Positions 1 through 64,000 of a DNA stretch of 64,000 bases are shown piece by piece. Under the pieces are notes generated by a model. It was not told the origin of the DNA and searched no databases. It saw only the letters and a program-made list of their open reading frames with translations. The stretch spans positions 1 through 64,000 of the forward strand of contig MPPA01000052.1 in assembly GCA_001896725.1 (NCBI GenBank). The letters run 5' to 3'. A program made the position numbers and the translations under genes. The stretch comes from Methanococcoides sp. EBM-47 (GTDB lineage Archaea; Halobacteriota; Methanosarcinia; Methanosarcinales; Methanosarcinaceae). Numbering within the stretch: position 1 is the stretch's first letter; the number at the start of each line of letters is the position of its first letter.

Positions 1-160
<160 letters not shown>

Positions 161-759
161 AAATAACACAAGCCACATCAACTTTTTTTTGGTATGCCTG
201 ATATCCTAACCTGATCAACTCTTTGCCTTCCAGCTTATGCTTCTGATGTGAACGCTACTACATTTGTTTCTTCCCCGAGGTGAAGGCATGACATAGTAAT
301 ATACCATAAAAGGAAGACCACATATCCGGTCAAATAATGTGTGCCAAGAGAGATGCAGATCAGTGATCAGGTATTTTATAAATAGTTCAGGCCATATGAG
401 TTGATCAAAGCTTCTTTAATGGGCCTTAGGGAAGTGAGGAGGCATGGAGTGTACCTCCCCTATGGATATAGACCCCAGCTCTGACAATGATCTGGGGGTG
501 GATATAGAGAGACATTCTGATATATAAACATACTCTATGATTTTTAAAAAGAAGCTCATGCTAGTCATAAACACCTAAGAGGAACATTGGTTCATTGAAA
601 TGGAGAAGAGATAAAATGAGCAGTATATATTGAGAAAACGTTTAGCTTAATGTTGGGAAAAATTAATATAATTAATTATTTATAATTAAACATGAGTTCA
701 ATCCACCATATATTCTAAAAAACAATGTCTGGGCATTGATAAAAAACGGGAGCATAAGA
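161..759. other. 600-bp gene-poor stretch with a candidate structured RNA
   Basis: No convincing protein gene lies between the kinase tail and the MsrA-like gene. The stretch is A+T rich. It contains a TATA-like TTTATAAATA at about 375-384 followed by a GC-rich hairpin-forming segment at 421-498, listed separately. A 27-codon frame from ATG 444 to TAA 527 lies inside the structured segment; its purine-rich GAGGAGG sits only 1 nt before the ATG, so I do not call it a gene. Confidence 0.5.
405..505 (+). ncRNA. Candidate structured RNA, copy A of a two-copy element
   Basis: Seen: GGAGG at 438-442 can pair with CCTCC at 454-458. CTAT at 459-462 can pair with ATAG across GGAT. ACCCCAG at about 472-478 can pair with CTGGGGGT at about 491-498. 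A TATA-like element at about 375-384 would place a transcript start near 405. The segment GGGAAGT, hairpin, then CCTATGGATA and CCCCAG recurs on the opposite strand near 9523-9575 with changed stem bases. That a transcript exists is inference. It could also be a DNA element. Confidence 0.35.
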
Positions 760-1302
760 ATGAATAAGCCTGGAAATACCCCCATGAACGAATACGAGAT
801 CGCAACCTTTGCTCTTGGAGCATCCTGGAAAGTAGAGGCAGTATTTCGCAATAAGGCCAGAGGGATAATTGCTACTGCCACTGGATATACGGGAGATGAA
901 GTACATTATCCCCGACTTGAAAGAGAGACAAAGGAAAAAAAACGCCTTGTACAGGCCGTACAGATCGTATTTGATCCAAAGATAGCCCCCTATGAAAAAT
1001 TACTGGAACTGTTCTGGGAACTGCATGATCCTGCCTATGCATTAAAGGCAGAAGAAAAAAAGGACCACCATACATCCATCATATATTGCCATTCAGAAAA
1101 ACAGAAAGAAAAGGCAATTATTTCCAAAAGGAGATTTGAAAGGTCTGGTAAATTCAAAGATCAAATTAACGTACACATCTTGCCTGCTCCGCATTTTTTC
1201 AAGGAGGAAAAAGAAATACCCAGAGATGATCATAATATAGGAAAAAGAACAGGTATCAACAAAAACTTTCCTAAAAAGAACCTTCAGCACCAAGCACGGT
1301 AA
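760..1302 (+). CDS. MsrA-family protein lacking the catalytic cysteine
   Basis: A 180-residue relative of peptide methionine (S)-S-oxide reductase. Family features seen: ATFALGASWKVEAVF at residues 15-29 aligns with the MsrA TFGGGCFWxxEAxF motif, GYTGDEVHYP follows, and the QAVQIVFDP / YEKLLELFWELHDP core is well kept. The nucleophilic cysteine of GCFW is Ala21 here (codon GCA, 820-822), the adjacent Phe is Ser, and the usual CSGxTGHAE segment is replaced by a charged one. Normal reductase chemistry therefore looks impossible; binding or a changed role is possible. ATG 760 is preferred because GGGAG lies about 8 nt upstream. The 3' end overlaps the convergent ABC ATPase gene by 19 nt. Confidence 0.8.
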   Translation: MNKPGNTPMNEYEIATFALGASWKVEAVFRNKARGIIATATGYTGDEVHYPRLERETKEKKRLVQAVQIVFDPKIAPYEKLLELFWELHDPAYALKAEEKKDHHTSIIYCHSEKQKEKAIISKRRFERSGKFKDQINVHILPAPHFFKEEKEIPRDDHNIGKRTGINKNFPKKNLQHQAR

Positions 1303-2099
1303 TATCCATCGCTTTTCTGCACCTCTACAGGCAGTCCGAATAACTGGGATAGATTAGAAGAGATCAGAATTTGCTCTTTTGGTCCATCCATGAAGATCCT
1401 GCCATTTCTGAACAGGATCACCCTCTCTATTTCCGGAATTATGTCCTGAAGATTGTGCGTCACAAGGATAATGCTTTTTCCAGCATTTGCGATCTTGCGC
1501 ATCACTTCTCTGAATTTGTGAAGACTGTGCAGATCAAGGCTATTGGCAGGTTCATCCAGCACAAGAGCCAGGGGGTCATGTACCAGTGCTCTTGCAATAA
1601 GAACCCTCCTTGCTTCACCTGTGGACATATGAGAGATCATTTGGTATCTGAGATGAGATATCTCCAGCAGGTCCATTACTGACTGAACTATGCACTTCAT
1701 CTCATAGGTAACATGATGATTAGTATAAATACCAATACTGCTGAAAAAACCCGACAACACTGCCTCATAGCCACAAATGTCCCTAGTATATTCCTGCTGC
1801 AGATCACCTGAGACTATACCCAATGAGCGCTGAAGATCGAACACATCCCACCTTTCTTTTCCCATGATGCGACATACAAGACCAGAAGAATTGGCCAGTG
1901 GCCGGTATTCCCTGGTAATGGTCTTGATGAGAGATGATTTTCCAGAACCATTTGGACCAATGATCGCAACGTTCTCACCTATACCTATCTGAAGGGAAAT
2001 GGAATCGAGGATCCTGCGTCCATCACGGGCAACGGTGACATTCCTGAAATCGATCAAAGGTTGCTGATGGTTTCCTGAACGAATGGATATGTCCTGCAT
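1284..2099 (-). CDS. ABC transporter ATP-binding protein, orphan
   Basis: A 271-residue single ABC ATPase domain with Walker A (GPNGSGKSS), a Q-loop region, a degenerate signature (MSTGEARR instead of LSGGQ), Walker B (LALVLDEPANSLD) and an H-loop (VTHNLQDI). The pattern resembles the ModF/YlmA-type soluble ABC proteins. No permease gene adjoins it, so the partner and substrate are unknown. ATG 2099 is chosen because a TATA-like TTATATAAA at 2125-2133 (minus strand) predicts transcription starting within a few bases of it; an upstream in-frame ATG at 2162 lies before that promoter. Converges on and overlaps the MsrA-like gene. Confidence 0.85.
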   Translation of the reverse strand: MQDISIRSGNHQQPLIDFRNVTVARDGRRILDSISLQIGIGENVAIIGPNGSGKSSLIKTITREYRPLANSSGLVCRIMGKERWDVFDLQRSLGIVSGDLQQEYTRDICGYEAVLSGFFSSIGIYTNHHVTYEMKCIVQSVMDLLEISHLRYQMISHMSTGEARRVLIARALVHDPLALVLDEPANSLDLHSLHKFREVMRKIANAGKSIILVTHNLQDIIPEIERVILFRNGRIFMDGPKEQILISSNLSQLFGLPVEVQKSDGYYRAWC

Positions 2100-2124
2100 A
2101 ATATTCACATATCTAATAGAAACC

Positions 2125-2133
2125 TTATATAAA
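2125..2133 (-). promoter_or_regulatory. TATA box for the orphan ABC ATPase gene
   Basis: TTATATAAA (palindromic, read on minus) lies about 26 nt before ATG 2099, the usual distance from an archaeal TATA box to the transcription start. This implies a leaderless or nearly leaderless mRNA and decides the start codon. Confidence 0.5.
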
Positions 2134-2301
2134 AACAATATCCGTTCATGATTTACCACCATGCATAAATAGATGGTTCATTATTGCATATTCGTCACGC
2201 TTAAAGTAATAAGATAAGGGATATTTCTCATACTATAACGGTCATTTCTGAAACAGGGTAATAAAAAAAGATCACATGCAGGAAGCATCAAACAAGGCAA
2301 C

Positions 2302-3156
2302 ATGATATCCACTACACCTATCATCGAGCTGAGGGATATATCCTATTCCTACAGGAACAGTAAGACAGAGGCACTTAAGGATGTGAGCCTGAGAATATAT
2401 GCCGGAGAAAAAGTGGCCTTCCTGGGGGCCAACGGTGCTGGAAAATCCACGCTTTTCAGGCATTTGAACGGAATACTCAAACCAAACACCGGACAAATAC
2501 TTGTCCACGGAGAGCCCATATCGAAAAAGAACATCTCGAAGGTGCGCCAGACAGTGGGTATCGTGTTCCAGAACCCTGATGACCAGATACTTGCACCTAC
2601 AGTGGAGCAGGACGTGGCATTTGGTCCTGTGAACATGGGTCTGTCCGAAAAAGAGGTTGATTCAAGGGTCAGAGAAGCTTTGGAACTTGTGAGTATGACA
2701 GGACTGGAGAACAGGTCACCACACCATCTTAGCGGTGGACAGAAAAAACGTGTTGCAATCGCTGGTATCCTGGCTATGAGACCAGAGGTCATAGTGCTGG
2801 ATGAACCTACGGCCGGACTTGACCCCAGGGGAACTGAGAACATAATGACGGTCATAGAGGATATGAACCGTGACCTGGGAATAACGGTAATACTATCTAC
2901 ACATGATGTAGACATGGTACCTCTTTTTGCTGACAGGGTCTTTCTGATGCACCACGGCAGGATAGAAACACAAGGTACTGTGAAAGAGATATTCAAACAG
3001 CCGGGGCTGCTGGAACATGTGCATCTGAGAATGCCCAGGATAGCAGGAGTGTTCGAACTGCTCAGGGCAGAAGGCCTTGATGTGGAGACAATGATCACAC
3101 CTGTGGAAGCCAGGGACGAGATATTGAGACTGCTGAATGTATACAGGAACCAATAG
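2302..3156 (+). CDS. cbiO: Cobalt/nickel ECF transporter ATPase CbiO
   Basis: A 284-residue energy-coupling-factor ATPase that powers uptake of cobalt or nickel through CbiQ and the substrate-binding CbiMN. Seen: Walker A GANGAGKST, Q-loop FQNPDDQ, signature LSGGQKKR, Walker B VIVLDEPTAGLDP and switch histidine STHDVD, plus the C-terminal extension typical of CbiO/EcfA. The next gene, cbiQ, starts 11 nt downstream. The ATG overlaps the TGA of a nine-codon upstream frame (2276-2305), so translation may be coupled. Metal specificity cannot be decided; methanogens need cobalt for corrinoids and nickel for F430 and hydrogenases. Confidence 0.95.
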   Translation: MISTTPIIELRDISYSYRNSKTEALKDVSLRIYAGEKVAFLGANGAGKSTLFRHLNGILKPNTGQILVHGEPISKKNISKVRQTVGIVFQNPDDQILAPTVEQDVAFGPVNMGLSEKEVDSRVREALELVSMTGLENRSPHHLSGGQKKRVAIAGILAMRPEVIVLDEPTAGLDPRGTENIMTVIEDMNRDLGITVILSTHDVDMVPLFADRVFLMHHGRIETQGTVKEIFKQPGLLEHVHLRMPRIAGVFELLRAEGLDVETMITPVEARDEILRLLNVYRNQ

Positions 3157-3167
3157 AAGGCAATTAC

Positions 3168-3977
3168 ATGGAAATAACGCTTACAGATATTGAAAATGAA
3201 GCGTATAAGAACAGTCCGGTGCATCGTCTTGACGGTCGTGTAAAACTACTTACAGTGATCATAATAATACTGTTTACCGTTAGCCTGCCCAGGGTACATG
3301 AGAACAATATGATGCGTTTGGCCTTCGTAGAAGCCTATCTTATTGCCCTGATGATCTTGTCAAAGCTGAACCCTGTGTATGTGATCGTCCGTTTCCTTGT
3401 GGTGCTCCCCTTTGGACTTGGCATGATAGTGGTCCAGCCTTTTGTAAGACAGCCTTTCTTTGATTCTTTTACGGAATATCCACTTGATCTGCCCCTGGGA
3501 CTTACAATGACGTACGAAGGTCTGGCCTTTGGCATAACATTGCTGGCAAAGTTCATTGTATGCATAAGTGCTATAATATTGCTCTCTTCCACTACGAAGA
3601 TGCATGATATCGTAGGATCTGCAAGACAGCTGGGTATTCCAAAGGAGATCGCAGTGCTACTTACCATGATGGTCAGATATCTGTTCTTGTTCTGGAGCGT
3701 GCTTAAGCGTATCCGTACGGCTCAGAAGTGCCGTTTGTTCAACATATGGAATAGGAATGTCCGCCGTATGTGGATACTGGAGCAGATCGGATATACCATC
3801 AGCTCGATCTTTATAATGGCCTATGAACAGGGAGAAAGAACATACATAAGTATGTTGTGCAGAGGATATGGACAGAACGGTGATATCCAAATACGCAAAA
3901 AGGACCTGAAAATATCGGATATGCTGTTTTCAGGAACAACATTGGCAGTTCTTGTAGTTTCCTACTTTTTGATCTGA
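3168..3977 (+). CDS. cbiQ: Cobalt/nickel ECF transporter transmembrane protein CbiQ
   Basis: A 269-residue integral membrane protein of the CbiQ/EcfT family, which couples the ATPase to the substrate-capture subunit. Seen: hydrophobic segments near residues 25-45, 55-75, 80-100, 115-140 and 240-260, and the cytoplasmic coupling region with the TLTM-type helix (AVLLTMMVRYLFLF) and the conserved ARG-like segment (MLCRGYGQNG). It directly follows cbiO in the same operon. The gene ends 52 nt before the convergent cbiN stop; the A+T-rich gap has T and A runs but no good hairpin. Confidence 0.93.
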   Translation: MEITLTDIENEAYKNSPVHRLDGRVKLLTVIIIILFTVSLPRVHENNMMRLAFVEAYLIALMILSKLNPVYVIVRFLVVLPFGLGMIVVQPFVRQPFFDSFTEYPLDLPLGLTMTYEGLAFGITLLAKFIVCISAIILLSSTTKMHDIVGSARQLGIPKEIAVLLTMMVRYLFLFWSVLKRIRTAQKCRLFNIWNRNVRRMWILEQIGYTISSIFIMAYEQGERTYISMLCRGYGQNGDIQIRKKDLKISDMLFSGTTLAVLVVSYFLI

Positions 3978-4029
3978 GGGCAGTATGTAGAGATCTTTTT
4001 AATAAAAATATTAAAAAAATAAAATAAGT

Positions 4030-4329
4030 TTATTTCTTTATAACTTTTCCTAAACCGTAGCTTATGCCCAGCACGAGCAGAGTACCAACAACGATAGCAG
4101 CTACTTCACCGGATTTCCCCATGCCCTCGATGGCATAATCGGGCATTGGAGAGGAGAACACTGAGCCTGCTTCTTCCATCTCTGCAAGTTTTTCCTCACT
4201 TACAACACCTTCGGCAGCACTTTCCAGACCATCTGGATCAGAGGAGGCAATGAAGGGAGCAAGGACAGCAATTATGAGGGCTATTACTAAGCCTGCATAA
4301 AGGAACTTCATATTGGATCGGCTGCTCAT
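4030..4329 (-). CDS. cbiN: Cobalt transport protein CbiN
   Basis: A 99-residue small membrane subunit of the CbiMNQO transporter. Seen: N-terminal membrane segment (residues 7-27), an extracytoplasmic loop with the family FSSPMPDYAIEG motif, a second membrane segment (77-94) and a basic C-terminus. CbiN activates metal insertion into CbiM. Its ATG overlaps the cbiM stop by 4 nt (ATGA), so the two are translationally coupled. A separate CbiN, rather than the NikL-type extension, is usual in cobalt systems, which favours cobalt. Confidence 0.93.
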   Translation of the reverse strand: MSSRSNMKFLYAGLVIALIIAVLAPFIASSDPDGLESAAEGVVSEEKLAEMEEAGSVFSSPMPDYAIEGMGKSGEVAAIVVGTLLVLGISYGLGKVIKK

Positions 4330-4976
4330 GTTTTTACACCTCTTGCAAGTGACCTGTTCTCCAGGAGGTCAGGCCTTGAGCTTGCAATTGCCGTAATTGC
4401 AATAGCAGTGATAAGACCTTCGCCTATGAGGCCTATGATGAAGTGATATGTACCCATTGCAACAAGTCCTGGCACCAGGGGGAAAGTGCCTGCAAGATAC
4501 ATCTGTACCGCACAAACGAGGGCCGATACCAGCAGACCGAGCCATGCGCCTACGAAAGACGAGATCTGAAGACTAAGCTTGTGCTTCATAAGAGCAGAGA
4601 ACGTATAATAGCCCACGAACCCTGAGACGACCCCCATATTGAGTATGTTAGCGCCCATAGTGGTGATACCACCATCAGCGAACACAAAACCCTGCACCAG
4701 CAGTACAAGGGTGAGCACAAGCACCCCAGCCCAGGGACTTGCGAATATGATCGCAACTAACGTGGCTCCCACCATATGACCACTGGTACCCATACTTATA
4801 GGGATGTTCAGGGCCTGAATGGCAAAAATACCTGCAGCAAGGGCAGCAAGTATAGGAACTTTCGTGTCGTCCATTTCTTTCCCTGCCCATCTGAGGGCCA
4901 TGAAAATAAAAGGCAGCGCTATTATCCAGTATATGATGGCCTGGGAAAGGGGGATGAATGAATCAGGTATATGCAT
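4326..4976 (-). CDS. cbiM: Cobalt/nickel substrate-binding membrane protein CbiM
   Basis: A 216-residue seven-helix S-component that captures Co(II) or Ni(II). Seen: the N-terminal metal-chelating start MHIPDSFIP, where Met1-His2 bind the ion in characterised CbiM/NikM, the helix with MGTSGHMVGATL carrying a second conserved histidine, and FVFADGGITTMGANILNMG. GGAGG sits 7 nt before the ATG. Forms an operon with cbiN on the minus strand, convergent with cbiOQ on the plus strand, instead of the common single MNQO operon. No corrinoid riboswitch or confident NikR operator was seen upstream. Confidence 0.95.
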   Translation of the reverse strand: MHIPDSFIPLSQAIIYWIIALPFIFMALRWAGKEMDDTKVPILAALAAGIFAIQALNIPISMGTSGHMVGATLVAIIFASPWAGVLVLTLVLLVQGFVFADGGITTMGANILNMGVVSGFVGYYTFSALMKHKLSLQISSFVGAWLGLLVSALVCAVQMYLAGTFPLVPGLVAMGTYHFIIGLIGEGLITAIAITAIASSRPDLLENRSLARGVKT

Positions 4977-5490
4977 ATTAGTCCTCCTATACTGTTAAAG
5001 TATGAATAACTATGGCTATCGTAACACTTTTATTTTATTATTTTACTATATATAACTGATGGTAACAACTATTTGAAAAATAATAACAACAGAAATGTAC
5101 TATTAAAAAAATAATATATGACCTGACGGGGCTCTTTTTTGATCAGCTTTCTTAACCAACTTTCACGGCTTGTTATCAAGCAAAAGAGCTGAGAAGCTAT
5201 GGTGCAAAGAAGGGAATTACAAGTTTGTGTCCCCACGACCTTGTTTAAAAGATAAGTTGCAATAACAGATATCAGTGCATGCGGATGATATGGATGGTTT
5301 TGCAAGTCATCTGGAATAAAAGAGTGTTCTTCACTGCTGACCAGATCCTGGCTGTCGGGAACCATGTCACATGATGCAGAACCTTAAATTCAGCAGGTAG
5401 TGGTATACAGTGACCGGCTCATTTATAGGGATCAGCAAACCATTGATACTGCGATCACCCACCCGATGTTGGAAAAGGTTGTGTCGATTT
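4977..5490. other. Non-coding stretch upstream of cbiM
   Basis: The first 100 bases on the cbiM side hold the minus-strand promoter region (A+T-rich with TATATA near 5047-5052). A 98-codon minus-strand frame at 5069-5365 has no ribosome binding site, no recognisable motif and a low-complexity hydrophobic end. I regard it as chance. No RNA gene or repeat was recognised. Confidence 0.4.
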
Positions 5491-5514
5491 GATCCCCTTT
5501 CAAAAAGGAGGATC
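5491..5514 (-). terminator. Hairpin downstream of the kinase-like gene
   Basis: GATCCCCTTT at 5491-5500 pairs with AAAGGAGGATC ending at 5514 through ten base pairs, one bulged A and a CAA loop. It lies 24 nt past the stop of the ACT-UPF0210-kinase operon, a likely mRNA 3'-end structure. No strong T-run follows on the minus strand, so it may act as an RNA stability element rather than a terminator. Confidence 0.4.
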
Positions 5515-5537
5515 TCTACAGAGCTAACTGACATGTG

Positions 5538-6050
5538 TCACTTTTCAGGTACGTAGCGGATAGCTTCCACTATTTTAGCGGTTACCGAGGCGATGGTGTC
5601 CCTGTCGCCTATATTAATGCTCATATCAGCATATTTCTGATAAAGAGGGAACCTCTCGGCAAAAAGTTTCTCAAGACTTCGCCCTTTTAGACCTACGATA
5701 CCCCGGGAGTCTTGATTATTGATCTGCCGCTGCACCCTTGAAAGAGGGGTGTGCAGGAATATGATGATGCTCCTTTCTTTCAGGAGTGTCATTGCCTTAT
5801 CGGAATATACTATGCTGCCTCCGGGAGAGATGACCATGTCATCAGCAATTCCAAGACCAAGGACGATCTCCTCTTCCATCTGTACCAGAGCTCCGTCCCC
5901 TTGGGAATCTATAATGTCCTGAAGAGAAAGTCCTGACTTTTTCCTGATCAGCTTATCGATATCCACAAAGTCATACTCAAGTACCCGGGCAACTTCCTTG
6001 CCTATGGAGGTCTTTCCTGACCCCGGCATACCTATCAGCGTGATGTTCAT
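5538..6050 (-). CDS. Shikimate-kinase-like P-loop kinase, substrate unknown
   Basis: A 170-residue protein of the AroK fold. Seen: P-loop GMPGSGKTSIG (7-17), FVDIDKL (28-34) with the magnesium/substrate aspartates, a lid region around DSRGIVG, and ERFPLYQKYAD with the conserved arginine. Against AroK, the shikimate-binding arginine of the GExxFRxxE motif is Val56 here and the GGG loop reads PGGS. Methanogens normally make shikimate 3-phosphate with an unrelated GHMP-type kinase. A different small-molecule substrate is therefore likely. Last gene of the operon with the UPF0210 and ACT proteins, 17 nt after the former. Confidence 0.75.
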   Translation of the reverse strand: MNITLIGMPGSGKTSIGKEVARVLEYDFVDIDKLIRKKSGLSLQDIIDSQGDGALVQMEEEIVLGLGIADDMVISPGGSIVYSDKAMTLLKERSIIIFLHTPLSRVQRQINNQDSRGIVGLKGRSLEKLFAERFPLYQKYADMSINIGDRDTIASVTAKIVEAIRYVPEK

Positions 6051-6067
6051 GGTATATCCCTGCCTGA

Positions 6068-7429
6068 TCAGTTGTTAAGGGCCTGTATGGGCGCAGGTAT
6101 CTTTCCGCCTCTGGAGATGAACTTCTCTGAACTGAAAGGGTTCACTGGCATTACAGGGGCCCTTCCCAGAAGACCGCCAAACTCCACTTCATCGCCTACT
6201 TTCCTGCCTGGCACTGGGATCAGGCGTACTGCTGTGGTCTTGCAGTTGATCATGCCTATTGCCATTTCATCGGCTATGATGGCGGATATGGTGGAGACAG
6301 GAGTGTCCCCAGGCACTGCTATCATGTCCAGGCCTACTGAACACACGCTGGTCATGGCCTCAAGCTTTTCCAGGCTCAGGGAGCCATCCTGTACAGCCCT
6401 GATCATACCTGCATCCTCGCTGACAGGGATGAACGCACCGCTTAAGCCGCCTACGGAGGAGGAGGCCATAGAACCGCCTTTCTTCACAGCATCGTTCAGC
6501 ATGGCAAGGGCGGCAGTGGTGCCGTGGGTACCGCATCTCTCAAGACCCATTGCTTCGAGTATCGCAGCCACACTGTCACCGACTGCAGGGGTGGGTGCCA
6601 GGGAAAGGTCCAGTACACCGAACTGTGCATTGAGGCGGGAGGAGACCTCACGCCCTACCTTCTCGCCCATGCGCGTGATCTTGAAAGCTGTTTTCTTGAT
6701 GGTCTCGGAGATCTCGTTCAGTGTGGGGTCCTTGAGGGCACGTACCGCAGCATTAACGACCCCGGGACCGCTGACGCCTACGTTTATTGAGCGGTCGGCC
6801 TCACCCACACCATGGAAAGCCCCGGCCATGAAGGGGTTGTCCTCCGGTGCATTGGCAAAGACAACGAGCTTGGCGCATCCGATGCCATTCCGGTCTGCTG
6901 TAAGGGCTGCGGTCTGCTTGATCACATCGCCCATGAGGGCTACCGCGTCCATGTTTATTCCGGCATTGGTGGTTGCTACGTTGACGGATGAGCAGACCTT
7001 CTCTGTGGTGGCAAGGGCCTGGGGGATGGAGCTGATGAGCCGCATGTCCCCATGGGTCATGCCTTTGTGCACAAGGGAGCTGAAACCGCCTATGAAGTTC
7101 ACACCGACCTTGGAGGCTGCTTTGTCCAGGGTCTTTGCTATGGGAACATAATCATCGCATTTGCATGCCTCTGCCACGATGGCAATTGGGGTCACAGATA
7201 TTCTTTTATTGACAATGGGCACACCGTAGAGGCGGGAGATCTCATCTGTGACCGGTACAAGGTCCTTTGCGTAAGTGGTGATCTTTTCGTATATGTTCGA
7301 GTTGAACTCATCGATGTCCGGGTGACAGCAGTCCCGCAGGTTTATGCCCATGGTGACCGTGCGGATATCGAGGTTCTCGGTGGTGACCATCTGTATGGTC
7401 TCGAGTATCTCTTCAGGATGGATGAGCAT
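6068..7429 (-). CDS. UPF0210 / PFL-like (DUF711) family protein
   Basis: A 453-residue cytoplasmic protein of the UPF0210 family, distantly related to pyruvate formate-lyase-type barrels; its biochemical role is not established. Recognised from the N-terminal [27 protein letters not shown]-type region, the [15 protein letters not shown] segment, the [16 protein letters not shown] region and the glycine-rich C-terminus. ATG 7429 is preferred over an upstream in-frame ATG because GGGTGA lies 5 nt before it. It follows the ACT-domain gene by 11 nt. In many genomes UPF0210 and a UPF0237 ACT protein are adjacent, which suggests an amino-acid-regulated function. Confidence 0.85.
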
Positions 7430-7440
7430 GATTTCACCCT

Positions 7441-7719
7441 TCAGATCCTGTGCATACATGCAAAGGCATCTTCGTGCTGTACCTTGACCTCCACGCCCAG
7501 CCGTTTGCCTTCTTCGGTCATGCTGTGCTGGAATGCGGAAAGGTCGAAGGTCTTATCCTTAACCTCTGCCAGCATGATCATTGTGAAGAGGTCCTGCATA
7601 ATGGTCTGGCTGATGTCGACTATGTTCACATTGTGCCTGGCCATCACGGCAGTGATGCCGGCCACTATACCTACTCGGTCTATACCTATGACTGTAATGA
7701 TAAAACGGCTTGAGCTCAT
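7441..7719 (-). CDS. ACT-domain regulatory protein, UPF0237 family
   Basis: A 92-residue stand-alone ACT domain. Seen: [21 protein letters not shown] at the N-terminus, the typical first strand and helix of ACT domains that bind amino acids, then [22 protein letters not shown]. It is probably a ligand-sensing partner of the UPF0210 protein encoded next. ATG 7719 is chosen because AGGTG lies 8 nt upstream; an ATG 21 nt earlier has no such site. First gene of a three-gene minus-strand operon. Confidence 0.85.
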
Positions 7720-8085
7720 GGTAATGCACCTGCTGGACACAGAGAGATCAATGGATGTTCAACTACCGGTTGGATTAAGTAGTTTGCGCAAACGTACATA
7801 TAAATGATAGGTGTTAAATGGTGGACTTTTCACCGGACAAAATGCATTTATGGCACAGATATCCATCTTAATTGGTTTTGAGTAAAAATATGTTCTTTGT
7901 GAGAACATTTTATTCCCATTACTACAATAATATACAAATAAAATAATATTTATTATGTATCTTATACCTGAAGCACCTCAGGACCTGGAACAAAACACAA
8001 AGTTTTTATATTACAGAATTTATGATAATCATGATGATGAAAGCATGCGATGGCATGTTCAAAAAAATTTGATCAGGAAGATATA
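7720..8085. other. Divergent promoter region
   Basis: The region separates the minus-strand ACT operon from the plus-strand DUF5371-pilin operon. It is A+T rich and contains TATA-like sequences near 7798-7803 (minus side) and TTTTTATATTA near 8004-8014 (plus side). No gene or repeat was seen. Confidence 0.4.
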
Positions 8086-8292
8086 ATGGTGAAAATCGTA
8101 CACGCTCAGACCGTGCTGACAGAAGAGGAACTTGAAGCTTTGAAAAAGAAATGTAACGAGCCTTCTACCAAGGAGGCTCTTAGCATCGCTGTCCGGCATT
8201 ATCTTGAGTGTGAGTACACGGACCTCGGAGATAAGATGTGGGCGAAAAAATTAGAGAGGGTCGTCCAGAAGAAAAAATCTCAAAACATATAA
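8086..8292 (+). CDS. DUF5371-like small protein
   Basis: A 68-residue charged protein that resembles the DUF5371 family of Methanosarcinales; function unknown. Its first half (TVLTEEELEALKKKCNEPSTKEALSIA as separate helices) has the look of a short helix-turn-helix or ribbon-helix-helix-like dimer, ending in a lysine-rich tail. ATG 8086 is chosen because AGGAAG lies just upstream. The stop is 26 nt before the pilin start and the pilin ribosome site lies in the gap, so the two are probably cotranscribed. A regulatory role toward the pilin is a guess. Confidence 0.65.
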   Translation: MVKIVHAQTVLTEEELEALKKKCNEPSTKEALSIAVRHYLECEYTDLGDKMWAKKLERVVQKKKSQNI

Positions 8293-8318
8293 ACCCAAAA
8301 ACAGGAGAGAAACACGTA

Positions 8319-8828
8319 ATGTGCAAAGCAAACCAATTCCTCGAGGAAGAGGATGCAGTATCCCCGGTCATCGGCGTAATCCTGATGGTCGCAATTACTG
8401 TTATCCTTGCAGCAGTCATTGCTGCGTTCGTGTTCGGCATGGGACCACCGAAACAGGCACCACAGGCGAGCCTGAGGGCGAGCGGAGATGTTGTTAAAGA
8501 TGAAGAAGGAGATTCATTTGCCGCAGTTAAAATTCAGCACCAAGGTGGAGACGTAATTTCGTTAATGTCAACAAATACTAAAGTCACATTATCTGGCAAT
8601 GCTACCTATAGTGGAGATGTGAATATCGTACCCACCCTTGAAGAGTTCACTGCTGGTGATACTTTGTATGTATACAACAATGATGGAAAACTCGAACTCG
8701 GAACAAGTGCAAACGCTAATGAAGTCACAGAAATGCTACCTATCGCAACAAGTGGTGAGACAATCAATGTACTTATCATTGATGTCACAAGCCAGCAGAT
8801 GATTGCAGACATGAACGTCAGGTTCTAA
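8319..8828 (+). CDS. Archaeal type IV pilin-like protein
   Basis: A 169-residue surface protein with a class III signal peptide. Residues 1-13 are charged, followed by EEEDAVSPVIGVILMVAIT, where a PibD/EppA-type prepilin peptidase would cut before the DAVSPVIGV segment, then a long hydrophobic helix (about 14-38) that forms the filament core. The rest is a beta-rich domain, as in the DUF1628/Pilin_N family. The start at 8319 has AGGAGAG 10 nt upstream; earlier in-frame starts lie inside the DUF5371 gene. A strong hairpin terminator follows. Likely an adhesion pilin; no pilus ATPase is adjacent. Confidence 0.9.
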   Translation: MCKANQFLEEEDAVSPVIGVILMVAITVILAAVIAAFVFGMGPPKQAPQASLRASGDVVKDEEGDSFAAVKIQHQGGDVISLMSTNTKVTLSGNATYSGDVNIVPTLEEFTAGDTLYVYNNDGKLELGTSANANEVTEMLPIATSGETINVLIIDVTSQQMIADMNVRF

Positions 8829-8850
8829 AACTGAACACATGAAAACCACA

Positions 8851-8898
8851 GGATAAGAGTGTAGCAATACACCCCTTGTCCTTTCTGACTTTTTTTAT
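8851..8898 (+). terminator. Hairpin terminator after the pilin gene
   Basis: GGATAAG and GTGTA on the 5' side pair with TACAC and CTTGTCC on the 3' side around a GCAA loop (8851-8881), followed by a run of seven Ts near 8891-8898. Confidence 0.7.
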
Positions 8899-9010
8899 TG
8901 CTCTGATGACCTTACAGATGTCATATTCTATGCCACAGTATCTGTGAAATGTCATGGGATGACCTCGGAGCAGGCCGTACATTAAGGAGCGTCCATTCTC
9001 ACAGGGTCGG

Positions 9011-9067
9011 GAAGTGACGGCATCTGTATGAGCTTATATTCCCGGGCATGCCCTTGGATATGCTCAT
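9011..9067 (+). other. Long imperfect hairpin, possible degenerate copy of the structured element
   Basis: ATGAGC at 9028-9033 pairs with GCTCAT at 9062-9067, ATAT at 9036-9039 with ATAT at 9058-9061, and inside them GGGCATGCCC forms its own stem. The preceding GGGAAGTGACGG resembles GGGAAGTGAGGAGG of the element at 430-442, and CCTTGGATAT resembles CCTATGGATAT, so this may be a decayed third copy. The resemblance is weak. Confidence 0.3.
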
Positions 9068-9076
9068 TGCAAAACA

Positions 9077-9232
9077 TCATGCATAATATTTGATTATGAT
9101 GAATACTCCTATGAGTATCAGAAAAGAGGAGAAGATCAGAAGGGCATCTGTTTCAGATAAAAATGAGAAGATCAGACCAAATGTTAAAATTACGGCTCCT
9201 GCTTTTACTCTTTTTAGTTGTTTACTTTCCAT
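9077..9232 (-). CDS. Small two-helix membrane protein (51 aa)
   Basis: Not recognised as a named family. The frame runs from ATG 9232 to TGA 9077. Residues 1-11 are basic (MESKQLKRVKA), followed by two hydrophobic segments (about 12-25 and 31-48) separated by SETDA and closing with KYYA, as in small membrane proteins with an inside-positive N-terminus. A TATA-like TTTATATAA on the minus strand at about 9256-9264 lies about 25-30 nt before the ATG, which fits a leaderless transcript. No Shine-Dalgarno is present, as expected for leaderless genes. Could be chance, but the promoter placement and charge pattern support it. Confidence 0.5.
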   Translation of the reverse strand: MESKQLKRVKAGAVILTFGLIFSFLSETDALLIFSSFLILIGVFIIIKYYA

Positions 9233-9504
9233 ATAAATCTATTAATTTTTATGGTTTATATAAATATGTGTTTTTTCTGTATAAAGGATATTAATAGAGA
9301 AAGTAATTACAGGCATCGGAAGAGGCAAATGCCAGATAGGTGAATTCATGGAATATCGGCTTTCTCAACAGCCGGTTCTCACAATATTAACGTACCCATG
9401 GTAAATTCGTAACCCATCTCATAATTCACGGTCATTGAAATATTATGATGCATATCATGAATTATATTCAGGTTCTCTTAAATACGTTCACCTCATAAAA
9501 TAGT

Positions 9505-9600
9505 ATGATCCCGGTTGGAAACTACTGGGGCCTATCCATAGGGGGACAATGATCCCTAAAACTTCCCGGGAAGGTGTCAGCCAACCTCCTTCTTTCCATG
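9505..9600 (-). ncRNA. Candidate structured element, copy B
   Basis: Read on the minus strand, this segment contains GGGAAGT, a GGG/CCC hairpin, CCCCTATGGATAGG and CCCCAG in the same order as copy A near 421-480 on the plus strand. Stem bases differ while pairing is kept (GGAGG/CCTCC in A, GGG/CCC here; CTAT/ATAG in A, CTA/TAG here). A longer closing stem GGTTGG (9513-9518) with CCAACC (9581-9586) is also possible, as is the palindrome CTTCCCGGGAAG. Strand is uncertain: a TTAAATA near 9478-9484 could instead drive plus-strand transcription. Confidence 0.35.
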
Positions 9601-9755
9601 CTGATATCCTTCCTTTCTTCAGTCAGACCTCAAAGAGCGTCCTGGTGCGGGTATGAGACCGGTATATGATCTTCAATGACGGTTTCAACAGGTATATATA
9701 CAATACAAAGACAATTCTATTTAATACATAATGTCACGCACAGGAGGTTTATGTC

Positions 9756-10322
9756 ATGGAAATTGAAAAGCTTTTAAGGGATAGCTGGGGGATATTCCAG
9801 AAGAACATCGTTGCGTTTATTATCGGTACACTTATAGCAATAATAGGATCAATACTTATTGTGACCATTGCACCGTTGTTCTACGGTGTCACATACATGG
9901 CAGCAAAGGCTATTAGAGGGGAAACTGTGGAAATAGGCGATGTCTTTGCAGGGTTCAAAGTGCCCGGAGCCTTTGTGCAGAGCTGGGTGGTCGGCATCAT
10001 ATATCTGGCACTGATGGTCGCAGGTTCCATGTTGCTGGGAAGGGTAGGAGGTATTGTTGGGATACTGATGATCTATGCTTTGCCGCTTCTGGTCATAAAA
10101 GGATACAAAGGAGCAGATGCTCTCAGGGAGAACTTTGAGCTGATACAGAAATACCCCACGGACACTGTTATCGTATTCCTTGTGTTCTTCGCGCTCAACC
10201 TCATCGGCAGCCTTATAATGATCGGGGCGCTCATCACGATCCCGCTTAGTCAGATAGGCTATACCCTTACGGCAAAGAACCTGGCGGACAGCGGTCAGCC
10301 AGTGGCCTATATAGAGGGATGA
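9756..10322 (+). CDS. Integral membrane protein, tandem paralogue 1
   Basis: A 188-residue membrane protein of unknown function. Four to five hydrophobic segments are visible (about 18-45, 72-92, 95-115, 138-165). It is paralogous to the next gene: both start MEIExLLxxxWxIFQK, continue with IIGxLIxIxGSI, and share the VFAGFK motif near residue 70. The architecture resembles membrane proteins of the DUF975/DUF4013 kind with a polar N-terminal amphipathic helix. GGAGGT lies 8 nt before the ATG and TATATATA near 9692-9700 is the likely promoter. A hairpin terminator follows, so the two copies are probably separate transcripts. Confidence 0.75.
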   Translation: MEIEKLLRDSWGIFQKNIVAFIIGTLIAIIGSILIVTIAPLFYGVTYMAAKAIRGETVEIGDVFAGFKVPGAFVQSWVVGIIYLALMVAGSMLLGRVGGIVGILMIYALPLLVIKGYKGADALRENFELIQKYPTDTVIVFLVFFALNLIGSLIMIGALITIPLSQIGYTLTAKNLADSGQPVAYIEG

Positions 10323-10333
10323 GACAGATCACG

Positions 10334-10363
10334 GCCTAAACAAGGCATTTTTATTTTTTTTGG
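10334..10363 (+). terminator. Terminator after membrane paralogue 1
   Basis: GCCT (10334-10337) pairs with AGGC (10343-10346) around AAACA, followed by ATTTTTATTTTTTTT. The short stem is backed by a long T-run, typical for archaeal termination. Confidence 0.55.
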
Positions 10364-10430
10364 GATAAGTATATATATCATATAATAATATTTATTTAAA
10401 GTAATATATTTATTCACAGGAGGCAACAAT

Positions 10431-11021
10431 ATGGAGATAGAAACTCTCTTAAAGAACACCTGGAACATTTTCCAGAAGGATCTGGTCACGTACATCATCG
10501 GTGCGCTTATAACGATCTTCGGATCGATCATCCTGATAACATCTGCCCCATTGGCCTATGGTCTTGCCCACATGGCTGCAAAGGGAACAAGAGGAGAAAA
10601 AATAGAGGTAACTGATGTCTTCGCAGGGTTCAAGCTCGATAAGTTCATACAGAGCTGGCTACTGTTCCTGATAATTATGATACCCATATTTATAGGGTTC
10701 CTGCTCCTGGTCATTCCGGGAATTATAATCAGCATAGCCTTTGCGATCATTTTCCTCTATGCACTGCCCTTGATGGTGGTCAATGGCACCGGTGCAGTGG
10801 ACTCCCTGAAGGAGAGCTTGGAAATGGCAAAGACCAATCCCCAGGACACAATTATACTGGTAGTACTGGTCATGGTCCTCAATGCCATCGGCAGCGCAAT
10901 ATGGATAGGGACCATCCTCACGATGCCCTTTACAATGCTGATGCTTATCCTTGCACTCCCCATGGTAACAGGCGCAAAGCCTGAAATGAATGTGCAGGAT
11001 GCTACCGTATCAGAGGTCTGA
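10431..11021 (+). CDS. Integral membrane protein, tandem paralogue 2
   Basis: A 196-residue paralogue of the preceding gene, with the same N-terminal MEIETLLKNTWNIFQK, the GALITIFGSII segment, DVFAGFK near residue 65 and hydrophobic segments at about 18-45, 75-112, 138-160 and 165-180. Function unknown. It carries its own upstream A+T-rich promoter region and AGGAGG about 8 nt before the ATG, and ends in a strong terminator. The two copies have diverged clearly in the middle and C-terminal parts, so the duplication is not recent. Confidence 0.75.
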   Translation: MEIETLLKNTWNIFQKDLVTYIIGALITIFGSIILITSAPLAYGLAHMAAKGTRGEKIEVTDVFAGFKLDKFIQSWLLFLIIMIPIFIGFLLLVIPGIIISIAFAIIFLYALPLMVVNGTGAVDSLKESLEMAKTNPQDTIILVVLVMVLNAIGSAIWIGTILTMPFTMLMLILALPMVTGAKPEMNVQDATVSEV

Positions 11022-11028
11022 GACCAGC

Positions 11029-11061
11029 CTGTGAAAGTTTTCACAGTCCTTTTCTTTTTTT
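11029..11061 (+). terminator. Terminator after membrane paralogue 2
   Basis: CTGTGAAA pairs with TTTCACAG (11029-11046, seven to eight base pairs), followed by TCCTTTTCTTTTTTT. It starts 8 nt past the stop codon. Confidence 0.7.
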
Positions 11062-11164
11062 GTATCCTGCGACCTGTTATCCGTATCAGCCGTGCGGACA
11101 CTTAATGGACACAGTCCCTGGCTCCAAGATGACATAAAAAGAAGAGCTATCAGGTATTGTTACT

Positions 11165-13648
11165 TCAGATATTATATATCTCAGAGCTCTTTCTTACTTT
11201 TTCAATATCCCTGTCGATAACCGACAGTTTATTCTTGTCCACTTTGATCCCTGCAAGGTTCTCAATGAACCAGATAGATTTCACATGGTCGTCCGGGGTA
11301 AGTTTCCAGTCAGGTTTCTCCATGTAGAAATCGATGCCTTCGGCGTATCTCATAAGCTCCATACGCACTTCCTCTGTGATCCAGCCCAGTTCCTCATAGT
11401 AAGAGAGAATATCAGGAAGATTGTTCCTCCCCACAAGCTCCATAAGGAACTCAAGCCATTCCATACACAGCTTGACGCTGGAGGAATTTTTCATGATATG
11501 TGCAAGCTGTATGCTCTGACCAGGTCTGCCCCTGGCACCGATCCTTTTAAGCTCCCCCTCCACATATCCTGACAGCTCGGTCATTTCATCCCTTATCCCT
11601 TGCTGTGCAGCCGAAACGCTTGAAACTTCGGTCCCAAGCTTTAGAACGTTGCCTTTCATATCCTGCATGGCTGTAGACATTTCCGCACCTGACCTCTCCA
11701 TACCCATGAGTCGTGGCACGAGTTCCTCCATTGCATCAGCCTTAGCTGACAAAACAGAGAAACGGTCATCATTTTCCTGCGCATTTTCCTGCATCTTGGA
11801 AACAAGGGCCGTATAGGACCCCACAAGTTCTGAAATATGCTTCTCTATACTGGAAAGGCTTGACAGGATATCCTTGTTCTCGGACAGGACATGGGCCACC
11901 TGTTGTTCCATACCCGACAGATGTGATTCCAGCCGGACCATGCGCTCATCCAGATCATCGAATTTCATACCCGTAGCCTTCATTACATCATCAGAAGAAC
12001 TTTGCAAAGACTTCACAGAGTCACCAAGAACGGTCACATTCCCTGAAAGTTCCTCATACATACCATACATCTGGGAGATGTTCCCTGCAGATAATTCCAG
12101 CTTCTCTCTAAGATCATCAAGTTCTCCGGACACGATCGGAGCAGACCCCTGAGAATCCCTGGTACTTGCAGGAGAAGATACCCCTTCATCTGTTTTCCCA
12201 TGCCGGGAAAGAGTGTCGGATGAGCTCTGTTTTGGATCTGCACCAGCTCCTGATAGATCACTGTGAACAGGAAAATGTGCCCGGGGTTCATTATCGATCT
12301 TAAGCTCTTGCGGAAAATCGAACAAAGGATTCTCCACCGGGGTCACCTTTACAAAATCACCCGCAGAAATGCTACTATCATGAACATCTGACAGACCAAC
12401 CTGTTCAGATCGTGGAGAGGGCACCGACAGGCCAGCAGCATCTTTGGAAGGTGAAAAAGGCGATGTGTCTGAAAGTACCCGATCAAAGGGTGAAGAGGTA
12501 GAAGCGATCGATGATGTATTGTCCCTTGCCTGCATCCGGCTGTCATATACCGGATCATCAGGCAACTGAAAAGGATCATCCTCTTCGCGAACATTACCTT
12601 CCTTTATTTTCTCCATTTTTTCCAGCAAACTTTTGCCTTTAGTAAGGCTTCTGACGTTAGCAAATATAGAATTTGCCAGCTCGCTTATGCTCGTTGCCAG
12701 GTTGCCGGAAACACCGGTCACCCTTTCACCGATACCAGTTTTTTTCTCTGATGCTGTGGGCACATGTCCGGGGGTAAAGCCATCTGGGAACGGAGGATTC
12801 TGTCCGAAGAACGGAAAAGGAGGGGAACCTGATGGAACGGTCTGACCTGCAAATGGATCAGAGGCTGGTGAGGAGGCGCCCTGAGCAAAAGGATCACGGG
12901 AGACAGCAGATGAACTCTGCGACAGACCGGGCTCTGCAACAGGAGGAACGAAGGCTGAGGAAGTTCCGGGGAAAGGATGGTCCGAAGACCTAGACGTCTG
13001 AAGAGGTGGGACCATAGCATCAAAAGCAGGGAACTGCTGAGGAGAAGATGAAATATTTCCATCAGGCACCGGAAAAACCGGTGAGTTGAACGAACTGGGA
13101 CCATTTATGTTAGGACCCTGAGCAAAAAGCTTTGAAGGATCTGGTGAACTGATCCCCTGCTTTTCATGGGATTGCACTGAACTGCTGCCATTGGGAACAT
13201 CATCATGTAATGCCAGTTCAAAAAGAGGAGGTTTTTTATTCCTGGTGACCTGTGCTTTTGACAGTTCCTGTGCTCCTCTTGCAGGAGCCGCTGTGGACCC
13301 CATTGATGGGTCCTGAGATAACAAAGGAGTTAAAGGTCCTTGCCCCATATCCTTTGTAAAAGGGGTAGTTGAGACACTTGCGAGTTCCTGATCCGGTTGA
13401 AGAGAACTGATATCAGGCAATTCCATCGAGAACAACGGTGCAGATGGCTCGGAAAGAGATGAAGATGAGCTCTTTTCAGACACATCGATATCTTCCTCTT
13501 GTATGGCTGAATCCGAAAAAGCTTTCTGGAAAAGATCTGGTACCTGAGCACCAAGAGCGAAGGGTGGTGGACCTGATACAGTATCTGCATCAGTATCCTG
13601 CTCTTCTTCCTTCTTCTGGTCTGCCGTTTCCCATGGAAATTTGCTCAT
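11165..13648 (-). CDS. Orphan FlaD/FlaE-domain protein with a very long disordered N-terminus
   Basis: An 827-residue protein. Residues 1-490 are rich in Ser, Pro, Phe and Gly with repeated short motifs (SSPF, DPFAQG, FAQGPN) and look disordered. Residues about 510-690 are heptad-like and should form a coiled coil. Residues about 705-820 are a FlaD/FlaE (ArlD/E) domain: LCMEWLEFLMELVGRNNL, LGWITEEVR, YAEGIDFYMEKPDWKL and DDHVKSIWFIENLAG align with the same region of the operon-encoded protein at 53730-55019. ArlC/D/E proteins link the archaellum motor to CheF and the chemotaxis system. This copy stands alone, 35 kb from the archaellum operon, and is far longer than usual. Confidence 0.8.
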   Translation of the reverse strand: MSKFPWETADQKKEEEQDTDADTVSGPPPFALGAQVPDLFQKAFSDSAIQEEDIDVSEKSSSSSLSEPSAPLFSMELPDISSLQPDQELASVSTTPFTKDMGQGPLTPLLSQDPSMGSTAAPARGAQELSKAQVTRNKKPPLFELALHDDVPNGSSSVQSHEKQGISSPDPSKLFAQGPNINGPSSFNSPVFPVPDGNISSSPQQFPAFDAMVPPLQTSRSSDHPFPGTSSAFVPPVAEPGLSQSSSAVSRDPFAQGASSPASDPFAGQTVPSGSPPFPFFGQNPPFPDGFTPGHVPTASEKKTGIGERVTGVSGNLATSISELANSIFANVRSLTKGKSLLEKMEKIKEGNVREEDDPFQLPDDPVYDSRMQARDNTSSIASTSSPFDRVLSDTSPFSPSKDAAGLSVPSPRSEQVGLSDVHDSSISAGDFVKVTPVENPLFDFPQELKIDNEPRAHFPVHSDLSGAGADPKQSSSDTLSRHGKTDEGVSSPASTRDSQGSAPIVSGELDDLREKLELSAGNISQMYGMYEELSGNVTVLGDSVKSLQSSSDDVMKATGMKFDDLDERMVRLESHLSGMEQQVAHVLSENKDILSSLSSIEKHISELVGSYTALVSKMQENAQENDDRFSVLSAKADAMEELVPRLMGMERSGAEMSTAMQDMKGNVLKLGTEVSSVSAAQQGIRDEMTELSGYVEGELKRIGARGRPGQSIQLAHIMKNSSSVKLCMEWLEFLMELVGRNNLPDILSYYEELGWITEEVRMELMRYAEGIDFYMEKPDWKLTPDDHVKSIWFIENLAGIKVDKNKLSVIDRDIEKVRKSSEIYNI

Positions 13649-14050
13649 AGAGTCTCAACTTCAGATGTTTAGGTTTGAATTAACTAATATAAATTATACA
13701 TGTATTTATATAAAACTTATTGATTAACCTCATCTGAATTAAAAAACAGAATGATGATCAGAACAGGATGGTCAAAAGAAGGCGCACATGAAATTTGAGG
13801 GAATGGACGAGAGATAAAGGATGAAATTTGTGCTAGAAATTCATGTTGTTGTTACTCTGTGCGCCTATAATGTGCATACGTTATCAAAATATATAAGGAT
13901 TTTGCATTTGTCCAAAGTAAATGAAGCGTAATAGGGCATTGAATTTGATTATCATCATAATGATGATTATGTGTGTAGTGTGCAAATATATACTGCATAA
14001 AGATAAAAACTAAGTGAAGGCGTTCAAAGAGACATCAAGAAAGGCACTGA
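13649..14050. other. Promoter region of the orphan FlaD gene and unexplained 3' region of thiI
   Basis: A TATA-like TTTATATAAA at 13706-13715 is the likely minus-strand promoter of the orphan FlaD gene (about 60 nt before its ATG). GGCGCAC at 13781-13787 is repeated inverted as GTGCGCC at 13859-13865 with a 71-nt spacer. A 36-codon plus-strand frame from ATG 13821 has no clear support. No RNA gene was recognised. Confidence 0.4.
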
Positions 14051-15220
14051 TCATAATTTGAACATTTTTGCTCCTGAAACAGAGCAGTTCACCAAACTAT
14101 CGATATCTACTTTGCTCTCCTCAGTAAGCAAAGAATCACATTCTGACATAGTTGCGGGTTTTTCCGGAACAGCCGAACAACATGTTACAGGCCTGACCGA
14201 TATATTGTAAGAACCGATCCTTTTTGCAATATCTATTATATCCGCCTTATCCAAGGCTATCAATGGATGATAGAGTGGTATGGCAAGCCCGTAAAGTTCA
14301 GCGTACATATTCGCAGAGGTCTGGGAAGCTACCTGCCCTAAAGATGAACCCGTAATGATCCCGACAGCGCCTTCACGCTTCATGATCTCATAGGCAACTC
14401 TGTACATGGTCCTTTTACACAGCACACATGTCTTGTTCCTGGAGCACCGTTCCACAAAAGCCTTCAGGGAACATCCATGTGGGACCTCATATATCCTGAA
14501 CGGATGACCAGGGGCCCACTGCTGTAAAACTTTTATACTGTCCAATGCACGCTGTCTGGTAGAACCATCTGCAAAGGGTTCATTATTGCAATAAACAGGG
14601 ATGATCTCAACACCCCTTTTCATCATGAGCCAGGCAGCTACAGGAGAATCGATGCCACCGGATACAAGGGCAACCATTTTTCCCTGAGTACCCAGCGGAA
14701 GACCACCAACACCCCTGAAGTTCTCAGTGAACACATAAGCTTCCTTCTGACGCACCTCTACAAAGATCTCCTTGTCCGGCACAGTAAGGTTCACTATGGG
14801 AGTTTTGCCCTCCAAGAGCAAGCGCTCCCAGACAGCATCCCCACATTTGGTTCCTACGTCCTGGGAAGAAAAATCATGATTACCGGTCCTGCGGGCCCTT
14901 ATGGCAAAGGAGTCACCATCCTTAATAAAAACTGCGCCAATGTCCGCACATTTCCTGGATATATTCTCAAGGTCTGCACCAACAGCAGTTGCAAAAGATG
15001 CAGACACCACACCAAAAACATCAGCTGCCACACTTGCTGCTGTTTCATCGGAAGTATTGATAAATATCCTACCCCATTCCCGGCTCAGGCCTGAGTATTT
15101 CACACCGCGCTGATCAAGCATAGCCGCAATGTTGCGCATAAGGACCTTTTCGTAATGGTTTCTGACACCTGGGCTTTTCAGTGCCAATTCCCCATATCTG
15201 ACAATTACTACGTTGTTCAT
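14051..15220 (-). CDS. thiI: tRNA uracil 4-sulfurtransferase ThiI
   Basis: A 389-residue enzyme that adenylates and thiolates U8 of tRNA; in many organisms it also takes part in thiamine thiazole synthesis. Seen: N-terminal ferredoxin-like and THUMP region (residues 1-165; YGELALKSPGVR start), PP-loop SGGIDSPVAAW near residue 185, and CVLCKRTMYRVA with a CxxC pair. A C-terminal rhodanese domain is absent, as in other archaeal ThiI, so the sulfur route must use the internal cysteines, including the C-terminal CC pair of VTCCSAV, or a separate donor. Downstream of the acyP/thrS group on the same strand but with its own promoter gap. Confidence 0.93.
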   Translation of the reverse strand: MNNVVIVRYGELALKSPGVRNHYEKVLMRNIAAMLDQRGVKYSGLSREWGRIFINTSDETAASVAADVFGVVSASFATAVGADLENISRKCADIGAVFIKDGDSFAIRARRTGNHDFSSQDVGTKCGDAVWERLLLEGKTPIVNLTVPDKEIFVEVRQKEAYVFTENFRGVGGLPLGTQGKMVALVSGGIDSPVAAWLMMKRGVEIIPVYCNNEPFADGSTRQRALDSIKVLQQWAPGHPFRIYEVPHGCSLKAFVERCSRNKTCVLCKRTMYRVAYEIMKREGAVGIITGSSLGQVASQTSANMYAELYGLAIPLYHPLIALDKADIIDIAKRIGSYNISVRPVTCCSAVPEKPATMSECDSLLTEESKVDIDSLVNCSVSGAKMFKL

Positions 15221-15294
15221 CGTCCCACTGTTCTCTGATGGATCTGATATAACTTATAGATAAAGAAGGTTCAATTGTACTAAGACCGACATGC

Positions 15295-15600
15295 TTACCG
15301 TTTTATGACAAAGCCATTGAATTCACCCAAAGCCTCCTTCCATTCGACCTTCAGTGAATCCACACGGGACATAGGAGGACCTACCTTGAGCCTTTGAAGG
15401 AGCAGTTCAACAGACTCCTTGGACCCTTCGGCCAGGACCTGTACACAGCCATCGGAAAGGTTACGCGCATAACCTGCAATACCAAGTTCCTGTGCAGTGT
15501 TCTTTGTGAACTGACGGAAAAAGACCCCCTGTACCCTTCCACATACATGGACCTCGGCAAGTACGTTCCCAATAACCATGGAAGGGTATTCAGGAACCAT
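15295..15600 (-). CDS. acyP: Acylphosphatase
   Basis: A 101-residue acylphosphatase (EC 3.6.1.7), which hydrolyses acyl phosphates such as acetyl phosphate or carbamoyl phosphate. Seen: the signature GRVQGVFFRQFT with the catalytic arginine, the downstream GYARNLSDGCVQVLAEG with the catalytic asparagine, and the C-terminal GFVIKR. Family members are about 90 residues, so ATG 15579 (giving MVIGNVLAEV at the N-terminus) is an equally good start. The ATG at 15600 is one base after the thrS stop, so the two are cotranscribed. A functional link to ThrS is not known. Confidence 0.9.
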   Translation of the reverse strand: MVPEYPSMVIGNVLAEVHVCGRVQGVFFRQFTKNTAQELGIAGYARNLSDGCVQVLAEGSKESVELLLQRLKVGPPMSRVDSLKVEWKEALGEFNGFVIKR

Positions 15601-15601
15601 C

Positions 15602-17506
15602 TTATATGAACTTTGGCCTCATCGAGAGCATCTTTGCAAGAGGCAGCCCCCGATATGGCAAACCAGCGATCTCTGCCCGTATGCGGGAGTCCAGTTCTTC
15701 GGTCGACATTTCCATGGTCTTTGGACGATTGGCCTGGGATTCCGCCCTTATGGTCACATTTATCCTACCGGTTTCAACCTCCCTGTCCCCGATAACAACC
15801 ACATATGGGACCCATTCACGTCCTGCTTCACGTATGCGTTTGCCCACAGTATCTTCCCTGTCATCGATATCCACACGGCAATGCAGCTTCTCTGAAATCT
15901 GCTTTGCGAACTCCAGATGCTTTTCAGAGACAGGAAGCAACCTTACCTGTGTAGGGGAAAGCCATACAGGAAGCATGGGCACCTCCCCACGCTCTGCCCT
16001 CATGGCCTCTTTTTCCAGCAGACCATAGATGCAGCGCTCGATAGCACCGCTTGGGGAACAGTGCAGGATGGTAGGACGTTTCTCTTCACCTGTGACATCG
16101 ATGTACCTTATGCCATACCTTTCAGCATTTTCCACATCTATCTGCACTGTGGAAAGAGCACTTGCCTTTGCAAGAGCATCTACAAAGTTGAACTCGAACT
16201 TGAGCACGAAGTAGAAGAAACGCGTATCCCACATCTCTACAAGCACCGGTTTGTTCACAATACGGGCAAGGTTGGTAATGAAATCCTTGTTCTCCTCGTA
16301 GAATTCTCTTGTGAACCTGATGGCGACCTCGAAATCTTCAACCTTGATACCTATCTGGTCCAGGATACGGATACACATATTGTACTGTTCATCGAACTGA
16401 GCGATAGCCTGGTCCATGTCATGGCACAAAGTATGCATATCGGGCATGGTGAACGCCCGCAGGCGGCGCAGTCCCACAAGCTCTCCCCTCTGCTCCCTGC
16501 GGAAACTGTAGCGTGTAAGCTCGATCATCTTCAGAGGAAGGTTCCTGTAGGACATGGTCATATCGTGGTTGATCAGGAACTGGCCAAAACAAGCAGCAAA
16601 CCTCAGGAAAAGCTGCCTTTTATCAGACTCTATGGAGTACTGCCTTGCAGGGAACCTGTCAAGATACTTCTTAAGAGTGGGATGGTTCATGTCATACATT
16701 AAAGGGGTTTCAACTTCCATAGCCCCCGTTTTAATGGATTCCTCGACCACATAGTTCTCAAGTAAGGATTTAATGAGCCGGCCTTTGGGATAATAGCGCA
16801 TGTTACCGGAATCAGATCCTGGTTCATAGTCAGCTATCTCAAGCCTGCGCATGAGCTCAACATGTGGAGGCGCCTTATCAACCTCTCTTTTCTTGGAGAT
16901 CTCATAGTCAACGAACTTACTGAGGTTCTCATGTCCTTTAAGATCAAAGCTATCCATTTCATGAAGCTGACCGTCTGGAGTGAGGATGTGCCAGTATGAT
17001 CTTGCGGTACTTTCAGCTTTCAAAGCTTCAGAAACTACCTCCGGTCTTTTTTCAGGGGTACACGCAACGCTTACACCATCTTTATTTTCAAAAGATATCG
17101 ACCTGGACAGCTCAGACAGAGGATGACCTTTGCAGCTGATCCTGAATGCTTTATACCAGCCAAAGGGAGCCCTTTTTACCATATACTTCTTCGAAAGTGC
17201 CTTTTCCATGGCGGTCATAACATAGACCGCAACTTTTGGGGAAGACAGATCTGAACTTAGATGAGCATACGGATAAAGCATGATATTTTCTGTTTTTACC
17301 TGCCCTGCGATCTTCTCGATCTCAGAGACACCTTTTAGGACCATTTCATCGGGACTTGCCTCATCTGCCTTTTCAACGGCAATGAAAACTGTGAGCGCGT
17401 CCTCCAGCCTGCCAGACTTCATTGGATCTTCGATCTTCTCTGCCACCGGGGTGCTTTTCTTGACCTCATATTCGATATAATCAGAATGGATGAGCAATAG
17501 CTGCAT
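15602..17506 (-). CDS. thrS: Threonyl-tRNA synthetase, archaeal type
   Basis: A 634-residue class II aminoacyl-tRNA synthetase. Residues 1-145 are the archaeal editing domain, related to D-aminoacyl-tRNA deacylase and distinct from bacterial N2 ([12 protein letters not shown] start). The catalytic core spans about 250-500 with motif 2 [13 protein letters not shown] and motif 3 [12 protein letters not shown]. The C-terminal anticodon-binding HGTP domain spans about 510-620. The length and editing domain match full-length archaeal ThrS, so no separate editing protein is needed. ATG 17506 is followed immediately by the editing domain, with an A+T-rich promoter region upstream. Confidence 0.96.
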
Positions 17507-17601
17507 GATTTCACCTGCAAAATTACCTGTAGACTTAGATTAAACAATACTTATAAACCTTTTTAAAGAAAAAATGGCCGTCTTTCAATACGACCCTGTA
17601 G

Positions 17602-18675
17602 TCATTTCAAACCCGGGAGTTTTGTTTTCTTTTTCTCACCGTAGACTGGGGTTCTCATATGTACCCTATATGCGGCGATCAAAGAAGCAAGGATTATAGG
17701 TGCCATGAAGAAACCGGCGATACCTCCTACAAAAGCGCCTCCCAGGAAAGAGAGCATGATAAGCATTGGATGCACACGTGAATGCATGCTGGCAAGATAT
17801 GGACGAAGGATGAACTCTGGTGGCAGGTAAATGACAATAGAGGACACTACAAAAAAGATCACAGCTGCCTCAAGCCCTATTTGGAAATAGCGAAGCACGG
17901 CAAGGGCAATGAGCACCATATAACCGGCAAACAATGGAATGACAGATGCAATGAAAATAAGAGTGGCAAGAGCCAATATATGAGAGAAACCAAAAATATA
18001 AAAGACTATCAGAGAAGCTACACTGACAAACAGGGCAGCATAAGCATTGCCTATGAACACACCTTTAAGTATGAGGTCCAGATGCTGTATGTATTCTGTG
18101 ACCCATGGTCTATTATCCACAGGCATGAAGGCCATGATATTATTATAGACCTTGTGCCCGTCAGCCAGAAGGAAATAGCATACCAGTACAGATATCACCA
18201 GGTTGAGAGCGAACATTACAATTGTCATTGCATAGGATATAAAATCGAAACCGCCTAAAAAAGGCAGCAAAGAAGTGGACATATCCCATATAGCTTGGCG
18301 GATCTGCTCATTGTACTCTGGTGGCACATCGATGGACTTGACAAAATCGAACAGCGAATTAATGAACACATCCTGATTATCAAAGATCCAGCCGATGAAT
18401 CTCACGATCTCGAATATGCCTGAACCTAATATCAATACAATAGGCATGACAATGACAAGAGTGGCTATCAGCGCACCAAGCCTTTTATGCCGGTGTAACT
18501 TGAGATATAATGGCCTTGCTATATACGCAAGGACCAGACCCAGAACTATCCCATCTGCAAGGGGAAGAAAAATAAACGCAAGGACCATTGAGAGCAGTAT
18601 AGCGGTCAAGATAACAGCTATCTTCATTCTGGAGGATATTAGGAAAGATATACCGTCTAATTGGCCTAACTGCAT
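17602..18675 (-). CDS. AI-2E/PerM family membrane transporter
   Basis: A 357-residue polytopic membrane protein of the AI-2E (UPF0118, PerM/TqsA) family. Seen: two N-terminal helices (residues about 17-50) with the conserved GLVLAYIARPL motif, a helix at 70-90, a soluble loop (about 95-150), then hydrophobic segments through 330 with the C-terminal PMLIMLSFLGGAFVGGIAGFFMAP motif in parts. Substrates of family members vary (quorum signals, sodium/proton exchange), so none is assigned here. ATG 18675 is used; ATG 18627, just before the first helix, is possible. A TATA-like ATTATATAA lies about 40 nt upstream. Confidence 0.85.
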   Translation of the reverse strand: MQLGQLDGISFLISSRMKIAVILTAILLSMVLAFIFLPLADGIVLGLVLAYIARPLYLKLHRHKRLGALIATLVIVMPIVLILGSGIFEIVRFIGWIFDNQDVFINSLFDFVKSIDVPPEYNEQIRQAIWDMSTSLLPFLGGFDFISYAMTIVMFALNLVISVLVCYFLLADGHKVYNNIMAFMPVDNRPWVTEYIQHLDLILKGVFIGNAYAALFVSVASLIVFYIFGFSHILALATLIFIASVIPLFAGYMVLIALAVLRYFQIGLEAAVIFFVVSSIVIYLPPEFILRPYLASMHSRVHPMLIMLSFLGGAFVGGIAGFFMAPIILASLIAAYRVHMRTPVYGEKKKTKLPGLK

Positions 18676-18744
18676 AAGTACACATCTGGTCGAAACTATT
18701 TTGTAAATGTTATATAATTAAAATTATAAGTATTAAAGCTTCAC

Positions 18745-18758
18745 CCATCTATAGATGG
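18745..18758 (-). terminator. Hairpin at the stop of the PAPS reductase-like fusion gene
   Basis: CCATCTATAGATGG is a perfect 14-nt palindrome spanning the stop codon (18749-18751). The minus-strand sequence beyond it is T-rich (CTTTAATACTTATAATTTTA). Probable terminator. Confidence 0.4.
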
Positions 18759-20767
18759 CCAAGATCGATCATAGGTAAATTACGGGAAGTATATTTTAAG
18801 ACAACACATGATCCTATGCATTTGCCGCATCTGATACAGACATCACTGATATGCAGGCCCCGCATATCATCGACCTCAATAGCACCTGTAGGGCAAATTC
18901 CCTGACATATACCACATCTTGTACACATGCAAACTCTCATAAGCTGCAATAAGACCTGCCTGAATGTTCCAGCAGCTTTTTCTCTGTCACTGGCAGTGAC
19001 CAGCAGGTTACCCGAAGAGAAGAACTTGACAGTCGCATCATCGGTGCTTACAAGCAGCATTCCTATGTTCTTTGAAGTCTTGATAGGGCCTATTATGTGC
19101 AGTACATCTGCTGCATCCTGCAAAGAGATGCCCCTTATGTTATCTTCAACTGTAAAACCTCCACCTGTGCAGGGGGAAACGCCACTGACCGACTCCACAC
19201 TGAAACTTTCATAGACCATGGGAACATCATACTTGATCCCGATCTCTTCTGCGAGCTTAAGGATCTTTGGAGGAGGTTCCTTCCATCTCCACAATCCATG
19301 TTCCACAAAGGATCCTGGCAAACCTTTTTTGCTGGTCCATTCCATCAGATATGTATTCCAGCGTGCATAAAGGTCAGGGTGCAATCGGGAAAAGATCTGA
19401 TGTTCAGCAGACAGGGAAGCAGGACATAGATAACAGCCCACTCTTTCGAACCCAAGGTCATAAAGAGGATTGTAGTCAAGTTTTTTTCCATATATGTACA
19501 TCCATACTTCGAGAGCCCTCCAGTCGCGAATAGGAAAAATGTTGAGCTGCGCAGGTACAAAGGGATTCCTCTCACTTGCAGAAATGGAAGCCCTGGAAAA
19601 AGATTCGTACCTTCTCTTGCCGTCCACGGTAAGACATACCTGCCCTTCACCTGAAGACTCGTCTATCAGTCTGTTAGCAGGTGCCAGCTTGCATACCTTG
19701 CAACACCAGCGCATATCCTTTGCAGGAGGACCGAACCTTTCAAGGTTCTCCCAAAAGGCATCTCCTGCAGTTGATTCCTTTAACTGGATACCTTTATCTG
19801 AACAGAAATGTCGCACAAATTCCACTGTTTCTGGAAACTCGATGCCTGTGTTCAAAAAAAAAGCCCTTATATCCCTGCCTTTAAGAGCGTTCATTGTCAG
19901 ATCGAGCACTACAAGGCTGTCCTTACCCCCACTGAAAGAAACATGCACTGGCAGGTCCCTGTATTCCCTGCGACTGGCAACACCCTTGATCACATTGGCA
20001 GCGTCCATGGATATTTTCCCCATGTGGCCTTTATTTGCTTCAATTATATCCTGCATGGAAGAGATACGCGGGTTTAGCGAAACTTTGCGCCCATCAAGTT
20101 TCTTAACTCTCAATACAGCATCTTGTGAGCTGTTAAAGTGTCCATGGTCCAAAAGGGATATGCCAAAACCTATAAGATTACCACATCTGATCAGAACGGT
20201 ATCTCCTTTTTTTATATCTTCTGTGAAATTTAGGATCTGATCAGCTTTTATCTTCTTGCCGCTGAGATGGCTGGAAGCCTTCCTCAGAACTACCGTTCTA
20301 TTAGTGGTTTTCTCTGCCAGTACCTTTGCACCTTCAATAGACAGATCTAAAACATGACTCAGAGACCTCATGTCAAAACGAAGTACGCCGAAATGTAAAC
20401 CGTCAACTATGATCCCATCTGTCCTGTCGTCACCTGTGGTTTTGTTAAGTAATATTATCCTGCTCCCGATAGGGTCACATCCGAAGGCCGATAACAAAAG
20501 AACGTGTATCAGTTCCTTTTCATAGGGTGAACAGAACCTTATGTCTCCAGGAGGGAACAGATCAAGACGGCTGCCCTCAGCCAGACAGACATCACACGTA
20601 GATCTTAACAGAGGTACATTGCAATGATAACACCAGAAAATATGATGCTGTAGATCAGCACCATGCTGTTTCCATGACCTCGCAGGTTTTGACCGGACCC
20701 GTGAACTAACACGCTTCCCGCTGGAAGGCTGTTCTTTAGCTGTATGGTATTTATTTGCGGTTCTCAT
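18749..20767 (-). CDS. Zinc ribbon-PUA-PAPS reductase-ferredoxin fusion protein
   Basis: A 672-residue multidomain protein. In order: a CxxC...CxxC zinc ribbon (CYHCNVPLLRSTCDVC, about 46-61); a PUA-like domain (about 165-245, with GDTVLIRCGNLIGFGIS); a PAPS reductase/ATP-pyrophosphatase domain (about 255-480) with P-loop SGGKDSL, the WCCKVCK cysteines and GCYLCPASL; and a C-terminal 2[4Fe-4S] ferredoxin (CTRCGICQGICP and CIRCGKCIGSC, about 615-655). The PUA domain points to RNA binding, so a tRNA or rRNA thiolation or reduction role is as plausible as sulfate assimilation. Similar fusions occur in methanogens with no established function. Follows the gltA-like gene by 39 nt. Confidence 0.8.
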   Translation of the reverse strand: MRTANKYHTAKEQPSSGKRVSSRVRSKPARSWKQHGADLQHHIFWCYHCNVPLLRSTCDVCLAEGSRLDLFPPGDIRFCSPYEKELIHVLLLSAFGCDPIGSRIILLNKTTGDDRTDGIIVDGLHFGVLRFDMRSLSHVLDLSIEGAKVLAEKTTNRTVVLRKASSHLSGKKIKADQILNFTEDIKKGDTVLIRCGNLIGFGISLLDHGHFNSSQDAVLRVKKLDGRKVSLNPRISSMQDIIEANKGHMGKISMDAANVIKGVASRREYRDLPVHVSFSGGKDSLVVLDLTMNALKGRDIRAFFLNTGIEFPETVEFVRHFCSDKGIQLKESTAGDAFWENLERFGPPAKDMRWCCKVCKLAPANRLIDESSGEGQVCLTVDGKRRYESFSRASISASERNPFVPAQLNIFPIRDWRALEVWMYIYGKKLDYNPLYDLGFERVGCYLCPASLSAEHQIFSRLHPDLYARWNTYLMEWTSKKGLPGSFVEHGLWRWKEPPPKILKLAEEIGIKYDVPMVYESFSVESVSGVSPCTGGGFTVEDNIRGISLQDAADVLHIIGPIKTSKNIGMLLVSTDDATVKFFSSGNLLVTASDREKAAGTFRQVLLQLMRVCMCTRCGICQGICPTGAIEVDDMRGLHISDVCIRCGKCIGSCVVLKYTSRNLPMIDLGHL

Positions 20768-20806
20768 ATGGTCCCGTTAAAACAAGTGAATGATCCGGTC
20801 ATGCTG

Positions 20807-22180
20807 TCATTGTCCACCAAGGCGATCATTAATGGTCCGGGCTGCCAGCTTTCCTGCACCCATAGCACTTATCACAGTCGCAGCACCTGTGACCACGTCA
20901 CCGCCTGCATACACGCCTGCAAGAGAGCTCATACCTGAACCATCAACAACTATAGTCCCTTTTGAAGTGGACTTCAGACCATCGGTCCCGGAAAATATGA
21001 TCGGGTTAGGGGAAGTGCCTATGGCGATTATCACAATATCGGCTTCGATCTCATGTTCTGAACCCTTCAGAGGCACAGGTCTTCTGCGACCTGAAGCATC
21101 TGGTTCACCAAGCTCCATCCTGATACACTCCACACCTTTGACATTCATTTTATCGTCACCAAGGATGCGGACCGGATTGGTGAGCAGTCTGAAGATAATG
21201 CCTTCTTCTTTAGCATTCTCCACTTCTTCCCTGCGGGCTGGCAGTTCATCCTCACTACGGCGATAGACGATACTGACCTCATCAGCGCCCAGCCGAAGAG
21301 CACACCTTGCAGCATCCATTGCCACATTTCCTCCACCAACAACTATGACATTCTTACCTCGCCTTATAGGAGTATCATAGTCAGGGAAGCGGAAAGCCTT
21401 CATGAGGTTCACACGGGTCAGGAACTCGTTAGCTGAATATACACCATTGAGGTTCTCTCCTTCGATATCCATGAAATTAGGAAGTCCTGCACCTGTTCCT
21501 AAAAATACTGCATCGAACTCTGTCCTCAGCTCATCCAGAGTTTTGATCTTGCCGATGACATGATCTACCTTGATATCAACACCAAGATTTTTTATATAGT
21601 CCACTTCCTGCCGTACTATTGCCTTTGGCAGACGGAACTCAGGGATACCGTAGGTAAGAACCCCTCCTGGTTCATGGAGTGATTCAAAGATCGTCACTGA
21701 ATGCCCTGCTTTCGCAAGATCGGCTGCTGCTGTAAGCCCTGCCGGACCCGAACCCACCACGGCAACATTTTTACCTGTGGGCTTGACTTTATGAGGTGCT
21801 GCAATATCCGAGATGCTCTCATGATCGGCAGCAAAACGCTCAAGACGTCCAATAGCTATGGGTTGTCCTTTCTTTGCAAGCACACAGTACTGCTCACATT
21901 GTACTTCCTGGGGACAGACACGTCCGCATACCGCAGGAAGGGCGTTCGTCAGCTTGATGATCCTGATGGCTTCATCGAAATCCCTCTCAGCGATACAGGC
22001 AATGAAAGCAGGAATGTCGATGTTCACAGGACAACCTTGCACACATTTAGGGTCCTTGCATTGAATGCAGCGTGTGGCTTCAGCAACCGCCTGTTCCTCA
22101 GTATAGCCCAGCGCTACCTCATTGAAGTTCTTGCGTCTTTCCTCCGGATCCTGTAATGGCATGGGCTGTCTTGATGCCAT
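20807..22180 (-). CDS. NADPH-dependent glutamate synthase small-chain-like flavoprotein (NfnB/SudA type)
   Basis: A 457-residue pyridine-nucleotide:disulfide oxidoreductase with an N-terminal [4Fe-4S] module. Seen: CIQCKDPKCVQGCP and CGRVCPQEVQCEQYC cysteine clusters (residues about 30-100), an FAD-binding GSGPAGLTAAADLAKAG, and an NAD(P)-binding GGGNVAMDAARCALRLG. It belongs to the GltA/GltD family. With the partner gene it matches NfnAB transhydrogenase or sulfide dehydrogenase SudAB; which reaction applies cannot be told by sequence reading. ATG 22180 overlaps the upstream stop by one base (TAATG), with GGAGG about 9 nt before it; a longer frame to 22204 is less likely. Confidence 0.85.
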   Translation of the reverse strand: MASRQPMPLQDPEERRKNFNEVALGYTEEQAVAEATRCIQCKDPKCVQGCPVNIDIPAFIACIAERDFDEAIRIIKLTNALPAVCGRVCPQEVQCEQYCVLAKKGQPIAIGRLERFAADHESISDIAAPHKVKPTGKNVAVVGSGPAGLTAAADLAKAGHSVTIFESLHEPGGVLTYGIPEFRLPKAIVRQEVDYIKNLGVDIKVDHVIGKIKTLDELRTEFDAVFLGTGAGLPNFMDIEGENLNGVYSANEFLTRVNLMKAFRFPDYDTPIRRGKNVIVVGGGNVAMDAARCALRLGADEVSIVYRRSEDELPARREEVENAKEEGIIFRLLTNPVRILGDDKMNVKGVECIRMELGEPDASGRRRPVPLKGSEHEIEADIVIIAIGTSPNPIIFSGTDGLKSTSKGTIVVDGSGMSSLAGVYAGGDVVTGAATVISAMGAGKLAARTINDRLGGQ

Positions 22181-23022
22181 TACTGTTCGCCTCCACAAGT
22201 GCATTCATGCTTCTTGATAGAAGTACCCTCTTCATCCCTGTAAAATGCAAGTCGGCTCATGAGCAAATTGAAATCTACCTTATGGGCATCGAACTCAGGT
22301 CCGTCCACACAGGCAAACTTGGTCTTACCATCAACAGAAACACGGCATCCTCCACACATACCAGTGCCATCGATCATTATGGGGTTTAAGCTGACGATCG
22401 TCTGTATCCCGAAAGTTTTTGTCACTCCTGCCACTGCCCTCATCATTATAGGTGGTCCGATGGCCACTACCCGGTCCACGTGCTCACCACCCTGCAGTAG
22501 TTTCTGGAGCACATCGGTCACAAAACCATGATGACCTTTGGTCCCGTCATCGGTACATACCAGCAGTTCATCACTGACAGCCCGCATCTCTTCTTCAAGG
22601 ATCAGCAAATTTTCGCTCCGGGCACCAATGATAGTTATTACTTTATTACCTGCGGCCTTATAGGCCTTCACCTGGGGATAAGCAGGAGCCACTCCTACAC
22701 CCCCTCCCACCATCACAACAGTGCCAAGTTTATCTATTTCAGAAGGAGTGCCCAGTGGTCCTACAAAATCCTGAAGCTCATCCTGGGCATTCAATGTGGC
22801 CAGTTGTTTGGTCGTCTTTCCCATCTCCTGGAAAATAATGGTCACAGAACCTTCCCCTACATCATGGTCTGCAATAGTGAGAGGGATCCTTTCACCTTGC
22901 TCATCGATCCTGATCATCACGAACTGCCCGGGCTTTGCAGCTCTTGCCACATCAGGTGCAAACACCTTCATTAAATGCACCTGATGCACCATATCCCGTT
23001 TCTCGATTATCCTGTATGACAT
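22180..23022 (-). CDS. Ferredoxin-NADP reductase-like [2Fe-2S] flavoprotein (NfnA/SudB type)
   Basis: A 280-residue protein of the dihydroorotate dehydrogenase electron-transfer subunit/SudB family. Seen: FAD-binding PGQFVMIRIDEQGERIPLTI (residues 31-50), NAD-binding VGGGVGVAPAYPQ, and the C-terminal [2Fe-2S] site GTGMCGGCRV with a later FACVDGPEF, where one ligand is typically Asp in NfnA. It is the partner of the flavoprotein encoded immediately downstream. In NfnAB the pair bifurcates electrons between NADPH, NADH and ferredoxin; in Pyrococcus SudAB it reduces polysulfide. Methanosarcinales use F420 mainly, so the physiological donor here is open. Confidence 0.85.
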   Translation of the reverse strand: MSYRIIEKRDMVHQVHLMKVFAPDVARAAKPGQFVMIRIDEQGERIPLTIADHDVGEGSVTIIFQEMGKTTKQLATLNAQDELQDFVGPLGTPSEIDKLGTVVMVGGGVGVAPAYPQVKAYKAAGNKVITIIGARSENLLILEEEMRAVSDELLVCTDDGTKGHHGFVTDVLQKLLQGGEHVDRVVAIGPPIMMRAVAGVTKTFGIQTIVSLNPIMIDGTGMCGGCRVSVDGKTKFACVDGPEFDAHKVDFNLLMSRLAFYRDEEGTSIKKHECTCGGEQ

Positions 23023-23183
23023 TTGATCACATTTCAGACTGGATTGGAGGATTTATGTTGCATAGGATAAGAGTAATAGTACTTAAAAATTCAGTTGAAA
23101 CTGAGTAAAAATTAAAGATATTAGATATAATCAGATATGGTCAAAAAGATCAAGTTCTTATCATTCATTTATAACAGACCATA

Positions 23184-24755
23184 TCACTTCTTAGGAGTTA
23201 ATATGTACACATTGGTAATGATATTTACCACATCAGCGTTCTCTCCAAGCCAGCTAATAACGGTCCCATTGGGATTTGCCGCGTTGATATCTCCTGTAAG
23301 TATAAAGAAAATGGTATTTGTCTGCTCATCCACAAAAGAATCCAATTCCTGCTGACTGGATCCAGGATCTATTATAAAAGTCCCATCAGTAGAGTTATCA
23401 TAATAGAACCTAAATGGCTTTGAGATATAACCTGGAAGTGGTGCTATTATATCCCCCGGTCTAGTAATGGTGGTCATATAAGATGCCACGCCCCTCCAAT
23501 CATCTTTTTTTGGAGAAGAATAGTAGTTTACAAGGGGGCCCAGTGAACTTAGTAAAAGAACAAACACAAATATGACAGTCAGAACTTGACTTTTTTTCTC
23601 TGATAAGTGCCTGTTGCTTTTTGGTGAAGTGTTCACAGAGAATATGAAACTGGAAGTAGCGGTCAAACCGCGTGCTATGATAAGCAGATAGGCAGGCAGG
23701 ATGAAAAGAAGATACCTTGGATGAAAAGGCATTATATCTGAAAGATAGTAGCTCACTATAACTGGAAGGAAGAACCATGAACAAAGTAAAACAGCCTGCC
23801 TGCGTTTAGATAGGACCATCGCTATAGCACCTAGTGCAAAAAAGGTTAGGTAAAGCAGAGAAGGAGATGGGGAAAACGTAAAATGAGAGAGCAAGCTTGA
23901 AATGAAATAGGTCTGGTCCACACCCCATGTCACCTCTCCTCCAACCCTTGAAGCCGCCTGTTCAAAAAAAACCTGAATGCGGGGAATTATAAGAACTACA
24001 ATGGAGACTGCGCTGATAAAAAATGCCTTTACCTGCGGTAAGATCTCTGATCTGAAATGTAATGTTCTGTTCTCATAAGAAAAAAGGAGGATCAAAAAAT
24101 AAAATATCTCTATAGGAAATATGAAGAAACCAAAATAATGAGTATAGATGTTCAGCACTGTAAAAACAACGAACAAAAACCAGAAACCATTACGCTTATC
24201 CTCGATTGCCGAATAAAAAAAGAAAATGGAACCAAGGGTAAGGAATACCATCATTGAATACATCCTTGCCTCTTGGGAATAATAGATATGCGACAAGGAA
24301 ACAGAAAGCAAAAAAGAACTGATGAGACCTTCTTTTACAGTGAACATGCGTGTTCCAAGCATATAGAGCAATGGGATGGCAATTATCCCGAACACCATGG
24401 ATGGAAAGCGTAACAGTATTTCAGATTTTCCAGTGAGCAGGAAAAAATGAACAACAAAATAATAAAGTGGGGGATGGACATCGTTCTTTGTTGCCTCGTA
24501 TATTCCAGAGAGGTTATCAGATGATAAGAAATAGGTGGCTGCTTCATCAAGCCATATTGATTCTGCTCCAAGTTGATAGATCCTTAAAAGGGCGCCTATG
24601 AAAATTATTGCTAATAACAGCTGTAATTCTCTGAACGACCTTATATTGTCAATGAATTGGGATATCTTCCCTTTTATCTTTGAGGTCTGATCCGCATATG
24701 AAACTTCTTCAGCAGATGATTGCCTTTGAGCCGACATATGATTACTCTGGTCCAT
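23184..24755 (-). CDS. GT39-family (GT-C) membrane glycosyltransferase
   Basis: A 523-residue polytopic protein of the dolichyl-phosphate-mannose protein mannosyltransferase/ArnT superfamily. Seen: a polar N-terminus of about 40 residues, about ten to eleven hydrophobic segments, the catalytic loop signature IWLDEAATYF in the first extracytoplasmic loop, NDVHPPLYYFVVHFF, and SQEARMY. Such enzymes transfer a sugar from a polyprenyl-phosphate donor to a lipid or protein outside the membrane. The hydrophilic C-terminal part after residue 420 lies outside. It opens the glycan locus but reads divergently from the rest. ATG 24755 or 24737 are both possible starts. Confidence 0.85.
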   Translation of the reverse strand: MDQSNHMSAQRQSSAEEVSYADQTSKIKGKISQFIDNIRSFRELQLLLAIIFIGALLRIYQLGAESIWLDEAATYFLSSDNLSGIYEATKNDVHPPLYYFVVHFFLLTGKSEILLRFPSMVFGIIAIPLLYMLGTRMFTVKEGLISSFLLSVSLSHIYYSQEARMYSMMVFLTLGSIFFFYSAIEDKRNGFWFLFVVFTVLNIYTHYFGFFIFPIEIFYFLILLFSYENRTLHFRSEILPQVKAFFISAVSIVVLIIPRIQVFFEQAASRVGGEVTWGVDQTYFISSLLSHFTFSPSPSLLYLTFFALGAIAMVLSKRRQAVLLCSWFFLPVIVSYYLSDIMPFHPRYLLFILPAYLLIIARGLTATSSFIFSVNTSPKSNRHLSEKKSQVLTVIFVFVLLLSSLGPLVNYYSSPKKDDWRGVASYMTTITRPGDIIAPLPGYISKPFRFYYDNSTDGTFIIDPGSSQQELDSFVDEQTNTIFFILTGDINAANPNGTVISWLGENADVVNIITNVYILTPKK

Positions 24756-25124
24756 TTTATATATGAAAGGTATATTTAATTATGCATCATTAGTAAAGTA
24801 ATTATGATATAAAATAAATGCTTCAAGCTTACGACATAACAATATAAATATATCAAAATAAATACTAAGATAAAATTATATGATCTAATATAATATTTAA
24901 TATAATATGCTATAAGGAACCTTGATCCCAGGAGCTTGCAGACAGATGCAAATGATTGAAATGAGAGAATGTTAGTAACTGATATATATTAATAAGCTTT
25001 TTTAAGCATATAAATCAGGACGAACAACTAAAGGTCAAATATGATCGATTGGTATACAACCTAAATGACCCGTAAAAGGGGCTGACCAATAAAGTGTATA
25101 CTGTAAAAGAAAGGGGATGGAAAT
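24756..25124. other. Divergent A+T-rich promoter region before manC
   Basis: The region between the GT39-type gene and manC is strongly A+T rich, with many TATA-like sites. It contains short frames just before manC: ATG 25040 reading seven codons and, overlapping the manC start, ATG 25117 reading six codons to a TAA at 25135-25137 in a different frame. No other gene or repeat was seen. Confidence 0.45.
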
Positions 25125-26504
25125 ATTAAATCGCTAATCCTTGCCGGTGGGTCTGGAACACGGTTATGGCCACTAAGCAGAAAGCATAATCCTAAACAAT
25201 TCCTGAAACTCGAAGATACTTCTTTTTTTCAAAACACTTTAATGCGCTGTCTGGAAGTCTCTGATATATCCGAGATTTTCGTTGTGACAAATGATTCACA
25301 GCGATTGTTTGTCATCGGCCAGGCTAAAGAGCTGGGATATGACCTGCATTCTGAGAACGTATTGATAGAGCCTGAACCAAAGAACACCCTTCCTGCAATT
25401 AGTTTTGGCATGAGGGAAATAGTGAAAAGGTTCGGAAGATCTATTGTGGGGGTCTTTTCATCAGACCATGTACTTGACATCCATGCAATGAGAACAATAG
25501 AAAATGCAGAGCTACTTGCACAGGAACACCTGGTAACTTTTGGAATAGTGCCCACTTCACCACATACAGGTTATGGATACATAAAGCCAGCTGAAAAGGT
25601 AGGAACTGGCTACAAGGTAGCCGAGTTCAGGGAAAAACCAAACCATGAAGATGCATTGAAGTATCTGAGAGAAGGATGTCTGTGGAACAGCGGAATGTTC
25701 CTTTTTAACACCGATGTGTTCTTCAGAGAATTACAGGAACATGAGGAAACTTTTTCCAGGGCCTTTGATCCTGGAATTGATCCTGATGCCAAGATCGAAG
25801 AGGCATACGAAAAAATAAGAACGATATCCATAGATTATGGGATCATGGAAAAATCCAGGAATGTCGTGGTAGTGCGCCTGGAACATAAATGGAGCGATCT
25901 GGGGAATTTTAATGCAATATATGAGGAGTCAGAAAAGGACGATAACGGGAATGTGATCTATGAATGCGAGAACATTCTTATCAATTCACGGAACAACCTC
26001 GTTTATTCAAAGTGTGATAAGCTTGTGGCTCTGATAGATGTGGAGAACATGGCAGTTGTCGATACACCGGATGCTCTGCTGGTATGTCCTAGAAAGAGCA
26101 GTCAGAAAGTAAAGCAGGTGGCTGATGCCTTGCACAGCAAAAATGATGAAAGGGCTTACCTGCAGCAGACGGTATATAGGCCATGGGGCTCCTATACCGT
26201 TATGGAGAAATCTGATAAGCATAAAATAAAGAATATAACAGTGGAGCCAAAAAAAAGGCTGAGCCTGCAGCTCCATTACCATCGCAGTGAACACTGGATA
26301 GTTGTCAAGGGAATGGCAACTGTACAGATAGGTGATGAGACCTTTTTTCTGAGGCAGGGAGAAAGTACTTTCATCAGAGCCGGCATGCAGCATAGGCTTT
26401 CGAACGAAGGGAAATTGCCTCTGGAACTCATAGAAGTACAACTTGGAGAATGTGTGGACGAGGATGATATCGTGCGTTTTGATGATGAATATGGAAGAGC
26501 ATGA
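25125..26504 (+). CDS. manC: Mannose-1-phosphate guanylyltransferase / mannose-6-phosphate isomerase
   Basis: A bifunctional enzyme (about 459 residues) that makes GDP-mannose. Residues 1-285 are the nucleotidylyltransferase domain and 330-459 the cupin-type type II phosphomannose isomerase (PKKRLSLQLHYHRSEHW, metal-binding histidines). The essential motif LILAGGSGTRLWPLSR lies upstream of the first in-frame ATG (25242), so that ATG cannot be the start. The frame is closed by TAA at 25104, and no ATG, GTG or TTG occurs between; ATT 25125, giving the family-typical MKSLILAGG, is the natural start. GGGGATGG precedes it. A 2-nt indel or frameshift from ATG 25117 is the alternative. Confidence 0.85.
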   Translation: MKSLILAGGSGTRLWPLSRKHNPKQFLKLEDTSFFQNTLMRCLEVSDISEIFVVTNDSQRLFVIGQAKELGYDLHSENVLIEPEPKNTLPAISFGMREIVKRFGRSIVGVFSSDHVLDIHAMRTIENAELLAQEHLVTFGIVPTSPHTGYGYIKPAEKVGTGYKVAEFREKPNHEDALKYLREGCLWNSGMFLFNTDVFFRELQEHEETFSRAFDPGIDPDAKIEEAYEKIRTISIDYGIMEKSRNVVVVRLEHKWSDLGNFNAIYEESEKDDNGNVIYECENILINSRNNLVYSKCDKLVALIDVENMAVVDTPDALLVCPRKSSQKVKQVADALHSKNDERAYLQQTVYRPWGSYTVMEKSDKHKIKNITVEPKKRLSLQLHYHRSEHWIVVKGMATVQIGDETFFLRQGESTFIRAGMQHRLSNEGKLPLELIEVQLGECVDEDDIVRFDDEYGRA

Positions 26505-26601
26505 AGAAATCTTTAAAACACATAAAAAATGGGTGCAGGAGTAAGCTCCTCAGAGAAAGTGCTAATGTATCTATATTATAAAATGAACATATGGAATATA
26601 T

Positions 26602-27612
26602 ATGAAAGTGATCATACCCGCCGCAGGTACAGGAACACGTTTGTTCCCTCACACGCATACCAAGCCAAAGCCTATGGTATACATTGCAGGAAAACCAATC
26701 ATAGGGCATATATTGGATAGGATGACAGACCTTGAACCTGAAGAGATCGTACTTATTGTTGGATATTATAAAGAGCAGTTGATGTCCTATGTAAATGAGC
26801 ATTATGGGAAGAAATTCAACATCAGATATGTGGAGCAGGAAAAAAGGCTTGGCCTTGGACACTCAGTATACATAACACGTGAATATGTTGAAGGTTCTGA
26901 TGTAATGATAGCACTTGGAGATATGATCTTTAAAGCTGGGTATATCGATTTCTATCAAAAGCACATTGAAAACAAAAAATGTTCAGGTTCTATTGGAGTA
27001 AAGGAAGTTGATGAACCAAGGAAATATGGGATTGTTGAAATCGAGCACACTTCTTACTGTATCAGGAAACTTGAGGAAAAACCAGAGAAGCCGACATCGA
27101 ATTTAGGAATTGCCGGAGTATACTTTATAAGAGATACAGAGATGTTATTCAATATTTTAGAACGAATGATAAATAACGGAAAAACAACACGTGGTGAATA
27201 TCAGCTGACAGACGCATTACAAGAGATGATACAATGTGGGCTCAAGCTGAAGACATTTGAAGTATCAAGCTGGTATGATTGTGGTCATGCAAGATCCCTA
27301 CTGGAAACAAACCAGGTGCTGCTGAATGAAAAAGTGGATGTCGATAACACCTATGAAAATGAGAACTCCATGATAATACACCCGGTTGCAATTGGAAAAA
27401 ATGTAAAGATCATCAATTCGGTTGTGGGTCCGTATACATCTATATCAGAAGGGACAATAATAAGGAACTCCATTATATCGGACAGTGTCATTGGCTCAAG
27501 GACAGAAATATCAAATATGAACCTGCAAACATCAATAGTAGGTGATGATGCAAATGTCTTTGGCAAACACAATTCCTTAAATATAGGGGACTGCTCTTCA
27601 ATAGAGTTCTAA
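26602..27612 (+). CDS. Sugar-1-phosphate nucleotidylyltransferase with C-terminal beta-helix
   Basis: A 336-residue RmlA/GalU-type enzyme. Seen: N-terminal [23 protein letters not shown] with the nucleotide-binding loop, [13 protein letters not shown], the metal site region LGDMIF and [15 protein letters not shown]. The C-terminal 80 residues form hexapeptide-like left-handed beta-helix turns ([37 protein letters not shown]). It activates a hexose phosphate with UTP or dTTP; the exact sugar cannot be read. The next gene, 11 nt downstream, is a UDP-glucuronate decarboxylase, which favours a UDP-glucose role. Confidence 0.85.
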
Positions 27613-27623
27613 AATGTGGGACC

Positions 27624-28547
27624 ATGAGATCAATAGTAACCGGCGGTGCAGGTTTTTTAGGGTCACATCTATGCGACCTGCTGCTCAAAAACGGGCATGA
27701 TGTTATATGTATTGACAATCTCGTAACGGGCAACATCAGGAATATCGACCACATAACCTCAGATAGATTCACATATTTGAAACATGATGTCACCAAGCCA
27801 ATATATTTTGGAGATAAGATAGATTATATATTCCATCTAGCAAGTCCTGCTTCTCCTGTAGATTATCTTGAACTGCCAATACAGACCCTTAAAGTTGGGG
27901 CTCTTGGCACATATAATATGTTAGGTCTTGCAAAGGAGCAGGGTGCAAGGTTCTTACTTGCATCCACATCTGAGGTCTATGGTGATCCTCTTGTTAACCC
28001 GCAACCTGAAAGTTATTGGGGAAATGTTAACCCGATCGGGCCAAGAGGAGTATATGATGAAGCAAAAAGATATGCTGAGGCTATCACAATGGCATACCAC
28101 AATCACCACAAAGTGGATACAAGAATTGCCCGCATATTCAACACATACGGACCCAGAATGCGAGCTGGGGACGGAAGGGTTGTTCCTAACTTCATAAATC
28201 AGGCACTGAACAATGAAGACATCACCGTATATGGTGAAGGATCACAAACACGTTCGTTCTGTTATGTTTCAGACCTGATAGAAGGAATATACAGATTGAT
28301 GACAGTGGACTTTAATGAACCCGTGAATATTGGAAATCCTACTGAGCTTTCTATATTAGGATTTGCAAACGAAATTATAAAGATCACTAACAGTAGTTCA
28401 GCAATTGTATATAGGGATCTGCCAGTAGATGATCCGAAAGTAAGAAGACCCGACATCAGCAGGGCAAAAAAATTGTTGGGCTGGGAGCCAAAGATTAGCC
28501 TGGAGGAAGGACTAAAAGAAACAATTAGATATTTCAGACAGTTGTAG
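27624..28547 (+). CDS. UDP-glucuronate decarboxylase (UDP-xylose synthase)
   Basis: A 307-residue extended SDR enzyme that decarboxylates UDP-glucuronate to UDP-xylose via a 4-keto intermediate. Seen: NAD motif [25 protein letters not shown], the catalytic [30 protein letters not shown] with Tyr and Lys of YxxxK, and [13 protein letters not shown], a near-exact match to the UXS family fingerprint. The UDP-glucose dehydrogenase needed to supply its substrate is not in the window. In the plus-strand glycan operon behind the nucleotidylyltransferase. Confidence 0.88.
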
Positions 28548-28643
28548 GCTCAGAAAAGAATTGTTATAAATCCTTTTATAATAATCTGAATGTATTGATC
28601 AGAGACAGATTGTCAGATAGATTCCCAATGATCTGGAAGCGTT

Positions 28644-30101
28644 ATGGTCTTAAAGAACTTGTTCTCACGAATACTGAACGTAGGGGAGATCCAACGTCAG
28701 AGTATAGTGTCACTAATCTGGCAAATTGGGCAAACATTATTTGGTTTTTTAAGCACTGTTTATTTTGCACAGACTTTGGGTGCAAGCGTATTGGGTAGCT
28801 ATTTCCTTTTCATCGCATATTTAAGTGTTATTAATCTGGTGGCTGATGGTGGCTTTGGTGATGCTGCCATCAAACGTATAAGTGAAGGAGAAGAGCAGAA
28901 CGCATATTTTAGTGCTTTTGTTTTACTTCGTTCTATTTTTGTAGTGTTGGTAGTAATTGTGTTAATTACATTTCAGAGATATTTTGTTGATCTCAATGAT
29001 TCCGGGACATTCATCTGGCTTATATTGTCACTGATCGTAGGAATTTTTTACGGGGCTGTTTCAAGTGGTATACTTGGCTGTGCAAAAGTAGGAATTGCGG
29101 CAACAGCTACATTCATTAACAACACTTCTAGAATAATCGTTCAAGTGATCGCAGTTGTTCTAGGATATGGAGTAGCAGGCCTTGCAGGTGGTTTTGTGGC
29201 TGGGATGATAATATGCTCTATGGTACAACTGCGCTTTTTTGATCTGCGCTTTGTTCGTTTCAGATGGACGCACATTAAAAGCCTGGCAACATTTTCAGTA
29301 TGGATCTTTTTAATATCAAGTGGAATGATAGTGTTTTCAACCGCAGATACTATTATGATAGGTTATTTTCTAAATGATGCAAATGTAGGCGTATACCGTA
29401 TAGTACTACAATTTACATTGATGGCCACATTTATGACGGTTGTACTTCGCTCAACGCTCTACCCCAGGGTAAGCCGTTGGGGAAAGACCGGGAACATCAC
29501 ATTAATCGAAAAGTCTCTATCACGTGCATTTACCTATTCGCTCATTTTGGCCATACCAATGTCAGTGGGTGGAGTTTTACTTGGTGATAAGCTTCTGTAT
29601 TATTTTTATGGACCAGATTTTGCAGATGGCTACATAACGATGGTGGTATTGTTCATTGTCCAAATTATAAATATATTCCACCATTTTTTTACAACTTATC
29701 TGACTGCAATGGATCACCTCAAAGACCTTTTTAAGATCACTATCCTGTCTGTTGCAGCAAACATTGCACTAAATATATTATTGATACCAATGATGGGTAT
29801 TCTGGGAGCTGCTATTGCCACACTTTTTACTATGGGACTAAATGCATTTCTGGCAATGGGTATATTGTCAAAAATCCTAAATATAGCAGTGGAAATAGAT
29901 AGTTTACTGAACATTTTAAAGGCTTCTGTTATGATGGGATCCTTGATAATGGTATATCGTATGCTAATACCATTGTCTAACATATGGTTGACATTGGTCC
30001 CAGTTATGATCGGAGGAATGCTTTATTTAGTCCTGTTGCTAACTTTTGATAAGGGGATTTATAAAGATCTAAAAGGTGTTATAGCGCAGATGAACATGTG
30101 A
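28644..30101 (+). CDS. Wzx-type polysaccharide flippase
   Basis: A 485-residue membrane protein of the MOP superfamily with about 12-14 hydrophobic segments through its length, starting with SLIWQIGQTLFGFLSTVYFAQ and TLGASVLGSYFLF, the usual beginning of oligosaccharide flippases. It would move a lipid-linked glycan across the membrane to AglB. GGAAG lies 4 nt before ATG 28644. From this gene on, base composition shifts visibly toward A+T compared with the genes before 28 kb. Confidence 0.88.
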   Translation: MVLKNLFSRILNVGEIQRQSIVSLIWQIGQTLFGFLSTVYFAQTLGASVLGSYFLFIAYLSVINLVADGGFGDAAIKRISEGEEQNAYFSAFVLLRSIFVVLVVIVLITFQRYFVDLNDSGTFIWLILSLIVGIFYGAVSSGILGCAKVGIAATATFINNTSRIIVQVIAVVLGYGVAGLAGGFVAGMIICSMVQLRFFDLRFVRFRWTHIKSLATFSVWIFLISSGMIVFSTADTIMIGYFLNDANVGVYRIVLQFTLMATFMTVVLRSTLYPRVSRWGKTGNITLIEKSLSRAFTYSLILAIPMSVGGVLLGDKLLYYFYGPDFADGYITMVVLFIVQIINIFHHFFTTYLTAMDHLKDLFKITILSVAANIALNILLIPMMGILGAAIATLFTMGLNAFLAMGILSKILNIAVEIDSLLNILKASVMMGSLIMVYRMLIPLSNIWLTLVPVMIGGMLYLVLLLTFDKGIYKDLKGVIAQMNM

Positions 30102-30189
30102 GTTTTTGAACTTGTATATATCAGATGGATATATACCATGCAATTTTAAGTATGTAGTTTTAAGTTGAATAATTATAGGGGATAGTTCA

Positions 30190-31131
30190 ATGCATAAAAT
30201 CGCAATTTTATTGGTAACCTATATTGGAGATATCAAGTATGTGGAAAGATTAATCCCTAGCTATATAAAATACAACAGAGATAATATAGCACTATATATT
30301 GTAGTTCCAGCTTCTGACATAAAAGCTTTTGAAAAATTTAAAAATTATAATATTAAATTACTGACCTATGAATCGATCACAGATAATTTAGTACACGATA
30401 ATAGTATCCGTGGCATCCGGCCAGGGTACATTAACCAAGAGATCGTTAAGCTTGCTTTCTGGGAAAAGAGATTATGTGAGAATTATTTTTGTATGGACTC
30501 AGATGGTCAGTTTATTAAAGATTTCTATATCTCTGATTTCATGTATGATAAGAACACTCCATATACTATTCTCGTTGAAGACAATGAACTAATAGTAGAA
30601 CCAGAATATTATAAAAGACACTGGGTAGAAAGAGAGAAATTAATTCGCTTGATCCAAAAGGAAATAGGATTAGTAGATAAGAGAATGCTAACCTGTCACG
30701 GATTTGCCATACTTTCCTGTAAAGTTTTAGAGTCACTTCATAAAAAATACTTGTTGCCAAAAAATTTAACATATAGAGATTTGCTAAGCAAATCACCTTA
30801 TGAATTTTCCTGGTATAATATGTGGTTGCAAAAAGATAAGACCATTGAAATCCAATTTAGAGAACCGCTTATGAAAGTTTTTCACCACAAGAACCATCAT
30901 CTGGAATACTTACAAAAAGGGATCACATTGGACGATATTGCCAGAGGGTATCTTGGTGTTGTGATCAATTCGAATTATTCAAGGTGGGATGGTGTTGTTT
31001 CATACGAGGATGGAAATATATATGAACTTTCAATGAAAGAAATAAATATATTATCGTACAAAATAATGAGGTCACTTCTAAGGAAACCGCGAACCTTATT
31101 GGTAAAGTTGAGGGCGAAATATCTTAAATAA
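30190..31131 (+). CDS. Putative glycosyltransferase, DUF6492-like
   Basis: A 313-residue soluble protein resembling the DUF6492 glycosyltransferase-like family. Seen: N-terminal IAILLVTYIGDIKYVERLIPS like a GT-A start, GIRPGYINQEIVKLAFWE, and the acidic motif CMDSDGQFIKDF that could bind a metal-nucleotide sugar. The C-terminal 60 residues are basic and may touch the membrane. No sugar specificity can be inferred. Strongly A+T rich coding. Confidence 0.65.
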   Translation: MHKIAILLVTYIGDIKYVERLIPSYIKYNRDNIALYIVVPASDIKAFEKFKNYNIKLLTYESITDNLVHDNSIRGIRPGYINQEIVKLAFWEKRLCENYFCMDSDGQFIKDFYISDFMYDKNTPYTILVEDNELIVEPEYYKRHWVEREKLIRLIQKEIGLVDKRMLTCHGFAILSCKVLESLHKKYLLPKNLTYRDLLSKSPYEFSWYNMWLQKDKTIEIQFREPLMKVFHHKNHHLEYLQKGITLDDIARGYLGVVINSNYSRWDGVVSYEDGNIYELSMKEINILSYKIMRSLLRKPRTLLVKLRAKYLK

Positions 31132-31149
31132 GGATGAGAGGTATGGAGC

Positions 31150-32381
31150 ATGTACAAAGAAATTGAAAAGTGCCGCATCAGTGGCAGCAGAAATCTGCTT
31201 ACCGTGTTATCACTTGGCGAACAATGCCTTACCGGAGTATTTCCCAGATCACCAAAAGAACCTATCACAAAAGGCCCACTGGACCTTGTATGGTGTTCTG
31301 ATAGCGGTTTATTGCAACTGAAACAATCATACAGTTTGGATGAGATGTATGGAAATAATTATGGTTACCGTTCAGGCTTGAATAATTCTATGGTAAAGCA
31401 TCTACAACAGAAAATCCGTACATTAGAGCAACTAGTAAAGCCGAAAGATTCCGATTTGGTTATTGATATTGGCAGCAATGACGCAACATCGCTTAAAGCA
31501 TATACAGGCAAGTTCCAAAAAGTGGGAATTGATCCCACCGGGGAAAAGTTCAGACAATATTATACTACTGATATCACACTGATTCCAGAATTTTTTTCTG
31601 CAAAACTGTTCAAAGAGAAGTTTTCGGACAGAAAAGCAAAAATCATTACCTCTATAGCCATGTTTTATGATCTGGAAGATCCAATCGCATTTGTAAAAGA
31701 TATTGAAGCACTTCTTGCTGATGATGGAATATGGCACTTTGAACAGAGCTATATGCCCAGTATGCTTCGAACACATGCCTATGATACCATTTTTGCCATG
31801 AGCATTTAGAATTCTACTCTTTCAAAGTAGTAAAAAATATGCTAGAAAGCTGTGGATTAAGGGTTGTTGATGTGCAGATGAACCAGATAAATGGTGGAAG
31901 TTTTGCAGTGACAGCATGCAAGGAAAAGGGACCATATAGATCTAATTTGCCTATTATTAATTGGGTGCTAAAACAGGAGAAAGTCATGGGTTTGGACACC
32001 CCGAAGCCTTACCTTGATTTTGCAGAGAAGGTATTTCAACATCGAGCAAGTCTTAAAGATTTGATAGAATCTTTGGTAGCAGATGGGAAAAAAATAATTG
32101 GTTATGGTGCAAGCACAAAAGGAAATGTATTGCTTCAGTTTTGTGGATTCACAACAAAGCATATATCCTGTATTGCAGAAGTGAACGAGGATAAGTTTGG
32201 TGCATTTACACCTGGAACGAATATTCCTATTGTGCCCGAAAAAGAAGCAAGGGCGCTAAACCCTGATTACTTTTTAGTATTACCATGGCATTTCAAACAT
32301 AGCATATTAGAACGTGAGCAAGAGTTTATGGCAAGTGGCGGCAAGTTTATTTTCCCTCTGCCAGAAATAGAAATAATTTAA
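31150..32381 (+). pseudogene. Sugar C-methyltransferase, split by a frameshift
   Basis: Two frames together make one SAM-dependent NDP-sugar C-methyltransferase of about 410 residues. The first (31150-31809) holds the N-terminal CRISGSRNL/LVWCSDSGLLQLKQSY domain, the SAM site LVIDIGSNDATSL and WHFEQSYMPSM. The second (from about 31810 to 32381) continues with FYSFKVVKNMLESCGL, NQINGGSFAVTAC and the C-terminal GYGASTKGNVLLQFCGF domain. The break is at a T-run, 31790-31794. Removing two Ts restores YDTICHEHLEFYSF, the family sequence. This is a real mutation, a read error in a short homopolymer, or a switch; the coding otherwise looks intact. Confidence 0.8.
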
Positions 32382-32419
32382 TTTGTGGCAAAATAATAAG
32401 CTTCAATGAGGAACGATTT

Positions 32420-33217
32420 ATGCGTGGATTTGTCTACAAATTAATTTCGTTTATTGAGGACACAACACAGACTAGTATATATATTAAGATTGGTGTCCAT
32501 AAAGTTAAAAGGATTAAAAAAGCTTCAAAATTTAGTGCTGCCTATTTGTCGCTTGTTGTAGATTATATTGAAAAGCTTGCCACATTTAAACCAAAAAATA
32601 TTTTTGAAATTGGAGCAAATTATGGTCAGGATGCTGAATTTTTACGAAGAAATTTTGGTTTGAAAGATTCAGACGTATATATATTCGAACCACATCCAGA
32701 AATAATAAGCGAAGTGAAAAAATATTTCTTATTCAATTGTTTTCCGTTTGCTGTTTCAGATAAAAATGAGAAAGTCATATTTCATGCAATCAAATTAGAA
32801 TCTGCAAATAGCGGAATTTCTTCTTTAATGAGACGCAAGTTCAATAATGACGATGACTATTATGATATCGAGGTCGAAGCGATCAGAATGGATAGCTTTA
32901 TCTCAATTAATGGGATCGATGAAATCGATCTATTAAAAGTTGATGTTGAAGGAGCTGCTTATGAAGTATTGACTGGTTTTGGGAAAGAATTGAACCGTGT
33001 GAAAGCAATTCAAATTGAAGCGGAATATATGCCTGTTTGGGTCGGACAGAAAACATGGGATGATATATCCTGTTTATTATCAAACAACGGATTTCAATTA
33101 GTTCATTTTGAATTACAAGAAGATGGTATACAATCTGATTCTTTTTGGATCCAAAAAGAATTAATTAAGCATCGGATATTTGAAAATTCTACTGGGAAAT
33201 GGCACCTAGAAAATTAA
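32420..33217 (+). CDS. FkbM-family methyltransferase
   Basis: A 265-residue SAM-dependent methyltransferase. Seen: SAM motif IFEIGANYGQDAEFL (about residue 61), VYIFEPHPEIISEVKK, and the FkbM fingerprint IDLLKVDVEGAAYEVL near residue 170. Family members O-methylate sugars or polyketides, and those in glycan loci usually cap or decorate a glycan residue. Starts 39 nt after the split methyltransferase. A+T-rich coding like its neighbours. Confidence 0.82.
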   Translation: MRGFVYKLISFIEDTTQTSIYIKIGVHKVKRIKKASKFSAAYLSLVVDYIEKLATFKPKNIFEIGANYGQDAEFLRRNFGLKDSDVYIFEPHPEIISEVKKYFLFNCFPFAVSDKNEKVIFHAIKLESANSGISSLMRRKFNNDDDYYDIEVEAIRMDSFISINGIDEIDLLKVDVEGAAYEVLTGFGKELNRVKAIQIEAEYMPVWVGQKTWDDISCLLSNNGFQLVHFELQEDGIQSDSFWIQKELIKHRIFENSTGKWHLEN

Positions 33218-33375
33218 TGAAATAAACATAATTGCCATAAATAGATACTAAGGACATTATCTTTTTAAGTTGCTTCTAAAAACATAGGCTTGATTGGAGT
33301 ATACTTTCCTCTGTCTATTTAAATGAAGATACAGCAGGTTACTCAGATTTAGCTGATATAATGACGGTGACGAAA

Positions 33376-34662
33376 ATGATCATAATTTGTGAACCTATTG
33401 CCAGAGGAACGACCCATGAAAAGTTCAACAGTGGTTTTATTTATGGATTACGTCTGGCTTATCCGCATGAAAAGATCAGATTTTATGCAGACATAACACA
33501 TATTGAGGCAATTAAGAAAATAATGGACCATGACAAGATCATGATCGAAGATATAGAATATGTTCCTGTCAAATTTAAAGGTCTCTATGGTATAAGGGGA
33601 ATTCTCACATACTCCTCCCTCTTCAATAAAATTTTATCTGATGCCATAGAAGCTAAGGTTAACAAAATATTCTTCTTATCCTTTAATCCTACGATCCTCT
33701 ATGTAATAAAAAAATTAAAAAGAAAAATTAAATTTAACAAAATGAAGTTCACTTTCGTGCTTCATGGAAGCTTTGAAACTATTGCAAATGGATATGATAA
33801 ACCAACTCAACTATCATTGCCAATTAGAAAAATAAAAAACCAAAATGATGTTAAATATAAACTCCAAATAATCAGACAGACTAAATTAACAGAACTACCT
33901 ATGGTAATTTCACCTTTTATCGATCGTTTTATGCCTTGGCATTGGACATACAAAAGGATCTTCACAGATAGAAGAATGTTACAATGGAACCATTCGCCTG
34001 ACTATAGATATATTGCTTTAGCACCCCATATAAAAAGGAATGCAGAAAAATACATAGACATAAAAAAGTTGAACATGTATACAGTGGTACTCCCCACTGT
34101 CTTTAAAGAACCTTCCGCTCAGCCGGATAACGAATATGTCAAATTCGCGATCTTCGGTTATGGGAACCCATTGGTATTACACAATATACTGGTCCAGCTA
34201 TCACAAAAGGATATCAAACGCCAGTACGAGATACGTATCATAGGGATGGACAACAGGGGAACTGCCGGGTTTCCAAATGTCACATGCCCGAGTCCTGGAA
34301 AGAGGCTTGATAGAAGTGAAATGGAAAAATATGCCGAAGATATTGACATATTTCTTATACTATATGACAAAACACGCTATAGGCTCAGTTGCACCGGTTC
34401 TATCCTCGAATCCCTGTCCTATACAAAACCGATCTTACATTTCGACAATGATTGTATCAATACCTTCAACATGCCCGATGGTCCGATAGGTATTTGTTGT
34501 GACAGTCTTGAAGAATTTGTGTGTAAAATGGAAGACATAATTGAAAATTACGAAGCGTATCGTCTTGAATTCCAAAATTTCAGAAAAAATATCTTGAAAT
34601 TACGCAAAGAATGTGCAATTGAAAATTCGGTGGCTACAATAAAGGAAAGCTTTACATGGTAA
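33376..34662 (+). CDS. Putative GT-B glycosyltransferase
   Basis: A 428-residue protein not matching a family I can name. The layout is two Rossmann-like halves: an N-terminal region with KFTFVLHGSFET near residue 125, then a C-terminal part with FAIFGYGNPLVLHNIL, IRIIGMDN and a late YRLSCTGSILESLSYTKPIL that resembles the donor-binding end of GT-B transferases (SGSxxEALxxGKP). ATG 33376 is chosen because GGTGA sits 5 nt before it; ATG 33361 lies upstream of that site. Single gene with gaps on both sides. Confidence 0.6.
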   Translation: MIIICEPIARGTTHEKFNSGFIYGLRLAYPHEKIRFYADITHIEAIKKIMDHDKIMIEDIEYVPVKFKGLYGIRGILTYSSLFNKILSDAIEAKVNKIFFLSFNPTILYVIKKLKRKIKFNKMKFTFVLHGSFETIANGYDKPTQLSLPIRKIKNQNDVKYKLQIIRQTKLTELPMVISPFIDRFMPWHWTYKRIFTDRRMLQWNHSPDYRYIALAPHIKRNAEKYIDIKKLNMYTVVLPTVFKEPSAQPDNEYVKFAIFGYGNPLVLHNILVQLSQKDIKRQYEIRIIGMDNRGTAGFPNVTCPSPGKRLDRSEMEKYAEDIDIFLILYDKTRYRLSCTGSILESLSYTKPILHFDNDCINTFNMPDGPIGICCDSLEEFVCKMEDIIENYEAYRLEFQNFRKNILKLRKECAIENSVATIKESFTW

Positions 34663-34904
34663 TTGTAAAAATATTACTGAAAATTTAGAACTATTTGATT
34701 CAATACTTTAGGCTGTACCGGTCTTGTGGATATATAACTCGTACTGCCTATTTGAGCAGCACGCTACCAATACCATTACATTGTGATACAATCGGATGCA
34801 AGAACATAATACATCTGATACTCAACACAAAAATGAATACAAATATATAAAACATTGATGTTCAGTAGAAATTTATATTTAAATTATACAATAGGCAGAT
34901 AAAT

Positions 34905-35936
34905 ATGATCTATGAAATACTACACAATAAAACAATTCTCATTACCGGAGGAACAGGGTCACTTGGACGTGAGCTAGTCCGTGAAGTGATCAAGCATGAT
35001 CCAAAAGTAGTTCGAGTATTTGATGTTGATGAAACGGAACAATTTGTGTTCAGTCACGAATTAAAGGAACATAAAAACAAAGTTCGGTTTCTACTTGGAG
35101 ATGTTCGTGATAGAGATAGACTAATACGAGCCTTTGAAGATGTTGATATCGTTTTTCACACAGCTGCTTTAAAGCATGTAATGGCATGCGAGTACAATCC
35201 TTTTGAAGCAATTAAAACGAACATAATCGGTATTCAAAATGTTATTGATGCTGCGATCATTAACAATTGTAAAAAGATTATTTTTACAAGCAGCGATAAA
35301 GCTGTTAATCCCTCTAATACCATGGGTGCTACAAAACTTCTGGCTGAGAGGCTAATGACTGCAGCCAATTATTATAAAGGAAAAAGAGAATGTACATTTG
35401 CAAGCGTTAGATTTGGAAATGTAATGGGCTCGAGAGGGTCTGTAATCCCTCTTTTCAAACAGCAAATAGAAGTTGGTGGGCCTGTAACGGTTACTGATAA
35501 AGAAATGACCAGATTCATGATGTCAATGTCTCGGGCAGTGAAACTTGTTTTCAAATCATTGGAACTGTCCAACGGTGGAGAAGTATTCATTTTCAAAATG
35601 CCCACTATAAAAATAATAGATTTGGCAGAAGTGATTGTGGAAGAATTAGCACCCAGATACAATTATGAAACTAATGACATAGAAATAAAGGTGGTCGGGA
35701 TGATGCCCGGAGAAAAAATGTATGAAGAGCTTATGACAGAAGATGAAGCAACGAGGTCATTAGAAAGAGAAGATATGTTTATCATAACCCCACTGATAAT
35801 GGATGAACTGTCTGGACGCACCGAACACACGTACAATGCTAAAAAAATCCAATCAAAGGACTATATTTCAAAGGACGTGGTCCCAATTACAAAAGATGAA
35901 ATAAGAACTATTCTTTATGAGGAAGAACTTATTTAA
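34905..35936 (+). CDS. UDP-N-acetylglucosamine 4,6-dehydratase family (FlaA1/PseB/CapE-like)
   Basis: A 343-residue short-chain dehydratase. Seen: NAD motif ITGGTGSLGRELV, GDVRDRDRL, HTAALKHV, the catalytic region FTSSDKAVNPSNTMGATK (PseB/FlaA1 type, with the MxxxK variant of YxxxK), and VRFGNVMGSRGSVIPLF. Enzymes of this group remove water from UDP-GlcNAc to a 4-keto-6-deoxy sugar, with or without C5 inversion. It opens the 34.9-40.1 kb module that ends in NeuA, so it probably supplies the precursor of a nonulosonic acid. The CapE/CapF route to L-FucNAc is the alternative. Confidence 0.85.
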   Translation: MIYEILHNKTILITGGTGSLGRELVREVIKHDPKVVRVFDVDETEQFVFSHELKEHKNKVRFLLGDVRDRDRLIRAFEDVDIVFHTAALKHVMACEYNPFEAIKTNIIGIQNVIDAAIINNCKKIIFTSSDKAVNPSNTMGATKLLAERLMTAANYYKGKRECTFASVRFGNVMGSRGSVIPLFKQQIEVGGPVTVTDKEMTRFMMSMSRAVKLVFKSLELSNGGEVFIFKMPTIKIIDLAEVIVEELAPRYNYETNDIEIKVVGMMPGEKMYEELMTEDEATRSLEREDMFIITPLIMDELSGRTEHTYNAKKIQSKDYISKDVVPITKDEIRTILYEEELI

Positions 35937-35964
35937 TACAAACATAAATTCAATGGTGGATAAA

Positions 35965-36897
35965 ATGAGAATACTGGTTACAGGTGGTTCCGGGTTTATA
36001 GGCCGCTGGGTAGTTAAAAAATTACTTGAAGACAAAAATCAAGTGTATGTTTTGGATAACCTATCTAATGGATTTGCTGAGAACCTTGATGAATTCAAAG
36101 ATAACAGCAATCTCATAACGACTATTGGAGATATCATGGACACAAATATGGTTACTAAGTTGTTCATGAATGATTTTGACATTTGCATTCATATGGCTGC
36201 CAGTATAATAGTACAAGATAGCATAGACAATCCTAAAAAAACATTTGACAATGATGTAGTTGGTACATTCAATGTGCTAGAGGAAGCGAGGAAAAATAAT
36301 ACCAAGTTTATTTTTACGAGCACATGCATGGTATATGACACCGCATCGATAGGAAGTGCAATCTCTGAAATGCACCCGACAAAAGCAGCATCTCCATACG
36401 CAGGTGCAAAGCTTGCCGGTGAGAACATGGTACAATCGTATTATTATGCATATGGCCTACCTACCGTCATAATTCGTCCTTTCAATACATATGGACCATA
36501 TCAAAAGTCAACCGGAGAAGGTGGAGTTGTGTCTGTATTTGTTCAAAAAGATCTCAATGGGGAAACTCTGAACATTTATGGTGATGGTACACAGACAAGA
36601 GATTTGATGTATGTTGAAGATTGTGCTGAATTTGTCGTCAAAGCGGCATATTCAGATTCTGTAAATGGAGAAATACTAAATGCTGGCCTTGGTGAAGATA
36701 TAACCATAAATGACCTTGCTGCTATGATATGCAACGATAGGCAAAGGATAAAACATGTTGAACATATTCATCCACAAAGTGAAATACCAAAACTTGTGTG
36801 TGATTATTCAAAAGCCAAAAGACTGTTGAACTGGGAACCAAAAACAACGCTTAAGCAGGGTATTGAATATATGAGAGATTGGATGAAAGGTAATTAA
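35965..36897 (+). CDS. NAD-dependent sugar epimerase/dehydratase (SDR)
   Basis: A 310-residue extended SDR. Seen: GGSGFIGRWVV, HMAASIIVQDSIDNP, catalytic TSTCMVY, SPYAGAKLAGE with YxxxK and IIRPFNTYGPYQ, all close to GalE-type 4-epimerases and related dehydratases. ATG 35965 is preferred, as GGTGG lies 7 nt upstream; the frame continues upstream into the dehydratase gene without better signals. The sugar is unknown. It sits between the 4,6-dehydratase and an RmlD-like reductase, so it likely acts on the same nucleotide sugar. Confidence 0.82.
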   Translation: MRILVTGGSGFIGRWVVKKLLEDKNQVYVLDNLSNGFAENLDEFKDNSNLITTIGDIMDTNMVTKLFMNDFDICIHMAASIIVQDSIDNPKKTFDNDVVGTFNVLEEARKNNTKFIFTSTCMVYDTASIGSAISEMHPTKAASPYAGAKLAGENMVQSYYYAYGLPTVIIRPFNTYGPYQKSTGEGGVVSVFVQKDLNGETLNIYGDGTQTRDLMYVEDCAEFVVKAAYSDSVNGEILNAGLGEDITINDLAAMICNDRQRIKHVEHIHPQSEIPKLVCDYSKAKRLLNWEPKTTLKQGIEYMRDWMKGN

Positions 36898-36912
36898 GAA
36901 CGAGCAGAATAC

Positions 36913-37797
36913 ATGAAAATCTTAGTTATCGGCTCTACAGGCCTGCTTGGACAAGCACTGACCTGTGAAATAAAAAAACGCGGAATAGATGTTATAGGTA
37001 TGGCACGCAGTGGAGCAGATATTGCTTGTGATGTTGCTGATAAAAGATCTTTAGAAAAAAACATTTTTTGTGTTGAGCCGGATATCATAATCAATTGTGC
37101 AGCAATGGTGGATCTGAATAAATGTGAAGAGAAACCTGAATATGCATATATGGTAAATGCTCGCCCTGCTTCCATCATTTCTAATATTGCAATAAATAAG
37201 AGCCTATACTTCGTTCAGATATCAACTGACCACTATTATACAGGTGATGGAAACCTGAAGCATAAAGAAGGCGAAGCTGTCAGATTACTAAATGAGTATG
37301 CTATGACTAAATATGCTGCTGAAAAGTTTGCATTGATATGCCCGAATTCACTTGTCGTGCGTACAAATATAGTGGGCTTCCGTAATAAAGATAGAACACC
37401 TACATTTGTAGAGTGGGTCATCCACAACATCGAAAGCAACTCTCCAATGACCCTTTTTGACGATTATTTTACATCAAGCATCCATGTAAAACAGTTTTCC
37501 TCTTCACTGCTTGATATCATTGAAAAGAACCATACAGGTGTATTGAACTTGGCAAGCAGTGAAGTTACTAGTAAGAAAGCATTTATAACTGCTCTTGCAA
37601 AAAAGATGGGAGCTGAATTGACAAATACAACCACAGGCAGTCTCCGGGATGTAGGAGGAAAGGTAGTCAGGGCAGAGAGCAATGGTCTTGATGTTGAAGT
37701 AGCAGAGAATATACTGGGATACAAGTTGCCTACACTGGATGATGTAATTACATGTATTCTTGATGAATATGAAGGTGGTGTCAAAACTGAGATATGA
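36913..37797 (+). CDS. RmlD-like 4-keto-sugar reductase
   Basis: A 294-residue SDR of the RmlD_sub_bind family. Seen: VIGSTGLLGQALT, INCAAMVDLNKCEEKPEYA, VNARPASIISNIA, QISTDHYYTGDG, the catalytic YAMTKYAAEK, and TNIVGFRN. It would reduce a 4-keto group with NAD(P)H. Next to a 4,6-dehydratase and without an aminotransferase in the module, it offers the only visible way to deal with the 4-keto group. Its 3' end overlaps the start region of the NeuB-like gene. Confidence 0.82.
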   Translation: MKILVIGSTGLLGQALTCEIKKRGIDVIGMARSGADIACDVADKRSLEKNIFCVEPDIIINCAAMVDLNKCEEKPEYAYMVNARPASIISNIAINKSLYFVQISTDHYYTGDGNLKHKEGEAVRLLNEYAMTKYAAEKFALICPNSLVVRTNIVGFRNKDRTPTFVEWVIHNIESNSPMTLFDDYFTSSIHVKQFSSSLLDIIEKNHTGVLNLASSEVTSKKAFITALAKKMGAELTNTTTGSLRDVGGKVVRAESNGLDVEVAENILGYKLPTLDDVITCILDEYEGGVKTEI

Positions 37798-38872
37798 TGA
37801 CGTAATATATATTGGAAGAAGAGAAATTTCTATTTCTGCACCTACATATTTTATTGCAGATGTTGCATCTAACCATGATGGTGATCTAGAACGTGCTAAA
37901 AAACTGATATGGCTTGCAAAAGAAGCAGGTGCGGATGCTGTCAAATTTCAGCATTTCAAAGCAGAAATGATCGTTAGTGACTATGGTTTCAAACATCTTG
38001 ACAGCAAAATGGGTCATCAAGCCTCATGGAGTAGATCAGTTTTTGAAGTATATGAGCAATATGAGTGTAACAGGGACTGGACAACAGAACTGGCAAAAAC
38101 TGCAAAAGAAGCAAAAATTGATTTTCTGACCACACCGTACGATGCTGAAGCTATTGAATTGCTTGATAAATATATCCCTGCATATAAAATAGGATCCGGG
38201 GATATTACATGGATAGACTTCATAGAAATGATTGCAAAAAAGAACAAACCGGTTATAATGGCTACCGGGGCATCGAGTATAAATGATGTAGAAAGAGCTG
38301 TTGAAGCTGTTCTTAAACATAATTCCCGACTTGTGCTGTTACAGTGCAATACCAATTACACAGGAAATATTGAGAATTTTAAGTTTATTAATCTAAAAGT
38401 GCTGAGAACATTTGCTGCCAAATACCCTAATATGGTCATTGGCCTTTCAGACCATACTCCATTACATGCTACAGTCCTCGGAGCTATTGCTCTGGGAGCC
38501 AGAGTTGTTGAAAAACATTTCACAGATGATAATAACAGAGTCGGGCCTGATCATGCTTTCTCCATGAATCCAAAAACATGGACAGAGATGGTAGAGCGCA
38601 GCCGTGAACTTGAGATGTCTTTAGGTGATGGAATAAAGCGCATAGAGCAAAATGAAATGGATACTGTGATCGTTCAGCGCCGTTGCTTACGTTTGACATG
38701 TGATATGAATATTGGAGATAAAATCAATAGTGATAAACTTGAATCTCTTCGTCCTGCTCCAAAAGGTTCCATTGAGCCTTATAGAATCAAACAGGTGATC
38801 GGCAAAACTCTGAAATGCTCAAAGTCCTCAGGAGATGCTCTTTATGAAAAGGATATTCTGGAGGAACTGTAA
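37760..38872 (+). CDS. NeuB-family nonulosonic acid synthase
   Basis: A 370-residue enzyme that condenses phosphoenolpyruvate with a hexosamine derivative to a nine-carbon sialic-like acid. Seen: IADVASNHDGDLERAKKLIWLAKEAG in parts, AVKFQHFKAE, KIGSGDITW, VIMATGASS, the metal and substrate region GLSDHTP and VVEKHFTDD in the barrel, and the C-terminal antifreeze-like domain (RRCLRLTCDMNIGDKI onward). Homologous to NeuB, PseI and LegI; the product cannot be distinguished. Its start is uncertain: several in-frame ATG/GTG codons (37760-37780) all overlap the RmlD-like gene. The next gene overlaps by one base (TAATG). Confidence 0.88.
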   Translation: MMNMKVVSKLRYDDVIYIGRREISISAPTYFIADVASNHDGDLERAKKLIWLAKEAGADAVKFQHFKAEMIVSDYGFKHLDSKMGHQASWSRSVFEVYEQYECNRDWTTELAKTAKEAKIDFLTTPYDAEAIELLDKYIPAYKIGSGDITWIDFIEMIAKKNKPVIMATGASSINDVERAVEAVLKHNSRLVLLQCNTNYTGNIENFKFINLKVLRTFAAKYPNMVIGLSDHTPLHATVLGAIALGARVVEKHFTDDNNRVGPDHAFSMNPKTWTEMVERSRELEMSLGDGIKRIEQNEMDTVIVQRRCLRLTCDMNIGDKINSDKLESLRPAPKGSIEPYRIKQVIGKTLKCSKSSGDALYEKDILEEL

Positions 38873-39396
38873 TGCTAAAAGGTGAATTTACAGGACTACG
38901 TGCAGTTGAGCGCTCTGATTTACCAATACTGCTGGAATACCGTAACAGAACTGAATATAGGCGCTATTTCAGGGAATATCGTGAATTAAGTACGGAAAAC
39001 CAAAATTTCTGGTTTGAAGAAATAGTGATGAAAGATCCAAAAACCATCATGTTTTCCATTGTTGAACTGGAAAATGACCGCTTGCTTGGAGCATGTGGGT
39101 TGTGTTATATAGACTGGGTCAATAGAAATGCAGATTTTTCAATATATATTGGAGCTGATGATTTGTACATTGATGAAAAATATGCACCTGATGCAGGAAG
39201 TACAATGGCCCTATATGCCTTTAATGAGCTGGGATTACACAGATTATGGACTGAAATCTATGAATTTGATGATTTAAAAATAAATTTTTTTGAAAAAATG
39301 GGATTTAAGATCGAAGGACGCCACAGACAAACACATTGGTCTGAAGGTAAATGGCATGATTCTTTATTTTATAGTCTCCTTGAAGATGAATTATGA
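38872..39396 (+). CDS. GNAT acetyltransferase, PseH-like
   Basis: A 174-residue GNAT-fold N-acetyltransferase. Seen: LRAVERSDLPILLEYRNR at the N-terminus, LLGACGLCYIDWVNRNADFSIYIG, the acetyl-CoA region DAGSTMALYAFNELGLHRLWTEI, and FFEKMGFKIEGRHRQ. In pseudaminic acid clusters PseH acetylates the 4-amino group. Here it is wedged between the NeuB-like and NeuA-like genes with a one-base overlap to the former, so it probably modifies the same sugar, yet no aminotransferase that would create the amino group is present nearby. Confidence 0.82.
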   Translation: MLKGEFTGLRAVERSDLPILLEYRNRTEYRRYFREYRELSTENQNFWFEEIVMKDPKTIMFSIVELENDRLLGACGLCYIDWVNRNADFSIYIGADDLYIDEKYAPDAGSTMALYAFNELGLHRLWTEIYEFDDLKINFFEKMGFKIEGRHRQTHWSEGKWHDSLFYSLLEDEL

Positions 39397-39425
39397 AAAT
39401 AAAGTAATAGTCTCTCATTCTGAGG

Positions 39426-40142
39426 TTGATTGAAATTAAACCAAAAAGTATAGTAATAGTTCCTGCAAGAGGTGGGAGCAAAAGGATACCACATAAGAAT
39501 ATTAAATTTTTTTGTGGACAGCCTATTATAAAATATTCAATTGATGCTGCATTGGAGTCAGGATGTTTTGATGAAATTATGGTTTCCACAGATGATGAGG
39601 AAATTGCAAAAATTGCAAAAAAATATGGAGCAAAGGTTCCCTTTTTGAGATCAGAATTCAACTCTAATGACTTTGCAACTGTTGCAGATGTTCTTAAAGA
39701 AGTTATAGAAAAATATGAACAAAATGGAATTTACTATAATTACCTATGCTGTATATTTCCTACAGCCCCGTTCATTTCTCCAGAAAGGCTTAAGGAAGCA
39801 ATGTCACTCCTCATAAAAACGGGTGCGGATTGTGTACTGCCCGTTACACGCTATAGTTATCCTATACAGAGGGCATTAAAGATAGAAAATGACAGAGCAA
39901 TAATGCTATGGTCAGAAAACTATGCTAAACGATCACAGGACCTGGCACCAACTTATCATGATTGCGGGCAGTTCTATTGTATGAGAGTAGAAAGTCTACT
40001 AAAACAAATGAAACTTTTTGCAGAATATACTGTACCAATCATTTTACCAGAATCCGAAGTTCAGGACATTGATAATGAAGAGGATTGGAAAATTGCTGAA
40101 ATTAAATATAAATTACTGAGAACTAAAATAAAGAATTATTAA
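39426..40142 (+). CDS. CMP-nonulosonic acid synthetase (NeuA/PseF-like cytidylyltransferase)
   Basis: A 238-residue CMP-sugar synthase. Seen: the fingerprint IVIVPARGGSKRIPHKNIK, MVSTDDEEIAKIA, FPTAPFISPERLKEA, and HDCGQFYCM. It activates the NeuB product with CTP. No ATG start exists: TTG 39426 lies directly against GAGG (39422-39425), which is too close, while ATT 39435, giving the family-like start (M)KPKSIVIVPARGG, has 9-nt spacing. The coordinates given use the TTG. Last gene of the nonulosonic module. Confidence 0.85.
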   Translation: MIEIKPKSIVIVPARGGSKRIPHKNIKFFCGQPIIKYSIDAALESGCFDEIMVSTDDEEIAKIAKKYGAKVPFLRSEFNSNDFATVADVLKEVIEKYEQNGIYYNYLCCIFPTAPFISPERLKEAMSLLIKTGADCVLPVTRYSYPIQRALKIENDRAIMLWSENYAKRSQDLAPTYHDCGQFYCMRVESLLKQMKLFAEYTVPIILPESEVQDIDNEEDWKIAEIKYKLLRTKIKNY

Positions 40143-40837
40143 TAAAATCAACTATTCTCTGTTGAATTCCCCTGTTCTTTGTACTTTGCTATAAAGGAAG
40201 AACTGTAGCTTTTCTTAAAAATATGCATAATTCATAGAAATTTAAAATGAAATATAGTCAATAGATAAAGAAATTTGGTCAAGGATTAAAGAAACTAAAA
40301 AGCTAAAAAGAGGTTTAGTTAATAAGACTGATGATAGGTATGACAACGTATTGAGATACTTCCTATCAAGGTTGAGAAGAAAAACAATGTGTTGATACTA
40401 AGAATCTTGAAAAAGAAAAGTTTTTTCAGAGCTGATGTTGAATGCACTTTTAGAATATAAATGGGTATAAACAACTTAATTCTTTTAAAAAAAATAGGGG
40501 TTATATGTATAGCATACAAAAAATCATAGATAACTATATCCCCAAACAACTATGTGAAGTGTTGTATTTGAACTTTGCTCAATAAAAAAATATATTAATA
40601 AAATTTAATGAGAATAACAGGTACTCTTACCTAGCTCAAATATATAAAAAAATGAATATTAAATTTTGGCAAGTATTTGGTGATCCTCACTATCATTTTT
40701 GGTAAAGAATACTTATTTCGAATAAAAATATGAATTATTGACCAAATAGTTTTTTCAGACAAACTGCATAAAAATACGGCCATAATTCAAGAGATATTTA
40801 TATATAATACATTATTAATTATTGAGAGAGGCTAGCT
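40143..40837. other. 695-bp A+T-rich gap with a possible transposase relic
   Basis: No intact gene lies here. A stretch at 40336-40432 decodes, with one frameshift, to an IS1-transposase-like C-terminus (listed separately). The remainder is strongly A+T rich, with many stops in all frames. TATA-like sequence near 40799-40806 is probably the promoter of the next gene. Confidence 0.5.
40336..40432 (+). pseudogene. Possible IS1-family transposase relic
   Basis: The frame from 40336 reads RYDNVLRYFLSRLRRKTMC, and after skipping one base (T 40393) continues DTKNLEKEKFFQS. This matches the end of IS1-type DDE transposases, where LRHYLARLRRRSKCYSKS-like sequence is conserved. Stops and frame changes on both sides show a decayed copy. 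No terminal repeats were recognised. The call rests on about 30 residues. Confidence 0.35.
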
Positions 40838-42307
40838 ATGAAAATACTTATCTATATGCCCTTTGCAGATTGGGTCCCACATTTTGCAACGGACCTTGAA
40901 ATAGCCGCCAAACACATAGAAGCAGGTGATGAGGTCCATATAATACAGTGCTCAGGGGATCTGCCAGCCTGCGAGCCTAATCCAAACCATCTTAAACTCA
41001 GGTGTTCCCTGTGCAGGTCCAGAAGAGATAAAGGATTGAACATAATAGATCTGCCAATAGAAAAACGACATGATCTTGCCTTATATAACTTTACAAGAGA
41101 GCTGGATATACCTGATTTTTCATCCATGGAAGAGCTAAAGAGCTTTGAAGTTGAAGGAATGGATGCGGGAATGGCAGTTGCTTCTTCACTTATCAGTATG
41201 GTACGGGAACCTAACCCGAATGTGACACAATATAAACCATTTATAAAGAAGAACCTATTAATGTCGATAGCTGTTTATGATGCTATCAGGTACCATCTGG
41301 ACAAAATAAAGCCAGACATGTTCTTTCTATTTAATGGAAGATATGCATCATTAAGACCAGCTTTAAGAGCTGCCCAGACCATGCAAGTAAGAACATACGT
41401 TCATGAGAGGGCTGGTGTCCTTAACAGATATTCATTGACAGAAAATACATATCCACACGACATCGAATATCAGAAGAAGCAGATCCAAAGAAATTGGGAT
41501 AATGAACCAGACGATGCAAAAAAAAAAGAGATCGCTACAAAGTGGTTTGAGGAACGCAGAGGTGGGAAGGATCAAAGCTGGTACTCTTTTACTAGATCTC
41601 AGATAAAAGGAAATTTACCAGATGGTTTTGATCCCTCAAGAAGGAATATTGCCATTTATATTTCATCCCAGGACGAATTTGAAGCCATAACAGGATGGAA
41701 AAACCAATTGTATAAAGATCAGACCTCTGCTCTCAAAGACCTGATAACTTCTGATATTGATGAAAATATAATGTTCTATTTAAGGATACATCCTAATTTA
41801 AAAGGACTGAAAAATACACAGACAAGAGAATTGAACGAGTTAAAAGCTCTGAACCTATATGTTATTCCGGCTGATTCAAAAATTGATTCTTATCAACTTA
41901 TGGATGCATGTGAAAAAGTAATTACTTTTGGATCAACTATGGGAATTGAAAGCGTGTTCTGGGGAAAGCCATCGATCCTTATCGGCAGAGCGATCTATGA
42001 AGATATGAAAGGATGTTACATACCAAGGAATCGCAGGGAGATGATAGCTCTTATCAATGAAAAACTGGAACCAATGGAAGTGACAGGTGCCATTAAATTT
42101 GCATATTGGCAAAAGTCCTATGGACATGAATATGTTTATTACAAACCTGAGTCGGTAAGACATGGAACATTCATGGGTATATATCTCAAAGATCCACATA
42201 TCGAAAGACTTAAATCCCAGATTCTGGCCAAAAGTTGGTTTTCGAAATTAATTTTTAATTTTGCGTATCTGATAAGGAAGATCAAATGGAAACTACATAT
42301 CTCCTGA
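40838..42307 (+). CDS. Surface polysaccharide biosynthesis protein, GT-B-like
   Basis: A 489-residue soluble protein. The N-terminus MKILIYMPFADWVPHFATDLEIA and the cysteine cluster CSGDLPACEPNP...CSLC (residues about 39-60) are unusual. The C-terminal half contains IAIYISSQDEFEAITGW, LRIHPNLKGLKNTQ and ITFGSTMGIESVFWGKPSILIG, a pattern shared with capsule/CDP-glycerol-type GT-B transferases (HPN and GSTxGxEA motifs). It probably transfers a sugar to the lipid-linked glycan or a polymer. The CX2C-like pairs may bind a metal. Separate promoter from the NeuA module. Confidence 0.7.
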   Translation: MKILIYMPFADWVPHFATDLEIAAKHIEAGDEVHIIQCSGDLPACEPNPNHLKLRCSLCRSRRDKGLNIIDLPIEKRHDLALYNFTRELDIPDFSSMEELKSFEVEGMDAGMAVASSLISMVREPNPNVTQYKPFIKKNLLMSIAVYDAIRYHLDKIKPDMFFLFNGRYASLRPALRAAQTMQVRTYVHERAGVLNRYSLTENTYPHDIEYQKKQIQRNWDNEPDDAKKKEIATKWFEERRGGKDQSWYSFTRSQIKGNLPDGFDPSRRNIAIYISSQDEFEAITGWKNQLYKDQTSALKDLITSDIDENIMFYLRIHPNLKGLKNTQTRELNELKALNLYVIPADSKIDSYQLMDACEKVITFGSTMGIESVFWGKPSILIGRAIYEDMKGCYIPRNRREMIALINEKLEPMEVTGAIKFAYWQKSYGHEYVYYKPESVRHGTFMGIYLKDPHIERLKSQILAKSWFSKLIFNFAYLIRKIKWKLHIS

Positions 42308-42383
42308 ACAGACCGTGCTCTGCTACTAAAAGCATCGAACTACAAAACGGAAGTAGTAGAAAAAATATAAAAGGTTATAGTCA

Positions 42384-43526
42384 ATGTTATTACCTATGAT
42401 CGATCTTGTATTTATGTGGCAACTTTTAATATTGTTTGAAGTTGTTCTTTTCACTTCGTACACTTTCATCATGTACATCTATTCCAGAAAAGAAGAAAAA
42501 AAGGAAAATCCCATAAATAGTGATCTGCCAAGTATTACATTGATAATACCAATGTATAACGAAGAAAAAGTTATCCGGGAAAAGATTGAGAACACGGCTC
42601 TTCTTGATTATCCAAATGGCAAACTGGAGGTCATAATAGTAGATGATTACTCAAAAGACAACTCTATAAAAATTTCAAAGGATGCCATCAGCAAAACCTC
42701 CCTGAAGGCAAAAGTTGTAAAGAACGAAGGTGGAAAAGGAAAAGCAAGAGGTTTGAACTGGATATTCCCGCAGGTCAGCAATGAAATAACTGTAATATCC
42801 GATGCTGATGCACTGCTAAAAGAAGATTCTTTATTGCAGATCACAAAGAACTATTCTGACCCCATGATAGGTGGAGTTACAGGAAAAATAATGATAATAT
42901 CTGATAAAAGAAGAATATCCAAATCTCAAGAAGACTCATATAGGTCCTATTTTGATCTGTGGAGACAAGGAGAGAGCAAAATAGGATCTGTCTCCGTATG
43001 CAATGGCCCATTGATGAGCTTTAGAACCAATCTGCTGAAAAGAATAAAGGTTGATCCTGATGCCTATGCAGATGACTCGGACATACTGTTCAAGATAATT
43101 CAACTGGGTCACAGGGTGGTATATGATAAAAAAGCTATAGTGTTCGAACGCGTTCCACTTACTCTGAAAGGGCGTACTATCCAGAAGATGAAAAGGATTA
43201 ACGGTCTAAGAAAAGTCTATCTGAATAACCTTGACCTTCTTGGAAAAGGAAGCTTTGGAAAAATAATATTTCCTTATGCACTTCTCACTCATATTATATC
43301 CCCACTGGTCGTTCTGTTCATAGTTCTCTTTTATCCTCTGGTCGTACTTAAAGAACCATGGTACCTCGGATTATTGTTACTCCTACTCCTACCGAAAATA
43401 GGAGAGCTACTAATATCTTTTGTGACAACCCAGTTGATAATGAACTTCTCATTCCTTATACCAACGTCCGGTTCATGGGAAGCGGTCGAAGATGCCAGAT
43501 ATAAATGTAAATATAACAACCAATAA
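42384..43526 (+). CDS. Membrane-anchored family 2 glycosyltransferase
   Basis: A 380-residue GT2 enzyme. Seen: an N-terminal membrane segment (residues about 8-32), the GT-A domain (about 48-270) with LIIPMYNEEKVIREK, IIVDDYSKDNS, GGKGKARGLNWIF and the DxD-type motif VISDADALL, then two to three C-terminal membrane segments (about 295-365). The topology is that of processive synthases or dolichol-phosphate sugar transferases; the QxxRW motif of processive enzymes is not evident. Located between a GT-B gene and aglB, it probably builds the AglB donor glycan. Confidence 0.85.
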   Translation: MLLPMIDLVFMWQLLILFEVVLFTSYTFIMYIYSRKEEKKENPINSDLPSITLIIPMYNEEKVIREKIENTALLDYPNGKLEVIIVDDYSKDNSIKISKDAISKTSLKAKVVKNEGGKGKARGLNWIFPQVSNEITVISDADALLKEDSLLQITKNYSDPMIGGVTGKIMIISDKRRISKSQEDSYRSYFDLWRQGESKIGSVSVCNGPLMSFRTNLLKRIKVDPDAYADDSDILFKIIQLGHRVVYDKKAIVFERVPLTLKGRTIQKMKRINGLRKVYLNNLDLLGKGSFGKIIFPYALLTHIISPLVVLFIVLFYPLVVLKEPWYLGLLLLLLLPKIGELLISFVTTQLIMNFSFLIPTSGSWEAVEDARYKCKYNNQ

Positions 43527-43718
43527 TAAATAACATGATGTGGAAACATTTATCTGATGACATGAGCGGATATATGGCACCAAAGAGCAGAGAGAATGTC
43601 GTGCCACCTTCAAACAATAATATATAGCAAATGAAACTTACATGTATCACCTATCACTTTATCCTGAACATAGTGACTATCTGTCAATTCAAGTTGAGCA
43701 GAACAAAGAGCTGAATCC

Positions 43719-46208
43719 ATGACTACAGATGAAACTGCCAAAAGAGACCTGAAAGAGAGCATCCCTTATGCAATAGGGATCTTGATCTCATGTATTGTAA
43801 CTTTTTATATAAGGACCATCCCAAAAGCACAGGTCTTTATAGCTGAGAACTTTGTAAGGTTCAGTGAGAACGATCCATGGTATCATCTGAGAAACACTGA
43901 ATCAATATTAGCAAATTACCCCCATGTATTGTGGTATGATGCTTATACCAAATATCCTTTTGGTACTACCCAGGTCTTTGCACCCTTGTTCGATTGGTTC
44001 CTTGCATCGATCATATGGATATTAGGATTGGGAGATCCAAGCCAGGAACTTATTTACACGGTATCTGCATATTACCCTGTGTTTATAGCCGCATTGGTGG
44101 TCATACCTACATATTTCGTTACCAAATGGATATTTGACAGAAGGGTAGGATTGCTGGCTGCCATACTCATAGCATTGGCACCCGGACAAATACTCTCAAG
44201 GTCTATCATAGGTTTCAATGATCACCATATTGCAGAGGTGTTGTTCAGCACAATGACAGCAGCCTTCCTTGTCATGGCAGTAAAGGTTGCAAGGGAACAC
44301 CCGATAACATTTGCTAATATGAAAAGGGCGCCGTTTGAGACCATCAGACCGGTATTGCCTTATTTTGTACTCACTGGCATTTCCATGGGCCTCTATACAC
44401 TTACCTGGATAGGAGCTCTTTTCTTCACTCTGATCATTGGCCTCTACATTACATTTCAGCATGTGGTCGATCATATGCACAACAGGTCCACAGACTATCT
44501 GGCAGTGGGTGGGCTGATCATCTTTGCGATCACGCTTCTGATGGTGCTAATGGTACCTGCGGTTGGGAATACCAAGCCAATGCATGTTAAAGGACTGTTG
44601 GCTGGTATACTGGCCTTTCCTCTTTTAACACTTCTTTCTATTGAAATGCAAAAAAGGAAAATGGACAGGAAGATCTATCCTTTGACCATATTAGCTGGCT
44701 TTGCAGCGGTTATACTGATATCAAAGGTCGTATCCCCCTCATTATATACAATGCTTATCAGTGTGTTCGGGTTCTTTAAGAGAACGGGAGGTGCCCTGAC
44801 CATAGGAGAAGTAGCACCCCTTAATCTTTTCGATGGTTCGTTCTACTATTATTTTGCAGTCATGGGTATTGTTTCCATTCTTGCGCTTGCGATATTGATT
44901 TATGAGGCAACGAAAAAGAAGAACACGCAGGAGAAAACATTCCTTATTGTCTGGACATTCATGATATTGTGGGCAATGTTGCAGCAGAACCGGTTCTCCT
45001 ATTACTATGCAGTAAATGCAGCAATACTAAGTGCGTACCTTGGTGTCAAGTTCCTTGACATTGCAGGCTGGAAAGACCTCAGATTGAGCAGTCTGATGGC
45101 AACTGAAAAGACAAAAAAAGGATCAGCCAGCAAAGCAAAAGATATAAGAGATCACAAACTGAAACCCATCCACATCATATCTCTTGTCATAGTCATTGTT
45201 GTACTGATCCTCCCCAATTACAGTCTGGCAACACAACAAGCCCGATACGCTGGAGGACCAAACGGATACTGGCTGGAAGCGCTGAGCTGGATGAGGGATA
45301 ATACACCTGACCCCGGACTTGATTTTTATGAGATGTATGAAACTCCTGCAAGTGGGGAAGTATATCCATATCCTGATACAGCCTATGGAGTGATGTCCTG
45401 GTGGGATTATGGACACTGGATAGAAGTCATTGGACGCAGGATACCAAATGCCAATCCCTTCCAGCAAGGCATTGGCGGGCGCATAAATAGTATAGAGGAA
45501 GAGAACCTTCCAGGAGCATCCACATTCTTTACGGCCTCTTCTGAAGAAGAAGCAACTGCAGTTCTTGAGGCCATCCATCCTGACCCTGATAAGATGGGAG
45601 CCAGATACATTGTATCAGATGTGGAAATGGCCACCGGAAAGTTCTATGCAATGGCTTCCTGGACACTGGATACAAATAATTATTACACAGCTGTGCAAAC
45701 TGATCAGGGAGTAGTGACAGTACCTTATGAGCGTTACTTCAACTCTATGGAAGCAAAGCTGCATATTTTTGATGGCAATGGTCTTAAGCAATATCGTATG
45801 GTCCATGAATCTCCCGGTACCAATATGCAAAGTCAGGAGATCGGATATAAGAACGTGTACAATGTCCTGCTGGGCGGGAAGATCAAACAAGATAACACAG
45901 GTTATGTGAAGATATTCGAATATGTTGAAGGAGCAATGATAACAGGAACTGCGCCTGTAGGAGAGCATGTCACCATCAGTACGATGATCAACACCAGTCA
46001 AGGCCGCTCATTCCCATATTCACAGACAACTATATCGAATGGGACATACTCGTTCACAGTTCCGTATTCTACGGAAGGACCTATTCCCGGACAGACCCGA
46101 TTTGATGTAGCTCCCACAACACCATACCTGATCAGCTATGGCAGCACCACAACAGAAGTGAGGGTAAAAGAAACCGATGTGCTTCAAGGTAATACGATAA
46201 AAGTGTAA
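43719..46208 (+). CDS. aglB: Oligosaccharyltransferase AglB (STT3 family)
   Basis: An 829-residue membrane enzyme that transfers the lipid-linked glycan to Asn of N-X-S/T sequons outside the cell, on S-layer proteins and archaellins. Seen: an N-terminal helix, the first catalytic acidic loop [10 protein letters not shown] near residue 52, the second metal motif NDHHIAE near 168, about 12-13 membrane segments, the STT3 signature WWDYGHWI near 560, and the DK-type region [10 protein letters not shown] near 630. The C-terminal 200 residues are a beta-rich extracellular domain. It closes the glycan locus and is the only OST in the window. Confidence 0.96.
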
Positions 46209-46258
46209 GCTCTTGGATATGCAAATGGCAACTAAGTGGACAGCTTAAGGTGAAAAAT

Positions 46259-46747
46259 ATGAAGAAGATCATCAAAGGAAGAACATGGGTCTTTGGAGAT
46301 GATATCGATACAGATGTCATTATACCTGGTAAATACCTCCGTACTACAGATATGCAGGTCTTTGCTGACCATGCGATGGAAGGAATAGACCCTGATTTCT
46401 CTAAAAAGGTAAGGCCTGGAGATATAGTGGTCGGTGGTAATAACTTTGGTTGTGGTTCTTCAAGAGAACAAGCTGCATTAGCACTTAAATATGCAGGAGT
46501 GGCCTGTGTTGTGGCCAAGTCCTTTGGGAGAATATTCTTTCGCAATGCCATAAACGTTGGCCTTCCCCTGATGGAAGCCGATGTGAAGTGCGACGAAGGT
46601 GATGAGATAGAAGTTGATCTGGAAAATGGAAAGGTCACTGTTAATGAGAAAGAATACACAGGTAATAAGCTGCCCGATTTCCTTCTGGGAATACTCAGCA
46701 GCGGAGGACTTGTACCCTACCGCAAGACAATACAGGAGAATAAATAG
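46259..46747 (+). CDS. 3-isopropylmalate/homoaconitate hydratase small subunit
   Basis: A 162-residue swivel-domain subunit of the aconitase superfamily. Seen: [34 protein letters not shown] and [16 protein letters not shown]. The substrate-recognition loop reads YLRTTD, which in Methanocaldococcus distinguishes the homoaconitase HacB from the isopropylmalate isomerase LeuD (YLVYTD), so a coenzyme B pathway role (homocitrate and longer homologues to 2-oxosuberate) is favoured. ATG 46259 is chosen because AAGGTG lies just upstream; a GTG at 46250 lies inside that site. First gene of an operon with the unknown gene and the dehydrogenase. Confidence 0.88.
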
Positions 46748-46755
46748 AGGTTATA

Positions 46756-47622
46756 ATGATATTCCCTGAAGAGTACAAATATGTGGGAGTTACAAAGGTC
46801 CATCCGGATGATGCACATGAAGAGCCAGTATATTTCCTTAGTCGATATATAATAGTAGAGCAGCCCATGGGGGCTGAACAAGGATATTCTATATTTCAGA
46901 TTGAGCATACCGGAGAGGAGCTATTGAGAAAGGTCACAAATGTCAAACTCATAGCATCCGGAAAACAGGTAATAAGGTATGGCAAAGAGTTGAATATCAA
47001 AGATAGAAGGCTTCTTATAGAAAAAGCTTTGGAGCTTTGTAAAGGAGATGTCAACACAGTCATTTTTACAGGATTTGACAAGCACGTAACATTTGTACAT
47101 GATCCTGATATCTCTGAAATAATCGATATTGAAATAGTGGATGTGGTCCCGCCCGAACCTTCCTGGCTTAGTCTGATGGTAAGAAAGCTCGAAGCAAGCG
47201 GTATCTTTGGGGACATGAGCATACGGTTCAAAGAGAATACAAAGGACCTCAGGCAGTTCGAAGGGGAAAGAACCGTATTCCCATGTTCTTCATCAGGGCT
47301 TGATGGAAAATGTCTTGACTCTGATATTATTACTGAAGATGGATCACTGCTCGTGGGTTGTGAGATATCCAAAAAGATCTTTGAATCAAGGTTCCCTGGT
47401 CTTAAATATGAGTTCATTAACATTTGTCCCTACCGTTCTGATATTTATACGCCACAAGGTCCTTTTGTGACACGGTGCTGCTTATCCGAAAGATCTGGCC
47501 TTGCTACAATAAACGGGATCAAAGGAGCTGTGGTCCATTGGGGAGCGTCGGAGTTCCAAGTGGCTTTAGCAATAAGGGAACTTGTAGAGCAGATCCGTAA
47601 AGAAAAAGGTGAAGGAAAATGA
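46756..47622 (+). CDS. Conserved methanogen protein of unknown function, cysteine-rich
   Basis: A 288-residue protein I do not recognise as a named enzyme. It has no membrane segment. Cysteines are grouped in CSSSGLDGKC, VGCEISKK, ICPYRSD and TRCCLSE (residues about 175-245), which may bind a metal or Fe-S cluster. GAGG lies 5 nt before the ATG; the 3' end overlaps the dehydrogenase start by 4 nt (ATGA). The tight coupling between a homoaconitase subunit and an isohomocitrate/isopropylmalate dehydrogenase suggests a role in the same pathway or in methanogen cofactor metabolism. Confidence 0.65.
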   Translation: MIFPEEYKYVGVTKVHPDDAHEEPVYFLSRYIIVEQPMGAEQGYSIFQIEHTGEELLRKVTNVKLIASGKQVIRYGKELNIKDRRLLIEKALELCKGDVNTVIFTGFDKHVTFVHDPDISEIIDIEIVDVVPPEPSWLSLMVRKLEASGIFGDMSIRFKENTKDLRQFEGERTVFPCSSSGLDGKCLDSDIITEDGSLLVGCEISKKIFESRFPGLKYEFINICPYRSDIYTPQGPFVTRCCLSERSGLATINGIKGAVVHWGASEFQVALAIRELVEQIRKEKGEGK

Positions 47623-48617
47623 AGATCGCAGTGGTGGAAGGAGATGGGATCGGCAAAGAAGTGATACCTGCTGCTATAGATGTTCTTGATGCCCTTGCCC
47701 TGCCTGTGGAAAAGGTACCTGTGGAACTTGGATACGGAAAATGGGAAAGAACAGGCTCTGCTATCACAGACGATGACCTCGATACTCTGAAGGAATGTGA
47801 ATGTATCCTATTTGGAGCCATTACAACACCATATGATCCTGCTTATAAGAGTGTGCTCCTCACAATACGAAAGGAGCTTGATATGTATGCCAACATCCGT
47901 CCTATAAGACCTATAGAAGGCATTGTAGGTGTCACCGGAAGAAATGACTTTAATATGGTGATAGTACGGGAGAATACAGAAGGCATGTATTCCGGTATCG
48001 AAGAGATCCATGAAGACGCTGCGTATACTAAAAGGGTAATTACCCGTAAAGGGTCCAAAAGAATAGCGGAATATGCCTGCAAACTTGCCAGAAGCAGGCT
48101 ACAACAACTGGAAATAGTCCACAAGTCCAACGTGATTAAATCTGACAGGTTGTTTCTGGACGTATGTCGTGAAACGGCCTCCTCACACCATATAGATCAC
48201 CATGACACTTTGGTGGATTCCATGGCCTATAACCTTATCGTACACCCTAACAGATATGATGTCATAGTGACCACGAACTTGTTCGGGGATATACTTAGCG
48301 ATATGGCTGCTGCCCTGGTTGGTGGGCTTGGACTGGTACCAAGTGCGAACATCGGAAAAGAACACGCGTTCTTTGAGCCCGTACACGGAAGTGCTCCTGA
48401 CATAGCTGGAAAAGGTATAGCTAATCCTATTGCTGCGATCCTAAGCATGAAGATGATGCTTGAATGGTATGAATTGACCGAGCAAGCAAAAGCAGTACAG
48501 GATGCCATAAAATATACCATAAATCAAAAAATGGTCACATCCGATCTTGGAGGCAAGGCCACTACAAAAGAAGTGGGGCAGGCCATTGCAGACCGTGTTC
48601 GGCAGCTTATTGGCTAA
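47619..48617 (+). CDS. Isohomocitrate / 3-isopropylmalate dehydrogenase
   Basis: A 332-residue beta-decarboxylating dehydrogenase. Seen: VVEGDGIGKEVIPAAIDVL, NIRPIRPI, MVIVRENTEGMYSG, the catalytic K of VHKSNVIKSD, the metal-binding segment YDVIVTTNLFGDILSD and GSAPDIAGKGIANP. The family includes LeuB, Icd and AksF. Beside a homoaconitase-like small subunit, AksF (oxidative decarboxylation in coenzyme B synthesis) is the better guess, but LeuB cannot be excluded by eye. Converges with the archaellum operon, with 28 nt between stops. Confidence 0.88.
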   Translation: MKIAVVEGDGIGKEVIPAAIDVLDALALPVEKVPVELGYGKWERTGSAITDDDLDTLKECECILFGAITTPYDPAYKSVLLTIRKELDMYANIRPIRPIEGIVGVTGRNDFNMVIVRENTEGMYSGIEEIHEDAAYTKRVITRKGSKRIAEYACKLARSRLQQLEIVHKSNVIKSDRLFLDVCRETASSHHIDHHDTLVDSMAYNLIVHPNRYDVIVTTNLFGDILSDMAAALVGGLGLVPSANIGKEHAFFEPVHGSAPDIAGKGIANPIAAILSMKMMLEWYELTEQAKAVQDAIKYTINQKMVTSDLGGKATTKEVGQAIADRVRQLIG

Positions 48618-48645
48618 AGATACAGGTCCTTCTGTTAAGCTTCTA

Positions 48646-50298
48646 TCAACCCATGCCCAAAAGCGACCATATGGATGCCTTTGTGACCACAGCAGTAATG
48701 CCAGATATCCAGACCATTATCACAAAATCGATGGTGGCGCTAAGGAAATGACCCCCGTCCACAACTCTGATCAGAAGTGCAGACATCAGAGAATGTACTA
48801 TCATAATGAGCAGCACCATCAATGATAATACCTCTACGTCCCCTACATTGGTATAGATCACCATGCCCATGGACATCCCTGCGGGCATTTCCACACTGGC
48901 GAACATACTCTGCATCATGTCGATCACACCAACAGAAATGTACATCGTAAAACCAATTCCGGCAGTAAGACCGTAAAATACCCCTACAAGGCTTGACGCA
49001 GATTGGACCCTCTTTTTTCTTAAAGTCACTATCCTGTGGAAATTAGTAGCTATGATATCACCTATGATCTCGGGCTTACCTCCAAGATTAGTTGATTCAA
49101 CGAACATAACACAGAACCTTTGAATAAGATGACTGCCCGTATTTGCGGAAAAGAACTCCCATGATTTGAACTTGTCGATCCTGGTGTTAAGTCTCTTGTA
49201 CAGTTCGTTCACATCTTTGGTAAGAGGACCAAAGTCATGTATACGCAATGCTTTCAACGCTTCATCTATCACCCCACCCCTTGCACCTGCCGAACTTCCA
49301 AGAGACCTGATAAAAGCAGGAAAATTCTCATCTCTGCGCCTGATATTTTTCTCTATCTTACGACATACTTTTCCAGTGTAGATAAGAGGGGTAAAGCAAA
49401 GTGCAATAGCAATGGGTGTGACGATCTTTCCATAAAGCATAACAATAATGGTAACAAGAACACATGCTCCAATGGAAATGGGGATAGAGCGATATAATTT
49501 TAGCTTATAGTCAGGGATTATGTGGGATTTGCTCCACAGAGGGTCTTTTGGCACCTTACCTTTTGTGAACAGAAGCATCACAAGATCCGTAATTATGAAC
49601 GTCACCACCACCATTGCCATGAGAAACACTGCATCCATACCCGTTATCACTGGCATGATTACAGCGAACGATGCAAGGAATATGAGGGACATTACCAAAG
49701 AAACGAACAACTCCTTGATGATCTCAATATTATACATTGCACTGTTGTACATGGCTTCATATTCGTTCATGACAACATTCTGCTCCGAAAAAAGGAACGT
49801 TTTTATATTTTCTCCAGACTGTAGCCCATGAGCGAACCTGTCCAGAAAGTCCTCGAATATAACAGATGGTGTTCTCTTTGAAATGAACCTGCATGCTTCA
49901 GCAAGGCTCATATTCCATACAGTGACAAGATCATAGATCTTTTTTGTTTCAGCGGCTAACTCCTTATATTCCCGATTATCGGAAACTATCCTAACGATAT
50001 CAAGCCGTGGCGTTTCAGCAGTGGCAACGGAGCCCATTTGAGTTATATAGTAATGCATGTTGTTATCAATGCGGGATGCCTGCCCTCCATAGATGGAAAG
50101 CGGATAATATACTGCAAAAAGAATACAGATCACAGGTATCATGATGGGAATAACCCTGGCACTTCCCTCAAATAAAGTAGGTAGTGCGGCATAAAGTAAA
50201 AAGGAGAAGATAAAACCAAATGTAATGACGGGGATGGCGATCTTTTTCATGTAAGCTGCCGGTTCCACACCCATACAATGGAATGCCTTACTATACAT
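48646..50298 (-). CDS. flaJ: Archaellum membrane assembly protein FlaJ/ArlJ
   Basis: A 550-residue polytopic platform protein of the archaellum, a T2SSF/TadC-type membrane component. Seen: hydrophobic segments near residues 18-60, the two cytoplasmic domains with the ITQMGSVATAETPRLDIVR and IRSLGSSAGARGGVIDEALKA patterns, and further membrane segments at about 235-290, 300-340, 450-480 and 490-545. It anchors the ATPase FlaI. ATG 50298 is used because AAGGTG lies 8 nt upstream, 12 nt after the flaI stop. Last gene of the operon. Confidence 0.93.
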   Translation of the reverse strand: MYSKAFHCMGVEPAAYMKKIAIPVITFGFIFSFLLYAALPTLFEGSARVIPIMIPVICILFAVYYPLSIYGGQASRIDNNMHYYITQMGSVATAETPRLDIVRIVSDNREYKELAAETKKIYDLVTVWNMSLAEACRFISKRTPSVIFEDFLDRFAHGLQSGENIKTFLFSEQNVVMNEYEAMYNSAMYNIEIIKELFVSLVMSLIFLASFAVIMPVITGMDAVFLMAMVVVTFIITDLVMLLFTKGKVPKDPLWSKSHIIPDYKLKLYRSIPISIGACVLVTIIVMLYGKIVTPIAIALCFTPLIYTGKVCRKIEKNIRRRDENFPAFIRSLGSSAGARGGVIDEALKALRIHDFGPLTKDVNELYKRLNTRIDKFKSWEFFSANTGSHLIQRFCVMFVESTNLGGKPEIIGDIIATNFHRIVTLRKKRVQSASSLVGVFYGLTAGIGFTMYISVGVIDMMQSMFASVEMPAGMSMGMVIYTNVGDVEVLSLMVLLIMIVHSLMSALLIRVVDGGHFLSATIDFVIMVWISGITAVVTKASIWSLLGMG

Positions 50299-50309
50299 AA
50301 AATACACCT

Positions 50310-51968
50310 TTATACTGAGAATGGTAAGCCTTCAACACCATGTTTGTAGAAGTTGACTATGACTTCCAGCACCTCATAATATTCCTCTATGCCCCTTGAG
50401 CTCATTTCATTTAATATCCTGGCACGGAGTAACAGGTCCTGATAGATCTTACGTTTATCATCATAACCTAATTTTGTAGCGATCTTGTTTTCAAGAATGT
50501 AACTATTGTTAAGGCCGCGAAAAATATGTTTATCAGTTTCAGGGTCCCATTGGAAAACAGCTCTTGTGACCACACCACCTGCTTCTTCATAATACCCTTC
50601 GATCTCCTCTATAGCAAGGCACCTCCTGAGAAACTTACCTTTCCTGTACACTGCAGAAAGGATCATGGCAATGTTCAGGTTATCGATGAAGGTCACAGGC
50701 ACGTTGATAGGGTCTCCAGTAAGACGCTGTATCATTTTGGTAACTGCTGATGCGTGGAAAGTTGCCATTACTGGATGACCGGTCTGCATGCCCTGAAAAG
50801 CTACTGATCCTTCCACGCCTCGTATCTCACCTACGATGATATAGTTAGGTCTTGAACGTAACGCAGCTTTCAGCAGTACGAAAGTATCTACCCTTGAATC
50901 CACAGGTCCATCTTCACGTGTGATCAGCTGCTGCCATACAGGTTGTGGGGGCTGCACTTCTGCTGTGTCCTCTGCAGTGTATATTTTGGATTTTGGATTA
51001 ACAAAGCATAGACATGCATTCAACATTGTGGTCTTACCGCTTGCTGTTTCCCCACTGAAGAAAACACTCTGACCGTTCTCCAGGCTGATCCACATATAAG
51101 CTGCCATCTCAGCGCTGAGGGCTCCCCATTTGATAAGCTGTACTATGCTCACTGGGACCTCCATGAACTTACGCATTGTGAAACTGCTACCTCTGCGGCT
51201 GATATCTGGACTATATATTATGTTGATACGTGAACCGTCAGGCAAAGCACCGTCTGCTATCGGGCGGGCATCACTTACAGGACGGCCTATCCGCTCACTC
51301 ATACTGCGCAACCAGTTATCAAGCCCAACATCATCCCCAAAGGTAATATCTGTCTGAAGCATTCCGAATATCTTATGGACTATGTAAACGCCACTTACAC
51401 CTATGCTGTGGATATCCTCAAGATAGGGGTCCCTGATAATAGGTTCTATGGGACCTGAGCCAATGATGTTCCTTTCTATGTAGTACAGAATCTTATTGTA
51501 TTCCTGCTGGTTCACCGGAACTTTTTTCTTCACAGGAATAAGCTTTTGGATGAAACCTACTCCTTTTGTATCTTCTTCGATATCACCTCCTGCACCCACA
51601 ACAACTGAACTGTCCAATAGCTTAGTGATCAGTTCCTTTAGCTCTGCCTCTGATTGTGGTACGGGCTCCTTTGCAGATTTTTCCAGAATAAGGTCCATTA
51701 CAGTGTCATATTTCTTCTTTTCCTTCTCCGACAGGCTAGGCTCAATGGTATAGTATTTGATCTCACCCATTTCAGGAGTACCATAGATATGAATGAAGAT
51801 AGGGTCCCCCACGGGAAGTATGACATTGACATTATCACTTTCGAGGTCCTTTGATAAACTTACAAGGAATTGGGGTTCTACATCTGAATCTTTTTCTTTC
51901 TTGAATCTTTCTATATACTCACCAAGATGAGGATTTCTTTGTATGGCTTTCTGGAAATCAGCATCCAT
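50310..51968 (-). CDS. flaI: Archaellum motor ATPase FlaI/ArlI
   Basis: A 552-residue hexameric secretion/rotation ATPase of the PilT/GspE superfamily, used for both assembly and rotation. Seen: an N-terminal domain of about 250 residues, Walker A FSGETASGKTTMLN near residue 310, the Asp box EDTAEVQ, Walker B YIIVGEIRGVEG and the His box MQTGHPVMATFH. AGGAGG sits directly before the ATG. It follows flaH by 17 nt and precedes flaJ by 11 nt, the conserved archaellum order. Confidence 0.96.
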   Translation of the reverse strand: MDADFQKAIQRNPHLGEYIERFKKEKDSDVEPQFLVSLSKDLESDNVNVILPVGDPIFIHIYGTPEMGEIKYYTIEPSLSEKEKKKYDTVMDLILEKSAKEPVPQSEAELKELITKLLDSSVVVGAGGDIEEDTKGVGFIQKLIPVKKKVPVNQQEYNKILYYIERNIIGSGPIEPIIRDPYLEDIHSIGVSGVYIVHKIFGMLQTDITFGDDVGLDNWLRSMSERIGRPVSDARPIADGALPDGSRINIIYSPDISRRGSSFTMRKFMEVPVSIVQLIKWGALSAEMAAYMWISLENGQSVFFSGETASGKTTMLNACLCFVNPKSKIYTAEDTAEVQPPQPVWQQLITREDGPVDSRVDTFVLLKAALRSRPNYIIVGEIRGVEGSVAFQGMQTGHPVMATFHASAVTKMIQRLTGDPINVPVTFIDNLNIAMILSAVYRKGKFLRRCLAIEEIEGYYEEAGGVVTRAVFQWDPETDKHIFRGLNNSYILENKIATKLGYDDKRKIYQDLLLRARILNEMSSRGIEEYYEVLEVIVNFYKHGVEGLPFSV

Positions 51969-51985
51969 TCATATAACCTCCTGTA

Positions 51986-52687
51986 TCATGAAACAGAAGC
52001 AATCTCCACTACCAGGCCAACTTTGGGTTCGATCCTGAAGCCTATCATCTGTCCTACAGGTCCCTTAGCACCAGTGAACTTATTTACAACCACGGTCCTT
52101 TTGACCTCATTGGCCATAGGCCTGGACTTCAGCGTAATGTATATATCACAACTTGATCTGAACATAGAAGTAATTTCTTCACTAAGCTGGCTGGGTTCTA
52201 TTGTCAGGATTATCACTTTGCCAATACCATTGAGCTTCTTGAAGAAGGAGATGAGTTCCAGACTTTTTTCAATGTTTGCACTGTATTTGATAAGGGAGGA
52301 TATGGTATCTATTATTATCACATCTTTATCGAAAAGTTCTTCTGCGCTCATCAGTCTTTCAACAAAGTCCAGACGAGATTTTGCAGCCTGAACAAGAGGG
52401 ATAACAGGTATATAAAGCAAAGTACCATTCAGAAGATAAGGAGCAATGGGATAGTCAAGAGAATACATCTGATTTATAAACCCCTTGGTAGTAAGCTGTG
52501 TAGAGACCAAAGTCACACTTATCTTGTTCTCTATGAACCCATATGTCAGACGTTGGGTAATGGTACTTTTTCCCCCACCACTGCCACCTTCTATTACTAC
52601 AAAGGAACCAGATGGAAAACCTCCACCCAATTTATCATTAAACTCATCCCTGGAAATGCTAAAAGGATAAATGTCTGCCAAATACAT
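51986..52687 (-). CDS. flaH: Archaellum ATP-binding protein FlaH/ArlH
   Basis: A 233-residue RecA/KaiC-like protein that binds ATP and controls the archaellum motor as a ring under FlaI. Seen: Walker A IEGGSGGGKSTITQRL near residue 32 and Walker B DVIIIDTISSLI near residue 110. Start uncertain: GAGG lies directly against ATG 52687, while a TTG 6 nt further in (52681, giving (M)ADIYPFS) has the better 7-nt spacing. It lies 9 nt after the flaG stop. Confidence 0.94.
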   Translation of the reverse strand: MYLADIYPFSISRDEFNDKLGGGFPSGSFVVIEGGSGGGKSTITQRLTYGFIENKISVTLVSTQLTTKGFINQMYSLDYPIAPYLLNGTLLYIPVIPLVQAAKSRLDFVERLMSAEELFDKDVIIIDTISSLIKYSANIEKSLELISFFKKLNGIGKVIILTIEPSQLSEEITSMFRSSCDIYITLKSRPMANEVKRTVVVNKFTGAKGPVGQMIGFRIEPKVGLVVEIASVS

Positions 52688-52696
52688 ACCTCACAT

Positions 52697-53224
52697 TCAT
52701 GTTATAAAGCTCATCGACCCGGACTTTCCATTCTCAGCAGTGATCTGGACACGATGATCACCATGGCTGAGAGCTGATGACATTGTTACGTTGACGACCA
52801 GCACATCTCCCGGACGCCATACCACATCCCCGTCCATTACACTGCTTTGCATATCAGAAGGCTCTATGAGCATCCCATCTACAAGGACGGTGATAAACTC
52901 AGTATTAAGTTCAGAAGCCCCTGTATTCTTTGCATAGAAAGTATAGCGTTTCTCATAACTGTCATAAGGTATTATCTCAGGGTCATTTATTATCGTAATA
53001 TCTGTACGGATCTGATCGGATAGAACTTTACCTCCTAGATAAGTGGCTCCTGTAAGTGACTGGACATTTACCGAAAGCACAGCAACAACACCAATTGCTA
53101 TGATAACAGCTGCTATGAAGAATATCATATGGGTAATAGCAGTTTCACCTGTCCTGTCTGCAAAGAACTTATTGAATTGTCCTGTACTGAACACTGTTCT
53201 ATCAACCTCTGGATGATCAAACAT
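52697..53224 (-). CDS. flaG: Archaellum stator protein FlaG/ArlG
   Basis: A 175-residue monotopic membrane protein; ArlG with ArlF forms the pseudoperiplasmic stator that holds the motor to the S-layer. Seen: TGETAITHMIFFIAAVIIAIGVVAV, the typical FlaG helix (residues about 28-52), followed by an immunoglobulin-like beta domain. The N-terminal 27 polar residues are longer than in most FlaG. No clear Shine-Dalgarno precedes ATG 53224 and an 81-nt A+T-rich gap separates it from flaF, so an internal promoter is possible. Confidence 0.9.
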   Translation of the reverse strand: MFDHPEVDRTVFSTGQFNKFFADRTGETAITHMIFFIAAVIIAIGVVAVLSVNVQSLTGATYLGGKVLSDQIRTDITIINDPEIIPYDSYEKRYTFYAKNTGASELNTEFITVLVDGMLIEPSDMQSSVMDGDVVWRPGDVLVVNVTMSSALSHGDHRVQITAENGKSGSMSFIT

Positions 53225-53305
53225 ATAGTAAAATAATACAACAGAAATATATTATTGATATAATTAATATAATTATTAGTATATATTGATTCCTAGAACA
53301 TTTGC

Positions 53306-53740
53306 TTAAATACTATAAGAATAATAATCGCAAATACCATTCTCAGTAACTACTTTTAGCCTATGGTCACCAAAGCCTGAGAGATCATAGATGGTCAAGA
53401 AAATTGTGGTTTGCGGATTCCATATTGAAGTAGTATTGGATGTGATCGAATAAGGCTTATAGACACCATCAACAAGGACCCCTAACTTATCTGATCTCAA
53501 GGTTTCACTGCCTGTATTAATCATCTCCAGAGACAGTTGGTAGGTCGAATTATGAATAATGGCACTTGAACCAACGACCTGTACATCGGTATGCAATTTT
53601 CTATTGATTAGGGAATAATGTTCATCAGCAGAAGACGATAGCAAGTCATTAGAAGAACTTATAGTGGTATATGACATTGTGGCCATGACCAGTGCAGATA
53701 CAAAGAATATTGTCAATACGACAGATGTCTCAAAGCCCAT
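53306..53740 (-). CDS. flaF: Archaellum stator protein FlaF/ArlF
   Basis: A 144-residue membrane protein with an N-terminal helix (GFETSVVLTIFFVSALVMATMSY, given in parts, residues 2-24), the family beginning of FlaF, then a beta-sandwich domain that binds the S-layer and the archaellum filament. ATG 53740 is chosen because GGAGGAG lies 6 nt upstream; the upstream frame to 53758 precedes that site. It overlaps the 3' end of the flaD/E gene (stop 53730-53732) by about 11 nt. Partner of FlaG. Confidence 0.88.
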   Translation of the reverse strand: MGFETSVVLTIFFVSALVMATMSYTTISSSNDLLSSSADEHYSLINRKLHTDVQVVGSSAIIHNSTYQLSLEMINTGSETLRSDKLGVLVDGVYKPYSITSNTTSIWNPQTTIFLTIYDLSGFGDHRLKVVTENGICDYYSYSI

Positions 53741-55019
53741 ATAACTCCTCCAGTCCATGCTTCACCTTTGACATCTCCCGATCAACACTGCTTAGCATGT
53801 TCTTGTCTATCTTGCGCCCACATAACCTTTCTATAAAAAGCAAGGATTTAGTGTGGTCTTCCGGTAAAAGGCGCCATGTGGGTTTCTCTACATAATAATC
53901 GATCCCTCTTGCATAGGCCATTATATCAGATCGTACATTATCACTTATCCATCCGATGTCAACATAGTAGTCAAGGGCATCCATCAAATTGTTCCTTCCC
54001 ACTCTTTCCATAAGGAACTCTATCCAGTTGAGGAGAACAACAACACTGGTGGGATCCTTACGTAAGACATCCAGTCTTACCAGGGGATTCTTCCCCTGAA
54101 GCTTCTCCTGATCATTTGTATTTGACTCCCCTGGGAGAATATCTTGGGATATAGATGCAGAGACCTGATTTTTAAGCGTTTGTGCCTCATTCCTTTCTAT
54201 ATCCTCTACCCTGAGAGATATTTTACTAATAGTTTCTGAGAGCTCAATAATGTTATTGTCCACCTGGACATTTTTTTCACTTAGCTCTTTTGTCTGTTCA
54301 GAAATATTGTTAAGGCTCTCGTGCATCATAGCCATTGCATCAGCAAAAGCATCGAACTTCGTTTCCATATCCTTTATCTTTTCAATAACCGAGTCTGTAG
54401 CCCCCGATGAGCTCATGTGCTGCGAGAATGAATCTAGATCGTTCTTCAGCATCACAACAATATTGCCTAGTTCATTTATCCTTTTTTCAGTCTTATCGAA
54501 CCTTTCCAGTGTTGCCCTCCCTCCGGCATCATCACCTACAAAAGGGTTCACCTGATTAGAGACGATCTCGTACAAAGATAACAGTTCAAGGATATTCTTA
54601 TCCATCTTCGCCACTGTTTTACTTACTTCTTCATTCTCCTTCTGCACCATTGAGAGGCTAACTTCTGCTTTTGCAATTTTACCTTCTATTTCTTTTATTT
54701 TCTTATTATTAGCTTCCAATGCCGCAGCATCAACAGATGGTTTTTCTGCTGGGGTTTGCATGCCAGGAGGAAAAACACCAATTGGACCGGAATTACCAGC
54801 TTTTTGAGGAAATGGGATACCTGGAGGTATCCCTGGATAAGAGGTACCACCTTGAGAAGAAGGTAAACCTGCTGAAAGATCAGGTACCAGACCAAGGCCA
54901 GGGGGTGCATTGGAAAATGGGTCGGAGTTGCCACTGAATGGAGAATCGGCCAATTTATTCTTTCCTCCTTTTTTCAGAAGAGAAAATATGTTCTTGATCT
55001 GGTCGCTAAGCCCTGCCAT
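53730..55019 (-). CDS. flaD: Archaellum switch protein with FlaD/FlaE domain
   Basis: A 429-residue first gene of the archaellum operon. Residues 1-75 are Pro/Gly/Ser rich (SPFSGNSDPFSNAPPGLG); about 85-285 are heptad-like coiled coil; about 305-429 are the FlaD/FlaE domain (LLNWIEFLMERVGRNNLMDA, ARGIDYYVEKPTW, LLPEDHTKSLLFIE). In euryarchaea ArlC/D/E form the cytoplasmic ring that receives the CheY-CheF signal. A separate FlaC was not seen; the coiled coil may include it. AAAGG lies upstream of the ATG. Its C-terminal domain aligns with the orphan protein at 11165-13648. Confidence 0.92.
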   Translation of the reverse strand: MAGLSDQIKNIFSLLKKGGKNKLADSPFSGNSDPFSNAPPGLGLVPDLSAGLPSSQGGTSYPGIPPGIPFPQKAGNSGPIGVFPPGMQTPAEKPSVDAAALEANNKKIKEIEGKIAKAEVSLSMVQKENEEVSKTVAKMDKNILELLSLYEIVSNQVNPFVGDDAGGRATLERFDKTEKRINELGNIVVMLKNDLDSFSQHMSSSGATDSVIEKIKDMETKFDAFADAMAMMHESLNNISEQTKELSEKNVQVDNNIIELSETISKISLRVEDIERNEAQTLKNQVSASISQDILPGESNTNDQEKLQGKNPLVRLDVLRKDPTSVVVLLNWIEFLMERVGRNNLMDALDYYVDIGWISDNVRSDIMAYARGIDYYVEKPTWRLLPEDHTKSLLFIERLCGRKIDKNMLSSVDREMSKVKHGLEELYGL

Positions 55020-55194
55020 CTTAGACCTTTAGTACTTGCTTGGATTCCGTATCGCAATATATATTCTGAATATGATAGTTTTTATATGTATGTTTTTAAT
55101 AATATATAATTATATTCCAAGCAAATATACATTAAACAGTTACTTGCAGATGAATCGTTTTAAATGCATTAAAGCCCTTGATGATTTGATCTAG

Positions 55195-56214
55195 GTGACA
55201 CGAAAAAAAATATTTGAAAAACAATTGTTTTCTGATGAAGATGGTCTACGCTTTGCAACTCCTTGGGCAGTTGCTACATATAGAGCAAAGAGGCTAAAGT
55301 GTTCCAGTCTTGTGGACATAAGCTGTGGAATTGGGGGGCAAACAGTCTATTTTGCAAGGGAGTGCGATGTCGTTTATGCAATTGAGATAGAACCTGCTAA
55401 AATTAAGCTTGCCAGAAAGAACTGCAGGCTATTTGGCTTGGACAACGTGGAATTCATCTGCGGGGATGCACTCTCAGAAGATGTGATTGGACAGATACCT
55501 ACAGTAGATGTCGTATTCTCTGATCCTGCAAGGGCTGCAACAGAAGATAAGCGTGATATATATAAACTGACCCCACATATACCTGATGTTTTGAAAGCAT
55601 ATTCTGAAAAGTCAAATAATTTTGCTTTTGAGGTCCCTCCTCAATTAACCCCTGAAAGGATACCTTTTGACTGTGAGCTTGAATACCTTTCCCTAAATGG
55701 AGAACTTAACCGTCTGAACCTGTACTTTGGGAATATAAAGACCTGTAACAGGTCTGCAATTGCATTGCCTGGTCCAATAAAGCTATGCGGAAAAGGCGAG
55801 CATATCGAAGAGATCAAGATAACTGATACAAAAGAACCTGGAATATACTTGTATGAGCCCGACCCATCCATAGTAAAAGCTGAACTACTTCCTGAGCTCA
55901 TGACAGAATTAAGTGGAGAAGTATCTATCTTTCGAATGGACAACAAACGTTTAATGCTCACTTCGAACATCCTTGTGGACCATCCCATGATGAAGAATGC
56001 CTATAGAATGGTATTTAGTGCTGAGTTCATACCCAGTACCATAAACAGTGAACTTAAAAAACAAGGATATGGTAAAGTATTGCTGCGAGCAGAGGTAGAT
56101 CCCGTTATGTATTGGGATGTTCGCATGGAACTGGAAAAAGGACTGAAAGGAAAAAGAAAGGCAATTCTTTTTGCTAGAGAAAAGGAAGCTTACCTCTGCG
56201 AAAAGATCCTGTAA
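55195..56214 (+). CDS. SAM-dependent methyltransferase with THUMP-like C-terminus
   Basis: A 339-residue class I methyltransferase. Seen: LVDISCGIGGQTVYFA (motif I), YAIEIEPAKIKLARKN, FICGDAL, and VVFSDPARAATEDKR (the DPxR-type active loop of RNA guanine-N2/cap-like methyltransferases). The C-terminal 130 residues resemble a THUMP-like RNA-binding domain. An RNA substrate is likely. The only usable start is GTG 55195, directly after an in-frame TAG; its GGTG could also act as ribosome site for a later non-ATG codon. Divergent from the archaellum operon. Confidence 0.78.
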   Translation: MTRKKIFEKQLFSDEDGLRFATPWAVATYRAKRLKCSSLVDISCGIGGQTVYFARECDVVYAIEIEPAKIKLARKNCRLFGLDNVEFICGDALSEDVIGQIPTVDVVFSDPARAATEDKRDIYKLTPHIPDVLKAYSEKSNNFAFEVPPQLTPERIPFDCELEYLSLNGELNRLNLYFGNIKTCNRSAIALPGPIKLCGKGEHIEEIKITDTKEPGIYLYEPDPSIVKAELLPELMTELSGEVSIFRMDNKRLMLTSNILVDHPMMKNAYRMVFSAEFIPSTINSELKKQGYGKVLLRAEVDPVMYWDVRMELEKGLKGKRKAILFAREKEAYLCEKIL

Positions 56215-56296
56215 TCTCTACTTAAATAGTTTGATATACCTTTTTAAAAATGATCTACTGCATATACTATGGGAAACCATCTAAGATCTACCTTGA

Positions 56297-57400
56297 TCAC
56301 TCTTCTTCGGTCCAGCCAAAACGACGCATTACCATCCTGATCCTGGCATTGACCTCACGTTTATCAAAAGGTTTGGCAATATAATCATCAATTCCCAACT
56401 CCATGCCTCTTACCTTATCTTCTACAGCGGTCTTTGCAGAGATCATTATCACGGGGATATTAGCAGATGTTACACTTTGCTTGAGATGTTCCACGACTTC
56501 GTATCCGTCCATATCAGGCATCATTATATCGAGTAGGATCAGATCAGGACGCTCCCTCAGCGTGGCCTCGATGGCTTGCTGTCCATTATATGCCACAACA
56601 AAATCATATGGCTGATTTGAAAGGGATAACTGCAGTAGATCAGGGATGTCTGGCTCATCATCCACAATAAGGATCTTGAGACGACCCCTTTTTAACTTCT
56701 TTTGTATATATTCAAAGGATAACTTCCCATCTTCAACATGGAACCTTGCATCCAGAGTCTTCATTCCGATCTCTGCATGGATCTCACCTATACTTGTAAG
56801 CTCCACGATTATTTCAAAGAAAGATTTGATAAAAGCTTCTGATTCATCTTTAAGAGTATCCTTTCCCAATATGGCAATAACAGAACCATTCTTTTCAGAG
56901 ACTTTTGTGTGGATGAAATTAATGAAACTTTCTACGACCTGCATATTATCTGTGCCCAGCACGGTCATGCTGTCGATAACTAAAACTGAGCCTGGGAACT
57001 TATCGAATAGATGTACCACATGAGAAGCTATCTTAGTATGATCAGATGAAGAAGAGAAATAAAGAACATCTTCAGATGGTTCTTTACCTGGAGGAAGCAG
57101 GTCTATGAACTTGATCCGTTCTGTATCGATGTCGTATTGGTATTCCTGAAACGTACCTAGAACTTTATTCCAAGGGGTTTTCAGGCAAAGCCAGACCACC
57201 TTTTGCTGAGGATCGCTTTGCAACAGATCGTATATATAAAAATAAACAACACGTCCTACAGCAACATCTAAGGGAGCCAGGAAAAGAACGGACCTTGACC
57301 TTAGGCCCTCTCTTAAAGTATAAATAATGTCGTGTGTTTCGTCCGCATTCATCATGTTAACCTTGTCTAATATGATAGTAAATATCTGTTTCGTTCTCAT
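56297..57400 (-). CDS. KaiC/RecA-like domain fused to a response-regulator receiver
   Basis: A 367-residue protein. Residues about 17-235 have a RecA/KaiC-like layout with Walker B VLVIDSMTVLG, but the Walker A position reads APLDVAVGR, so ATP binding is doubtful. Residues about 243-360 form a complete CheY-like receiver: acidic pair VDDEPD, phospho-acceptor D in LLDIMMPD, S/K of MISAKTA and KPF. No DNA-binding domain follows. It is divergent from a PAS histidine kinase gene and lies downstream of the archaellum operon. ATG 57355 (MMNADETHD) with AAGG upstream is an alternative start. Confidence 0.85.
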   Translation of the reverse strand: MRTKQIFTIILDKVNMMNADETHDIIYTLREGLRSRSVLFLAPLDVAVGRVVYFYIYDLLQSDPQQKVVWLCLKTPWNKVLGTFQEYQYDIDTERIKFIDLLPPGKEPSEDVLYFSSSSDHTKIASHVVHLFDKFPGSVLVIDSMTVLGTDNMQVVESFINFIHTKVSEKNGSVIAILGKDTLKDESEAFIKSFFEIIVELTSIGEIHAEIGMKTLDARFHVEDGKLSFEYIQKKLKRGRLKILIVDDEPDIPDLLQLSLSNQPYDFVVAYNGQQAIEATLRERPDLILLDIMMPDMDGYEVVEHLKQSVTSANIPVIMISAKTAVEDKVRGMELGIDDYIAKPFDKREVNARIRMVMRRFGWTEEE

Positions 57401-57637
57401 ATTAAACTTTGGTACCCTGCTCTGTTACACTATATTTAATAAGAGCATTAAAAATATAAACTATGAATACAATATAAAGTATACTTTTCAGTGAATATTG
57501 AGATATCAGGCAAAACAATATTAAAAATAAGATCAGTGATCCCTTATGGACCCTGATTTCCAAAAGTAGTGAATTGCGTATCAGAAATGTCCGGCAGGAA
57601 TTACAGGTTAGCATCTTCAGAATTATATGTCTTGATA

Positions 57638-59119
57638 ATGAAGAAGAGGTCATTGGTACTTGTCAGTATAAGTTCTTTAATAGGGATTTTAGTTGTCACA
57701 TCCCATAATATCCAAAAACACTTCATTTGGGTTCAAATCAAAGAATATTTAGTCTTCACAGATCCCTTGATAATTGTTGCTTCATTGATAGCATACAGTA
57801 CAATAATGTTCTCCCTTTCACATATCAGCCCGCCTGAAAAAGAGTCTTTCGGGCTAAATAAAAGTAGGATTAATCACTTTTTGTATATGAAAAACAGCAT
57901 AGGATCTAATATTTCAACTACTTATGTTCAAATTGAAGCACAGATGCAGAAACTCGTTCACGGAATAGAACAAACGTTCAGAAAATCATTAGATATACGA
58001 AAAAGCCTGGATTTAATAACAGTTACTACCCATGATATTGTTTTTGCAACAGATGACATGGGTAAGACAGAATATGTGAACAAAAATTTTTTGGACAATT
58101 CTGGGTTTGTGGAAGATGAGATCGTTGGAAAGTATATGAACCCTCTTTTATCTCCACACGAAGGTTGCTTGTTCCGCTTGGAACAAAACGACACACAAAA
58201 CAATTACAATGACAAATTAGATGCTGACATGCTCCTAAAAACAGTAGCTGAAAAGCGTGTAGCAGTAAGATATGGACATGTAGGGCTCTATGCTCCAAAA
58301 GAACTTGTTTGTGTGATCAAGAATGCTCAAGAAGTGCAAAAAATCGATGAGATCAAAAACAATATCATTTCTAATTTATCACACGAACTGCTCACACCTT
58401 TGACTATAGTAAAAGGTTTCATAGAAATAGCCTCAGAAGAGGAGAATAGAGAAAAACGTAACAAGTACCTTCAAAAGTCCCTGGAAGCTGTAAGAAGACA
58501 AGAGTGGATAATAGAAGACCTTTTAGAGGTCGCTATGAAAGAGGAAGGTATTAAACAGAGAGAATATGATCGTGTACAGTTATATGATGTTGTAAAAAAA
58601 GCTGTGGAAAAAGTGACACCAAAGGCCCTGGAAGCTGACATCAAGATCAAAAATATGATCAAACATGGAATTTGTGTAAAAGCTGATCCGGATAAACTTT
58701 GTTATGCAATGATCAAGCTTCTGGACAATGCAGTTAAATTCAATCGACCTGGGGAGGATGTGATCATAAAAGCAACAGCATCTGAAGAGCTCATAACTGT
58801 AGAGGTAAAAGATAGAGGTATAGGAATCGCACCTGAAGACCTTAATAAGGTCTTCGATCACTTCTATCAGAAAGATGCCAGCAGCAAGAGAAGATATGGA
58901 GGCAACGGACTTGGCCTTACCGTTGCCAAAGATATCATTGAACAGCATGGAGGAAAAATATGGGTAGAGAGCAAGAAGGATAAAGGGAGCACTTTTTTCT
59001 TTACCTTACATGTGTTTACCAGAAAAGCTATACGGCATCCCCAACATGAACTTCCTCTTAAAAATATAGGTGATAGAAGAGATCCATCACTGTGCCAGAG
59101 TTCCAATTTTAAAATTTGA
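57638..59119 (+). CDS. PAS-domain sensor histidine kinase
   Basis: A 493-residue membrane sensor kinase. Two membrane segments (about 6-22 and 43-63) frame a short loop; a PAS domain follows (about 118-200, starting ITVTTHDIVFATDDMGKTEYVNKNF in parts). The HisKA domain has the phospho-acceptor in NLSHELLTPL (about residue 249), the HATPase domain has the N box LLDNAVKFN, G1 DRGIGI and G2 GGNGLGLTVAK. ATG 57638 is preferred because it precedes the first membrane helix. Likely partner of the divergent receiver protein. The 3' end overlaps alaS by 11 nt, tail to tail. Confidence 0.92.
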   Translation: MKKRSLVLVSISSLIGILVVTSHNIQKHFIWVQIKEYLVFTDPLIIVASLIAYSTIMFSLSHISPPEKESFGLNKSRINHFLYMKNSIGSNISTTYVQIEAQMQKLVHGIEQTFRKSLDIRKSLDLITVTTHDIVFATDDMGKTEYVNKNFLDNSGFVEDEIVGKYMNPLLSPHEGCLFRLEQNDTQNNYNDKLDADMLLKTVAEKRVAVRYGHVGLYAPKELVCVIKNAQEVQKIDEIKNNIISNLSHELLTPLTIVKGFIEIASEEENREKRNKYLQKSLEAVRRQEWIIEDLLEVAMKEEGIKQREYDRVQLYDVVKKAVEKVTPKALEADIKIKNMIKHGICVKADPDKLCYAMIKLLDNAVKFNRPGEDVIIKATASEELITVEVKDRGIGIAPEDLNKVFDHFYQKDASSKRRYGGNGLGLTVAKDIIEQHGGKIWVESKKDKGSTFFFTLHVFTRKAIRHPQHELPLKNIGDRRDPSLCQSSNFKI

Positions 59120-61883
59120 GAGAAGCTTTGACCATGGAAATACCTTTTTCCATGGCCTCTGCAACTTTAGAGGAATCTGGACCACCGCCACGGGCCATGT
59201 CTGGCTTTCCTCCACCACCGCCTCCCACTACCTTGGACATCTCACGTACAACCTTCCCGGAATCTGCTCCTTTTGCAATAGCTTTTGTACCTGCGGCAGC
59301 AACGATCTTAGCACCCTCAAAACCGCTTATCAGAAGAGCAATTACATCATCGTCCTGAGTTAGCTCGCCAGCGATCTTGACGAGTTCATCGGTATCAGCA
59401 TGATCCAAGTGCTGTGCAACAAGCCTTAAACCGCTAATGTCCTGGGCCTGACCAAGCATCTTAACAACATGCAGCTGAGCTATCTCTTCCTTTAGCCTTT
59501 CATTCTCCTTCTTGAAATCTTTCCACTCGCTGAAGAAACGGTCAATGGTCACAGGAAGCTGCTCCGGGAGCACACGTAGGGTTTCAGAGGCAGTCGTCAG
59601 ATAATAATCTGATTCCTGAATAGCTCTCACAGCTGCCATACCTGCAGCATATTCAATGCGTTCCACCCCATCCTGAATGCGCTCTGTCTTTAGTACTTTA
59701 ATGGGCCCAACGAGACCTGTGTTACTACAATGAGTGCCAGCGCATGCTTCTATATCATCAGCGACCTTCAACACACGGATCATGTTCCCTTTAGGAACAC
59801 CTCCCTGATAAAGACCAAGGCCATATTTTTGTTCAGCCTGGTTCCGTTCCATCCATTCAGCAGTAATCCTCTGGTTATCCATGACGGTCTTATTTGCAAG
59901 AAGCTCTATCTGATTAAGCTGCTCTTTTGTGATACGCTTGTAATGTGTAATGTCCAGACGGGCCCTGTTTTCAGTTTTCTGGGCACCTGCCTGCCAGATG
60001 TGATCACCAAGTACTTTTCTTGCAGCATCATTGACAATATGGGTAGCAGTGTGATGACATGCATGCGCCATGCGGCGGTCCTCATCAACATGACCGATAA
60101 CAATATCGCCCTTGCGCATATGTAACTGATCCTCCATAGTATCTATCTGATGAACTACCACATCTTTTATGATCTGGACATCCACCACGTTCAACACCAT
60201 ATCTTCAAGTATGAATGTTCCGTGATCTGCAGGCTGCCCACCGCCCTCAGGGTAAAAAAGAGTGCTATCACATACAATATAATTGTCAAAAATATCAAGT
60301 ACAACAGCCTCGAAATCCATCCTGTTGGGCTCATCATAGAATAGTTTCTTGGTAGGGGGAAGACGGGAAACACGTTCAGCATAAGGGAGTACCTTTTCTT
60401 CTTTTTCTTCTGCCTTGCTATGTCTTCCTGCCACATGGGAATAAAAATTATCCGGAAGATCTACTGTGACACCCTCTTCTGATGCAACCTCTTTTGATAT
60501 TTCAGGCGGGATACCATGAGTATCATACATCTCGATGATCTTTTCCAGAGGAATTTTCTCACCGGTCTGCTTATAATGCTTGGCAGACTTACTGATCATT
60601 CTCCTGCCACGCTGAAGTGTTTCCTGGAACTTTATCTCTTCATGGTGGAGGATATCTTCTATCACCTCGAACCTTTCGGCGAATTCCGGATATTCCGGCA
60701 GGTTCTTAATATGCATTTGCACGATCTCACTAAGAGGGATCGAAATATTTAGGTCCTTCATCATACGAAGGGTCCTTCTAAGTACAAGTCTCGCCAGATA
60801 CCCTGCCTTTACATTGGAAGGGATTATACCATCCCCAAGCATAAAAGTAAGGCATCTGCTATGATCAGTGATAGCATATACTGTTTCAACTGGCTCCATG
60901 ATAGATGAGAGCTTTTCAACAGTTGTGCCTATGCTGGATGCCACTTGTCTGCGTAGTTCTATCATGTTTGCTTTTTCGCTTACATCCATAAGTCCTGCAA
61001 GCCTTGCATTCTGGGCAAGTATATTGGCATATTCCGGGTTCTCGAGCTCATGTTCTATACCAGCAAGGTTCACTAGTTCTTTTACAATATTGGGGAAAAC
61101 CGCATCATATATAGTAGGAGAACCCTTCGAGGCCCATACAAAACGTTCAAGGCCATAGCCAGTGTCCACAATATAATTATCCATCTTGCGGTACTTCTCA
61201 CCCTTTATTTCAATGGGACCATCTTTTGTTTGTTCCAAGTTCATGAACACAAGTGTGGCAACTTCCAGCCCTCCTACAAGGGTTTCCACACATGGACCGG
61301 CATTTCCGCCTCCTGCCCACGGCTCCTCCTTATAAGTAACTGCCATGGGATCCACTCCCAGAGAGTTCAACAGTTCATCACAAAGTTCCACAGTCCTGTC
61401 CTTCCAATATATTTCAGCATCCGGCTTGTTAAATGCATGATGGGCCATCATCTCGAAAGTTGTAAGATGACGGCCAGTCCTGCCTACTGCATCAAGGTCA
61501 GAAAGCCTGATACATGGCTGGGATATCGTAAGAGGATTATATGGAGGAGCAACCTCACCAGATGTGACAAATGGTTGGAAATCAGCAATAGATGCTATGG
61601 TAAGGTATATGTCATCCCTCCAGCGAGCAACCACAGGATATCTGCTCATTCTGGTATGACCTCTTTCCTCAAAGAAATTCAGATAATACTCCCTCATTTC
61701 TAAGAGATCGAAATCCTTTTTGAACACTGGGTCGCCTATAAAAGAATAGGGCTCACAGGGTGCATCACCACATGTAGCCCTTTCAAAGTCCCGGGTCCAG
61801 AAGAACTTACCACATTTAGGACACTGTTTTCTGACAAAGTCATTATCTTTGAAAAAATCAAGCTGATATTCACCTTCAAGCAT
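59109..61883 (-). CDS. alaS: Alanyl-tRNA synthetase, archaeal type
   Basis: A 924-residue class II synthetase. Seen: the archaeal N-terminal extension with MLEGEYQLDFF and a CPKCGKFFW...CGDAPC zinc site, the catalytic core through about 470, an editing domain with the zinc ligands HHTATH and ACAGTHC, and a C-terminal DHHA1 domain with the GGGGGGKPDMARGGG glycine-rich motif. It charges tRNA-Ala and clears mis-charged Ser and Gly. ATG 61883 matches the family N-terminus; a longer frame would have to start at a TTG (61937). Confidence 0.96.
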   Translation of the reverse strand: MLEGEYQLDFFKDNDFVRKQCPKCGKFFWTRDFERATCGDAPCEPYSFIGDPVFKKDFDLLEMREYYLNFFEERGHTRMSRYPVVARWRDDIYLTIASIADFQPFVTSGEVAPPYNPLTISQPCIRLSDLDAVGRTGRHLTTFEMMAHHAFNKPDAEIYWKDRTVELCDELLNSLGVDPMAVTYKEEPWAGGGNAGPCVETLVGGLEVATLVFMNLEQTKDGPIEIKGEKYRKMDNYIVDTGYGLERFVWASKGSPTIYDAVFPNIVKELVNLAGIEHELENPEYANILAQNARLAGLMDVSEKANMIELRRQVASSIGTTVEKLSSIMEPVETVYAITDHSRCLTFMLGDGIIPSNVKAGYLARLVLRRTLRMMKDLNISIPLSEIVQMHIKNLPEYPEFAERFEVIEDILHHEEIKFQETLQRGRRMISKSAKHYKQTGEKIPLEKIIEMYDTHGIPPEISKEVASEEGVTVDLPDNFYSHVAGRHSKAEEKEEKVLPYAERVSRLPPTKKLFYDEPNRMDFEAVVLDIFDNYIVCDSTLFYPEGGGQPADHGTFILEDMVLNVVDVQIIKDVVVHQIDTMEDQLHMRKGDIVIGHVDEDRRMAHACHHTATHIVNDAARKVLGDHIWQAGAQKTENRARLDITHYKRITKEQLNQIELLANKTVMDNQRITAEWMERNQAEQKYGLGLYQGGVPKGNMIRVLKVADDIEACAGTHCSNTGLVGPIKVLKTERIQDGVERIEYAAGMAAVRAIQESDYYLTTASETLRVLPEQLPVTIDRFFSEWKDFKKENERLKEEIAQLHVVKMLGQAQDISGLRLVAQHLDHADTDELVKIAGELTQDDDVIALLISGFEGAKIVAAAGTKAIAKGADSGKVVREMSKVVGGGGGGKPDMARGGGPDSSKVAEAMEKGISMVKASLKF

Positions 61884-62131
61884 AATAATACCATCTGATA
61901 ATTGAAATGTGTTTTTATCATAGCACCTATCTTTCAAGGCTTAAAAACATTTCTTATGAATATCTATATGCAGGGACAAAAGATCGTATATGGTACATAG
62001 ATAGACGGTATAAAAATTAGATCCATTAAATTGTTTTTGTACATAAAAGGAATTATTATGAACATAACACGTAGAAAAAGGCCATCATACTTAAATGCGT
62101 GTACACGTGTATCTCAGTGTAGTGATGGCAA

Positions 62132-62407
62132 ATGGACGCAAAGAGATACATGTCACTTGTTTTTAGAGGAATAGTTGAGGAATATGATAATGCCGGTGTA
62201 AGACCCTCAGTGTTTATGGATGGAGATGGAAGTTTACATATCTACCTGTGTGACTGCATTATTCCTGATGAGGAAGAGAATTATGGTTCTGAAGTGGATT
62301 ATTCCTATCAGGTCAACGGTGGACAGTTCGTTGAAACCGTATGCATACCAAAGAGCATAGAGCCGATAAGAACTAAGACCATGATGGAAGAAGACTGGTC
62401 TGAATAA
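62132..62407 (+). CDS. Small acidic hypothetical protein
   Basis: A 91-residue soluble, acidic protein, not recognised. It has a predicted strand-rich centre (SVFMDGDGSLHIYLCDCIIPDEE) and a conserved-looking C-terminal IPKSIEPIRTKTMMEEDW. One CDC pair is present. Codon use looks normal for the window. It is followed at an 82-nt distance by another small hypothetical gene. Confidence 0.6.
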   Translation: MDAKRYMSLVFRGIVEEYDNAGVRPSVFMDGDGSLHIYLCDCIIPDEEENYGSEVDYSYQVNGGQFVETVCIPKSIEPIRTKTMMEEDWSE

Positions 62408-62489
62408 AGTTGCCTATGAGGAGCCAATGGGTAGATTATATTGGCAAATAATATTGACACCTTATTACAAATAACTTCTGATCTACGAC

Positions 62490-62915
62490 GTGAAAAAAAT
62501 GGATTATAAAAAATTCATCCGTATCCTTAAAAACGCCAAGCAGGTTTATCGGGAAGATTATGTTAAAAAATTATTTAAGTCTGCACACTATGACATTGGT
62601 CTATTCGAAGAGCAACTGAGCGATTTTAATAATAGCCTGACATATGGAGAGAGCAGTAAAGCTAAAGAATATATGGACAGGACCATTATCGCACAAGTGC
62701 TTGATGATGCATCATTGCTGCTGGAAATAATAAATAATGATCCAAAGATCCCAACTGAACAAAACCTGGAAATAGAAGCCATCATCGACAGGCTAAAAGA
62801 GATACGTGATGAGATAGAAGTCCTTGAAGAAATAAAAATCATGGCCCAGATGCAGGAAAAGGAAGATGGGCGAGGATTGGAAAGAGGTCATAGAAGAGTG
62901 TACGTAAATGCGTGA
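62490..62915 (+). CDS. Small helical hypothetical protein
   Basis: A 141-residue charged, mostly helical protein with a likely coiled coil at about 90-125 (IEAIIDRLKEIRDEIEVLEEI) and a basic tail. Not recognised as a family. GTG 62490 is the first start; ATG 62499 (MDYKKFIRIL) is equally likely. Lies 91 nt before surE on the same strand. Confidence 0.6.
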   Translation: MKKMDYKKFIRILKNAKQVYREDYVKKLFKSAHYDIGLFEEQLSDFNNSLTYGESSKAKEYMDRTIIAQVLDDASLLLEIINNDPKIPTEQNLEIEAIIDRLKEIRDEIEVLEEIKIMAQMQEKEDGRGLERGHRRVYVNA

Positions 62916-63006
62916 AACTATGATCTAATCACTTTTTCCTATATCAAACTGTTTTTACCAGTTCCCATGGATTAATTTTAAGGCAAGGTCCGACAAAGAA
63001 GGACCT

Positions 63007-63792
63007 ATGCCAAAAATATTGCTTACAAATGATGATGGTGTCTACTCTGCAGGCATCCGTGCAGCATATAGAAGTGTACACGATATAGGGGAAGTAACTG
63101 TATGTGCACCTTCCATGCAGCAGAGTGGAGTGGGAAGATCGATATCTATTTTTGAGCCTTTGAGAATAAATCAGGCCATGATCAATGAGATGAATGTTTA
63201 TGCCGTTGGCGGCACCCCCACTGATGCCGTGATACTTGGAATATTCGCTGTGATGAAAGAATTGCCTGATCTCATTTTATCAGGGTTCAATATTGGTGAG
63301 AACATTAGCACAGATACGATCACAACATCCGGAACTATAGGTGCTGCCCTTGAAGGTGCCAGTTATGGGATACCTGCTATTGCTGCTTCGATACAGGCAA
63401 AGGAAGAAAAGGACAAATTTGATGATAATTGGGAATATGACCATGATTTTGAAGTTGCAGTGAAGATCGTGAACAGAATTGCAAAAAATGTAATAAAATT
63501 CGGATTGCCTGAGCATGTAGATATGTTAAATGTAAACATCCCACATCATGCAGAAGAGAATACTGAAATAGAGATCACACGGCTTGCCAGAAAAGTATTC
63601 AGAACAGCTGTAGAAGAAAGGCATGACCCAAGGGGTAAACCCTATTATTGGATAGCAGGGGATTCAATAATGGAAGAAGAAGAAGGTACTGATGTACATG
63701 TCATCTCACAAAAAGGAAATGTGTCTGTAACTCCCATCTCCTTAGATTCCACTTCACCTATTGACTTTTCAGAAATAGAACATCTGCTATAA
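63007..63792 (+). CDS. surE: 5'/3'-nucleotidase SurE
   Basis: A 261-residue metal-dependent phosphatase (EC 3.1.3.5) that dephosphorylates nucleoside monophosphates and short polyphosphates. Seen: ILLTNDDGVYSAGI with the metal-binding Asp pair, APSMQQSGVGRSIS, VGGTPTDAVILGI, and SGFNIGENIS, which replaces the common SGINxGxN; TSGTIGAALEGASYGIPAIA follows. Full length for archaeal SurE. It ends in a hairpin that overlaps the stop region. Confidence 0.95.
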   Translation: MPKILLTNDDGVYSAGIRAAYRSVHDIGEVTVCAPSMQQSGVGRSISIFEPLRINQAMINEMNVYAVGGTPTDAVILGIFAVMKELPDLILSGFNIGENISTDTITTSGTIGAALEGASYGIPAIAASIQAKEEKDKFDDNWEYDHDFEVAVKIVNRIAKNVIKFGLPEHVDMLNVNIPHHAEENTEIEITRLARKVFRTAVEERHDPRGKPYYWIAGDSIMEEEEGTDVHVISQKGNVSVTPISLDSTSPIDFSEIEHLL

Positions 63793-63815
63793 GCAGATTT
63801 ATCTTTTTATTTTCA
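63782..63815 (+). terminator. Terminator of surE
   Basis: ATCTGCT (63782-63788) pairs with AGCAGAT (63792-63798) around ATA, directly at the surE stop codon, followed by TTATCTTTTTATTTT. It also lies right at the end of the convergent small gene (stop 63799-63801). Confidence 0.65.
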
Positions 63816-63948
63816 GCAATATCTCTTCACAATCCTCTTCCACACCTTTCAATGTACCCACGGCACCGACCACAGCGCCTGCAAGCACCTTCTGTACAAA
63901 GTTATTGATCTCTATATCCTTTCCATCGATCGTTAATTTTACTTCCAT
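63799..63948 (-). CDS. Small conserved archaeal protein (49 aa)
   Basis: The frame MEVKLTIDGKDIEINNF continues through VLAGAVVGAVGTLKGVE to the lysine-rich EEILLKIKR. It resembles a widespread archaeal small family beginning MEVKLxIDGxxIxLNxFV, of unknown function, that reads as two short strands, a helix and a final strand. Three ATGs are in tandem (63954, 63951, 63948); GGAGAT lies just upstream, and the third gives 8-nt spacing. It is convergent with surE and shares the terminator region. Confidence 0.75.
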   Translation of the reverse strand: MEVKLTIDGKDIEINNFVQKVLAGAVVGAVGTLKGVEEDCEEILLKIKR

Positions 63949-64000
63949 CATCATATCTCCTTTTGTTCTCTGTAATATGGGACCCTTCTGCTTACGGCAA

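Follow-up and report, generated by a model that had tools for sequence, protein, structure and literature searches.

The window (the whole stretch of 64,000 nucleotides from contig MPPA01000052.1 analyzed here) raises the question of what role is played by a second protein bearing a domain of the archaellum ring. The archaellum motor operon encodes one such protein (SHORT), and 35.0 kb away a solitary gene encodes another of almost twice the length (LONG). The original prediction took the latter for a giant FlaD/E-domain protein, and proposed that it could be an alternative switch adaptor, a polar scaffold or a link between sensing and another machine, perhaps with condensate-forming behaviour. 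The features that bear on this question are collected in Table 1.

Table 1. Features of LONG, its promoter region and neighbours, and the archaellum operon, in coordinates of the window.
Feature	Coordinates	Strand	Basis
LONG, 827-aa ArlD/E paralogue, solo gene	11165..13648	-	ORF with ATG start; PF04659 97.9 bits; own clade, support 100/99
ArlD/E (PF04659) domain of LONG, residues 711-800	11249..11518	-	Profile match
Continuous helix/coiled-coil rod of LONG, residues 509-703	11540..12124	-	AlphaFold2; rod length across orthologues
Degenerate FlaC-like stretch within the rod, residues 569-612	11813..11944	-	PF05377 below cut-off; profile alignment to the FlaC region of SHORT
Predicted disordered N-part of LONG, residues 1-506, with PF/DPF, PDLS-like and PPLFE-like short motifs	12131..13648	-	AlphaFold2 pLDDT <50; blocks of alignment A2; PF enrichment
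Short conserved helix inside the N-part, residues 315-349, LTKGKSLLEKMEKI	12602..12706	-	Predicted helix, pLDDT ~50-56; A2 block ...LTxGKSLIERME
FPWE motif of the LONG N-terminus, residues 4-7	13628..13639	-	PW[ED] conservation in LONG sequences
TATA-like box TTTTATATAAAT of the putative LONG promoter	13704..13715	-	Kept upstream of LONG in six Methanomethylovorans genomes
Two small DUF975/GPDPase_memb-like membrane proteins, convergent with LONG	9756..11021	+	Often near LONG in other genera too
SHORT, operon-encoded ArlC+D/E protein, 429 aa	53730..55019	-	PF05377 74.1 bits and PF04659 92.5 bits; 32% identity to LONG over 322 aa
Remaining archaellum motor operon: ArlF/G-like, ArlH, ArlI, ArlJ	48646..53758	-	PF01917 x2, PF06745, PF00437, PF00482

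The C-terminus of LONG is an ArlD/E domain, as predicted: its PF04659 match lies far above the cut-off of 21 bits, and the domain occupies residues ~722-819 of the AlphaFold2 model, for which a 23-sequence alignment served as input. In the same model, residues 509-703 form a single unbroken helix, with which a separate model of the C-terminal part agrees. A straight helix extends by 0.1485 nm per residue, and these 195 residues would measure ~29 nm if straight. Residues 1-506 are predicted to be disordered, bar the weak helix at ~315-349, so that the disordered region of some 490 residues and the long coiled coil of the original prediction are both recovered. Its description of the disordered region as rich in Ser, Pro and Phe held for serine (16.1% of residues 1-490) and proline (12.0%), and the dipeptide PF is over-represented (11 copies versus 3.45 expected, with 0 of 2000 shuffles as high), but "Phe-rich" was an overstatement because phenylalanine makes up only 5.9%. 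"Giant" is likewise relative, as orthologues range from 446 aa (in Methanohalophilus) to 1056 aa. The FlaC match (PF05377) scores 18 bits, below the cut-off of 27.8, and the NPFVGD signature, invariant in SHORT, is absent from LONG; this degeneration of the FlaC core counts against the reading proposed below. Searches of the PDB returned no relevant match with the single sequence of LONG and generic coiled coils only with its profile; Foldseek with the C-terminal model found no PDB match at E <= 0.001, which gives the putative ring-binding surface no structural confirmation.

SHORT is the first gene of the motor operon (48646-55019) and is followed there by two archaellin-fold genes (putatively ArlF/G, judging by gene order), a KaiC-like ArlH, a T2SSE-type ArlI and a T2SSF-type ArlJ. 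The genome (an assembly of 2.18 Mb, 99.97% complete) holds exactly two PF04659 copies, LONG and SHORT. The two proteins are homologous across the rod and the D/E domain, over which a profile comparison with hhalign gave E 4.9e-48 and covered SHORT residues 97-429. The linker of SHORT also bears SPF/DPF and PDLS motifs, so part of the N-part of LONG looks like an expansion of the existing motif set of the ring protein. As originally proposed, LONG is distinct from the operon protein and lies outside the operon; the operon of its relatives likewise encodes SHORT rather than a long protein in the place of FlaD, and among the loci read LONG was never found in the motor operon. The archaellum genes of this lineage are scattered: the same genome has its four archaellin genes on another contig (C51; L198:6768-11600), beside two genes with histone-deacetylase domains.

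A promoter of its own had also been predicted for LONG, and the conserved TATA-like box, 56-67 bp upstream of the ATG, points to an active one. The interval between LONG and the operon contains tRNA synthetase and ThiI genes, a surface-glycan island (ManC, NeuB, GT2 and others) and AglB, the island and AglB occupying positions 25242-46208. In Methanolobus and Methanomethylovorans, the distance from LONG to the operon is 31-64 kb, with both flanking the interval on the same strand; LONG stands alone in these genera, between ThiI and small membrane-protein genes. The DUF975/GPDPase_memb-like genes are linked to LONG by gene position.

To place LONG in its family, PF04659 was surveyed in 112 Methanosarcinaceae genomes. 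Most of those with an operon protein of ~370-490 aa also have a second protein, usually of 640-1060 aa. Of the 58 genomes whose archaellum is of the SHORT type, 56 carry LONG as well, a count in which LONG was assigned by length, neighbours and clade, and in about twenty cases by length alone. Carriers include Methanomethylovorans, Methanolobus, Methanococcoides, Methanohalophilus, Methanosalsum and further Methanosarcinaceae. LONG was not detected in two archaellated genomes (G003 and G111), the assemblies of which are fragmented (94% and 83% complete); two further apparent cases of an archaellum without LONG (G052 and G053) were rejected, as their LONG genes are cut by contig ends. The 112-genome search found no LONG in Methanosarcina, whose divergent archaella apparently do without it, which counts against a dedicated role in the ring. 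LONG sequences form one clade that sits beside a group made up of SHORT together with the ArlC-D/E proteins from other families of the order, and this position dates the duplication, on phylogenetic grounds, as at least as old as Methanosarcinaceae.

Two side observations concern Methanosalsum. A second cluster (L032:3528-12555, L033:8285-18326) brings together a divergent copy of LONG, another SHORT and proteins of the CARDB/BatD type; it includes an archaellin-like gene (checked in L032), and within the portion read no motor genes lie nearby. The ArlI of one genome (G073; L035:2738-6235) is 1165 aa long, and a weak Intein_splicing match (E 0.004) within its extra ~610 residues makes an intein in this archaellum ATPase probable.

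The fate of LONG where archaella have been lost is informative. All 13 Methanococcoides and Methanohalophilus genomes with an archaellum have an intact LONG, versus one of the six that lack an intact ArlJ (Fisher p 5e-4, a value that ignores shared ancestry). Among those six, it is a C-terminal or frameshifted relic in G022, G034, G036 and G038, undetectable in G031, and intact in the Methanohalophilus genome G037, which has neither ArlJ nor SHORT and counts against dedication to the archaellum. With this one exception, LONG follows the archaellum, both in its co-occurrence with the motor genes and in its decay.

Conservation within LONG is uneven. All orthologues measured have a rod region of 201-214 aa, and complete sequences have a D/E part of 118 residues. 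The length of the N-part, at 140-637 aa, is not conserved, in contrast to that of the rod and to the motif at the N-terminus. This motif, [FL]PW[ED]xKK (typically MSxxPWExKK), is present in almost every LONG, and its tryptophan is the only one outside the ArlD/E domain in the LONG of the window. PW[ED] falls within the first 70 residues of 32 of 39 LONG sequences versus 0.2 expected from shuffles, by which a chance origin was rejected. None of 22 SHORT sequences has it, and among 55 outgroup ArlD/E ORFs a PWE-type motif occurs anywhere in only one, where it is not N-terminal. Further conserved blocks of the N-part (alignment A2) are PD[IL][LF]xxAF, PDLS, PPLFE, NPF/DPF repeats, the helix LTxGKSLIERME and KVTPIENP.

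ArlCDE proteins form a cytosolic ring around ArlI and ArlH and bind ArlH and CheF (PMC8978795, PMC9126983). We propose, with a probability of about 0.6, that LONG is a paralogue that split off from the operon ArlC-D/E protein long ago and serves only the archaellum, where it joins or docks onto this ring and presents its tip to a partner. Specifically, the ArlD/E domain and the rod of ~200 aa would become part of, or dock to, the cytosolic (switch/C-) ring built from SHORT, the long disordered N-part would reach outward, and the [FL]PW[ED] tip would bind a partner and thereby anchor or recruit something to the motor. Homology, architecture, conservation, the co-occurrence and co-decay with the archaellum and the independence from CheA and CheF are computed results; membership in the ring and binding of a partner are inferred. 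LONG may connect the motor with a further cellular structure, as a possible scaffold or tether. The polar cap is a candidate partner, by inference. In Pyrococcus the ring sits in a gap of roughly 35 nm between membrane and polar cap (PMC5517150), and the ~29-nm rod is on the same scale, an agreement that is suggestive only. The more specific version, in which LONG links the ring to the polar cap or to a partner that organises the cap, with the ArlD/E domain in the ring, the rod setting a fixed spacing and the disordered arm acting as an elastic connection that docks through the PWE tip, is rather doubtful; if true, LONG would be a first molecular handle on the polar cap.

The simplest rival keeps LONG in the ring and asks nothing of its N-part: LONG would be a second subunit that supplies the other ArlD/E domain of a heteromeric ring, with the N-part a neutral entropic tail that ties nothing. 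Haloarchaea do have two ArlD/E proteins, their ArlCE and ArlD interact (PMC8978795), and the drift in the disordered length of LONG suits such a tail. However, an N-part without a function is hard to reconcile with its conserved tip, its enrichment in PF and its short conserved blocks, and several other families of the phylum have a single PF04659 protein. We regard this explanation as credible, if on the unlikely side.

A link to sensing was part of the original prediction, in the form of an adaptor that would replace CheF and couple CheY-P to the motor. The genome encodes CheB, CheA, three CheC-like proteins, CheR and CheD in one cluster (L208, contig C33), and despite this its best CheF match (E ~0.005-0.006) is below the cut-off; CheF is missing from nearly all carriers of LONG and exceeds the cut-off in few. 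Against this stand two genomes with CheF alongside LONG (G017 and G033) and nine near-complete genomes with LONG and an archaellum that have no CheA (G018, G020, G023, G024, G026, G032, G035, G055 and G110). LONG is therefore not confined to genomes with a CheA/CheY system and cannot depend on chemotaxis, to which it might add where present. Substitution for CheF is accordingly improbable, and the proposed connection with CheF and sensing found no support. The weak CheF match itself is a PH-like stretch of 45 residues in a 220-aa protein encoded downstream of the archaellins (L198:403-1062, contig C51), which may be a divergent or replacement adaptor.

The surroundings of LONG in other genera could imply a different machine. 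In Methanococcoides, Methanosalsum, a Methanohalobium-like genus (g9), Methanohalophilus and two further genera, LONG precedes or adjoins a series of pilin-like genes (DUF7287, DUF7288, DUF7261, DUF7266, DUF7289 and DUF7308), being a few bases upstream of DUF7287 in Methanococcoides and codirectional with the series in Methanosalsum, g9 and others. A partnership in which LONG is part of a type IV pilus-like machine formed by the DUF7287/7288/7261/7266/7289 genes was at first the apparent answer, and was rejected by the pattern of decay: the adjoining pilin-like operon is complete in all five genomes that lost LONG. Since LONG decays upon archaellum loss while this operon stays intact, its function tracks the archaellum and not the pilins, and it is not retained along with the pilus genes. 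Moreover, LONG is located elsewhere in Methanomethylovorans and Methanolobus, and the one DUF7288 locus in the genome of the window is divergent and lies on a different contig (G000:C44, L195:5873-9065). The odds are thus well against a pilus component, and the "other machine" of the original prediction is disfavoured. The pilin-like operons are widespread on their own account, with DUF7288 in 61 of the 112 family genomes and often two operon copies (e.g., L056:83-6386); a literature search on DUF7287-7289 found nothing. Finally, it is highly improbable that Ser/Pro/Phe-rich repeats would drive a polar condensate that concentrates motors, as the large disordered region with PF repeats might suggest, because this region differs greatly between orthologues in length, in number of PF and in F content, down to an N-part of 106-138 aa with 0-1 PF in Methanohalophilus.

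Among known systems, LONG is closest to the euryarchaeal ArlC/D/E proteins (FlaC/D/E; PF04659, PF05377), with which it shares the C-terminal ArlD/E domain preceded by a coiled-coil rod, homologous to that of the operon ArlC-D/E protein. Fused ArlDE and ArlCDE proteins are frequent, and archaellated genomes have one to three FlaC/D/E genes (PMC4858521), and there is thus nothing new in a second copy by itself. On the other hand, LONG differs from these proteins in being encoded outside the arl operon, alongside a complete operon ArlC-D/E protein, and in its degenerate FlaC part, long disordered N-part and PWE tip. What is new in LONG is the combination of a separate clade, a fixed rod, a variable disordered arm and a conserved tip. 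The presence of such a conserved, archaellum-dependent paralogue suggests that surveys based on the operon miss a subunit of the archaellum ring in Methanosarcinaceae. Haloarchaeal ArlCE proteins (up to 978 aa; G410, L201:4070-7003) are likewise long, combine a coil with an ArlD/E domain and partner a second ArlD/E protein; unlike LONG, they are encoded next to ArlI/ArlJ-like genes, carry a full FlaC domain (77.9 bits), belong to another clade and have no N-terminal PWE. Outside any archaellum locus, an MreB/Salactin-like actin gene has as its neighbour a gene from a separate family, whose giant coiled-coil products carry a PF04659-like domain at the N-terminus and reach 1943 aa among the complete ones; this arrangement occurs in three Methanosarcinaceae and in two genomes that belong to a different family of the order (L199:5642-12593, L200:230-3984, L080:1-3559, L082:1902-4905 and L081). 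The last comparison is with the euryarchaeal polar cap or motor-anchoring layer, in which the ArlCDE ring occupies the ~35-nm gap next to the cap (PMC5517150) and to which the rod and flexible tail of LONG are matched in scale. LONG would bear on the make-up of the polar cap and on the protein that links archaellum motors to the cell interior (PMC8978795, PMC5517150): conserved, dependent on the archaellum and built of a fixed rod with a single short putative docking motif, it provides a concrete bait for the partner.
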